Source of the DNA: a filamentous cyanobacterium CCP2
GTDB lineage: Bacteria; Cyanobacteriota; Cyanobacteriia; Elainellales; Elainellaceae
Direction: 5' to 3'
Length of the DNA: 38,934 nt
Assembly (NCBI GenBank): GCA_003003615.1
Contig: PVWD01000025.1
Coordinates: forward strand, 1 to 38,934
Below are positions 1-38,934 of this stretch, piece after piece. Under the pieces are notes generated by a model. It ran no database searches. It was not told the origin of the DNA and saw nothing but the letters and a program-made list of their open reading frames with translations. Position 1 is the first letter of the stretch. Each line of letters opens with the position of its first letter. The position numbers and the translations under genes were made by a program.

Positions 1-210
1 CAGCCATTCCAGTGAAGCCGGATTATCAAAGAAATGCCAGGTGCAGGCACACATTGCGCTAATCAACGCTGGAAGCATTGCCAGAGAAAGGGTGCGCCAC
101 GCCAGGTTTTGGGTAACGTTGCCGTAAATCCAGATTAGCCAAATGGCAGCAATCCATTCAAGAACGCTGGAGATGTGGATAATCCAAGTTGGAATTGATA
201 AAGCGTGCAT
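1..210 (-). CDS. DUF2499 (Ycf49-like) membrane protein, 5' part only
   Basis: I translated this myself from the ATG at 210 reading leftward; the frame stays open for 70 codons to the window edge, so the C-terminus is missing. It begins MHALSIPTWIIHISS and contains SAMCACTWHFFDN, the pattern I know from DUF2499, the Ycf49-like family of cyanobacteria and plastids. At least two hydrophobic segments are visible (residues about 8-30 and 40-60), so it is an integral membrane protein. The family's function is unknown to me. It is divergent from csaB, with 119 bp of shared upstream DNA. Family assignment is from memory of the motif, not from a search. Confidence 0.85.
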   Translation of the reverse strand, partial: MHALSIPTWIIHISSVLEWIAAIWLIWIYGNVTQNLAWRTLSLAMLPALISAMCACTWHFFDNPASLEWL

Positions 211-329
211 GGTAAGGGGGACGAAACGTGATTTTTCAGGTTTTGTTTTTGCGTTTAGGGTTTTGGCATTCTTTTTTGCTCTGCCTGTCTCCGGTATTGT
301 AAAGGGTTGAGAGACCGGAGAGGGACGAA

Positions 330-1379
330 ATGCGGGCAGTATTGTGTGGATATTACGGGAAAGGGAATGGCGGCGATGAGGCCTTATTGGCGACGTTGCT
401 TCAGATGTTGCCTGCTCAGGTGAAGCCGTTGGTGTTGTCGGGCAACCCGGATGAAACGAGACTGCGCTATGGGGTGGCAACGTGCGATCGGTTTTCTCCG
501 TCAGCGGTGCTGCAAGCCTTGCGCCAGTCTGAAGCGTTTATTTGGGGTGGGGGCAGCCTCATGCAAGATGTCACCAGTTCATTTAGCCCGCTTTATTATG
601 GCGGACTGATGGGATTGGCGCAGCAAATGGGGCTAAGAACGATCGCTTGGGCACAGGGAATTGGCCCTTTAAACCGTTCTTTGACCCGTTGGGTGACGCA
701 GCAGAACTTGAGGCACTGTACAGCCGTCAGCGTTCGTGATGCCGGGTCAGCCGCCCGAATTGCCGACTGGGGGATTTCTTTTACCCTGGCCCCTGATCCG
801 GTGTGGGCATTGGACTCGGAGCCAGTCCCCGGATTGTGGGATTTGCCTGCCCCTAGAGTTGCCGTTGCGTTGCGCCCTCATCCACAGTTCACGCCAGAGC
901 GTTTGCAGATCTTTACGAAGGCCTTAATTGATTTTCAAAAAGCCACACAAACCTTTGTTTTGTTAATTCCGTTCCAACCGATTCAAGACTTGGCGATCGC
1001 TCAAGCGATTCAGGCACAGTTACCAGAAGTCAGTAAAGTGCTGACATTGACTGATCCTCGGCAGCTTAAGGGCGTGTTTCACGGTGTCGAAATGGTGATT
1101 GCCATGCGGTTTCATGGGCTAATTATGGCGGCCGCTTCAGAGTGTCGCTGTTTTGCTATCAGCTACGACCCGAAAGTGAGTCAACTGATGCAAGAGTTGG
1201 ATTTATCGGGCTGGACGCTTGACCAAATGCCTTCAGACTCAACGCGCATCAGCCGAGATTGGATAGAACTCTATGCGAACGGAAGTTCTCTCTCGACGCA
1301 TCAAATTTCTGCTATAGTCGATCGCGCCTTAATTCATCGGGAAGTGTTGTGGAAAGCTCTAGTAAACGCTGGGGGCTGA
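330..1379 (+). CDS. csaB: Polysaccharide pyruvyl transferase, CsaB type
   Basis: 349 residues, the usual CsaB length. CsaB-family enzymes transfer a pyruvyl group from phosphoenolpyruvate onto a cell-wall or surface polysaccharide. The N-terminus has GYYGKGNGGDEALL, the glycine-rich start of the family. WGGGSLMQDVTS follows at about residues 71-82. The C-terminal half carries the GT-B-like AMRFHGLIMAAA stretch, followed by the usual ISYDPKV. The ATG is preceded by a purine-rich GAGAGGGACGAA, a good ribosome-binding site. No partner exopolysaccharide genes lie nearby, so the acceptor sugar cannot be inferred here. In cyanobacteria the gene is often isolated like this. Confidence 0.88.
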   Translation: MRAVLCGYYGKGNGGDEALLATLLQMLPAQVKPLVLSGNPDETRLRYGVATCDRFSPSAVLQALRQSEAFIWGGGSLMQDVTSSFSPLYYGGLMGLAQQMGLRTIAWAQGIGPLNRSLTRWVTQQNLRHCTAVSVRDAGSAARIADWGISFTLAPDPVWALDSEPVPGLWDLPAPRVAVALRPHPQFTPERLQIFTKALIDFQKATQTFVLLIPFQPIQDLAIAQAIQAQLPEVSKVLTLTDPRQLKGVFHGVEMVIAMRFHGLIMAAASECRCFAISYDPKVSQLMQELDLSGWTLDQMPSDSTRISRDWIELYANGSSLSTHQISAIVDRALIHREVLWKALVNAGG

Positions 1380-1885
1380 CGGCTAAGCGGTAGGCACCGT
1401 CCCAATAACCCATGATCCCGATTGCAAGGAACACTCCTGAACAGGTTGGTCAAGTCGTTGCAAAAGCGACAAATGCCATTCGCGGAACAGTTACGAAGGC
1501 TACAAAACCTGAGTTCTGAACCAAAATCATTGAATAGTAAACTAACTTAAAAAATGAATCCAATCTGGTTTTCTGTGCTAGTAAGTTAAGTGTTCAATGA
1601 GAATTTCATGAGAGATGAGCAGCCAGTCAAAATACTGGGGCTGGTTGTTGGTTTGCCAGGGTTCAGCGTATTTCTCTCAATCAAGCTAAATTATTGCTAA
1701 GCCGATCTACCCAACTGGAATTTAAGACTGGATCAAAACCAAAATTTAGACCAGCACCGTCACCTTCCCAATCATCTGCCAGCAATCTTGCAGGCTGAGC
1801 GCGATTCAAACAAGCCAAATCCTTTGTCAGGAAAACTGTCAGGAAAACCGCTTACCTATCCCATGACCGCCTTCGAGTTAGAGCT
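1380..1885. other. Intergenic region between csaB and the coiled-coil gene
   Basis: 506 bp without a convincing gene. It contains the hairpin at 1620-1643, an 11-bp direct repeat GTCAGGAAAAC at about 1825-1849, and a nine-codon leader frame at 1863-1889 whose TGA overlaps the next gene's ATG. A 35-codon frame at 1412-1519 is open but has no ribosome-binding site or recognisable features. I saw no RNA gene. Confidence 0.5.
1620..1643 (+). terminator. Possible terminator hairpin downstream of csaB
   Basis: CCAGT (1623-1627) pairs with ACTGG (1634-1638) around the loop CAAAAT, and the stem is extended by CAG/CTG after a two-base bulge. The following sequence GTTGTTGGTTT is only moderately T-rich, so this could end csaB transcripts or be an unrelated stem. 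It lies 240 bp after the csaB stop codon. Confidence 0.3.
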
Positions 1886-3877
1886 ATGAGTGAATCAAAC
1901 GCCCCGTTCGATCGTCAGCAACCCAACCGGGGGGATTCATTATCCCCTGAGTCACAAGAGTCCCTTACCAACCCGTTTCTCCATGCGATGAAAGAGCTAG
2001 AGATGGCGGAACAGTTGGCAGTAGAAGGGGTTGAACCTGATCGCGTGGGCAGTGTTCCCCCAGACGGTGGGCTACCGATGAGTCCTCCTGTGGCGGCTGC
2101 CTGTCCTTCTGATAGCGTTACGTTGACCCCTGGTGCAGAAGATTGGGTTACGCCTTCAGAATCGACCAATCTGACGGATTTGATTAGCCTGATCCAAGAA
2201 TTGAATCAGTGCAACACGATTCTGCTCGATCGAGTATCTCAGCTAGAAGAAGCTCTGGAACGGAGCCAAACTGCCCTGAAAGCCGAGGTCAAACGATCGC
2301 AGGATCATCCCGCCTTTGCTGAGTACAGCCCCAATGGGTTAGTGGCAGCCCAGGAACTGTCGGTGGCGCAAGAGCAGATTGTTGATTTATACAATCAGCT
2401 TGAATTTGTGCACCAAACCAGCCAACGCCAGCAAATTTTGGTGGAAACGCTGACGGGGCAACTGGAAGCTAGCCAGGAACGGGTTGCCCATTTAGAACGG
2501 GAGGCTGCCCTGGTGCAACGTCGATACAATGAGCAATCCCAGGTACTCACTCAGTACGAAAGCAGTTGTCGGGATTTACAAGCTCGGCTGCATCGGCAAC
2601 AGCGTTATACCCTGCAATTTAAGGCGGCATTGGAAAAAAGCTTGGAGGTTTCTTCCCCTCCGTTTGAGTCGGTGGCAGCGGCCGTGGCAGCAGTTAGCTC
2701 TAACGAAAACTTTTTCTTGCCCAAGGCCCAACGGATTCAGCCCTGGGCCATTCCAGAAGACTATTCACCAACCCACCTGCCCTGGATGAAGCTTTCTTCA
2801 AGTGGATTAGAAGCAGAAGCATCAGATGAGGCGATCGAACCGGCACAGCCCAAAGCTCCTCACCCTTCACCAGAATGGGCAGACCCCCGATCGGTTTCTT
2901 CACAGCCTGCACAACCTTCACAGCCTCGACTTTCTGTGGTGAAGCTGCCCGGATTTGGTCATCCAATTCCCCGCCCAGCCGCTCAAACTCCCAGTGTCGG
3001 TATTCCTGATCAAATGCCTGATCACAAGGATGCTGTTGCTAAAAGCCTCAATCAGAAGGCAAACCAGGCGGCCGATGCTAATATTCCAGATCCAAAGCTG
3101 ATGCAAAAGCTCGATGCAGCCGTACAGCCCCTTGCCGATATGTTGGCGGAGGTCATGCTGGCAGAGGCAAGCCAGGCGGAAACAGGTCATTCCACTGCTT
3201 CCCAAACTACTGACAAAGAGTCGATCGCTTCTCCAGAATTTGCGGCTGAGGTTGACTTGCCCAATGCTGAAATGGAGTCTCCTGTCACCCAGTCCAGCGA
3301 TGAGGCTTTATTGAATTCGGTGATGGCAGATGCAGAAGATGCCCTATGGCAGGATTTGGCGCGGTTGATTGATGTTTCTACGGAAGAGATTGTGAAGGCC
3401 AGCCTGTCAGGGGATGTGTCTGCGTTTGAATCAATTGACTTTGAGGCGGTGCAGCCCGCTCCGAAGGCAGACCCTTCTCCTTGGGAGGAGTCCCCTGAAG
3501 GAAAGGCGAACTCATTTGAACAGTCAGAACAGTCATCAGAACAGTCAATGGCTGAACCTGCCAGCACTCCCTTGCAGCAGATGCCTCGCCCCATTACTGC
3601 CTTTGCCCCCAAGCTTCGATCGAACCGTCCAACCCAGCCGTCTACTCCGTCGGCGCAACCCACTGCACCAGAAGTTGCTGCATCTGCACAGAATCCAGCT
3701 TCAAATCAGCAGGTTCCATCTGCACCAGCCCAGCCACCCACTCCGCCGGCCGGCTCTAATCCCAGTTGGCCTTCGCCTGTGGTGTATCCGCTCCGTCCTG
3801 CCAAGAAGCGACGATCGCTTGCGGCGGTAGACTTACCCTCATTCCTTCAGCAGGAGCCAGGCCCTTTACCGACCTAA
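1886..3877 (+). CDS. Coiled-coil, proline/glutamine-rich protein of unknown function
   Basis: 663 residues; I do not recognise a named family. An N-terminal acidic, low-complexity stretch (1-95) is followed by a predicted coiled coil from about 100 to 255, with heptad-like runs such as LIQELNQCNTILLDRVSQLE and LETLTGQLEASQERVAHLER. The rest (about 255-663) is disordered in character: rich in Pro, Ala, Gln, Ser and Glu, ending with a basic patch AKKRRS about 20 residues from the end. No signal peptide or membrane segment is seen. The start is the ATG of ATGA shared with a nine-codon leader frame, which suggests translational coupling. The layout (coiled coil plus long disordered tail) fits a scaffold or filament-organising protein, but that is inference. 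Confidence 0.75.
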   Translation: MSESNAPFDRQQPNRGDSLSPESQESLTNPFLHAMKELEMAEQLAVEGVEPDRVGSVPPDGGLPMSPPVAAACPSDSVTLTPGAEDWVTPSESTNLTDLISLIQELNQCNTILLDRVSQLEEALERSQTALKAEVKRSQDHPAFAEYSPNGLVAAQELSVAQEQIVDLYNQLEFVHQTSQRQQILVETLTGQLEASQERVAHLEREAALVQRRYNEQSQVLTQYESSCRDLQARLHRQQRYTLQFKAALEKSLEVSSPPFESVAAAVAAVSSNENFFLPKAQRIQPWAIPEDYSPTHLPWMKLSSSGLEAEASDEAIEPAQPKAPHPSPEWADPRSVSSQPAQPSQPRLSVVKLPGFGHPIPRPAAQTPSVGIPDQMPDHKDAVAKSLNQKANQAADANIPDPKLMQKLDAAVQPLADMLAEVMLAEASQAETGHSTASQTTDKESIASPEFAAEVDLPNAEMESPVTQSSDEALLNSVMADAEDALWQDLARLIDVSTEEIVKASLSGDVSAFESIDFEAVQPAPKADPSPWEESPEGKANSFEQSEQSSEQSMAEPASTPLQQMPRPITAFAPKLRSNRPTQPSTPSAQPTAPEVAASAQNPASNQQVPSAPAQPPTPPAGSNPSWPSPVVYPLRPAKKRRSLAAVDLPSFLQQEPGPLPT

Positions 3878-3901
3878 GCTGAATTGAAAAGCTAGCCCTT
3901 T

Positions 3902-4684
3902 CTAACTGGCGGGCGTACCAAAGTTCTGTGTCCAGTAGTAGCGGTAGTTCACTCTTCCAGTATCGTTTGCGGTGAAGTAGAACCCAGCCCCAATCTCTCG
4001 CAGGTTGGGGTTCATGATGTTGGCACGATGCCCTGGGCTGTTCATCCACGCTTGTACAACTTCGTCTGCTGTACTATAGCCAACACCAATATTTTCACCT
4101 GCCCACAGGTAGTTATATCCTGCTCGTCGCATTCGGTCTGCCCCTCTTGATCCATCAGGAGCTTGGTGAGCATAAAAGTCGCTGACAATCATATTTTCAG
4201 TATGGGACTGGGCAACCGCAGACAAAACCGGATTTACCTTAAACGGAGCAAGCCCACCCTGCTGCCGATGGAAATTGGTCAGGGCAACCACGCGGTTTGT
4301 CATTGCATTTAAGTTTGCCTGACGAGGCAACCCAGAAGGAGCTGGCATATCAGCAACTTTCAGACTGAGTTGGTAGCGGGTGCTTCCCTTCTGTCGAGCG
4401 ACTCGCACATAATAAGTTCCCTTCTCAACGATTTGCTCAAGGCGGCCATTCGATCGCTTGTTTTGCACCGCCCGGTCTAGCACTTTGCCTTTACCATTCA
4501 GCAAGGATAGGTTTGTATTTGCCTTTACTCCAGACAAAGTGAGGTTAATGTTGCTAGACCGATTTAGCCGCAGCCTGTAGAACTGGTCTGGGTTATCGCC
4601 GCCAATTTTTCCAGAATAAACGCGATTTCCGCCACTCAAGGGCCGAAGTTGTTTAGCCGTTTTTAGTTGCTCATTCAAGCTCAT
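3902..4684 (-). CDS. PPC-domain plus CAP (SCP/PR-1/YkwD-like) protein
   Basis: 260 residues. Residues about 15-110 resemble a bacterial pre-peptidase C-terminal (PPC) beta-sandwich, with DQFYRLRLNRSSNINLTLSG and GTYYVRVAR. Residues about 128-258 are a CAP domain: DFYAHQAPDGSRGADRM, AGENIGVGYSTADEVV and WMNSPGHRANIM are diagnostic. His173, Glu197 and His219 are the likely cavity residues of the family. CAP proteins are normally secreted, but this N-terminus (MSLNEQLKTAKQLRPL) shows no signal peptide and no good ribosome-binding site precedes the ATG. PPC domains are also usually exported, so a leaderless or unusual export route, or a lost leader, is possible. It is convergent with the coiled-coil gene, 24 bp apart. 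Confidence 0.85.
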   Translation of the reverse strand: MSLNEQLKTAKQLRPLSGGNRVYSGKIGGDNPDQFYRLRLNRSSNINLTLSGVKANTNLSLLNGKGKVLDRAVQNKRSNGRLEQIVEKGTYYVRVARQKGSTRYQLSLKVADMPAPSGLPRQANLNAMTNRVVALTNFHRQQGGLAPFKVNPVLSAVAQSHTENMIVSDFYAHQAPDGSRGADRMRRAGYNYLWAGENIGVGYSTADEVVQAWMNSPGHRANIMNPNLREIGAGFYFTANDTGRVNYRYYWTQNFGTPAS

Positions 4685-5023
4685 AACTATGCTTGTCCAT
4701 TTTCCACAGATGGCATAGCTAGTGTGGGCTGAATTTACATTAAAACGCTCAGTAGTTATGTCTAAATTTAGACTTTGATTAGATACATACCGTATTTTAA
4801 CGGAGATGGTAAAAGCTTTTGGGAAGAGAAACTTCTGTGCAATGGATCTTTTTAGAAAGTTAATGAAAACGCTGTAGCCTTTTAGAAAGGATAGCTAGAG
4901 CAGCGAGTGGAGAGGCAAAAAATTATCTGTTTAGCCCTTCCACTTAAGGATGCAGGTTTTACAGAGACTTGTATTCGTATTTACACGTATAGCTTGTCTA
5001 CAGGAGATATTGAGGCTTTGCCT
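4685..5023. other. Upstream region of the CAP gene
   Basis: 339 bp, AT-rich, no gene seen. It holds a perfect 14-bp palindrome at 4760-4773 about 76 bp upstream of the CAP gene start, and two imprecise copies of TTTTAGAAAG near 4850 and 4880. It also carries the 3' flank of the glycerate kinase gene. Promoters for the CAP gene must lie here, but I cannot name boxes with confidence. Confidence 0.45.
4760..4773. promoter_or_regulatory. 14-bp perfect palindrome upstream of the CAP gene
   Basis: GTCTAAATTTAGAC is its own reverse complement and sits in the upstream region of the minus-strand CAP gene, a plausible place for a dimeric regulator. The half-site GTCTA recurs in GTCTAGATTAGAC upstream of hetZ (34332-34344) with a spacer one base shorter. 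No binding factor can be named. Confidence 0.3.
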
Positions 5024-6127
5024 TTAGCGATCGCCTGGAAAATATAGCCGTTCGGGGTAATGATCGGCGTTGATTTCGATCACCAAATCGACAAATTGGG
5101 CAGCGTGACGCATGGGTTCAACGAACAGTTTAGGGTGAAGCGATTTCCAGAAATATTCCACAAATTCATAAACTTCGGCTGCTGACATTCCCGCTTTGCC
5201 AGAAGCAATCATCTCTTGTTCTGCTTGCTGCCGCCATTGTTGGCTCAGGCGATAGTCAGAGGGATAGAGCAAGATCAGGCGATCGAGTTGTTCCCATAGG
5301 GGCAGGTATTCCTCTAGTCGAACGTTGACCTCACGGGCAAAGTCCCGATCGGCTTCAGAGGAAATGGGAGGAGGAGCCGTTTCAAAGGCCGTTGGGTGAA
5401 TGGGACGCACCCCCACAAACCAGCCTTCAAACAGCACAATGTCTGCTCCTGTGATGATCTCTGGAGTTGTCCGATCGCCCGCTCCATTGTGCAATGACTT
5501 GTCAAACCGGGGAATGGCGATCGAGGTTTGCTGATCAGCATGGGCGGAGTAACGGATTTGATGCAGTAGCGTTAAGCCAAGCTGAACATCGTGGGTTCCG
5601 GGTGGGCCACGCCAGCGAAAGCGAGGATCATTTTGCTGAAGCTGTTGCCGTGCGGCGTAGGTTTTGTATAAATCGTCGATCGACAGACGGCAAACCCGCA
5701 GACCCATTTGCTCCAGAATGCAAGCCAGAATTTTAGTCAGGGTCGTTTTACCCGTTCCCTGTCCACCCAGGATGCCTTGAATTAACGGATGGTCTAATTC
5801 TTGATGCCAGTGAGCAAGCTGCACCGCCAACGGCAACCAGAGGTTCCACAGCAAGTCGAGGGGGCAAGTCTCCCAACCTAATTCCTCCTGACAGAATGCA
5901 TCAAGTAGGGGAACGATCGATCGAAGTTGCTGTAGACGGTCTTGGATGGTTTCTGCGGTCGTTTTAGCCGTTCTGCCTGATATCGGAGCGCAAAGGGGAT
6001 GGCTGAGTAACTGTTGCTCCAAGTAGGGCTGAATTTGGGTAGTGGAAGTTCTGTCTGTGAGCCAAGCCGTCAGCCATTGGATTAAGGATGCTTCCGAGGC
6101 TTGCCCATCGGCCGAGTTGGATATCAT
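5024..6127 (-). CDS. glyK: D-glycerate 3-kinase (plant/cyanobacterial type)
   Basis: 367 residues. The enzyme phosphorylates D-glycerate to 3-phosphoglycerate, the last step of the photorespiratory C2 cycle, returning carbon to the Calvin cycle in the cytoplasm. A P-loop GGQGTGKTT lies near residues 126-134, followed by CRLSIDDLYKTY, RGPPGTHDVQLG and FEGWFVGVRP, all typical of the GLYK branch of the PRK/uridine-kinase superfamily. The ATG at 6127 has AGGGAAG upstream. It lies 27 bp after ycf20 on the same strand and is probably cotranscribed with it. The HIP1 octamer at 5027-5034 supplies codons for the C-terminal Gly-Asp-Arg. Confidence 0.9.
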   Translation of the reverse strand: MISNSADGQASEASLIQWLTAWLTDRTSTTQIQPYLEQQLLSHPLCAPISGRTAKTTAETIQDRLQQLRSIVPLLDAFCQEELGWETCPLDLLWNLWLPLAVQLAHWHQELDHPLIQGILGGQGTGKTTLTKILACILEQMGLRVCRLSIDDLYKTYAARQQLQQNDPRFRWRGPPGTHDVQLGLTLLHQIRYSAHADQQTSIAIPRFDKSLHNGAGDRTTPEIITGADIVLFEGWFVGVRPIHPTAFETAPPPISSEADRDFAREVNVRLEEYLPLWEQLDRLILLYPSDYRLSQQWRQQAEQEMIASGKAGMSAAEVYEFVEYFWKSLHPKLFVEPMRHAAQFVDLVIEINADHYPERLYFPGDR

Positions 6128-6154
6128 ACCGCTTTACTTCCCTATGGCTGCCCT

Positions 6155-6547
6155 TCAACTTCCCAGCTTAAACGCTTCCACAAATAAGCCGTAAACTAAC
6201 CCAATTTTGAGGCAGTTTAGCATTTCGGCAAACAGCGGCCGGGCAGCAGAAAGTTCTCCCTTGGGAGTGCGCCGATCGCGGATGGTATCTCCCCGGTAAA
6301 CGAGCCAGCTTGTGATTTCGGTAAAGATGAGTAAAAGCATCGCAAGGTATACATCCAACTCGGCTCGTTGCCCAGCCACCGTAGAGACAACCGTGGCAAC
6401 AAAGTTTCCCAGCAGGAGGCTAATGATGATAACAGAAATGCGCCGCCAAGGGTTGCGTATCCACTGATTGAACTGTTCCAGAAGGCGATCGACGAGATCA
6501 TTTAAACGAGTATTTTGCACGGGTCGGTTCACATGCGCTTGGATCAT
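6155..6547 (-). CDS. ycf20: Ycf20-like (DUF565) membrane protein
   Basis: 130 residues from the ATG at 6547. The core NPWRRISVIIISLLLGNF, VAGQRAELDVYLA and TEITSWLVYRG is characteristic of DUF565/Ycf20, a family shared by cyanobacteria and plastids; the algal homologue has been linked to non-photochemical quenching. Two to three hydrophobic segments are visible: about 30-55, 65-85 and the C-terminus. An upstream in-frame TTG at 6592 would add 15 residues, but those are polar and unlike the family, so I prefer the ATG. It is the first gene of a probable ycf20-glyK operon. Confidence 0.85.
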   Translation of the reverse strand: MIQAHVNRPVQNTRLNDLVDRLLEQFNQWIRNPWRRISVIIISLLLGNFVATVVSTVAGQRAELDVYLAMLLLIFTEITSWLVYRGDTIRDRRTPKGELSAARPLFAEMLNCLKIGLVYGLFVEAFKLGS

Positions 6548-6683
6548 TTTGCCATGTTTCTTTGGAGATTTATTCAAATCCCCTGATCCCAAAAAACTTC
6601 TTTGAATCTATACACGATCCCCACTCAAAGACGCTTCTGACTTCTAGAGTAGAGAAAGAAGGATTTGTTAGAGGCAGGGTTCA

Positions 6684-7301
6684 GTGACAGACGATCTGAA
6701 GCTCAAAATATACCCTGCGGTGATTGGAGTACTGGGGGCCTTCCTGGTGGCATCACTGCTGTTTAATGTAGAAATTCAAGTCGATCGCGGGATTCCCACC
6801 GGGGGAATTCCCCCCACCAGTCGAGATTTACCCCCAGATCCTCCCTTAGTGCCAACGACTGCTCCCTCCCCTGCCTCAGAGCCCCTCGCACCGGAAACCC
6901 CGATCGCCTCGGAGGAACTACCCGCCCTACCTGCTCCAGAACCCAATTTATCCGCAGGAATTGATGCTCAAGGGGTTTTGCGAGTCAGTAATCAAACGGA
7001 ATATCCCTTACGAGTTGCCCTACTGCGCCGCCCCACCCCTGAGGAGGTTCCAGTTAGCCTGGAGGAGACATTGGCGTTTGACCAGCCCGTTCACTGGGAT
7101 TTTGCGCCCAACGAAGGACGGGCAAAGGGGTTGATCCTGTCATTGCCAACGGAAGAGTTACAGCTACAGCCTGGAGATGTTTTAGTCGCATTTGCTCAGG
7201 ATGGCTCTCGTCGGTATTGGGGCCCCTATGTGGTGGGTGAAACCTCTTTACCCGCTTGGAATTCGGCAACGACTGAGTGGCAGTTGATTTTGCGACCCTG
7301 A
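6684..7301 (+). CDS. Membrane-anchored protein of unknown function upstream of nusB
   Basis: 205 residues from a GTG start (GTGACAGACGAT). One N-terminal membrane segment (about residues 10-28, AVIGVLGAFLVASLLFNVEI) is followed by a proline-rich linker (about 35-90) and a compact C-terminal domain (about 92-205) with FDQPVHWDFAPNEG and RRYWGPYVVGE. I do not know a named family; it looks like a periplasmically exposed beta domain on a tether. It is the first of three plus-strand genes (this, nusB, ftsY) separated by 71 and 52 bp, so cotranscription is likely. Confidence 0.75.
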   Translation: MTDDLKLKIYPAVIGVLGAFLVASLLFNVEIQVDRGIPTGGIPPTSRDLPPDPPLVPTTAPSPASEPLAPETPIASEELPALPAPEPNLSAGIDAQGVLRVSNQTEYPLRVALLRRPTPEEVPVSLEETLAFDQPVHWDFAPNEGRAKGLILSLPTEELQLQPGDVLVAFAQDGSRRYWGPYVVGETSLPAWNSATTEWQLILRP

Positions 7302-7372
7302 TGCTAAAATAGCCAAGTTTGTTCTGAACCTTGTCAACCTGAACCGCAAATAAAAGTTGCCTTTAACCGACT

Positions 7373-8023
7373 ATGCAAGCTCGCCGAATTGCCCGTGAAC
7401 TGGCTATCCTTAGCCTTGCCCAGCTTCCCAACAAGCCAGAACGCCTTCAGGCACAGCAGTTACAGGATGTGGTGTTGGCGGCAGTACGTACTTTAACAAC
7501 GGAAGTTCATGACACCCTGGAAACGGCGGCGGCAGAACTGAGTCGGGGGAACGATCGCCTGTTAAGCAGCGAAACGCGGGCAGTGGATCTGCAAAGTTCC
7601 AAAACAATGGTGAAAGAAGCGATCGATTTAGCGCAGGCCGCCATTAACCGGATTGGGTCAGCTTTGGAAATTCCGGAGTTCATCCAGTTAGCGAACCAAA
7701 AGGAAGTGCGAGCCTACACGATGGAGCTGCTGACTCAGGTTAAAGCCAACCAGGTCGAAGCCGATCGGCTGATTGAACGATCGCTAGTAGACTGGCAAAT
7801 GTCTCGATTGGCCCGGATTGATCAAGATATTCTGCGGCTGGCCGTCACCGAGTTTTGGTTTTTGGGTATTCCTCAGCAGGTGGCAATTAATGAGGCGATC
7901 GAGCTAGCCAAACGCTACAGCAGCGAAGATGGGCATCGATTCATTAATGGTGTCTTGCGGCGAGTCACAGAACAACTCAAGACCGAGCAAACGATCGAAC
8001 CATCCGTACCAGATCTTCAGTAA
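7373..8023 (+). CDS. nusB: Transcription antitermination factor NusB
   Basis: 216 residues. NusB pairs with NusE (ribosomal protein S10) on boxA RNA to promote antitermination, chiefly in rRNA operons. The family's first helix is clear (QARRIARELAILSLAQ). So is its C-terminal half: DQDILRLAVTEFWFLG, VAINEAIELAKRYS and FINGVLRRV. E. coli NusB is about 140 residues; the extra length here is an internal charged helical insertion (about 25-80), which I recall as usual for cyanobacteria. The gene lies between the anchored unknown and ftsY. Confidence 0.92.
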   Translation: MQARRIARELAILSLAQLPNKPERLQAQQLQDVVLAAVRTLTTEVHDTLETAAAELSRGNDRLLSSETRAVDLQSSKTMVKEAIDLAQAAINRIGSALEIPEFIQLANQKEVRAYTMELLTQVKANQVEADRLIERSLVDWQMSRLARIDQDILRLAVTEFWFLGIPQQVAINEAIELAKRYSSEDGHRFINGVLRRVTEQLKTEQTIEPSVPDLQ

Positions 8024-8075
8024 GGTTAAACAGTACAGTTAAAACAGTAGCTTTTGGGCAACAGGTTCGACGATT

Positions 8076-9728
8076 ATGGCTCCTTTCAACTGGTTTAACC
8101 GCCAATTCGACAAATCTTCCTCGGAAAAAGATGCTGGAAGCAAAGAGGAAAGCAATGCAAAGGAAACCGCTCAGCCACAACCGATCGCTGACGAGGCAAA
8201 ACCCTCTGCGGCAGCCGCACCGTCTGAGGACTATTTGAACTGGGCAAAGGCAGCCTATGAGAATATTCGCAAACGGCAACAAACAGAAGAACCTGCCCCA
8301 GTTGAGGAACCTGCTGCATTAGGGGAACCTACCGCAGAACCAGCTTTAGAAGAACCAGCTTTAGAAGAACCGACTCCAGAAGAAACCACTCCTGCCCAAG
8401 ACTCTGCACCGCCGATCGCAGAACCGATCGCCAGTGAACCAGAACCAACCCAAGAGCCAAAACAACCCCCTGAAGCTGAACCTGCGGCAGAAGAATCTGC
8501 TCCTGTAACGGCAAAAGCCCCTGAACCTGAAGCCCCAACGCCCGATGCAACAACTCAACCTGCTGCTGCACTGCCTTTCTGGGCCAAGGCCGAAGCTGAA
8601 AGACAGGAACGCCTGGAACGGTTACGCCTGGAAGCCGAGGCCAGTGCTGCCGCCGAAGCTGCCGAATTGGCTCCTGCGACTCCAACCACAACGGTGACAG
8701 AAGCCCCCTTGCCCGAATTTGTGCTGGATGAAGGGTTCCTGTGGTCAGCGGAGGTGTTGGCTTCTCAGGGTCGTCGTCCTGAAGATGTATCCCTTGAAGA
8801 AATTACCTGGTTGAAGCGGTTGCGCCAGGGGTTAGACAAAACTCGACGAGGCTTGGTCAATCAACTCCGATCGATCGTGGGACAGGGGCCACTGAACCAG
8901 GATGCGGTCACGGAGATTGAATCGCTTCTGCTACAAGCGGATGTGGGCATTGAGGCGACAGATTTCATCATTGAATCGTTGCAGAGTAAGCTCCGGGAAG
9001 AAGCCCTGCCTCCGGCTGAGGCGATCGCCTACCTAAAGGAAATCCTGCGGGGAATGCTAGACAAACCCCTGGGAACTTCCCACAGCTTTACGTTTGCCCC
9101 CGAAAAAGACAAACTCAACATTTGGCTCATTACCGGAGTGAACGGGGCAGGCAAAACAACGACGATCGGCAAGATTGCCCACATTGCCAATAAATCTGGC
9201 TTTAAGTGTTTGATTGCGGCGGCGGATACATTTCGGGCGGCGGCGGTTCAGCAGGTCAAAGTTTGGGGAGAACGCAGCGAAGTTGAAGTGATTGCCAACC
9301 CAGGCAAAAATACTGATCCGGCGGCGGTTGTGTTTGATGCCATTACTGCGGCCCAGTCTCGCGGAACCGAACTTTTACTGGTAGACACGGCTGGCCGGCT
9401 GCAAAACAAGAAGAACCTGATGGATGAACTGGCTAAAATCCGCCGGATTATCGACAAAAAAGCTCCTGATGCCAATGTGGAATCATTGCTTGTTTTAGAT
9501 TCTACATTGGGACAAAACGGACTGCGCCAGGCAGAAGTCTTTTCTGAAGTGGCAAAGCTCAATGGTGTCGTGTTGACTAAGCTAGACGGGACAGCGAGAG
9601 GGGGAATTGCCCTGGCCGTTGTGCAGCAGCTTGGGTTGCCAATCCGGTTTATTGGAGCCGGTGAAGGCATTGAAGACCTCAGACCCTTCTCCAGCTTTGA
9701 ATTTGTTGAAGCATTGTTGAGCGGTTAG
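8076..9728 (+). CDS. ftsY: Signal recognition particle receptor FtsY
   Basis: 550 residues. FtsY is the membrane-associated SRP GTPase that docks ribosome-nascent-chain/Ffh complexes at the translocon. The NG domain fills about residues 220-550: P-loop GVNGAGKTTTIGK, DTFRAAAVQQVKVWGER, VDTAGRLQNKKNLMDEL, TKLDGTARGGIAL and the closing FIGAGEGIEDLRPF. The first ~215 residues are an acidic, Pro/Ala/Glu-rich A domain, with an exact 15-bp tandem duplication at 8337-8366 encoding the repeated EEPAL unit. This A domain is long for the family. It is last in the unknown-nusB-ftsY group and is followed by a terminator-like hairpin. Confidence 0.95.
   Translation: MAPFNWFNRQFDKSSSEKDAGSKEESNAKETAQPQPIADEAKPSAAAAPSEDYLNWAKAAYENIRKRQQTEEPAPVEEPAALGEPTAEPALEEPALEEPTPEETTPAQDSAPPIAEPIASEPEPTQEPKQPPEAEPAAEESAPVTAKAPEPEAPTPDATTQPAAALPFWAKAEAERQERLERLRLEAEASAAAEAAELAPATPTTTVTEAPLPEFVLDEGFLWSAEVLASQGRRPEDVSLEEITWLKRLRQGLDKTRRGLVNQLRSIVGQGPLNQDAVTEIESLLLQADVGIEATDFIIESLQSKLREEALPPAEAIAYLKEILRGMLDKPLGTSHSFTFAPEKDKLNIWLITGVNGAGKTTTIGKIAHIANKSGFKCLIAAADTFRAAAVQQVKVWGERSEVEVIANPGKNTDPAAVVFDAITAAQSRGTELLLVDTAGRLQNKKNLMDELAKIRRIIDKKAPDANVESLLVLDSTLGQNGLRQAEVFSEVAKLNGVVLTKLDGTARGGIALAVVQQLGLPIRFIGAGEGIEDLRPFSSFEFVEALLSG
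8337..8366 (+). repeat. 15-bp tandem duplication inside ftsY A domain
   Basis: GAACCAGCTTTAGAA occurs twice back to back, in frame, giving two copies of a five-residue Glu-Pro-Ala-Leu-Glu unit. It is part of a longer degenerate EEP(A/T) region, a typical slippage product in an acidic tether. Confidence 0.85.
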
Positions 9729-9730
9729 GT

Positions 9731-9759
9731 AAAGTGACTAGCGGTGGGGGCACTTTTTT
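9731..9759 (+). terminator. Rho-independent-like terminator after ftsY
   Basis: AAAGTG (9731-9736) pairs with CACTTT (9751-9756) over a G-rich 14-base loop, running straight into six T residues. It begins 3 bp after the ftsY stop codon. The stem is short, hence moderate confidence. Confidence 0.5.
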
Positions 9760-9874
9760 AAAGGCTTTATTGTCAAAGCTTAACTCAGGTGGCATCATCT
9801 AAGTAAAAACCGCTATATCATGATTGATAAGCATTTAGTGTTTTCCCTGACCTCAGCCAGCCTGGAGTAATTCT

Positions 9875-10303
9875 GTGCAGCATCCCTCCTCTCACTCGCC
9901 CACCCTGAACCGTCATCTTTCTCGGTTGGGCACATTAACGATCGAACTCGTTGCGTTGCGGAACCGTAGAGGTGTCGTGAATGTCGCTCTGTTTGCTGGC
10001 CCTGATGGATACCCCAGCAATGCAGAACTGGCGGTGCGCTCTGGTCAGTTTCCGATCGCCGATGTCCCGCTAATCATCCAGTTTGATGGGTTGCCCTATG
10101 GCGAATATGCAGCCACCATTCACCATGACGAAACGATGGATGCAACTTTGACCTGTAACGCACTGGGGATTCCCAAGGAAGGAATTGGCTTTTCAGGCAA
10201 TCCCAGAATTTGGAAAGGAATTCCACCCTTTCGGCGGTCTGCGTTTGAGTTTGCCCCTGGCTCCGAAGCCATTTCCATCACCATGAAATACCTCTTGCCG
10301 TAG
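9875..10303 (+). CDS. DUF2141 domain protein
   Basis: 142 residues from a GTG start. The pattern GTLTIELVALRNRRGVVNVALF, then YGEYAATIHHDETMDATL and IPKEGIGFSGNP, is that of DUF2141, a small domain whose role is not established. Many members carry a signal peptide; none is obvious here, and the first 20 residues are polar. Its last 26 bp overlap the 3' end of the convergent acyltransferase gene, so the two messages are complementary at their ends. Confidence 0.8.
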   Translation: MQHPSSHSPTLNRHLSRLGTLTIELVALRNRRGVVNVALFAGPDGYPSNAELAVRSGQFPIADVPLIIQFDGLPYGEYAATIHHDETMDATLTCNALGIPKEGIGFSGNPRIWKGIPPFRRSAFEFAPGSEAISITMKYLLP

Positions 10304-11489
10304 CATCCGCCAGAATATCTAAGTTTTGCTGGACGGTTTGCTGAAGCTGCTGCACCACCAGGGTTACAGTATCTGATCGGGCTTTGCTGTAGGCATCAAG
10401 GTAGTCTTTCAGGTTAACGGGTTTACCAACCCGCAGGAAAGCATGGCGGTGCCCCTTGGGGCGGGGTTTATCGATGCCAAAGACTTCCCGTTCCAGGCGA
10501 GTCAGCGTATCTAAAAACCTTTCTGGAGTTGGCTTTTCGGCAACGTAACCATCATAAATCGCATCAAAGTTGAGGACTCTCATCAAAGACTTCGAGATGA
10601 CTGCCCAATCATCTGAGCCGTCTTCCAAAACGATCGTCTGCTGCTGTTCGAGGGCATGGCGCAAGCGGTAGACTCGTTCGCGATCGGGGTCTTTGGGGGC
10701 AGGGGGCAGACCCAGTTTGGCTTCGCTCTGTTGAATAACGTTGGCCTTCAAGTTTTCAATACGTTGATTCCAATTCAGGTGGGCATCTGGAACAACGCCA
10801 TAGTCCTGCTCGCATTGGGCCAACACTTCAGAGGCAGCGATCCGAAGGCGTTCATAATAATCCCCATGAGGCGTAATTCCTAGAGCTTTCTCCAGATTGC
10901 GAAGCGATTTGTCAATCACAGGCTTCATTTTGCCAATGTAGGCATATTTCAGACTGATCGGCACAGCATAAATATCGGGGACAGGTTGCCCGCGTTTGGC
11001 AGACCGGGCTAGGGCTTGGAGTCCAAGCTGTACGGCTCCAGGACGAAACGGCATCACCGTATCGTTTTGAAAGGAGCAACCGCCCTCTGGAAAAATCACC
11101 AATTTGCACTGAGGCTGCACCAATAACTCCAGTGTTTGCACAATGCTGTTGCGATCGGCCATCCCCCTCTGCACCGAATAAGCCCCCAGTTGTTGATAAA
11201 ACCAACCTTTCCAGCCCGTAAACTGCTCGTAGGCCGTTAGATAATAAAACGGCTGATTCAAATACCCCGACAGCAAAAACATGGCGATCGGATCATCAAA
11301 GGTCGGGTGATTACACAGCAGCAAACAGCGTTCCGGAATGAGACTATCCAATGAAACATCTGGGTCAGCCGTCACAATGAGATTCAATTGATGGACTGCT
11401 TGAGCCACCTTTGGCGCAATACGCTGGGCTGTCCAGACCAATGGCGGGTTCAGCTTTGGCGGATAAAATGGGCGCGATCGAGACTTCAT
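10278..11489 (-). CDS. PlsC-like 1-acyl-glycerol-3-phosphate acyltransferase family protein
   Basis: 403 residues. The acyltransferase block I motif is NHPTFDD (His61 and Asp66, the catalytic HX4D pair), and VIFPEGG lies at about 131-137. These define the PlsC/LPLAT fold that acylates lysophosphatidate or related acceptors. At 403 residues it is longer than the ~240-residue PlsC; the C-terminal half (about 230-403) has an uncharacterised region with RHAFLRVGKPVNLKDYLDAY. No membrane helix is strong. The exact acceptor cannot be told from sequence. The ATG at 11489 is clear. Confidence 0.82.
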   Translation of the reverse strand: MKSRSRPFYPPKLNPPLVWTAQRIAPKVAQAVHQLNLIVTADPDVSLDSLIPERCLLLCNHPTFDDPIAMFLLSGYLNQPFYYLTAYEQFTGWKGWFYQQLGAYSVQRGMADRNSIVQTLELLVQPQCKLVIFPEGGCSFQNDTVMPFRPGAVQLGLQALARSAKRGQPVPDIYAVPISLKYAYIGKMKPVIDKSLRNLEKALGITPHGDYYERLRIAASEVLAQCEQDYGVVPDAHLNWNQRIENLKANVIQQSEAKLGLPPAPKDPDRERVYRLRHALEQQQTIVLEDGSDDWAVISKSLMRVLNFDAIYDGYVAEKPTPERFLDTLTRLEREVFGIDKPRPKGHRHAFLRVGKPVNLKDYLDAYSKARSDTVTLVVQQLQQTVQQNLDILADATARGISW

Positions 11490-11617
11490 TCACAACTTGT
11501 CCAGATGGATTTATCCCTCATCGCTCTTAGGGGCAATTGGGCTAGAAGGGATATCTTTAGCTGTGATTGTACTGGACAGAAGACATTTTTGAGGCTTCAC
11601 GCTCTAACTTCCCTGAT

Positions 11618-11656
11618 TCCCCATTCCCCACTTGCTGCTTCCCATTCCCTACCCGC
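11618..11656. repeat. Degenerate heptamer repeat (STRR-like)
   Basis: A pyrimidine-rich run built of CCCCATT, CCCCACT and CCCTACC-like units, resembling the short tandemly repeated repetitive (STRR) heptamers known in filamentous cyanobacteria. It sits immediately beyond the stop codon (11659) of the minus-strand TVP38 gene. Related runs occur at 23256-23286, 37328-37369 and 37530-37577. Confidence 0.55.
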
Positions 11657-11658
11657 TC

Positions 11659-12321
11659 TTAATTACACCGCATTCTCTTCAGGCAGCTAGGCAACAAAGA
11701 CAGTAACACCAGGGCACACAGCGCGATCGAAAGATGACCCATCCCTTCACCCGCTAACGCCTTACGCCCAGAGATTCCTAGCCCGGTGTATGCCATTGTG
11801 CCAGGAATGATGCCAATGAGTGTCCCTAGGGCATAGGGTTTCAGCCCGATCGGGGTTAGCCCCAGCAAAAAGTTCACCAGGTTAAATGGCGAAATCGGAA
11901 CGATGCGGATGGCCAAAACACAGCTAAAAGCATTTCGATGGGTGATTTGGCAGAGGCGGCGCATGAGTTTGTGATGACCAAACCTTTTCTCGACCCGGTT
12001 TCGCAGCAGATACCGAGTCAGGCAAAAGGCAACGATCGCCCCCAAGGTGGCCCCCACCGTAGACCAAACCGTTCCCCAAACCAAGCCATAAATTGCCCCT
12101 CCCGCAATGACGAGCAGGGTTCCGGGTAGCCCGATTACCGTTGCTAAAACCTGCGCCAAAATAAACGTACAAACGCTACAAGCCTGCATATTAATGTGTA
12201 GCATTAAGGCTTCCAGGTCTAGCAGCAGCCGAACCGGAACCCAATCCAGCACAAACGAGAGGACGATCGCCCCTAAGACTAAGTAGAATACTTTACTTTG
12301 AGCCAGTTTAAGGATATTCAT
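11659..12321 (-). CDS. TVP38/TMEM64 (VTT/DedA-superfamily) membrane protein
   Basis: 220 residues, mostly hydrophobic, with about five or six membrane segments. The signature of the VTT domain is present: LPGTLLVIAGGAIYGLVWGTVWSTVGATLGAIVAF in the first half (quoted regions lie at about residues 64-99) and RIVPISPFNLVNFLLG plus IIPGTMAYTGLG in the second. Family members in the cytoplasmic membrane are related to lipid scramblases and undecaprenyl-phosphate flippases; the precise substrate is unknown. Start is the ATG at 12321. It runs in the same direction as the acyltransferase gene, 169 bp upstream of it, so a joint lipid role is possible but unproven. Confidence 0.85.
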   Translation of the reverse strand: MNILKLAQSKVFYLVLGAIVLSFVLDWVPVRLLLDLEALMLHINMQACSVCTFILAQVLATVIGLPGTLLVIAGGAIYGLVWGTVWSTVGATLGAIVAFCLTRYLLRNRVEKRFGHHKLMRRLCQITHRNAFSCVLAIRIVPISPFNLVNFLLGLTPIGLKPYALGTLIGIIPGTMAYTGLGISGRKALAGEGMGHLSIALCALVLLSLLPSCLKRMRCN

Positions 12322-12537
12322 CTTAACCTGTGAGCGAACTTGAAATTTAGCCAGCTTGATGGCTCCATTAAACCTGCCAAAGCTGAGAAATTCCTGAGAT
12401 AGGTTTAAATTGAGAATGAAGAGGCAGAGCTAAACCCCGCTGACTTTGCTGAATGGATCTACCAGAAAAGCGCAACGGGAAACCGGACTGAATCAAGCTG
12501 GGGCAAAAAGACAAACGGACTTGAATCAACAGCTTTG

Positions 12538-12720
12538 CTAGTCTCTTCTGCCTAATACGGGCAATAACCGAATAAATTGCACCAAATCATCCAGACGATC
12601 GAAGGGCTTGCCAATGAAGACGTGATTTTCGACCCAGTAGAGGTCAGAATCGTCAATATGAAGAATTTTTAAAATACATCCTCGATCGGCGGCGAGCTGT
12701 GAAACTTCAAGGGTGTTCAT
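12538..12720 (-). CDS. Small protein of unknown function (60 residues)
   Basis: From the ATG at 12720 the frame reads MNTLEVSQLAADRGCILKIL and ends FIRLLPVLGRRD. It is soluble in character, with alternating charged and hydrophobic residues that look like a genuine folded domain rather than a random frame. An in-frame TTG at 12756 would extend it by 12 residues. No strong ribosome-binding site is visible. No function can be suggested. Confidence 0.5.
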   Translation of the reverse strand: MNTLEVSQLAADRGCILKILHIDDSDLYWVENHVFIGKPFDRLDDLVQFIRLLPVLGRRD

Positions 12721-12991
12721 GTTGGGTGGAATGCAGAGGGGAACTGGAAGGCTCAACGTGGTTACGGGTGAACGGTTGAGAAGATTAACCTTATTTTTAG
12801 AGTTTTTTAAGAATTCCTTTTCAGTATTTTTCAGGATCTTTCTGGGAAATCTAAGGGGGGTTTTATCACCTTCTACGCAACTTCAATGAGTTCATTGCCC
12901 AGGAATCGTTCGGTTTTTTCCCTTGGAACCTGATACCTGTGTACACTCAATAAATAATTCAAACTCCTTCACTTTTGCTCTTGATGCGGCT

Positions 12992-14161
12992 ATGACCCTG
13001 AAACCCTCGCAAATTCAAGACATCCTTAGTGCCAAACGGGATGAGTTTACGGCATTTAGTCAGGAAACCTGGCAGCAGTTACAGCAATACCGCAAGATGT
13101 TGGCTCACCTATCTCCTCAAGGGGAAGCCGACCTGCTGAAGCGTCTCAAAAAACAACCCCATGAGGTGGGTGCCCGCTTATTAGAACCTCTGACCCATGC
13201 TGAAAATGGTGTGGTTCCTTCTAAGCTGGTTTGGCAAAATCGGGAACAGAGTTTGGCGTGGGTGCGCGATCGGCTGACTGGGATTAAAACCTTTGCGGTG
13301 GATGGGTCACAAATTTATCCGGGTAAAGATTTATCAATTCCGATCGCCCTTGTGCAAATCGGCTGGTTTGAAAACCCGCACTTACCCCTAGGCGGTTACG
13401 AAAAAGATGTTCGAGTGGATGTGATGACTCCCACCGATTTGCAGGCGAACCACAGTGGCGAACCCGTCGATCGCCGGGTGAATATGCGGCGGTTTCAAAT
13501 GGAAACTCAGCGATTAGTGGAATATATCCAGGCGAACGCTCAGGCAGAAGATTGTCTCGTATTTTTGGATGGCTCACTCGTTGCCACGTTTGCAGAAGCA
13601 TTTGATGCCAAGAGCCGCCAGTTTTATGTAGACTGCCTGCTAGAGCTATTGCAAGCCAGCGAAACCTGCCGCGTTCCCCTCGTCGCCTATATTGACACGT
13701 CCTATGCTCAGGATTTGTCTGTCATGCTGAAAACGCTGTTTGAGTTGCCAGAGTCGCAAACGATTCACGATGCCCTGTTGCTCAATAAATTTATGGAATG
13801 GGGCGATCGAACTCCGCTTTTCCTCTGCCAGCGTTCCGGCATCTTAAAGGACTATGAAGCCCATCGCGACCAAATCGCCTTTACCTACCTTAAAACCAAC
13901 CGTGAAGGACAACCGGCCCGCCTAGAAATGCCTGTGTGGATGTATGAAGCGGGGCTGTCCGATCGGGTGATTGACTGGGTGCGGGGTGAAGTAATTATCG
14001 GTGGCGGCTACCCTTACGTAATCGAAACCGCAGACCAAACGGCCGTTCTCCAGGCAGACGATCGCCAAGCGTTCTACCGAATTTTGCAAGACTGGGCTGA
14101 GCAGGAAGAACTTGATCTACGGTTTTCTCGCAAGATGGTGAGCAAGGTGAGGCGGCGGTAA
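12992..14161 (+). CDS. NurA-domain nuclease family protein
   Basis: 389 residues from the ATG at 12992. FAVDGSQIYPG (Asp104) and LVFLDGSLVATFAE are the two acidic motifs of the NurA domain, a 5'-3' nuclease fold that works with the HerA helicase in archaeal break repair. Its bacterial role is less clear. The remaining sequence, VPLVAYIDTSYAQDL and ERQ-poor C-terminal SRKMVSKVRRR, fits the cyanobacterial version. An upstream in-frame TTG at 12923 would add 23 residues without hydrophobic or conserved character. No HerA ATPase gene is in the window. Confidence 0.8.
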   Translation: MTLKPSQIQDILSAKRDEFTAFSQETWQQLQQYRKMLAHLSPQGEADLLKRLKKQPHEVGARLLEPLTHAENGVVPSKLVWQNREQSLAWVRDRLTGIKTFAVDGSQIYPGKDLSIPIALVQIGWFENPHLPLGGYEKDVRVDVMTPTDLQANHSGEPVDRRVNMRRFQMETQRLVEYIQANAQAEDCLVFLDGSLVATFAEAFDAKSRQFYVDCLLELLQASETCRVPLVAYIDTSYAQDLSVMLKTLFELPESQTIHDALLLNKFMEWGDRTPLFLCQRSGILKDYEAHRDQIAFTYLKTNREGQPARLEMPVWMYEAGLSDRVIDWVRGEVIIGGGYPYVIETADQTAVLQADDRQAFYRILQDWAEQEELDLRFSRKMVSKVRRR

Positions 14162-14187
14162 AAGATACTGAGGGGAAACAAAATTCA

Positions 14188-15090
14188 TTAGGCGACCAGA
14201 AAGGTTAGGACATGAGGGTCAATTTTGATGTCAATGACGGCAGATGTGGCAAAAGCGGAAAGGTCGCTAGACGATCGCATTTCATCATCGATATGAATGT
14301 CAAAGGCTTCTCCCTGGATTTGGATCTGTTTGCCTCTGTGAATGGTTAGCGGTGGGGGTTGCTGTTTGCCTGCGAGACGGCGAGAAAGATACTCGTCAAG
14401 CTTGTGGCGATCGTCTTTTGTCAAAAGGACAACATCCAACAGACCATCACCAGGGTTTGCATTGGGAGCCAGATAAAGGTTTGAGCCAACAGATGCAATG
14501 TTCATCACCTCTACCCCAATGTATTCCCCTGAAAAACCCTGTCCATCCAAACGAATATCTAGACCTTTTGCCGGATAATTTTGCAGGTTTTCTTGCAACA
14601 TTTGCAAGGCGGCCACAATCTCTTCTTGAGCACTGTATTGCTCCATCGCATCGCTTTTAGCCGCCTTTAACATCGTATTGGCAAACAGCCCAATCCCAAA
14701 ACTTTCAATGTAATAGGTTGTTCCCCAAGCTCCACTGACAATTGCCCCATCAAACGGGATAGTTCGCGCAGTTGTCCAACTGTTAATCAGACGATCGAGC
14801 GGTGTATCTGCTAATTTAAGGGTCTTCGCAATATTATTGGCTGTTCCCAGGGGTAAAACGGCAATGGGGATCGATCGGCTAACCAAGCGTTTGGCAACTT
14901 TACCAACCGTGCCATCTCCGCCCGCCACTGCCACCCAATCACCAGGGTTTTTCAGAGCAGTGTCCCAGTTATCTTCTCTCGTAGATTGGTAAACTACATC
15001 ATGCCCCGCATTCCGAATCAGTGTGAGAAGTTGTTCACTAGAAATTTCCTCATCCCCTGAACCAGGATTATGAATCAGCGTGACTTGCAT
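14188..15090 (-). CDS. Diacylglycerol kinase-like (YegS/BmrU-type) lipid kinase
   Basis: 300 residues. VAVAGGDGTVGKVAKRL holds the nucleotide-binding GGDGT at residues 57-61. IAVLPLGTANNIAKTL and the late NPGDGLLDVVLL are the other hallmarks of the DAGK catalytic domain, which phosphorylates a lipid alcohol. The start ATG at 15090 has GGGAGAG eight bases upstream. The substrate (diacylglycerol, sphingoid base or other) cannot be told. It is divergent from surE across 99 bp. Confidence 0.88.
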   Translation of the reverse strand: MQVTLIHNPGSGDEEISSEQLLTLIRNAGHDVVYQSTREDNWDTALKNPGDWVAVAGGDGTVGKVAKRLVSRSIPIAVLPLGTANNIAKTLKLADTPLDRLINSWTTARTIPFDGAIVSGAWGTTYYIESFGIGLFANTMLKAAKSDAMEQYSAQEEIVAALQMLQENLQNYPAKGLDIRLDGQGFSGEYIGVEVMNIASVGSNLYLAPNANPGDGLLDVVLLTKDDRHKLDEYLSRRLAGKQQPPPLTIHRGKQIQIQGEAFDIHIDDEMRSSSDLSAFATSAVIDIKIDPHVLTFLVA

Positions 15091-15189
15091 TAAAATCTCT
15101 CCCGAAAGCTCGACGTTTCATGACATTCATTTACCTATGCTGATTGAAAAGGAAACTCCCTTTGGGATAAACCTAAGGAGGTTAGAACA

Positions 15190-15927
15190 ATGCGAATCCT
15201 CATTGCAAACGATGATGGAATTTATAGTCCTGGAATTGCAACCCTAGCGGAGGTTGCCGCAACGTTTGGTGATGTGCGAATTGTGGCACCGGATGTAGAA
15301 ATGTCTTCTGCTGCCCATTCAATTACTGCTTCTCGTCCGCTCTCCTACAAACGCACTCCGATCAAAAATTTTGAGGCATATCGGGTGAACGGTACTCCTG
15401 CTGACTGTGTAGCCCTGGGAGCCTACCACTGGGAGAAGGTAGACGTGGTGCTTTCTGGGATTAATCTGGGAAGCAATTTAGGGAATTCAATGTGGCATTC
15501 GGGGACATTGGCGGCAGCAAAGCAGGCAACTTTACTGGGAATGCGCGGTATTGCCCTCAGTGCCCCTGTAACGTGGAGTGAACCAAACTTTGATGCGTTG
15601 AAGCCAGCCGTACAACGAGTCTTAGAGTTACTTTTGCCCAATTCTGACTTGACATTGGTCAATGTCAATTTTCCAGATGAGGAACCCAAAGGTTTTCGCT
15701 GGACACGACAGTCTGTTCGGCATTATGACGGTCAGGTGGTTCCTGGGGAAGACCCAATGGGGCGACAGCATTTTTGGTTTACCAGCATGCCGATCGAAGC
15801 AGCTGAGGCAGGAACCGATCGTTGGGCTGTGGAACAGGGCTACGTTTCAATGACTCCCCTTCGCCTTGATCTGACGAATGAAGCTGAGCTATCCACCGTT
15901 CAATCAAAGTATTCGCTACTTGAATAA
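15190..15927 (+). CDS. surE: 5'/3'-nucleotidase SurE
   Basis: 245 residues. SurE is a metal-dependent phosphatase on nucleoside 5'- and 3'-monophosphates and short polyphosphate. The N-terminus MRILIANDDGI carries the metal ligands Asp8 and Asp9. APDVEMSSAAHSIT, VNGTPADCV and LSGINLGSNLGNS are all family motifs. An unusually good Shine-Dalgarno, AAGGAGG, stands nine bases before the ATG. It is probably transcribed alone, ending near the inverted repeat at 16004-16043. Confidence 0.95.
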   Translation: MRILIANDDGIYSPGIATLAEVAATFGDVRIVAPDVEMSSAAHSITASRPLSYKRTPIKNFEAYRVNGTPADCVALGAYHWEKVDVVLSGINLGSNLGNSMWHSGTLAAAKQATLLGMRGIALSAPVTWSEPNFDALKPAVQRVLELLLPNSDLTLVNVNFPDEEPKGFRWTRQSVRHYDGQVVPGEDPMGRQHFWFTSMPIEAAEAGTDRWAVEQGYVSMTPLRLDLTNEAELSTVQSKYSLLE

Positions 15928-16003
15928 TTTGCACTGAATGGCAGACAGGTTAGCCAGTAAAACAACACAGTACGATTCAGCGTCCCCATGATTACAGAGA
16001 TGG

Positions 16004-16043
16004 ATTTCTGTAGGAGCAAGTTGCTGTTAACCCCTACAGAAAT
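16004..16043. terminator. Perfect 11-bp inverted repeat between convergent genes
   Basis: ATTTCTGTAGG (16004-16014) and CCTACAGAAAT (16033-16043) are exact reverse complements around an 18-base spacer that itself contains GCAAGTTGC. It lies 76 bp after surE and 59 bp before the 3' end of the opposing QPG-repeat gene, where a bidirectional terminator is expected. There is no T-run, so it could also be an RNA-stability or repeat element. Confidence 0.45.
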
Positions 16044-16101
16044 TCTACGTACTACGAGTGAGTTTTTGCGAAGAAGACTTAAAGCATCGTTTCGCTATTC
16101 A

Positions 16102-16782
16102 CTAGAACGTTCCGTCGTTTGTCTGCTCAACGTCCGCGATCTGAGAACCAAACTGAGCTTCTTCAATCGTTCTGCGATCGCTGGCAATATCGTGCTCTGG
16201 TGAATTAGGCTGCCAGTCCCGCTCATGGTCTCTGGGGTTGTATTGGTTCAGTACACGCATTGTGGGCAAGCTTTCTCCTCGCTGTAGCCCTAATTGTTGC
16301 TGACGATCACCAGGACGAACGGCATCAGGTTGTGTTGTATCAGGTTGAGTCATTCCGGGTTGCTGTGTACCAGGCTGAGTTGTACCGGGCTGATTCATTC
16401 CGGGCTGCTGTGTACCGGGCTGCTGTGTACCAGGCTGGGTGCCGGGCTGATTCATTCCGGGCTGATTCATTCCAGGCTGACCACCAGGTTGATTCATTCC
16501 AGGCTGGTTTGTATCCGGTGTTCCGGTTTGTCCTACCGTTGTATCAACCTCTGTCGTGTCTGTACGTACAGTATTGGCTTGCCCAGGGTTCGTGTGGGCA
16601 TTGTTCGGCTGCCAGTTAGAAGCATCGTCTCTGGGGTTGTACTGATTTAACATCCGCATGGTTGGCAAAGCCCCTTCCGATCGCGGACTGGATGTGTGAG
16701 TGCTGGCATTTGCAACAGGTGCAATGAATGCTGAGACTAACAAAGCTGAAAAGCCCGTGAAAATTAGCCGAGTGATAGCCAT
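16102..16782 (-). CDS. Exported Gln-Pro-Gly repeat protein
   Basis: 226 residues from the ATG at 16782, with GGAG eight bases upstream. An upstream in-frame start at 16851 would add 23 residues before the signal peptide and is less likely. Residues 1-26 are a classical signal peptide ending ANA. Residues about 92-150 are low-complexity repeats of GMNQPG, GTQQPG and GTTQPG. The repeat block is flanked by two copies of one motif: LPTMRMLNQYNPRD with WQPN (39-60) and LPTMRVLNQYNPRD with WQPN (172-193). I know no family for it. Architecture suggests a surface or cell-wall protein with a flexible spacer between two identical binding modules; this is inference. Confidence 0.78.
   Translation of the reverse strand: MAITRLIFTGFSALLVSAFIAPVANASTHTSSPRSEGALPTMRMLNQYNPRDDASNWQPNNAHTNPGQANTVRTDTTEVDTTVGQTGTPDTNQPGMNQPGGQPGMNQPGMNQPGTQPGTQQPGTQQPGMNQPGTTQPGTQQPGMTQPDTTQPDAVRPGDRQQQLGLQRGESLPTMRVLNQYNPRDHERDWQPNSPEHDIASDRRTIEEAQFGSQIADVEQTNDGTF
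16341..16510 (-). repeat. Low-complexity tandem repeats encoding QPG units
   Basis: On the plus strand the run is made of variants of CCGGGCTGATTCATT and CCGGGCTGCTGTGTA, each a 15- to 18-base unit encoding a Gln-Pro-Gly-x-x(-x) step. Units differ mainly at synonymous or Met-Asn/Thr-Gln positions. Copy number is likely to vary between strains by slippage or unequal recombination. Confidence 0.75.
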
Positions 16783-17076
16783 GTTTTTAACTCCTTCCCT
16801 TCCTTTTTGGACAAATTCTGCGGCTGAACTTTGATTGTTCTGGTTCAGCAATTAAGTACTTTGGTTGCAGACCTTTAGGTAAGATTACAAAAAATAACTA
16901 AAGGTACACATTTACCAATTGACAGAAATAGTTTTTTTCTTAACCAGAGATTATCTCTATTTAGAAGAGTATTGGGGCTTGACCTCAGGCAGACGAGTCT
17001 ATTCCAGTGTTTGTAGTCTGGAATACATTGATTTTTGGTTAGCCAGGATTGACACAGTTGCTTTGAGATAAGGAAC

Positions 17077-17165
17077 AGGACTTACGCAAGCTCTGTTTCA
17101 GACCTCCAGCTCTAGCGTAAGGTGGGCAGTGCCCACCCTACAAATGAAGGTTTTGCGTAAGCCCT
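17077..17165 (+). mobile_element. 89-bp MITE-like element, copy A
   Basis: Terminal inverted repeats AGGACTTACGCAA (17077-17089) and TTGCGTAAGCCCT (17153-17165) match at 12 of 13 bases. The centre contains the palindrome GGTGGGCAGTGCCCACC. A second 89-bp copy in reverse orientation at 28295-28383 aligns without gaps at 78 of 89 positions by my count. No open frame fits inside, so it would be non-autonomous; the mobilising transposase is not in the window. No clear target-site duplication was seen. Confidence 0.75.
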
Positions 17166-17211
17166 AAAGGGAGCTAAAACTTTAATCCAGTAATGATGCT
17201 CATCGTCGGCT

Positions 17212-17239
17212 GGGCGGGCAAAATGCCTACCTCACAAGA
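17212..17239 (+). repeat. 28-bp dispersed repeat, copy 1
   Basis: This matches the reverse complement of 25415-25442 at 24 of 28 positions, sharing ATGCC(C/T)ACCTCACAAGA exactly apart from one base. The first half is an imperfect palindrome, GGGCGGGCA against TGCCTACC. A looser relative, GGCAGGCAAGATGCCTGC, lies near 21920. Confidence 0.6.
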
Positions 17240-17252
17240 CAATTACCCTACG

Positions 17253-17282
17253 ATTTTCGGAACTTCCATTTTCGGAACTTCC
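17253..17282. repeat. 15-bp exact tandem duplication
   Basis: ATTTTCGGAACTTCC is repeated twice without a gap, and each unit contains the near-palindrome GGAACTTCC. It lies 249 bp upstream of the VOC gene. It may be a slippage product or a paired binding site. Confidence 0.6.
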
Positions 17283-17530
17283 ATAAACAGGTTATTAGTT
17301 TGAGTCAGTTTCAACGGACTTGAGCATTCAGCCGGAAATTAATTTCCTAGTGCGAAGTGCGTCAGTCCTGGATTTAATTGATCGATCGCGCTAGCAAGGA
17401 TTGCCTTGGATGTTGTGATGTCTGCGATCGTGATTTAGGGCGTAATTGTCATGACAGCAAAAAGTTGTGGCTTTGCCCTACACTCAGTTGGTAATAGTGC
17501 AGCCCTGTTTGTTAAAGCTGATCTACTCTG

Positions 17531-17926
17531 ATGCCCAATATTAAACTTGATCATTGCGTGATGCACGTTTCCAATTGGGAACGATCGAATTTGTTTTATC
17601 GAGAGGTGCTAGGGGCTGAAGTCATTGCGACTGGTTCCAAATGGGTCTACCGATTTGGGGATGTCCAGCTAAACCTGCACGGGCCAGGGGCGATCGGTAC
17701 ACCTGTTGCAAAAGTTCCAGTTGCTCCGGGCGGCAGTGATTTGTGTTTTGAGTGGATTGGGTCGCTAGAGGAAGCACAAAAACATTTGGCTCAGCATGGC
17801 GTGGCGATCGAAGTTGGCCCCATCAAACGGTTTGGTGCGCGTGGATTTGGAACCAGCCTTTACTTTCGTGATCCAGACGGTTCGCTCTTAGAGTTTATTA
17901 TTTACCCTGATGCATCTCCACACTAA
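17531..17926 (+). CDS. VOC (glyoxalase/dioxygenase-fold) family protein
   Basis: 131 residues, one vicinal-oxygen-chelate domain. It starts IKLDHCVMHVSNWERSNLFYREVLG and ends GTSLYFRDPDGSLLEFIIYP, the standard opening and closing of the fold. His8, His50 and Glu121 are candidate metal ligands. The family includes glyoxalase I, fosfomycin-resistance enzymes and dioxygenases, so the reaction cannot be named. It precedes phnD by 324 bp on the same strand, but the gap argues against one operon. Confidence 0.85.
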   Translation: MPNIKLDHCVMHVSNWERSNLFYREVLGAEVIATGSKWVYRFGDVQLNLHGPGAIGTPVAKVPVAPGGSDLCFEWIGSLEEAQKHLAQHGVAIEVGPIKRFGARGFGTSLYFRDPDGSLLEFIIYPDASPH

Positions 17927-18250
17927 TACATCACTACTCTCATTCTGATATCATTCTGATTTCATCGCCAGCGATACACTAAACCACTCAGCTAAATTCA
18001 TCTCTGGCATCCATTGCTTTACCTAACCACAACATGATTAATGGACAGAGATAAACACTACATTATCTCTTCTTAATCTCTCGATCGCGCTGATTCTGAA
18101 GGACAGAAATATTTCTCATCACTGCACTCATATTGTCATGGTGATGTCATATTTCTTTGCAATGCTTAATAACGCAGCGTTCGTTGAAACGCCATTAGGT
18201 CAGATTGCAGCATTTTCTGGACAAGAATACTAAATCACAAGGGCACTGCT
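17927..18250. other. Upstream region of phnD
   Basis: 324 bp without a gene. It contains the candidate Pho box at 18050-18079 and a second CTTTACCT-like octamer at about 18017. Downstream, ATGCTTAATAACG near 18163 could include a -10 box. The 3' end of the VOC gene may terminate in the early, hairpin-poor part. Confidence 0.45.
18050..18079 (+). promoter_or_regulatory. Candidate Pho box upstream of phnD
   Basis: Three octamers spaced by three bases: GATAAACA, CATTATCT and CTTAATCT. Against the cyanobacterial PhoB/SphR consensus CTTAACCT they score 4, 5 and 7 of 8. Spacing of exactly 11 bp fits the known arrangement. Position (about 170 bp before the ATG) and the phosphorus-uptake genes downstream support it, but only one repeat is strong. 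Confidence 0.35.
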
Positions 18251-19258
18251 ATGGTTTTCAAACGACGAAATGTTCTTCAAAGCTTAACTTTAACGGGGAT
18301 CGCGATGATCGCGGCCGCTTGTGCAGGCGGTGGGCAGCAGACAGCCACCGGAACGGCAGATTGTCCTCGTCCTTCCACAATGGATCAACAATTTTGCGAT
18401 CGAGATGGTGATCTAGTGGCCGATCCACCGGAAGATCCGTCTGAATTTGTTAATCCGGATACGCTGGTTTTTGCCTACACTCCTGTAGAAGATCCAGCCG
18501 TTTATGAGGGTGTTTGGGCAGAGTTTATTGAGCATCTGTCTGAAGTCACTGGTAAAGAGGTTGAGTTTTTCGCAGTCGATTCTAATGCAGCACAGCTAGA
18601 GGCAATGCGTTCAGGTCGGCTTCATGTTGCAGGATTTAATACCGGCAGCGTTCCCTACGCTGTAAACCTGACGGGGTTTGTTCCTTTTACAATCATGGCG
18701 GCTGAAGATGGCAGCTATGGCTATGAAATGGAAATCATTACCCACGTTGAAAGCGACATTGAGAGCCTGGAAGACCTGAATGGACGGCAGCTTGCCTTTA
18801 CGTCTCCCACTTCCAACTCTGGCTTTCAAGCTCCTTCAGCTTTACTGGAAGGACAGTTTGGACTGAAGGCAGATGAAGACTATCAAACCGCCTTCTCTGG
18901 AGCACATGACAATTCCATCTTGGGAGTTCAAAACAGAGATTATGAGGCCGCAGCGATCGCTAACTCTGTGATGGGAAGAATGTGTGCGCGAGGTGCCGCA
19001 GATTGTAATCAAATTCGCTCTCTTTACCAATCTGAAACCTTCCCAACCACCGGATACGGTTACGTTTACAATCTTGACCCTGTAATTGCAGAACGGGTTA
19101 GGGAAGCATTCTTCACCTTTGATTGGGAAGGAACAGGGCTACAAGAAGAATTTGGGCAAGAAGGCGAAGCTCAATTTATTGAGATTACCTATGAAGAGCA
19201 ATGGGCTGTTATTCGAGAGATCAACGAGATTCAAGGTGTGGAATACACCCTGAACTAG
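18251..19258 (+). CDS. phnD: PhnD-type phosphonate/phosphite ABC transporter substrate-binding lipoprotein
   Basis: 335 residues. The periplasmic binding protein captures phosphonate, phosphite or phosphate esters for the PhnC/PhnE transporter. MVFKRRNVLQS has a twin-arginine-like pair before the hydrophobic core, and the leader ends IAAAC (Cys24), a probable lipobox. The mature domain begins after a linker with CDRDGDLVADPP (about 49-60), which resembles a small Asp-rich calcium loop. LEAMRSGRLHVAGFNTGSVP and LAFTSPTSNSGFQAPSALL are typical PhnD motifs. It heads phnD-phnC-phnE-phnE. No C-P lyase or phosphite dehydrogenase gene is in view, so the ligand is open. Confidence 0.9.
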   Translation: MVFKRRNVLQSLTLTGIAMIAAACAGGGQQTATGTADCPRPSTMDQQFCDRDGDLVADPPEDPSEFVNPDTLVFAYTPVEDPAVYEGVWAEFIEHLSEVTGKEVEFFAVDSNAAQLEAMRSGRLHVAGFNTGSVPYAVNLTGFVPFTIMAAEDGSYGYEMEIITHVESDIESLEDLNGRQLAFTSPTSNSGFQAPSALLEGQFGLKADEDYQTAFSGAHDNSILGVQNRDYEAAAIANSVMGRMCARGAADCNQIRSLYQSETFPTTGYGYVYNLDPVIAERVREAFFTFDWEGTGLQEEFGQEGEAQFIEITYEEQWAVIREINEIQGVEYTLN

Positions 19259-19325
19259 TGCGCCTAAATTGTCTAAACCTAAATTGCCATTGAAGCAAAG
19301 ACGGTAAAAACACAACCAAAAAACG

Positions 19326-19383
19326 GGACTGAGGTATTGATGGTGATTGAACCTTCAACCTCAGTTCTCATTCCTGGTTTTTT
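19326..19383 (+). terminator. Hairpin plus T-run between phnD and phnC (possible attenuator)
   Basis: GGACTGAGGT (19326-19335) pairs with ACCTCAGTTC (19358-19367), nine of ten bases plus a G-T wobble, followed 10 bases later by six T residues (19378-19383). It lies 67 bp past phnD, within the 170-bp gap before phnC. Such partial terminators commonly let a binding protein be made in excess over its permease; the T-run is rather far from the stem. Confidence 0.4.
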
Positions 19384-19428
19384 CCTTGAGCCAGGAGTCG
19401 ATCGCCCACCCTCATACAAGTCAACACC

Positions 19429-20250
19429 ATGCTGCGAATTGAATCATTGGTGAAGAAGTATCCAACTGGAGACGTTGCGTTACAAGGAGTGAGCTTACAG
19501 GTTCCAGATGGTCAGGTAATGGCACTGATTGGGCCGTCTGGGGCTGGAAAGAGTACGTTAATTCGGTGTATTAATCGGCTAGTGGAACCAACGAGCGGGC
19601 AAGTTTGGCTGAATGACCAGGACTTAGCTCGGATGAATTCGGCTCAGTTACGGCGAGCTAGACGAAAAATTGGCATGATCTTCCAGGAATATGCGCTAGT
19701 TGAACGGTTGACCGTTATGGAGAATGTTCTGTCTGGTCAACTGGGCTACGTCAACTTTTGGCAGAGCTGGTTTCGCAGGTTCCCACAACACACGATCGAG
19801 GAAGCATTTCGACTGTTGGAACGAGTCGGTTTAGGAAGCTTTATTGACAAGCGGGCGGATGCCTTATCAGGTGGACAACGACAGCGAGTTGGAATTGCGC
19901 GTGCCCTATTACAGAACCCTGATTTGCTCCTGGTGGATGAACCGACTGCTAGCCTTGATCCCAAAACGTCTCGCCAAATTATGCGATTAATTTGCGAACT
20001 TGCACAGGAACGGCAGCTTTCCGTCATTGTGAATATTCATGATGTGCCGCTTGCCCAAATGTTTGCCCAACGAATTGTTGGACTGCGATTGGGTGAAATT
20101 GTCTACGATGGTTCTCCTGATTTGCTGACCCCAGATGTTTTAACTAACATCTATGGCGAAGAAGATTGGACATCTGCATCGGATGAAGATCAGCAGGAAG
20201 TTGATCCGCCGAAATCCCCTGTTTATGAAACCGTAACGCAGGAGATCTAG
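19429..20250 (+). CDS. phnC: PhnC-type ABC transporter ATP-binding protein
   Basis: 273 residues. It powers import by hydrolysing ATP at the cytoplasmic face of the PhnE permeases. Walker [10 protein letters not shown] lies at about residues 35-43. The Q-loop follows in [20 protein letters not shown], the signature is [15 protein letters not shown], Walker B is [12 protein letters not shown], and the H-loop is VNIHD. The sequence [24 protein letters not shown] is shared with PhnC enzymes rather than other ABC ATPases (positions about 81-104). The stop lies two bases before the first phnE. Confidence 0.93.
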
Positions 20251-20252
20251 CG

Positions 20253-21074
20253 ATGACAAAAGCAGCAATGTCTGGAGCCACTACATCTGGGCGATCGTGG
20301 TCGCCTCCTCCCTTCATTAAAAATCCCTGGTTGCGCTGGGGAATTATCAGCAGCAGCATTCTATATTTAATCTTGGCGATCGCTTCTGTGAACATTGACC
20401 CTGCCCGGATTGCGCGTGGACTGGAACGGGGTAGAAGCTTATTTCAGGCATTTCTTCAACCTGACTTTTTTACACGTGGCAGCGATATTGTTTCAGGGGT
20501 AGTGGAAAGCCTGTGGATGACCGTTGTGGCAACGGCGATCGGTGTTTTTATCTCGATTCCAGTAGGGTTAGGAGCCGCTCGTAATATGGTTCCTCTTCCC
20601 ATCTATTTGGTTTGTCGGTTGCTGGTTGCCCTCTCTCGAACGTTTCAAGAAGTCATTATCGCAATTTTATTCGTTGTGATGGTTGGGTTTGGCCCCTTGG
20701 CGGGTGTCTTAACTCTGGCATTTGGTAGTCTAGGATTTTTCTCTAAACTGTTAGCTGAAGACATCGAAGAGATTGATTCCAGTCAAGTTGATGCGATTCG
20801 TTCCACTGGGGCATCCTGGTTACAAACGATCGCCTTTGGTGTATTTCCTCAAGTGCTTCCCCGCATGGTCGGACTGTCACTGTACCGCTTTGATATTAAC
20901 CTGCGAGAGGCTTCTGTCATCGGCATTGTGGGGGCAGGGGGCATCGGCTCAACGCTGAACACCTCCCTTCAGCGATATGACTATGAACTATCCTCGGCCA
21001 TTATTCTGGTCATCATTGCGCTGGTGATGGCTACCGAACTGACATCAAGCTGGATTCGCCGGAGGTTACAGTAA
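20253..21074 (+). CDS. phnE: PhnE-type permease, first subunit
   Basis: 273 residues. About six membrane segments and a BPD-transporter inner-membrane domain. The EAA-like coupling loop is EDIEEIDSSQVDAIRSTGAS near residues 167-186, followed by FPQVLPRMVGLSLYRFDINLREASVIG, the PhnE consensus. AGGAGA lies just upstream of the ATG, inside the end of phnC. Its TAA overlaps the next ATG by one base (TAATG), so translation is coupled. Confidence 0.92.
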   Translation: MTKAAMSGATTSGRSWSPPPFIKNPWLRWGIISSSILYLILAIASVNIDPARIARGLERGRSLFQAFLQPDFFTRGSDIVSGVVESLWMTVVATAIGVFISIPVGLGAARNMVPLPIYLVCRLLVALSRTFQEVIIAILFVVMVGFGPLAGVLTLAFGSLGFFSKLLAEDIEEIDSSQVDAIRSTGASWLQTIAFGVFPQVLPRMVGLSLYRFDINLREASVIGIVGAGGIGSTLNTSLQRYDYELSSAIILVIIALVMATELTSSWIRRRLQ

Positions 21075-21886
21075 TGCCTGTTGTGTTAAAGAATGGAAGT
21101 AAAACCTGGCAGTGGCGCGATCGAAAAACAGAATGGCTCAACTGGCTAGGCTGGATGGCCGGTGCGATCGTGGTGATGTATTGCTGGCAAATGATTGCCG
21201 ATCGGACAAATTGGTCTTTTGTTCAGGATGCTCCCCGACAGGCGGCAAACATGATTGCGAGAGGCATTCCGCCCCGATGGGAATACATGAACCAGCTCTG
21301 GAGTCCGTTGTGGGATACGCTCACCATTGCCACCCTCGGATCGGTCATTGCCTTCTTTATTGCCGTTCCGGTTGCCTTCCTTGCCGCCCAAAATACCACT
21401 CCCCACCCCATCGTTCGCCAAATTGCCCTGCTCGTCATTGTGGCATCCCGTTCCGTCAACTCGCTGATTTGGGCATTATTACTGGTGGTGGTTCTGGGGC
21501 CGGGTGTGTTGGCAGGCATTCTTGCCATTGCCCTGCGATCGATCGGCTTTACGGCCAAGCTGTTTTATGAAGGCATTGAAGAAATTGATCAAGAACCTGT
21601 TGAAGCCGTTACAGCAACCGGAGCCAGCAGTTCACAGGTCTTAAGCTATGCCATCATGCCGCAGGTTGTCCCCACGATCGCAGGTGTCACCATTTACCGA
21701 TGGGATATTAACTTGCGCGAATCAACGATCGTTGGTTTAGTGGGGGCAGGTGGAATTGGTATCCAGCTTGATGCATCCATTAACACTCTGCGCTGGGGGC
21801 AGGTCAGCCTAATTTTGCTTGTCATTTTCATTACGGTTTTCATCAGTGAATGGGTGTCTGCCAAGGTGCGGGAGTTGGTGATTTAG
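21074..21886 (+). CDS. phnE2: PhnE-type permease, second subunit
   Basis: 270 residues, paralogous to the preceding gene. The coupling loop EGIEEIDQEPVEAVTATGAS is followed by MPQVVPTIAGVTIYRWDINLRESTIVGLVGAGGIG. A first membrane segment (about 23-40) and a second cluster of five follow. With two distinct PhnE proteins, the transporter is likely a heterodimeric channel with a PhnC dimer. It is the last gene of the operon. A terminator is not obvious; a palindromic GGCAGGCAAGATGCCTGC lies 33 bp downstream. Confidence 0.92.
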   Translation: MPVVLKNGSKTWQWRDRKTEWLNWLGWMAGAIVVMYCWQMIADRTNWSFVQDAPRQAANMIARGIPPRWEYMNQLWSPLWDTLTIATLGSVIAFFIAVPVAFLAAQNTTPHPIVRQIALLVIVASRSVNSLIWALLLVVVLGPGVLAGILAIALRSIGFTAKLFYEGIEEIDQEPVEAVTATGASSSQVLSYAIMPQVVPTIAGVTIYRWDINLRESTIVGLVGAGGIGIQLDASINTLRWGQVSLILLVIFITVFISEWVSAKVRELVI

Positions 21887-21918
21887 AAAATTTGTGAGGG
21901 CATTTAGGTTGGCTATCT

Positions 21919-21936
21919 GGCAGGCAAGATGCCTGC
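21919..21936. repeat. Palindromic short repeat after the phn operon
   Basis: GGCAGGCAAGATGCCTGC forms a stem CAGGCA/TGCCTG with a short AGA loop and is followed by GCTACGCATTACCC. It resembles widely dispersed cyanobacterial palindromes and, loosely, the 28-bp family at 17212 and 25415. It might act as a weak transcription terminator. Confidence 0.45.
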
Positions 21937-22008
21937 GCTACGCATTACCCCCTGATTTTTTGGGTTTCAATAGTTTAAGCACTTCTAGCAAACGCCCTCA
22001 CCTTTTTC

Positions 22009-23166
22009 CTATCCCTGCTCGATCGCCCCACCACAAGAGCTTCCTGCCCCTGCTGTACAACCAAAACAATGCCGCCCGACGACAATTTCCCTTTGAGCCA
22101 GTACGTTTGGATTAAAGTCCCGAATGTGGGGGCGTTGGTCGTTAGGTTGTTCTACTTCTAATTCCAACATTTGGTTGAAATCGCAGTCGAATAAGCGTCC
22201 GTCCCAGGAAATTGATAAGGTATTTCGGCACATCAGCCCCTCGATCGTCCCTGGGTTAAATGAATTCACTAACAGTTCCATATATCGTTCCAGGTTTCCC
22301 GACTGCTCCAGCCATTCCAAATACCGAGAAATGGGCATATTGTTTAGCGCAATCAATCGATCGAAGCTCACCCCATGATTCTTCATCAGCCCCGTTTTCC
22401 ATTCCTGCTCCATTCTGGCTTGGCCACTCGCCAAAAACGCTCCCACCGGATTAGACACCAAAGTCAGCCTGCGATCGGGATTACCCATGCCATAGCCCAC
22501 AGCATTTAGGCGTTTCAAGGCCTCGATCGACTTTTCAAAAGTCCCCTGGCCGCGCTGGGCATCTGTATTCAGTTTGCGGTAGTGCGGCAACGAGCAAACC
22601 ACTTCTACGCCATGCTCTGCCAGCCATTCTGGAAGGTCTTCCATCGTGGGCAACAACAGCACGGTTAAGTTACACCGATCGATTACCTGTTTACCCCGCA
22701 GAGTGCATTGCTCCACCAAATAGCGAAAATGTGGATTCAACTCAGGGGCACCCCCCGTCACATCAACCGTGTGCGCTTCGGTTTGGTCAAGGGCCGCTAA
22801 ACAAAAATCGATCGTTTCTCGGCTCATAATTTCCCGCCGATCGGGCCCTGCATCCACATGGCAATGGCGACAAGTCATGTTGCACAGCTTGCCCACGTTC
22901 ATTTGAAAAATCTCTAACTTTCCAGGACGCAGCGTTTGCCATCCTGCATCAGCCAACCGTGCCGAAAAGTTTCCTTCCCTCGGCGTGTGAGACAAATTCA
23001 GTGCATTTAAACTGGTCAATTGCCTATCCGGAGCGGCTAAAGGCGATCGGCGTTTCATTAAAGAAGTCGTTGGTTTTGCCCCAGCTTCTACACTATCTAG
23101 GTTCAAGCTGTCCAGGTTAAATGGAGTGGCGATCGTTCCCTCGGTCTGTTGCGTTTCTTCAAACAT
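22009..23166 (-). CDS. arsS: Arsenosugar biosynthesis radical SAM protein ArsS
   Basis: 385 residues from the ATG at 23166, preceded by GAGAGGA nine bases away; a TTG at 23184 would add six residues. The radical-SAM cluster motif is LCNMTCRHCHVDAG (Cys95, Cys99, Cys102). The family-specific VDVTGGAPELNP and the C-terminal Cys-rich tail HCFGCTAGAGSSCGGA (Cys367, Cys370, Cys378) mark it as the ArsS/DUF3641 type, which acts on dimethylated arsenic and SAM in arsenosugar formation. Some homologues in other lineages are selenoproteins; this one has Cys codons throughout. No arsM methyltransferase is in the window. The AhpD-like gene just upstream on the same strand is the usual companion. Confidence 0.88.
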   Translation of the reverse strand: MFEETQQTEGTIATPFNLDSLNLDSVEAGAKPTTSLMKRRSPLAAPDRQLTSLNALNLSHTPREGNFSARLADAGWQTLRPGKLEIFQMNVGKLCNMTCRHCHVDAGPDRREIMSRETIDFCLAALDQTEAHTVDVTGGAPELNPHFRYLVEQCTLRGKQVIDRCNLTVLLLPTMEDLPEWLAEHGVEVVCSLPHYRKLNTDAQRGQGTFEKSIEALKRLNAVGYGMGNPDRRLTLVSNPVGAFLASGQARMEQEWKTGLMKNHGVSFDRLIALNNMPISRYLEWLEQSGNLERYMELLVNSFNPGTIEGLMCRNTLSISWDGRLFDCDFNQMLELEVEQPNDQRPHIRDFNPNVLAQREIVVGRHCFGCTAGAGSSCGGAIEQG

Positions 23167-23255
23167 CAAAAAAAATCCTCTCAAGGCACTGCAAAATCAA
23201 CCCATCAGTCCTTAATCTAAATCTCCTCAACCCGATCGACATCCATCTCTTCCCC

Positions 23256-23286
23256 GATTCCCCATTCCCTACTCCCTACTCCCCTA
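23256..23286. repeat. STRR-like heptamer repeats overlapping a stop codon
   Basis: CCCCATT, CCCTACT, CCCTACT and CCCCTAC units in a row on the plus strand. Read on the minus strand this is GGGAGTAGGGAGTA-like, and the first TAG of the array is the stop codon of the AhpD-like gene. See the related arrays at 11618, 37328 and 37530. Confidence 0.7.
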
Positions 23287-23613
23287 CATCCCTAACTGCT
23301 TTACCTGATCCAACATCTGCATCCCATGGACGAGCGAGGCCCCGCCCCGGATTGCCGTTGCCACATGGATCGCCTCAGTCATTTGCTCTAAATCGGAGCC
23401 TTGCTGCAAACACTCTTTGCTGTAAGCCTCAATACAATATGGACACTGCACCGTATGAGATACCGCCAAAGCAATTAAAGCCTTTTCCCGTGCCGACAGT
23501 GCCCCTTCTGCAAAAACGGCCCCATAGTAAGCAAAAAATTTTTCAGCCAGTTCAGAATTTCCCTCTCCCACATCCGCAAAATGGTCCAAGTGCTCTGGTT
23601 TGTAGTACGTCAT
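23284..23613 (-). CDS. AhpD-like peroxidase-related protein of the arsenosugar cluster
   Basis: 109 residues from the ATG at 23613, with GAGGAGAG upstream; an earlier in-frame start would add 17 non-conserved residues. The carboxymuconolactone-decarboxylase/AhpD fold is shown by LSAREKALIALAVSHTVQCPYC, with the redox CPYC pair at Cys57 and Cys60 and a further Cys68. It precedes arsS on the same strand by 117 bp. Proteins of this subtype are annotated as arsenosugar-biosynthesis-associated peroxidase-like; the exact reaction is not known. The stop codon lies in a heptamer repeat. Confidence 0.87.
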   Translation of the reverse strand: MTYYKPEHLDHFADVGEGNSELAEKFFAYYGAVFAEGALSAREKALIALAVSHTVQCPYCIEAYSKECLQQGSDLEQMTEAIHVATAIRGGASLVHGMQMLDQVKQLGM

Positions 23614-23856
23614 CGCTGCTCTCCTCGAAGGACTGTTTAGATAGCCTAGTCCCAAAGTTCTCACTTTTGCTGATGCTCCGAATAAATTTCCCGATCAATT
23701 TTTTGCTTTAGTTTTTGCTTTGGACTCAAGCTAGCGTCCTATGCTGAGAAATAGCTGAGTTTTAGATTGTTTTTTACGGGTAAAAGGGAAAACAAATACC
23801 CCGATCGAACCTTCTAGAATGAAACTATTGGGATGTTAAGAAGTGTATAGGTGTTC

Positions 23857-24759
23857 ATGGCAGATCAATTGATTCGGGCGACAGCAGCAGACGGTGGGAT
23901 TCGCACGGTAGGCGTGGTGACGACCCGGTTAACAGAAGAAGCGCGGCAGCGTCACAACCTTTCCTACGTTGCAACGGCTGCTTTAGGGCGAACGATGTCT
24001 GCTGGATTGTTGCTGGCCTCCAGCATGAAGCGGGCAGAATCCAGAGTGAATCTTCGCATTAATGGTGATGGGCCGCTGGGCGGAATCCTGGTGGATGCGG
24101 GGGTAGACGGTACGGTGCGGGGGTATGTGGCCAATCCGGCGATCGAACTTCCGCCCAACGACAAAGGTAAGTTAGATGTGGGGGGAGCCGTTGGCAGTAA
24201 GGGCTATCTCTATGTGGTTCGCGATGTTGGCTATGGCTATCCCTATTCCAGTACGGTGGAACTGGTATCGGGGGAAATTGGTGATGATGTCACCCACTAT
24301 TTGGTTAGTTCAGAGCAAACGCCTTCTGCCTTGGTTTTGGGTGTTTTTGTCGGGGCTGAAGGGGTGACAGCGGCAGGTGGGTTGATGATCCAGGTTTTGC
24401 CAAAGGCGGCCCGTGATGAAGCACTGGTGGAAACGCTGGAGTCGCGGATTGCCCAACTGACTGGATTCACCCCACTCTTGCGGGCAGGCAAATCTTTACC
24501 CCAAATTTTTGAAGACCTGATGGGCGATATGGGTCTGGAAATTTTGCCCGAATCCCAGTTAGTCCGCTTCCACTGCGGTTGCTCGTTCGATCGGGTTTTG
24601 GGTGCATTAAAGATTTTGGGACAGGCTGAATTGCAAGACATGATCGAAGAAGGCGAAGATGCCGAAGTCATCTGCCATTTCTGCGGTGAAGTGTATAATG
24701 CAAAACCGGCTCAACTGGAACAGCTACTCTCGGAACTGCAAGCAGAACCCACTTCCTAG
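23857..24759 (+). CDS. hslO: Redox-regulated chaperone Hsp33
   Basis: 300 residues from the ATG at 23857 (a GTG six bases earlier is possible). Hsp33 is a cytoplasmic holdase switched on by oxidation of its zinc-binding cysteines. The start MADQLIRATAADGGIR, the LLLASSMK region and VRGYVANP are characteristic. The redox centre is HCGCS (Cys240, Cys242) and CHFC (Cys273, Cys276), so all four zinc ligands are intact. AGGTG lies just before the start. Appears monocistronic. Confidence 0.95.
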   Translation: MADQLIRATAADGGIRTVGVVTTRLTEEARQRHNLSYVATAALGRTMSAGLLLASSMKRAESRVNLRINGDGPLGGILVDAGVDGTVRGYVANPAIELPPNDKGKLDVGGAVGSKGYLYVVRDVGYGYPYSSTVELVSGEIGDDVTHYLVSSEQTPSALVLGVFVGAEGVTAAGGLMIQVLPKAARDEALVETLESRIAQLTGFTPLLRAGKSLPQIFEDLMGDMGLEILPESQLVRFHCGCSFDRVLGALKILGQAELQDMIEEGEDAEVICHFCGEVYNAKPAQLEQLLSELQAEPTS

Positions 24760-24903
24760 GTCTGGTTAGATTTTGCATTCTCTAAATCTTTGAAGATTTG
24801 ATGGAGAAGTATCAAAATTTCTAACCGTTCGGTACGGAAATGCTTTACAACCGTATAACTAGAGATCGGGTTTCTGTTTTCAGCCTGTTGAGGAGATGAC
24901 AAT

Positions 24904-25374
24904 ATGCCGTTACTAGGTCAGCACACTCGGAAATGTACGTTCTATGCTTCGGTAATTACGGCGATCGGTTTATTGATTACAAGCTGTTCTGAAAGCAGGC
25001 TCTCTCAGTGTCGAAAGCTGATTGATGTTGCCAATCAGGTGGTGACAGATGTGCAAACCGTTGCCCAAAATGCCAGTACCTCCCCATCGGATAGCACGGC
25101 TGAGAGCGTTGAGGTGATTAATAGAGTGGCCGATGCTGCCAACAGTGCCAGAGTCAACATGGAAGGCTTAACGCTAGACGATCCGCAGCTTCAAACCTTT
25201 CAAACCCGCTATGCGGCAATGTATACCGAAATTTACCAGACCACCCGCGATATGCTAGCTGCCTCTGAAGCTAGAGATCGGGAGGCTGGCAGAGAGGCCT
25301 ATGCAGCTTTCCAGGCGGCGACTAGTCAAGAGACTACCTTGGTTAGTGAAATTAATGAGTATTGTGCAGAATGA
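24904..25374 (+). CDS. Small predicted lipoprotein
   Basis: 156 residues. A basic N-terminus (HTRKCTFYAS) and hydrophobic core end at LITSC (Cys28), a good lipobox. The mature part is helical and polar with three further cysteines or fewer: SQCRKLIDVANQVVTDVQTV at the start and EINEYCAE at the end. Cys36 and Cys154 could form a disulphide that closes a helical bundle. GAGGAG lies eight bases before the ATG. I do not recognise a family; a periplasmic helical bundle attached to a membrane is the most I can say. Confidence 0.72.
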   Translation: MPLLGQHTRKCTFYASVITAIGLLITSCSESRLSQCRKLIDVANQVVTDVQTVAQNASTSPSDSTAESVEVINRVADAANSARVNMEGLTLDDPQLQTFQTRYAAMYTEIYQTTRDMLAASEARDREAGREAYAAFQAATSQETTLVSEINEYCAE

Positions 25375-25414
25375 TGTTTGTGTAGATAGGAATGGGAGTT
25401 AAATCAACTGAAAT

Positions 25415-25442
25415 TCTTGTGAGGTGGGCATCCTGCCTGCCC
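25415..25442 (-). repeat. 28-bp dispersed repeat, copy 2
   Basis: Reverse complement of the 17212-17239 repeat, 24 of 28 positions identical. It lies in the 107-bp gap between the lipoprotein gene and the convergent VanX-like gene, where its imperfect palindrome could act as a terminator for either. Confidence 0.6.
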
Positions 25443-25481
25443 ATTTAGCAAAATCAACCGATTGTGTAGGCAATTGAGTCT

Positions 25482-26216
25482 TTAAACTTTGCCATACCGT
25501 GCCACCTGCTGCATTCCTGGTTCAGCCTGGTTTATCTGCCATGCCCAAAGCTGGTCGCCAAAGGAAAAGTGCCACCATTCTCTGGGATGTTGCCGAAACT
25601 CCGCAGCAGTCATCACCTGTTTTAAAAGCTGACGGTTTTGGTGAATTGTTTGCCGATCGCCCTCCGGCAGCAGTTTTTCCTGTAAAAGTGGGTCAGGTGG
25701 TGTAGCAAAGTAATCGGGAGCCGATCGGGGTGACATTTCATCAATGGGTGAACCCATATTGACGGGGGTTCCTGCGTGGTCTAATAGGGTAATATCGATC
25801 GCGGCTCCGGTGCTGTGGGGGGGAGGCGTGTTGGGGTTATGGCTAGGGACGGCCCAAAATTGATAAACCTGCTCCAAAATGGTCTGGCGATCGGCTTCGC
25901 TGAGAGTTTCCACCTTCAACCCTTGCGCCTGAACCGTTTGGGCAAAGGTATACTCCACCATGTATTGCTGTACTGCGATCGGGCGATAGGCATCAAAAAT
26001 TTGGATCTGCCAGCCTGGATGGAATCCCTGAAGCGATCGTTGGGCTTCCAGCAGACGATCTAAAACACCCTGCCGCAGGTAATAAGGAGATTTATGACCA
26101 TAGGGTGCCCCCACTTTGACGTAGGGATGAGGCTCTTCAACCGCAAACCTGGACAACGGAATTGGCACAAGCGGTTCACCACAATCAAGAATGGTGATGT
26201 GCTGGTAGGGTTTCAT
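25482..26216 (-). CDS. VanX/DdpX-like D-alanyl-D-alanine dipeptidase family protein (peptidase M15D)
   Basis: 244 residues from the ATG at 26216; a TTG at 26255 would overlap the FHA gene. The zinc site is PHSTGAAIDITL (His134, Asp141) and REWWHF (catalytic Glu213, His216). DAYRP holds the conserved Arg78. These match the M15D dipeptidases that hydrolyse D-Ala-D-Ala. No VanH/VanA or D-Ala-D-Ala import genes are nearby, so a role in cell-wall dipeptide recycling is more likely than vancomycin resistance. It follows the FHA gene by 23 bp on the same strand. Confidence 0.88.
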   Translation of the reverse strand: MKPYQHITILDCGEPLVPIPLSRFAVEEPHPYVKVGAPYGHKSPYYLRQGVLDRLLEAQRSLQGFHPGWQIQIFDAYRPIAVQQYMVEYTFAQTVQAQGLKVETLSEADRQTILEQVYQFWAVPSHNPNTPPPHSTGAAIDITLLDHAGTPVNMGSPIDEMSPRSAPDYFATPPDPLLQEKLLPEGDRQTIHQNRQLLKQVMTAAEFRQHPREWWHFSFGDQLWAWQINQAEPGMQQVARYGKV

Positions 26217-26239
26217 CAATTTAGCGTTCCCGTGGTTCC

Positions 26240-26785
26240 TCAAAAACTCTGGCAAGCCGTTTCATCTGCATAAGCCAGAGCAATTTTGCGGATGGTCAGA
26301 AAGAATTCTACTTTCATGACTCCAAACTGGATCAGATCCCCATCTTCCAACAAAACTCGCTGGGCCGGTTCAAGACGGCAGTGATTGACCCAGGTTCCGT
26401 TGAGGCTACCCAAATCGGCAATGTAAAACCCTAAGGGATAATGCCCAATCACTGCATGACGACGCGAAACCGTGCGGTGCTGTACCCGAATGGCACACCC
26501 TTGGCTGCGGCCAATTAACCAATTCGAGGAAATGGGAGCTACGTCAGCAAGCTGGTCATTGACCAAATTTGTTGCGAGGAAACCCATCTGTTGGGTGGTA
26601 ATTGCCTGGATATAAAACCCTGTGCGCTGGCAACGGTTGGGGGCAATCAGGAGGGGTTCAATGATGGCCGAAATTTCATTTAAGTCGTAATTACATTCAG
26701 CCAATAACAAATCAGACAGCAGGGGGTTCTGTCCAACCAGGGTGGGGGGGCTGGAAGCAAGGCGAAAAGGGTCTAAATTTAACAT
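26240..26785 (-). CDS. FHA-domain protein
   Basis: 181 residues from the ATG at 26785. The forkhead-associated domain occupies about 85-170: WLIGRSQGCAIRV (Gly92-Arg93), VSRRHAVI (Ser107 to His110), LGSLNGTWVN (Asn129-Gly130) and LEDGDLIQFG. These are the phosphothreonine-binding residues. The N-terminal 80 residues have no known motif. The domain would recruit a Ser/Thr-phosphorylated partner; no kinase is encoded in the window. It is the first gene of a likely two-gene operon with the VanX-like dipeptidase. Confidence 0.88.
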   Translation of the reverse strand: MLNLDPFRLASSPPTLVGQNPLLSDLLLAECNYDLNEISAIIEPLLIAPNRCQRTGFYIQAITTQQMGFLATNLVNDQLADVAPISSNWLIGRSQGCAIRVQHRTVSRRHAVIGHYPLGFYIADLGSLNGTWVNHCRLEPAQRVLLEDGDLIQFGVMKVEFFLTIRKIALAYADETACQSF

Positions 26786-27431
26786 TTTGCTACGCCAACG
26801 CAATGATGCATAACACTAGCAGTTGAGCGTAGGGGGCAATCACTCAACAGTCGAATTGGGCTGACCAAAGGAGCACCTGTAATGGACTCTGCTCGCTAGA
26901 GCAAAACCTGGGTATTGAAGAAAATTAAATCTCACCCGTCCTCTTTTCGCAACTCTTACCCTCCAGGAATTTACTGAGACTTTATAAAAACCTCTGGCAG
27001 GTAGATGCTTCAAAAAGATCAGATCTCATTTATGCTTTGCTTTCTCAAATTGCGATCGCCCGACTTCGCTTTTGAATTTGCAGTCAATTTCGCTCTCTAA
27101 CTTCTTAGCAAAAGGGTTCCTGTAAACTGTTTAATTTGTGAATTGTGATGATGCTAAATCAATTCTTAATTCGATCGCTAAAAGTGGTAAATTCTATTCC
27201 TGGAACACTTCGCTCCAGACCAAGAATTTTCGTAGCAAGGAAGTTTATCTTCCTACTGTTTTTGGTTTTGGAAAGAAACTAAACTGAAAGTATGTTTTTT
27301 CTGTAGCAGCCTCATCTCCTTTGTCTCATTGCTCTGCCGTTGCTCTCGATCGAGCCTTGACAACTGGAACCTCCGGGAGTTGGGGGACATGTTATGGCCC
27401 AATTCATTTCGTTAATGCTGGTCTTAATCCT
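26786..27431. other. Intergenic region between FHA and nitrilase genes
   Basis: 646 bp between divergently transcribed genes. It is AT-rich in the middle, contains a HIP1 octamer at 27052-27059 and no RNA gene or repeat that I can support. A 44-codon frame at 27148-27282 is basic with a hydrophobic tail but lacks a ribosome-binding site. The nitrilase frame also continues upstream to 27321 without likely coding. Confidence 0.45.
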
Positions 27432-28244
27432 ATGAAGTCTTACCTTGCCGCCGCCGTCCAAATGAACAGTCAGCCAGACTTAGCTAAAAACCTAGCTCAA
27501 GCCGAAGACTTGATCGACCTGGCAGTGAAGCGAGGTGCTGAGTTAGTGTGCCTGCCCGAAAATTTCTCCTTCCTGGGAGATGAGGCAGACAAACTGGCCC
27601 AAGCGGAACAGATTGCTCAGCAAAGCGAGAAATTTCTCAAGACAATGGCGCAAAAATACCAGATTACGCTGTTGGGGGGCGGCTTTCCTGTGCCGACGGA
27701 AAGCGGACAAGTTTACAATACGGCTCTGCTGGTGGGGCAGGCGGGGGAAGAGCTAGTCCGCTATGAAAAGGTACATCTTTTTGATGTAAATTTGCCAGAT
27801 GGCAACACCTACAAAGAATCTCAAACCGTTTTGGCAGGGCTAAACTTGCCGCCCATTTACCCCTCCAAAGAATTTGGCAATTTGGGGCTGTCCGTTTGCT
27901 ATGATGTGCGCTTTCCTGAACTGTATCGCCATCTTTCCCAGATGGGAGCAGAAGTTCTAACGATTCCGGCTGCCTTTACGGCCTACACAGGTAAAGATCA
28001 TTGGCAAGTCCTATTACAGGCACGGGCGATCGAAAATACCTGTTATGTGATTGCCCCTGCCCAAACCGGAAAACACTACGGCATCCGGCAGTCTCATGGG
28101 CACGCCTTGATTATTGATCCTTGGGGCATTATTTTGGCCGATGCGGGTGACAAACCCAGTGTGGCGATCGCTTCCATTGAGCCAGCTCGTCTTGACCAAG
28201 TGCGTCGCCAAATGCCTTCCCTTCAGCATCGGGTGTTTGTTTAA
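27432..28244 (+). CDS. Nitrilase-superfamily carbon-nitrogen hydrolase (Nit1/deaminated glutathione amidase type)
   Basis: 270 residues from the ATG at 27432; the frame is open 111 bases further upstream, but MKSYLAAAVQMNSQPD is the normal start. The catalytic triad is Glu43 (LPENFSFLGD), Lys113 (YEKVHLFD) and Cys156 (SVCYDVRFPELYR). RHLSQMGAEVLTIPAAFT and DPWGIILADAG follow. This closely fits the Nit1/YbeM branch, which removes ammonia from deaminated glutathione as a metabolite-repair enzyme, though omega-amidases are similar. Transcribed alone, ending before the MITE copy B. Confidence 0.85.
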   Translation: MKSYLAAAVQMNSQPDLAKNLAQAEDLIDLAVKRGAELVCLPENFSFLGDEADKLAQAEQIAQQSEKFLKTMAQKYQITLLGGGFPVPTESGQVYNTALLVGQAGEELVRYEKVHLFDVNLPDGNTYKESQTVLAGLNLPPIYPSKEFGNLGLSVCYDVRFPELYRHLSQMGAEVLTIPAAFTAYTGKDHWQVLLQARAIENTCYVIAPAQTGKHYGIRQSHGHALIIDPWGIILADAGDKPSVAIASIEPARLDQVRRQMPSLQHRVFV

Positions 28245-28294
28245 GGTGGTTCTTTAGGTTTCTCTGGGTTGCTTTTAAAGGCGATCGGACGAAC

Positions 28295-28383
28295 AGAACT
28301 TACGCAAAACCTTCATTTGTAGGGTAGGCAGTGCCCACCTTACGCTAAATCTAGAGACATGAAATAGAGCTTGCGTAAGTCCT
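28295..28383 (-). mobile_element. 89-bp MITE-like element, copy B (reverse of copy A)
   Basis: Inverted ends AGAACTTACGCAA (28295-28307) and TTGCGTAAGTCCT (28371-28383). Its reverse complement aligns ungapped to 17077-17165, with differences concentrated in the AT-variable arm region. It lies 51 bp after the nitrilase gene and 123 bp before the antiporter gene. Its transcript would fold into a long stem, so it may also influence termination or message stability. Confidence 0.75.
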
Positions 28384-28506
28384 GATGAAGAAAAATCCAT
28401 TGCTTTTTTCTCTAAAATCCCAAAATTTAACCCATAGGCTACTCCTCATCCCCTAGAGAAACCTGTACATTAGACAGGATGAGTTCCGCCAAGAATATAC
28501 GCATTC

Positions 28507-29934
28507 ATGGTTGATCTAACCATCTGGACAACCTCTTGGAATTTAACGATGCCTATGCTGTCATTTATTTCGTCTCCTCTGTTGCTAGCAGAAACTGCGG
28601 AAGCCGAATTGGGGCCAATTGTGCTGGCAGGGGTTCTAGTTAGCCTAATTGTGATTTACCTTGCTTCCAAACTTGTCGGAGAGCTTTGTGCCAGGGTCAA
28701 CCTTCCTCCTGTTTTGGGAGAGTTAATGGCAGGCGTGGTTGTTGGCGTGTCTGTTCTGAACCTGCTGATTTTTCCGGGGGGGGAAGGAGAAGAGTCAACG
28801 TCAATGTTGCTGACGTTTTTGCAAGCCACCGATGGACTCACCCCTGAGTTTACCTCCCAAGTTGCCGACTCGATCGGTGAAGTGATCACCATCCTCTCTG
28901 AAGTGGGCGTGATCATTCTGCTGTTTGAAATTGGTCTAGAGTCAGACCTCAAAGAACTGATTCGCGTTGGGCCTCAAGCGGCAGCCGTGGCGGTCGTGGG
29001 GGTTGCAGTGCCATTCACCTTGGGAACGGCAGGTCTAATTGCGTTGTTTAGCGTCCCGGCAGTTCCTGCGATCTTTGCAGGTGCAGCGTTAACAGCAACC
29101 AGTATTGGCATTACGGCCAAAGTGCTGGCAGAAATTCAACGCCTCACCTCCAGAGAAGGACAAATCATCATTGGTGCAGCGGTTTTAGATGATGTGTTGG
29201 GTATCATTGTGCTGGCCGTTGTGGCGAGCCTGGCCAAAACCGGAGAAATTCAAATCTCCAATGTCGTTTATCTGATTGCCAGTGCAACGGTGTTTCTCAT
29301 TGGGGCCATTTTGCTGGGGCGGTTGCTTAACCCTTACTTTGTTGCCCTGGTCGATCGCCTCAAAACGAGAGGTCAGATCATCTTACCTGCCCTGATCTTT
29401 GCCTTCGTCCTCGCCTACATTGGGGCAGCGATTCATCTGGAAGCAATTCTTGGAGCATTTGCGGCAGGTCTGGTACTGGCAGAAACCGAGAAGCGCAAAG
29501 AAATTGAAGAGCAAGTCATTCCGATCGCAGATATGCTGGTGCCCATCTTCTTTGTTGTTGTTGGGGCCAAAACAGACATTAGCGTCCTCAATCCGTTTGA
29601 ACCCGCCAATCGAGAAGGGCTGATTATTGCTACATTTCTCGTCATCATCGCCATCATCGGTAAAGTGGTGACGGGGCTGGCAGTCTTTGGGCAACCCGGT
29701 ATTAATCGGCTGGCGATCGGCGTTGGCATGGTGCCGCGAGGAGAAGTGGGGCTGGTGTTTGCAGGGGTTGGCTCTGCCACGGGGGTCTTATCTGAAGCGT
29801 TAGATGCTGCCATTATTGTGATGGTGATCATTACTACATTCATTGCCCCTCCTTTGCTGCGCCTGGTATTCCGGGAAGAGCCTGAACCAGAAGCTGTGGA
29901 GTCTTTGCCAAAAACAGAGCCAAAAACAGAATAG
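28507..29934 (+). CDS. Cation:proton antiporter (CPA2 family, NhaS3-like)
   Basis: 475 residues with about 12 membrane segments. NLPPVLGELMAGVVVG, VGVIILLFEIGLESDL, TATSIGITAKVLAEI, GAAVLDDVLGIIVLAVVASL (with the ion-binding Asp-Asp pair) and GMVPRGEVGLVFAGVG are all CPA2 hallmarks. The GLESDLKELIRVG variant reminds me of cyanobacterial NhaS3, a thylakoid Na+(K+)/H+ antiporter, but I cannot exclude another paralogue. The C-terminal tail is short and acidic, without a TrkA-N domain. An internal Met at residue 15 is an alternative start. It is monocistronic. Confidence 0.88.
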   Translation: MVDLTIWTTSWNLTMPMLSFISSPLLLAETAEAELGPIVLAGVLVSLIVIYLASKLVGELCARVNLPPVLGELMAGVVVGVSVLNLLIFPGGEGEESTSMLLTFLQATDGLTPEFTSQVADSIGEVITILSEVGVIILLFEIGLESDLKELIRVGPQAAAVAVVGVAVPFTLGTAGLIALFSVPAVPAIFAGAALTATSIGITAKVLAEIQRLTSREGQIIIGAAVLDDVLGIIVLAVVASLAKTGEIQISNVVYLIASATVFLIGAILLGRLLNPYFVALVDRLKTRGQIILPALIFAFVLAYIGAAIHLEAILGAFAAGLVLAETEKRKEIEEQVIPIADMLVPIFFVVVGAKTDISVLNPFEPANREGLIIATFLVIIAIIGKVVTGLAVFGQPGINRLAIGVGMVPRGEVGLVFAGVGSATGVLSEALDAAIIVMVIITTFIAPPLLRLVFREEPEPEAVESLPKTEPKTE

Positions 29935-30330
29935 TCTCGACTGAGGGGCCGAGGAGCTTCGTTTGGATAGGTGATGGAAGTGGAATGATCGCTGAAAATG
30001 GTTGGGAATTAACTGCCTATGTAGCCATTTGCTCTGTGAAACTACATCACAATCTGTTAATCGTGTTGCTCTGCGAAAAGTTTGTGCTAGACTCATCGCT
30101 CATGGATATGCTCTACGGGTAGAGAAAAATTCACATTTTTTCTATGTTCACCCCTACCGATTGTGCGTACCCTATATCGGTGCCCTCCATTATTTTCCTC
30201 TGTAAAGTTACAGACCGGAAGATGACGAGTGGGCGATCGTTCATACTGTCCTGTGACGTATTTGTGAGCGATAGACGAGAGCCTATAATTGCTCAATCTT
30301 TGATGTAAATCTTGATGCAAGCTTCAGTTG
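29935..30330. other. Intergenic region before murI
   Basis: 396 bp with no gene that I can support. Only short unconvincing frames and no strong hairpin were seen. The murI promoter should lie toward its right end, where AT-rich TATAATTG occurs at about 30283-30290, a plausible -10 box. Confidence 0.4.
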
Positions 30331-31299
30331 ATGCAAACTCCAGTACCGAATTATCCGTCTCCTGAACCGTCTCAGCCGAATGCAGCTCCCTCTTCTCCAA
30401 GGACTGAGGCTGACCAGGCAAATTGTTCCCTACATGACGACCCCAACTTTTGCTTACCCATGCTCGCATCCCCAGAGCGACAACGCGCCCAAATTGGCAT
30501 CTTTGATAGCGGTGTAGGGGGGCTAACAGTTCTCAGAGAACTTTATCGCCAGCTTCCCAATGAATCCATTCTTTACTTTGGCGACACAGCACACCTCCCC
30601 TACGGGATTCGATCGCAGTCTGAAATTTTGCAGTACGTCCGAGAGATCCTATTTTGGATGATGCAGCAGGGTGTAAAGATGGTGATCATGGCCTGTAACA
30701 CCAGTTCAGCCTTGGCACTGGAAGCGATCCGCTCTGAGGTGGATATTCCAGTTTTAGGGGTAATTTTGCCTGGAGCCAGGGCTGCCGTTCAGCAGGGTAA
30801 GCGCATCGGTGTCATTGCGACCCCAGCCACTGCCAACAGCAATGCTTACCGCCAAGCCATTCAGGAAATTGATGCATCGGTGCCAGTTTGGCAAGTTGGC
30901 TGCCCAGAGTTTGTCCCCCTCATTGAACAAAACCGGATTCACGATCCTTACACTCAGCAGGTGGCGCGGGAGTACCTAACTCCTTTATTAGAACAGCAAA
31001 TTGATACATTAATTTATGGCTGTACCCACTACCCCCATCTGTCTCCTGTGATTCGATCGATCTTGCCGCGATCGGTGCGGTTGGTTGATCCGGCGGTTTA
31101 CGTTGTCAATGCCGCCCTACAAGAACTCGAATTGTTGGGATTACGGAATACTCGAACTGCTTTGCCCACTCAGTTTTATGTCAGTGGTTGCCCCTCCACC
31201 TTTGCCCAACTCTCGGTGCAATGGTTGGGTTGTATGCCCTTGGTAGAGCAGGTGAATGTGGCAGATTTTGCCCATCAGCGTATGGTGCTGCCTAAATAA
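30331..31299 (+). CDS. murI: Glutamate racemase
   Basis: 322 residues from the ATG at 30331. MurI converts L- to D-glutamate for peptidoglycan. IGIFDSGVGGLTVLREL opens the enzyme proper. The two catalytic cysteines are in MACNTSSA (Cys122) and YGCTHYPHL (Cys231). LGVILPGARAAVQQGKRIGV and VGCPEFVPLIE are family motifs. The first ~50 residues (Pro/Ser-rich) are not part of the fold; the internal ATG at 30460 would give 279 residues, the usual length, and may be the true start. Confidence 0.93.
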   Translation: MQTPVPNYPSPEPSQPNAAPSSPRTEADQANCSLHDDPNFCLPMLASPERQRAQIGIFDSGVGGLTVLRELYRQLPNESILYFGDTAHLPYGIRSQSEILQYVREILFWMMQQGVKMVIMACNTSSALALEAIRSEVDIPVLGVILPGARAAVQQGKRIGVIATPATANSNAYRQAIQEIDASVPVWQVGCPEFVPLIEQNRIHDPYTQQVAREYLTPLLEQQIDTLIYGCTHYPHLSPVIRSILPRSVRLVDPAVYVVNAALQELELLGLRNTRTALPTQFYVSGCPSTFAQLSVQWLGCMPLVEQVNVADFAHQRMVLPK

Positions 31300-31418
31300 G
31301 CAGAAATTGGCAGAATTCAGCCATTGAATGGGCTGATATCCCTGGCGATTGATTAGATCTATTTATTTAGATCTACCGTCTATTCATCCATCAGGTCTAT
31401 TAATCAATGCATAGAAAA

Positions 31419-31478
31419 GGGCGGCTCTTTCAGTTAGCTCTCACCAACTTACTCAATGCCGCCCCAACTAGATTTTTT
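31419..31478 (+). terminator. Possible terminator downstream of murI
   Basis: GGGCGGC (31419-31425) and GCCGCCC (31458-31464) are exact reverse complements with a 32-base spacer, followed eight bases later by TTTTTT (31473-31478). It lies 120 bp past the murI stop. The long loop makes it a weak terminator candidate. Confidence 0.35.
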
Positions 31479-31684
31479 ACTGCTTTATGGCATTAGCTGT
31501 ACTAATAGGACGAGTTGAATGGAATTCGATGAGCAACCCTCGGTTCCATAACCGTTGATTGACCTTGAATTGAACAACAAATTGAACGACGGATAACCTG
31601 ACTTACACTGCATGAAAGGAGTGGACTGCCAAACAACCGTCAACCACTTGCCCCCGCTCAACTGAGTAGAACCAAGCCACTCGC

Positions 31685-31789
31685 TCAAGCATCAGACGAT
31701 CGCTGAGCCAATCTTAATAATAGATAGACTGCCAATACGTAACCTGTAGCCAAGACGGGAATGATGAAGGGGATGGGATCGTAAGCCAT
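31685..31789 (-). CDS. Possible 34-residue single-span membrane microprotein
   Basis: From an ATG at 31789 the minus strand reads MAYDPIPFIIPVLATGYVLA, then VYLLLRLAQRSSDA and a TGA. It has one strongly hydrophobic segment (about 6-26) ending in a basic-polar tail, the pattern of small photosynthetic-complex subunits such as PetL, PsbX or NdhP, although I cannot match it to any of them. No clear ribosome-binding site precedes it. It is too short to be sure, and no neighbour supports it. Confidence 0.4.
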   Translation of the reverse strand: MAYDPIPFIIPVLATGYVLAVYLLLRLAQRSSDA

Positions 31790-32181
31790 AGTGCAAACTC
31801 GGATAGAGGGGGTCTGGATAGCAGAAATTGGCGGAGTAACAAAACTCGCATGAGCATATAAACACAGGGCGATCGGCAGTAAAAATCAAGACAGGCAGAA
31901 AATACCTGAAAGACGAAAGCTCCTAGCGGCACCTAAATTGGAGATGCTGACACTGAGCAAACAAGGAAATCATCCAGACAAAACGTATGAACGGTTTCCC
32001 TTGTGAAGCCTCGACGATAACCGAAAGCTTGCTCAGCCAAAGAAGTCTCAATGCAATACACAAATGTGGAATGCAATAAGTAAAACTACTTAATGTCGCA
32101 TCAGCACTCCAAGACTAAATTGCCTCACCCGTGCTGAAATCTATGTAATTTTGAAATCCTTATATATAGACTAACATACGA

Positions 32182-32202
32182 TTCCTTGGTGTATGCAAGG
32201 AA
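32182..32202. other. Small hairpin upstream of sds
   Basis: TTCCTTG (32182-32188) and CAAGGAA (32196-32202) pair exactly around GTGTATG. T5 follows nine bases later (from 32211). It could be a weak terminator for plus-strand transcripts crossing the gap. Confidence 0.3.
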
Positions 32203-32497
32203 CTCAAACTTTTTAGAGGTTTTTTGAAAGACGTAACAATCTTTTACAAAATACCCTCAGGCTAAGTATTCCTCGCTACTTCGGTTTCTCTCATCTTTCG
32301 TTTTTCTAGCTTAGTGTAAAAATCAAAACGATAAAATTGATGTTTTGTATAATAAAACACAATACTGGTTTTCTTGAGCCTTCAGTCCGGTTGATGTTGC
32401 GCTAGTTGAGTAATGCGGATTTGACTGACAGAACCCTCCCAAGAGACAAAGTGGCAATTTACTCTTCTCAAAGATTATTTTTTAATATTGTAATTAC

Positions 32498-32529
32498 ATT
32501 TCTCAGAAAAGGTACTGCTTCTGAGAAAT
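32498..32529. promoter_or_regulatory. Perfect 11-bp inverted repeat upstream of sds
   Basis: ATTTCTCAGAA (32498-32508) and TTCTGAGAAAT (32519-32529) are exact reverse complements with a 10-base spacer, 127 bp upstream of the sds ATG. In DNA it could be an operator; in RNA, a leader hairpin. The flanking sequence is AT-rich (TTTTTTAATATTGTAATTAC), compatible with promoters. Confidence 0.45.
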
Positions 32530-32655
32530 TTACTTTTGTGACTCAGTGATTCTTCAAAAACTCCTGCAGGGACATCGCTCGATATCGAGGGTTAGCTTAG
32601 AATAAGTGTAAGATTATGTAAAATTTCGTAACTTAGCGTAAGAGTCAGTCTATCC

Positions 32656-33627
32656 ATGACCTCAGCTACCTCGCTCTTTTCCCCGATCGAAGCAGATTTG
32701 CGTCTACTCACAGAAAATCTGAAACAGTTAGTAGGTGCCCGTCATCCCATTCTCTATGCAGCGGCCGAGCATCTTTTCGGGGCAGGAGGAAAACGCCTTA
32801 GACCTGCGATCGTCCTTCTGCTCTCTAGGGCGACCATGACTACTCAAGAGATTACGGTCAAGCATCGTCGCTTAGCAGAAATCACGGAAATGATCCACAC
32901 TGCCAGCCTGGTTCACGATGATGTCATTGATGAAGCCGCACTCCGTCGAGGGGTTCCTACGGTTCACAGCAGTTTTGGCAACCGCATCGCCGTGCTAGCT
33001 GGGGATTTTCTGTTTGCTCAGTCATCCTGGTACTTGGCCAACCTGGACAATTTGGCCGTAGTGAAGCTGCTTTCCCAGGTCATCATGGATTTGGCGGAAG
33101 GGGAGATTTTGCAAGGCCTAAATCGGTTTGATACTAGCTTGTCGATCGAGGCTTATCTAGAAAAGAGCTACTACAAAACGGCTTCGTTGATCGCAAATAG
33201 TTCTAAGGCGGCGGGGCTATTGAGCGGGGTATCCGCAGAAATGGCAGATGACCTGTATCACTATGGTCGCCATATTGGACTTGCCTTCCAAATTGTAGAT
33301 GATATTTTAGATTTCACTGGTTCCAGTGACTCCCTGGGGAAACCGGCCGTGTCAGACTTGAGAAGCGGAAATTTGACGGCTCCGGTTCTCTATGCCTTAG
33401 AGGAAAAGCCTTACCTGGAAGCACTCATTGAACGAGAATTTACTCAGGATGAGGACTTGGAACAGGCGATTAGCCTTGTAGAAGCAAGCCAAGGCATCAA
33501 ACGATCGCGAGAATTAGCAGCCCACCACGCTCAACAAGCGGTTCAGCACCTTGCGGATGTCCCTTCCTCGGAGTCGCGCCAAGCTCTGATTGAACTGGCA
33601 GATTATGTCTTGAGCCGAATTTACTAA
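32656..33627 (+). CDS. sds: Solanesyl (polyprenyl) diphosphate synthase
   Basis: 323 residues. A trans-prenyltransferase that lengthens allylic diphosphates to the C45 side chain used for plastoquinone in cyanobacteria. The two Asp-rich motifs are complete: LVHDDVIDEA (Asp88-Asp92) and FQIVDDILDFTG (Asp215-Asp219). GGKRLRPAIVLL holds the Lys/Arg diphosphate-binding residues, and Ala84-Ser85 lie just before the first motif, small residues consistent with a long-chain product. The closest prenyltransferase family is the cyanobacterial Sds; exact chain length is inference. A terminator follows. Confidence 0.9.
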   Translation: MTSATSLFSPIEADLRLLTENLKQLVGARHPILYAAAEHLFGAGGKRLRPAIVLLLSRATMTTQEITVKHRRLAEITEMIHTASLVHDDVIDEAALRRGVPTVHSSFGNRIAVLAGDFLFAQSSWYLANLDNLAVVKLLSQVIMDLAEGEILQGLNRFDTSLSIEAYLEKSYYKTASLIANSSKAAGLLSGVSAEMADDLYHYGRHIGLAFQIVDDILDFTGSSDSLGKPAVSDLRSGNLTAPVLYALEEKPYLEALIEREFTQDEDLEQAISLVEASQGIKRSRELAAHHAQQAVQHLADVPSSESRQALIELADYVLSRIY

Positions 33628-33758
33628 CTGAGCCAGGGGCGATCGGATTTGCAAAGAATCTACTGAGCCGAATCGTTAACATGATGCAAAATTTACCAAT
33701 CGATCTCAGCAAAATCCGATAGCACCTTTGTCAAGTAAATGCCTGCAGCACTACATTT

Positions 33759-33782
33759 TAAGTATTAGTACTTAGTTTTTTT
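33759..33782 (+). terminator. Rho-independent-like terminator after sds
   Basis: TAAGTA (33759-33764) pairs with TACTTA (33769-33774) around TTAG, then T7 at 33776-33782. It is AT-rich but compact. A second palindrome, TGAAGCTTGCTTCA at 33784-33797, follows at once and may serve the convergent gene. Confidence 0.5.
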
Positions 33783-33805
33783 GTGAAGCTTGCTTCATGA
33801 TAAAT

Positions 33806-34282
33806 TCAGGCAATATCAGGCGGCAGATTCGGCTTTTGGCGTTGTTGCTGAACGACTGTACGGATCATGTCCTGTAAATTTTGACGTGTAACTTCCGTGC
33901 CAGACTTTAAATTTCCAGGAGTTTCAAAAAAAACGATGCTATCGACTGGCTTCATTGCTAGCATTTGGAATAGGATTTGAATAACGGGTAACGGTAAAGC
34001 CACAACCTGGGGATCATTACTGGGAGCTTGTGGGCTTGCCGCAGCATCCTTGAGTGTCGGAAAGGCATAGACCACGTTTTTAGTCATGCCGGGCTGGGTG
34101 CGGTGCGACAGGGTAGTCATCAACCAATTTTGCTCAAGGGTTTGCAACACAAAATATTGAGGGTGCTTCAGCCGTTTGGCAATGGCTGTCAGAGCAGGAG
34201 CGATCGTTGAAATGTCTTTAGGATTTGCCCCGTATTGGGGAGCCTGCTCAATCAGAAATTGAATTTGCTGCTCTACATTCAT
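33806..34282 (-). CDS. Protein of unknown function divergent from hetZ
   Basis: 158 residues, soluble. It begins MNVEQQIQFLIEQAPQYGAN and has a long helical N-terminal half, PLPVIQILFQMLAMKPVDSI in the middle and a charged C-terminus. I do not recognise a family; it reads like a conserved cyanobacterial protein of unknown role. It shares an 85-bp divergent upstream region with hetZ, so the two may be regulated together. It converges with sds. Confidence 0.75.
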   Translation of the reverse strand: MNVEQQIQFLIEQAPQYGANPKDISTIAPALTAIAKRLKHPQYFVLQTLEQNWLMTTLSHRTQPGMTKNVVYAFPTLKDAAASPQAPSNDPQVVALPLPVIQILFQMLAMKPVDSIVFFETPGNLKSGTEVTRQNLQDMIRTVVQQQRQKPNLPPDIA

Positions 34283-34331
34283 GGCTAAATGGTGTGGGTC
34301 AGTTGGGGTGCAAGTGACATTTGTTCCCTCA

Positions 34332-34344
34332 GTCTAGATTAGAC
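34332..34344. promoter_or_regulatory. Short inverted repeat in the hetZ/unknown divergent promoter
   Basis: GTCTA (34332-34336) and TAGAC (34340-34344) flank GAT, 24 bp upstream of the hetZ ATG. Heterocyst regulator HetR binds inverted repeats centred on a TCTA-containing core in Anabaena, but the outer G/C arms of those sites are lacking here. The ribosome-binding GGAGGA lies at 34351-34356. Confidence 0.3.
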
Positions 34345-34367
34345 CTTCCTGGAGGATTGGGCGACAA

Positions 34368-35576
34368 ATGGGATGCCAAATTGATTGTGTTAGCGTGATA
34401 GGCAACGAATTTCCATCAGGGGGACGATACCGAAGCGTGGAGGCGATTTTTCAGCTAGTATTCAGTGAACTAAAGCAGTCCACTCGCGCATCTGAACAAA
34501 AATGTCTGGATGTCACCCATCGTGTTACTGAAGAGGTGAACCGGATCTGTACAGAGAGCAAGCGCATTCAAGCGTCTGGCGAGGTGGAAGCATGGTCTAC
34601 TACTTTAGCGCGTCATCGCCTGAAGCAGTGCCTTAAATACTATCAGCTTGGTTCACATCGGGGTCGAGTTGAGCTGCACAGTACGCTTAGTGCAGTCGTT
34701 TATCGTTACATTACACCGCCTCAAGTTCAGTCAAGCTATCAGGCGCGTCTAACGTTAATAGAAGATTTCCTACAGGGTTTCTACATTGAGTCGTTAAATG
34801 CTTTTCGCCGTGAAAACCAACTCCCTTCTGACTACCGTCCCAGAGGTTTACTGGAACTAGCAGAATACATGGCATTCACTGAACGGTATGGCAAACGTCG
34901 AATTCCGTTACCGGGACGGCGTAGCCAGCAACTCATTATTTTACGGGCGCAAACCTTCTCTCAGCAGCAGCCACCCGAAACAATGGTGGACATTGAGCAG
35001 GCTGCGGAAGGCTCATCTGGCGAATTTGATAACCGGAGTGCGGTTCCCATGCCTCAAGTGCGGGAGCAAATGATGGCAATGGAGCCAGAATTGACTGAAG
35101 ACGCACTGCGAAATACGGTGATTTCAGAGCTAATGAGCTATTTAGAGGAGCGTCAGCAGCAGGATTGTGCGGATTACTTTGCTTTGCGCCTTCAAGATCT
35201 ACCAGCAAACGAAATTGAGGCTATTCTAGGGTTAACGGCTCGACAACGAGACTATTTACAACAACGATTCAAGTATCATTTGATTCGTTTTTCTCTCTCT
35301 CACCATTGGGAACTTGTGCATCAATGGCTAGAAGCTGATCTTGAACGAAACTTGGGGCTGACACCTCAACAGTGGCAGATTCTCCAAGAGCGGATCACCA
35401 CTCAGCAACAGGAACTTTTGCGCCTGAAGCAAGACGGGGTGACAGATGCCATGATTGCTCAAACAGTCGGTATCACGCCAACCCAGCTTCAAAAGCAGTG
35501 GTCAAGATTGCTGGAACAAGCCTGGGAGATCCGAAATAGTATAATGTCCGGATCAAGTAAATCAGCGGATGAATAG
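34368..35576 (+). CDS. hetZ: HetZ, heterocyst-differentiation-type regulator
   Basis: 402 residues, the length I recall for HetZ in Anabaena. FQLVFSELKQSTRASEQKC, LARHRLKQCLKYYQLGSHRGRVELHSTLSA and LIEDFLQGFYIESLNAFRREN are strongly HetZ-like. The C-terminal half has two helix-turn-helix-like stretches (LQDLPANEIEAILGLTARQR and DGVTDAMIAQTVGITPTQLQ). In Anabaena HetZ is an early regulator of heterocyst formation, a DNA-binding protein whose gene is a HetR target. GGAGGA lies 11 bases before the ATG. It is followed by patU on the same strand (83 bp), the same order as in heterocystous strains. Confidence 0.92.
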   Translation: MGCQIDCVSVIGNEFPSGGRYRSVEAIFQLVFSELKQSTRASEQKCLDVTHRVTEEVNRICTESKRIQASGEVEAWSTTLARHRLKQCLKYYQLGSHRGRVELHSTLSAVVYRYITPPQVQSSYQARLTLIEDFLQGFYIESLNAFRRENQLPSDYRPRGLLELAEYMAFTERYGKRRIPLPGRRSQQLIILRAQTFSQQQPPETMVDIEQAAEGSSGEFDNRSAVPMPQVREQMMAMEPELTEDALRNTVISELMSYLEERQQQDCADYFALRLQDLPANEIEAILGLTARQRDYLQQRFKYHLIRFSLSHHWELVHQWLEADLERNLGLTPQQWQILQERITTQQQELLRLKQDGVTDAMIAQTVGITPTQLQKQWSRLLEQAWEIRNSIMSGSSKSADE

Positions 35577-35659
35577 TTTCATGAAGGAATCATCAAGTTT
35601 GCCTGAACAGACTTGAAAATTTCGCAACATTTTTATATCCGGAACAGGGGCATCTATCC

Positions 35660-36697
35660 ATGAATAATGACGCAGAAGCCATAAAGCAGTTGTTTGATTG
35701 GCTATTGCATGAACTAGACCCGGCTACTTCATCGCCATCAGGGAAAAAATCTAGTCTTGAGACTAGTTCAACCGAGTCCGGGGCATTTTATTCACAGTCC
35801 ATACTTGACTCTCTCGATTCCAATGGGACAGATGGGTTCCCCCCCCCTGATGAATCGAGTTCGTTCCCATTTAGGCAAATCTCGTCATTAGAAATCGGAG
35901 AAATACCTGCTGTGCAAGACCGTTTTCAAGCCTTGTTGAAGCGTCGGCTCCGCGCTGAGATCGAACGGAATCCTCCCCGTTTTCCCTGGGAGACCGGAGC
36001 TTTTGACTATGACTCTGAGTATTTAGACGTATCCAATCCTGATTTGATTCCGGCGGTTTGGATGAGTCAACTGCAATCGTTGAGCTTGCCTGTTCCTGTA
36101 CCCGATCGGGTTTTAGCTCAATTGTTTGAACAGTGCCGAGAAGTTGTGATGACTTCTTTGCAGGAAGGAGCAAAGTTGGTGAAGGCGGTGGAGGCTCTTT
36201 TTCCGGGGCAGCATCAAGCCTTAAACCAACTGGCGAGCTTGGTGCTTTCCGCTCCTCCTCGTTCTGGACGATCGGTTTTACAATCTCCGACTTCGACTTC
36301 GGCTTTTCCTAGCCATTACGATGTTGCTACACCAACTCAGCAGATGGCTCTATCGCTGATTGCGGCACGGGAGATTTTCAACACGATGACGTTAAAGCTT
36401 TCGCCAAACCAGCCTGGTGCTGAGCGAAACTGGTTAACGGATTCGGGTGTATTGAGCTTAGAGGCAGCGTATCAGCCTGAGATTGGGCAAGTCCGCCTTC
36501 AGGGAACACTACCCTGTCAGGGAGAATTATGCTTCCGGAGTGCAACGGGGCGATCGGTGGCTCAAGCTTCTGAAGCAGGTATTGTGACATTAGAACTGCA
36601 CAACCTTGAACCGAATCAGACTTATTTCCTAGAGGTGCAGCTTGAAGATGAGCCATCTTCCTTAGTGTTTGCAGTTTGTCTCGCTACTGAAGAATAG
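35660..36697 (+). CDS. patU: PatU, undivided pattern-formation-type protein
   Basis: 345 residues. The first part (IKQLFDWLLHELDPATSS, residues 8-25) matches what I recall of PatU5. The rest (RFQALLKRRLRAEIERNPPRFPWE, about 90-113, and RSATGRSVAQASEAG plus the closing FLEVQLEDEPSSLVFAVCLA) matches PatU3. In Anabaena sp. PCC 7120 patU is split into patU5 and patU3 after hetZ; here one frame spans both, which is probably the ancestral state. A variable Ser-rich linker (about 25-85) joins them and includes a run of C residues near 35841-35846. Cotranscription with hetZ is likely. Confidence 0.88.
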   Translation: MNNDAEAIKQLFDWLLHELDPATSSPSGKKSSLETSSTESGAFYSQSILDSLDSNGTDGFPPPDESSSFPFRQISSLEIGEIPAVQDRFQALLKRRLRAEIERNPPRFPWETGAFDYDSEYLDVSNPDLIPAVWMSQLQSLSLPVPVPDRVLAQLFEQCREVVMTSLQEGAKLVKAVEALFPGQHQALNQLASLVLSAPPRSGRSVLQSPTSTSAFPSHYDVATPTQQMALSLIAAREIFNTMTLKLSPNQPGAERNWLTDSGVLSLEAAYQPEIGQVRLQGTLPCQGELCFRSATGRSVAQASEAGIVTLELHNLEPNQTYFLEVQLEDEPSSLVFAVCLATEE

Positions 36698-36852
36698 AGA
36701 TGCCTGCTTCACGATTGGTTAATCATTGTGCATTTTGTCTACTGTGCATGTAATCGTTCACCTGCGTCTACTCTGCTTCCGTGTAGAGCGCGGTCATCTT
36801 GTTGGAGATGCATGTTTGTTCAATATCTCTAATCGAGAGGCGATCGATTCAT

Positions 36853-36899
36853 AAACGCCCGTTAACAGCCATCAGGACACCATCAGGGTTGGGGCGTTT
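36853..36899. terminator. Bidirectional terminator between patU and nuiA
   Basis: AAACGCCC (36853-36860) and GGGCGTTT (36892-36899) are exact reverse complements, with a 31-base spacer and a T-run at the right (GTTTT) and an A-run at the left. It lies between convergent genes. The spacer contains CATCAGG twice. The long loop keeps confidence moderate. Confidence 0.5.
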
Positions 36900-36929
36900 T
36901 ACAGACAGGGTAAATATCGCTTTGAGAAA

Positions 36930-37328
36930 TTAGGTTTCTACCATTTTCGTTGTAAGAATGATCCAATTGCTGGACTGTTCATCGAAACCAACGATATAAA
37001 CATCAATCTCGATAGTTCCAACTTGATATATCTTTACCTCGCTCAATGTTTGTTCGATTAGCTCAACCAGGTTATGAAATCGCTGAACGGTTGCCTGCTC
37101 CTCCTCACCATGCCAGTCTTGGGCTTGAAGGGCTGAACTGAAAAATTCTCGTAATTCGATCGTTTTTACCGGACTATCCTGAGCGTGTTCTGTTTGCTCC
37201 AAAAGCTCATCTACAGTTGGAGCATCCTCCCCTTGCCACAGAACCACCTCAAATGGGTAGTCCGTTTCGCTGGGAAAATACAGACCGTCGATCGTGGTTT
37301 GGAATTGGGTTAAGAGGGTGGGAGACAT
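36930..37328 (-). CDS. nuiA: Nuclease A inhibitor-like protein (NuiA family)
   Basis: 132 residues. TTIDGLYFPSETDYPFEVVLW at the start (residues 11-31 by position) and YQVGTIEIDVYIVGFD near the end are the NuiA pattern; the Anabaena protein binds and blocks the sugar-non-specific nuclease NucA. No nucA gene is in the window, so a solitary immunity or regulatory role is possible. The ATG is directly preceded by a pyrimidine-rich heptamer repeat, so there is no ribosome-binding site. An upstream start inside the repeat would give a nonsense N-terminus, so I keep this ATG. Confidence 0.85.
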   Translation of the reverse strand: MSPTLLTQFQTTIDGLYFPSETDYPFEVVLWQGEDAPTVDELLEQTEHAQDSPVKTIELREFFSSALQAQDWHGEEEQATVQRFHNLVELIEQTLSEVKIYQVGTIEIDVYIVGFDEQSSNWIILTTKMVET

Positions 37329-37369
37329 GGGAGTAGGGGGTAGGGAGTAGGGAATAGGGAATGGGGAAG
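37328..37369 (-). repeat. STRR-like heptamer array abutting the nuiA start
   Basis: On the minus strand this reads as CCCCATT, CCCTATT, CCCTACT, CCCTACC and CCCTACT-like units ending at the nuiA ATG. On the plus strand it is purine-rich, so it is inverted relative to the array at 37530-37577. The pair could form a stem enclosing about 160 bp. Confidence 0.7.
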
Positions 37370-37529
37370 TTGTTAATTAGAACCCGCTGCTTAAAGATAT
37401 GGGCTAAATCCCATGGGAAGTGCATAGAACGACTCTGGGCACTGGATAAAGATATGATTCGCGTGATTCGGTGTCTACTGTAGGGGCGTTTCGCATTTGT
37501 GCTGCGTCTCTGCAAAAGTCAACATCTTT

Positions 37530-37577
37530 CGCTCCCCACTCCCCACTCCCTACTCCCTACTCCCTACTTCCTACTTC
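37530..37577 (+). repeat. STRR-like heptamer array overlapping the puuE 3' end
   Basis: Eight or so CCCCACT, CCCTACT and CCCTACTT/TCCTACTT units. The last units encode the C-terminal Gly-Ser-Arg-Lys of the PuuE-like protein on the minus strand and supply its TAG stop at 37564-37566. Confidence 0.75.
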
Positions 37578-38484
37578 CCTCTGGCCGATGATGCTCATGC
37601 CAATGGCGGGCAATATCTACTCTACGGCAGAGCCAAACCCGATCGTGCTGTTGCACATAATCTAAAAACCTTGCCAGAGCAGCGGTGCGTCCGGGTCTGC
37701 CAACTAGACGGCAATGGAGTCCGATGCTCATCATTTTTGGGGCGGTTTCGCCTTCGGCATAGAGCGTATCAAAGGCATCGCGAAGGTAGGCAAAAAACTG
37801 ATCGCCAGAATTGAAGCCTTGGCTGGTGGCGAATCGCATATCGTTGTTGTCGAGGGTGTAGGGGATGACGAGATGGGGTTTGCCGTAGTTCTGTACCCAG
37901 TAGGGTAGATCATCTGCATAACTATCGGCATCATAGAGAAATCCGCCTGCTTCGACGACGAGTTTCCGGGTGTGAGGGCTATTGCGTCCGGTGTACCATC
38001 CGAGGGGGCGGCTGCCAGTAACTTTGGTATGAATTTCGATCGCCTTTTGCAAATGCTCTCGTTCTGTTTCAATCGGAAAATACTTGTAATCAATCCAGCG
38101 ATATCCATGACTGGCAATTTCCCAATCTGCTTCTTTCATGGCGGCAACTGCTTCTGGGTTGCGTTCCAGTGCCATTGCCACACCATAAACAGTGACGGGA
38201 ATCTGACGTGACGTGAATAACCGATGCAGCCGCCAAAACCCTGCCCGACTGCCATATTCATACATCGATTCAATATTCATGTGCCTTACCCCCTGCAAGG
38301 GTTCGGCTCCAATAATTTCGGTTAGAAAGGCCTCGGCAGCTTGATCACCATGCAAAATGCAGTTTTCGCCGCCTTCTTCATAATTAATCACAAACTGCAC
38401 GGCAATGCGGGCTTGATGGGGCCATTGCGGATCAGGGGTATAGCGACCATACCCAATCATGTCTCTGGGGTAGCGATCGGACAT
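37564..38484 (-). CDS. puuE: PuuE-type allantoinase (polysaccharide-deacetylase fold)
   Basis: 306 residues. PuuE opens the hydantoin ring of allantoin to allantoate without a metal, in purine catabolism. The start YPRDMIGYGRYTPDPQWP, then ARIAVQFVINYEEGGEN and MYEYGSRAGFWRLHRLF, are diagnostic of this branch. The zinc residues of true polysaccharide deacetylases are replaced (NYEEG, SHGYRW), as expected. WYTGRNSPHTRKLVVEAGGF and MMSIGLHCRLVGRPGR follow. The last residues are templated by the heptamer repeat. No other allantoin or urate genes are in the window. Confidence 0.88.
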   Translation of the reverse strand: MSDRYPRDMIGYGRYTPDPQWPHQARIAVQFVINYEEGGENCILHGDQAAEAFLTEIIGAEPLQGVRHMNIESMYEYGSRAGFWRLHRLFTSRQIPVTVYGVAMALERNPEAVAAMKEADWEIASHGYRWIDYKYFPIETEREHLQKAIEIHTKVTGSRPLGWYTGRNSPHTRKLVVEAGGFLYDADSYADDLPYWVQNYGKPHLVIPYTLDNNDMRFATSQGFNSGDQFFAYLRDAFDTLYAEGETAPKMMSIGLHCRLVGRPGRTAALARFLDYVQQHDRVWLCRRVDIARHWHEHHRPEGSRK

Positions 38485-38546
38485 ATTTGCGCTTCGTGAT
38501 AAACTCTCCTCAAAGCATTCTAGTGAGGTTGAGGAGTGTTTTTGCC

Positions 38547-38915
38547 ATGAGTTTGGAGAATCTCAGCCCGAAACGGGTTGTCGTTGCTTTTTCTGTCGTT
38601 TTGGCTACAACGGCTTGGGTAGGTGAACACAGTTTGGTTAGGGGGCAGACGGCAGAGCAGCAGGTGGCCCAAACCACAACGAGTTTATCTGAACAGGCAG
38701 ATCTCATTGGAGCCTGTCGGGTGAGTTCTGGCAGTCTTGATGTGTTTGCGGATGCTGCCCGGACTCGTCGTTTATTAACCCTGGCTCCCAATGTACAAAT
38801 CACTTTAACAGGCGTTGTCGGGACAGGAATTGCGGAAATTCGCTATCCGGCTCATGGCTGGGTGACAACGTTAACAGCAGAACCTTGTCCCGGTACACCG
38901 AGTCCCACGCCTGCC
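38547..38915 (+). CDS. Exported SH3-like domain protein, 3' truncated by library adapter
   Basis: I read 123 genuine codons from the ATG at 38547. A signal peptide or anchor (about 8-28, RVVVAFSVVLATTAWVGEHS) precedes a polar linker. The domain from about 58 (GACRVSSGSLDVFADAARTR) with LLTLAPNVQITLTGVVG resembles a bacterial SH3-like beta barrel as found in exported cyanobacterial proteins. The frame then enters a Pro-rich stretch (PGTPSPTPA) and runs into the 19-base adapter at 38916, after which nothing is genomic. Divergent from puuE by 62 bp. Confidence 0.7.
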
Positions 38916-38934
38916 CTGTCTCTTATACACATCT
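38916..38934 (+). other. Tn5/Nextera mosaic-end adapter (sequencing artefact)
   Basis: The final 19 bases are CTGTCTCTTATACACATCT, exactly the reverse complement of the 19-bp Tn5 mosaic end used in Nextera libraries. It ends flush with the window. It should be trimmed; the genuine sequence stops at 38915. Confidence 0.97.

What the first reader, a model, noticed from the sequence alone, without database searches (positions are those of the whole stretch)
34368..36697. hetZ followed by an undivided patU
In Anabaena sp. PCC 7120 patU is split into patU5 and patU3 behind hetZ. Here a single 345-codon frame covers both parts with a variable Ser-rich linker. No heterocyst structural gene is in the window, and the gene background looks like a non-heterocystous filament, so the pair may serve an older role than heterocyst patterning.
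Basis: partly seen in the sequence, partly recalled or inferred. Interest (0 to 1): 0.6.

Follow-up and report, generated by a model that had tools for sequence, protein, structure and literature searches.

The report
hetZ-patU with a nested gene
This is a known pair of regulator genes of filamentous cyanobacteria, and its undivided second gene is the usual form; comparison of many relatives suggests that this gene also carries its own control switch and a hidden second start, so it may make two proteins.

Summary
In detail: hetZ (NCBIfam HetZ equivalog, 649 bits, cut-off 550) is followed by a single 345-codon patU. But undivided patU is the usual form: 155 of 174 loci that could be judged (14 split or truncated, 5 unclear), heterocyst formers included (Nostoc punctiforme, Fischerella). 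hetZ-patU in filaments without heterocysts is already published (PMC7377430, PMC2821919, PMC11298460, passages). The genome also has hetR, a patX-like ORF and nifH.

Two features were found that the passages I read do not describe. (1) The hexamer TCCGGA (DIF1 motif) lies 21-22 nt before a conserved ATGAA at or just before patU's start in 107 of 109 PatU loci and 79 of 80 named loci. It is held at DNA level: HetZ-tail Ser-Gly is TCC-GGA in 143 of 145, and the hexamer stays in 38 of 39 loci where HetZ does not code it. (2) Codons 80-88 of patU show little synonymous change and hold an SD-like GGAG plus in-frame GTG, where the short PatU3 can start in split genomes.

Reading: patU is a nested gene; a HetZ-dependent promoter would supply the short, HetZ-restraining form. 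No expression was tested.

The parts
   Evidence: NF037963 649.4 bits over cut-off 550
34437..35576 (+). likely hetZ coding region from the conserved GTG (379 aa), with CAGGGGGA upstream
   Evidence: codon 24 GTG in 126 of 145 tips; low synonymous change at codons 17-25; position
35547..35552 (+). first TCCGGA copy, coding Ser-Gly in the HetZ tail, followed by N16 and ATGAATA
35638..35643 (+). TCCGGA (DIF1-type hexamer), non-coding here, 22 nt before the patU ATG
35674..35674 (+). predicted transcription start A of a DIF1-type promoter (36 nt from the hexamer's T), inside patU codon 5
   Evidence: pyrimidine-purine step in 142 of 147 tips; geometry from PMC6133370; not mapped experimentally
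35660..36697 (+). patU, undivided, 345 codons
35660..35710 (+). conserved N-terminal helix region of full-length PatU (MNxDSEA..., residues 1-17)
35720..35896 (+). variable, Ser-rich, predicted disordered linker
35897..35914 (+). putative internal translation start: GGAG (codons 80-81) and GTG (codon 85, 35912-35914)
35912..36697 (+). putative nested short form of PatU (261 aa, PatU3-equivalent): helical core and C-terminal beta-sandwich

Best explanation
The locus is the ordinary hetZ-patU pair of filamentous cyanobacteria, in which patU is a nested gene. Full-length PatU would come from the hetZ-patU transcript through the ATG at 35660. A second, DIF1-type promoter sits on the hetZ/patU junction: TCCGGA at 35638 as its -35 element and a predicted start at A35674, inside patU codon 5. 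Its transcript would lack the first start codon and would be translated from the internal GTG at 35912, giving a 261-aa protein equal to PatU3 of split genomes. Because published DIF1 promoters need HetZ, and PatU3 binds HetZ and restrains it, HetZ would raise the supply of its own restrainer: a negative feedback loop within the operon that does not depend on heterocysts. The Anabaena-type split then only drops the long form. Shown here: orthology, undivided state, DNA-level conservation of the hexamer and its spacing, suppression of synonymous change at codons 80-88 with a conserved start codon and SD-like sequence. Inferred: that the hexamer is a -35 element here, the start site, use of the internal start, HetZ dependence, and the feedback.
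For: Hexamer: TCCGGA, then 15-16 nt, then ATGAA or a near variant in 107 of 109 PatU loci and 79 of 80 named loci, the miss being a contig end; the two sets overlap in some genomes. Where HetZ codes Ser-Gly in its tail, the codons are TCC-GGA in 143 of 145, while TCC is 13.8% of Ser and GGA 19.1% of Gly codons in the HetZ body. Among the 113 Ser-Gly-coding tips of a tree of 148 distinct HetZ, the third bases of TCC and GGA change 0 and 1 times; those of the nearby Arg and Asn codons 22 and 19 times. Ser-Gly coding changes at least 11 times on the tree while the element is found in 145 of 148 tips. The composite occurs only twice in the whole own genome, both here. A pyrimidine-purine step lies 35/36 nt after the hexamer's T in 142 of 147 tips, 24 of 24 where that stretch is non-coding; the wobble base of codon 5 there is A in 111 of 118, against 22% at TCN/GCN codons elsewhere in patU. 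Internal start: Gly80 is GGA in 137 of 137 tips with Gly there (0 changes), Val85 is GTG in 134 of 141; codons 78-86 are the lowest nine-codon window (0.26; median 1.08). An in-frame start codon lies in codons 82-85 in 142 of 144 tips (control windows: median 0.23), and an SD-like 4-mer upstream in 137 of 144 tips with such a start (control 16.5%). In 14 split or truncated loci codon 85 is GTG (13) or TTG (1), the only start after the last stop in 8 of 14. HetZ's own start shows a similar signature. HetZ dependence of DIF1 promoters and PatU3-HetZ binding: PMC7377430 (passages).
Against: No transcript or protein was examined. In 24 of 147 tips an ATG that fits patU's start lies 41-42 nt from the hexamer, so a DIF1 transcript there would carry a 5-6 nt leader and could encode full-length PatU; the short-form-only idea then fails for that group. 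Where patU codes across the predicted start, the pyrimidine of the step follows mostly from the Ser or Ala codon, so only the purine is informative there. The SD spacer is 11 nt in 130 loci, longer than textbook, though HetZ's start has 12-14 nt in 91 of the 121 loci with a G-rich 4-mer. The published AT-rich extended -10 of DIF1 promoters could not be compared (figure not held), and the stretch here is only 8 of 13 A/T (read). Part of the conserved ATGAATA is explained by HetZ's stop and PatU's start. A few loci lack the internal start (L080, L100) or the hexamer (L102). Where HetZ does not code the hexamer, two of the 38 loci have it far downstream (251 and 561 nt). In the own genome no exact TCCGGA lies within the 2 kb held upstream of the patX-like ORF and hetR, so DIF1 control of hetR is not seen here.
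Confidence: 0.5

Rival explanations
1. Plain known reading: hetZ and patU form one operon read from the hetZ promoter, one full-length PatU is made and acts by binding HetZ. The conserved hexamer and codons 80-88 serve something else, such as translational coupling, mRNA stability or another RNA feature.
For: hetZ-patU adjacency and role are published (PMC7377430, passages). In many loci hetZ's stop overlaps patU's start (ATGAATAA), which suggests coupling.
Against: The hexamer stays beside patU in 38 of 39 loci where HetZ does not code it, so coupling alone does not explain it. At the internal site the changes seen keep a start codon (GTG to ATG or TTG, or a start one to three codons earlier) in 142 of 144 tips.
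Confidence: 0.25
2. TCCGGA is not a -35 box here but an operator overlapping the start of a housekeeping-type promoter (AT-rich TTTAnTA directly upstream), giving a 17-nt leader with an SD-like AGGGG and full-length PatU.
For: AT-rich sequence precedes the hexamer in the alignment of 98 loci and the spacer is G-rich at +9 to +12, although where HetZ codes here this partly follows from its codons. The fixed 21-22 nt distance to the ATG fits a fixed short leader.
Against: Published TCCGGA sites are centred at -35 (PMC6133370, PMC7377430, passages). It does not explain the purine wobble base at codon 5 or the pyrimidine-purine step in the 24 non-coding cases.
Confidence: 0.2
3. One reading: the undivided gene is a sign of an older, pre-heterocyst role specific to non-heterocystous filaments.
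For: hetZ-patU occurs in many relatives of the window.
Against: Undivided patU is also found in heterocyst formers; the split or truncated state is patchy (14 of 174 loci judged).
Confidence: 0.05

Closest known systems
hetZ-patU5-patU3 of Anabaena sp. PCC 7120
   Same: hetZ followed by PatU sequence; [quoted passage not shown]
   Different: patU is one frame here; in the 11 split Nostocales loci held the 5' remnant is 5-53 codons. PCC 7120's own sequence was not in hand.
hetZ-patU (GFS31_16620-16630) of Leptolyngbya sp. BL0902
   Same: non-heterocystous filament with hetR, patX and hetZ-patU (PMC11298460 passages)
   Different: no nif there, nifH present here; no junction promoter is described in the passages read
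DIF1 (DIF+) promoters of hetR, patS, patX, nsiR1
   Same: hexamer TCCGGA, and a purine where the synthetic 6+17+13 design puts the start (PMC6133370 passages)
   Different: lies on a start codon inside an operon, and no start site has been mapped here
sigma-70/ECF factors (for HetZ)
   Same: HTH segments like sigma region 4; fold comparison lists mostly sigma factors
   Different: below the curated sigma cut-off (27.3 of 42.9 bits); residues 1-242 alone show no sigma match

Membership tests
HetZ (NCBIfam NF037963 equivalog) | score over curated cut-off 550 | tested here: met
   649.4 bits, positions 1-366 of 366
PatU | lies directly behind hetZ, same strand | tested here: met
   a HetZ match on the same strand was found in 108 of 109 PatU loci, the exception L099
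PatU | contains the PatU3 core | tested here: met
   aligns with the PatU3 frames of the split loci L180 and L181 (Anabaena catenula FACHB-362) over the core
PatU | aligns with PatU5 and PatU3 of PCC 7120 itself | not tested
   PCC 7120 was not among the named loci
PatU | binds HetZ and restrains it | not testable with these tools
   published for PatU3 of PCC 7120 (PMC7377430, passages)
DIF1 promoter | TCCGGA hexamer | tested here: met
   35638-35643
DIF1 promoter | hexamer centred at -35 of a mapped start | not testable with these tools
   only a conserved pyrimidine-purine step at the predicted place
DIF1 promoter | AT-rich extended -10 | tested here: inconclusive
   13-nt stretch is 8 of 13 A/T; published logo not available as text
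DIF1 promoter | expression depends on HetZ | not testable with these tools
   published for hetR, patS and patX promoters (PMC7377430, passages)
sigma-70 family (for HetZ) | score over curated cut-off of TIGR02937 | tested here: not met
   27.3 of 42.9 bits for the window's HetZ; 43 of 58 members match at E up to 0.01, best 1.9e-7
sigma-70 family (for HetZ) | sigma region 2 (core binding, -10) | tested here: inconclusive
   fold match of residues 12-95 to SigW Z 8.2, rmsd 2.8, 75 aligned; no sequence support

The most novel reading that the evidence does not exclude
HetZ is a divergent sigma-like factor whose -35 element is TCCGGA, and the short nested form of PatU is its anti-sigma-like partner, made from a promoter that HetZ itself drives. 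This would be an old self-limiting switch of filamentous cyanobacteria, later used for heterocysts, with HetF cleavage of PatU3 as the release step. It would explain why DIF1 promoters have an unusual -10 and need HetZ.
Probability: 0.18. Interest if true: 0.85.

Novelty: new variant of a known kind. Interest (0 to 1): 0.55.

Why it matters
What hetR and patX do in filaments without heterocysts is called a mystery in print (PMC11298460, passages), and the role of hetZ-patU there is, as far as I know, equally open. A regulatory hexamer and an internal start held across the filamentous lineages sampled give that question simple tests in a tractable strain such as Leptolyngbya BL0902. It would also explain why PatU can be split, and why patU3 but not patU5 shows a phenotype in Anabaena: the short form would always have been a separate product.

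Tried and rejected
Rejected: a frameshift at the C run (N-terminus and core are in frame as in relatives). Rejected: TCCGGA as mere codon choice. Rejected: undivided patU as a marker of non-heterocystous life. A HetR site (GGGN5CCC) was sought in 33701-34440 and not found. HetZ as a proven sigma factor: not accepted. Foldseek's best PDB hit for the HetZ model has E 0.39; Z values of about 8 may mean little for helical models by the tool's own note, and the chains compared were preselected by Foldseek; the model is middling (pLDDT 72, pTM 0.46); the profile comparison peaks at the HTH 334-376 with probability 63% (reversed control 5.9%) and gives no support for the N-terminal half. The PDB sequence search with the HetZ profile gave seven matches with E 0.27 or worse, five of them DNA-binding regulators and two designed proteins. 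PatU's fold: no Foldseek match at E up to 0.001; the C-terminal beta-sandwich resembles FN3/CBM-like domains (best Z 8.4, rmsd 3.2, 84 aligned), which says little about function. An anti-sigma sensor domain (RsgI4) is among those rows (Z 6.9) but no better than unrelated sandwiches.

Not done: hetP, hetF, patS and heterocyst structural genes were not searched for in the own genome. PCC 7120's own patU5/patU3 were not compared. The unnamed (109) and named (80) locus sets overlap in some genomes; for tree counts identical HetZ sequences were merged and short ones dropped, leaving 148 tips; five loci with no recognised HetZ tail were left out before that (L014, L066, L099, L140, L183). 15 of 189 loci could not be judged for the split because the core was not recognised by my pattern; five more are unclear (L015, L101, L108, L133, L154). 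L154 may be frameshifted. The doubled junctions (L002, L004, L013, L014, L015; L114, L140; L003) were picked by finding two hexamers, or one beside patU, so they cannot show how often the patU-side copy is lost. My early start and stop calls for hetZ were wrong for some loci, because the match ran through an upstream stop; redid them another way, and still gave very short HetZ frames for L047, L072, L093, L096 and L105. Papers looked up and not held, so not seen: Xing 2022, Li 2021, Zhang 2007, Elhai and Khudyakov 2018, Mitschke 2011, Brenes-Alvarez 2019. They may already describe a DIF1 site or start at patU. My ten searches of the open library, and the passages read from their hits, showed no description of it; all papers cited were read as passages found by term, not in full.
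Full report
What is there. Two + strand frames were confirmed: hetZ 34368-35576 and patU 35660-36697. HetZ passes the curated HetZ model, 649.4 bits against a cut-off of 550. PatU has no NCBIfam match at E up to 0.001 and no Pfam match at E up to 0.1. Its two nearest relatives match it over residues 1-345 at 61% identity. The nine-C run at 35839-35847 is read in frame, and both the N-terminal motif and the core keep the frame seen in undivided relatives. The structure model of PatU (54 sequences, pLDDT 77.6) shows an N-terminal helix (3-16), a disordered linker (most of 23-79), helices from 85 to 243 and a beta-sandwich from 244 to 341.

How common it is. PatU was found in 51 of 60 relatives and in 150 of 291 genomes drawn over the class, 77 of 130 genera. 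Of 189 loci held (109 from PatU searches, 80 named from a HetZ search, with some overlap), the core could be judged in 174: in 155 a conserved start lies in frame with the core without a stop (6 of these run off a contig end), in 14 a stop lies within 40 codons upstream of codon 85, and 5 are unclear (an earlier, looser count gave 160 open). Named heterocyst formers (by taxonomy) with undivided patU include Nostoc punctiforme NIES-2108 (L191) and Fischerella thermalis PCC 7521 (L173); Anabaena catenula FACHB-362 (L181) is split. In family f32, which holds a Cylindrospermum contig of the same length (86,091), 9 of the 15 genomes fetched are split and 6 undivided. Three loci of another family, f13 (L085, L087, L102), are truncated too, so loss of the 5' part probably happened more than once. 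In the 13 split or truncated loci that have the hexamer the remnant 5' frames are 5 to 111 codons long. So the undivided gene is the usual form. The literature says that patU follows hetZ in many filamentous cyanobacteria and is split in PCC 7120 (PMC7377430, passages); hetR, hetZ and patU3 were listed in 2010 as core genes of filamentous species with a likely more general function (PMC2821919, passages).

Genome background. The assembly (6.95 Mb, 96.9% complete) has hetR (148.9 bits for HetR_C), a small ORF ending in RGSGR upstream of hetR, as expected for PatX, nifH (466 bits, cut-off 394), and two further HetZ-like genes below the HetZ cut-off. hetP, hetF, patS and heterocyst genes were not searched for.

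The hexamer. While reading the junction I saw TCCGGA 22 nt before patU's ATG. The same hexamer, then 15 or 16 nt, then ATGAA or a near variant, is present in 107 of 109 PatU loci (98 with 16 nt, 9 with 15; misses L099 and L102) and in 79 of 80 named loci, the miss being a contig end. In many families it codes Ser-Gly in HetZ's tail, often with hetZ's stop overlapping patU's start. That codon pair is TCC-GGA in 143 of 145 loci, although these codons make up 13.8% and 19.1% of Ser and Gly codons in the HetZ body. One of the two others is L003, whose patU-side copy keeps the hexamer; the other has another Ser-Gly first and the hexamer at its second. In 39 loci HetZ does not code Ser-Gly there, and 38 of these still carry the hexamer downstream (two of them, L092 and L105, more than 200 nt away; the miss is L102). 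Among 113 Ser-Gly-coding tips of a tree of 148 distinct HetZ, the third bases of the two codons change 0 and 1 times, while the third bases of Glu, Ile, Arg and Asn shortly before change 9, 12, 22 and 19 times; Ser-Gly coding changes at least 11 times, and the element is present in 145 of 148 tips, two of the three misses having ATGTA in place of ATGAA (sequences). The composite pattern occurs twice in the whole own genome, both here: the window has a decayed tandem copy of the junction 91 bp apart (52 of 95 identities). This is selection on DNA, tied to patU's start.

What the hexamer may be. [quoted passage not shown] A synthetic DIF1 promoter has the motif, a 17-nt spacer, and a region from -13 to the start (PMC6133370, passages); by my count that puts the start 36 nt from the T. 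At 35/36 nt a pyrimidine-purine step is present in 142 of 147 tips: 113 of 118 where patU's frame runs through, 24 of 24 where the stretch is non-coding because an ATG that fits patU lies 41-42 nt away, and 5 of 5 others. In the first group the pyrimidine follows mostly from the Ser or Ala codon, but the next base, a wobble base, is A in 111 of 118, against 22% at such codons elsewhere in patU. In the window this is A35674, inside codon 5. A transcript from there could not encode full-length PatU. In the 24 cases with a later ATG it could, with a leader of 5-6 nt; this is a real difference within the family. The passages of PMC7377430 mention a putative promoter internal to hetZ that serves patU5-patU3, and tsps within hetZ, without naming a motif.

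The internal start. A scan of third-base changes over 176 patU codons shows one deep trough in the body of the gene, codons 78-86 (0.26 of expectation, median 1.08), besides the 5' end (0.44 for codons 1-9). Gly80 is GGA in 137 of 137 and Val85 is GTG in 134 of 141 tips with that residue. Most deviations keep a start codon: ATG in L071 and L170, TTG in L102, or a start one to three codons earlier. In all, a start codon lies in codons 82-85 in 142 of 144 tips (misses L080, L100); 228 four-codon control windows have a median of 0.23, the highest (0.89) starting at the conserved Met229. A GGAG, GAGG or AGGA lies within 24 nt upstream in 137 of 144, against 16.5% at random codons; the spacer is 11 nt in 130. 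In the 14 split or truncated loci the codon is GTG in 13 and TTG in 1, and it is the only possible start after the last stop in 8 of 14. HetZ's own likely start (codon 24, GTG in 126 of 145) shows a similar trough (codons 17-25, 0.36) and a G-rich 4-mer upstream in 121 of 127 (a strict SD-like one in 68 of 127), 12-14 nt away in 91, which serves as a positive control. So patU very probably holds a second translation start, giving a PatU3-like protein of 261 aa.

How it may work. Published facts: HetZ is needed for DIF1 promoters, PatU3 binds HetZ through its C-terminal part and counteracts it, patU5 has no phenotype (PMC7377430), and HetF can cleave PatU3 (PMC12288457, a review, passages). Put together with the anatomy, HetZ would switch on the short PatU, which would hold HetZ in check. 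This chain is inference.

HetZ as sigma-like factor. The NCBIfam sigma70-ECF model matches 43 of 58 HetZ members at E up to 0.01 (best 1.9e-7), but the window's score is below the cut-off (27.3 of 42.9). The signal lies in two HTH stretches; residues 1-242 alone give none. The fold comparison lists mostly sigma factors, for example SigD's -35 domain on residues 332-391 (Z 8.5, rmsd 1.7, 60 aligned) and SigW on 12-95 (Z 8.2, rmsd 2.8, 75 aligned). But those chains were preselected by Foldseek, whose own E-values are weak (0.39 at best), and such Z values may be common for helical models. HetZ is therefore not filed as a sigma factor; it is kept as the boldest reading not excluded.

Verdict. The reported feature is known and ordinary. 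The junction hexamer and the nested start are supported by comparison and were not found in the open papers I searched; six likely papers could not be read, so novelty is unconfirmed.

Noticed in passing
34437-34439: The conserved GTG start of hetZ lies 69 nt inside the frame that starts at 34368; HetZ proteins given as about 401 aa may carry a wrong N-terminus.
   Followed up: partly
35547-35666: Decayed tandem copy (91 bp apart) of the hetZ-end/patU-start junction, shared with relatives L003 and L004/L114; other doubled junctions in L013, L014, L015 and L140.
   Followed up: partly
35735-35743 (patU codons 26-28): CCA-TCA-GGG codons in the otherwise variable linker change less than expected (0.43-0.49); the same CCATCAGGG precedes the hetZ start in the window.
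   Followed up: no
36930-37328 (-): NuiA-like nuclease inhibitor (PF07924, 139 bits) next to patU.
   Followed up: no
37564-38484 (-): Allantoinase PuuE (TIGR03212, 557 bits).
   Followed up: no
L111 (own genome C152), minus strand, upstream of hetR: PatX-like small ORF ending HFHRGSGR; no exact TCCGGA in the 2 kb held upstream of it, unlike the DIF1 promoter predicted for patX-hetR of Leptolyngbya BL0902 (PMC11298460).
   Followed up: partly
own genome C290:6169-7263 and C406:19535-20470: Two further HetZ-like genes (516 and 92 bits, below the HetZ cut-off).
   Followed up: no
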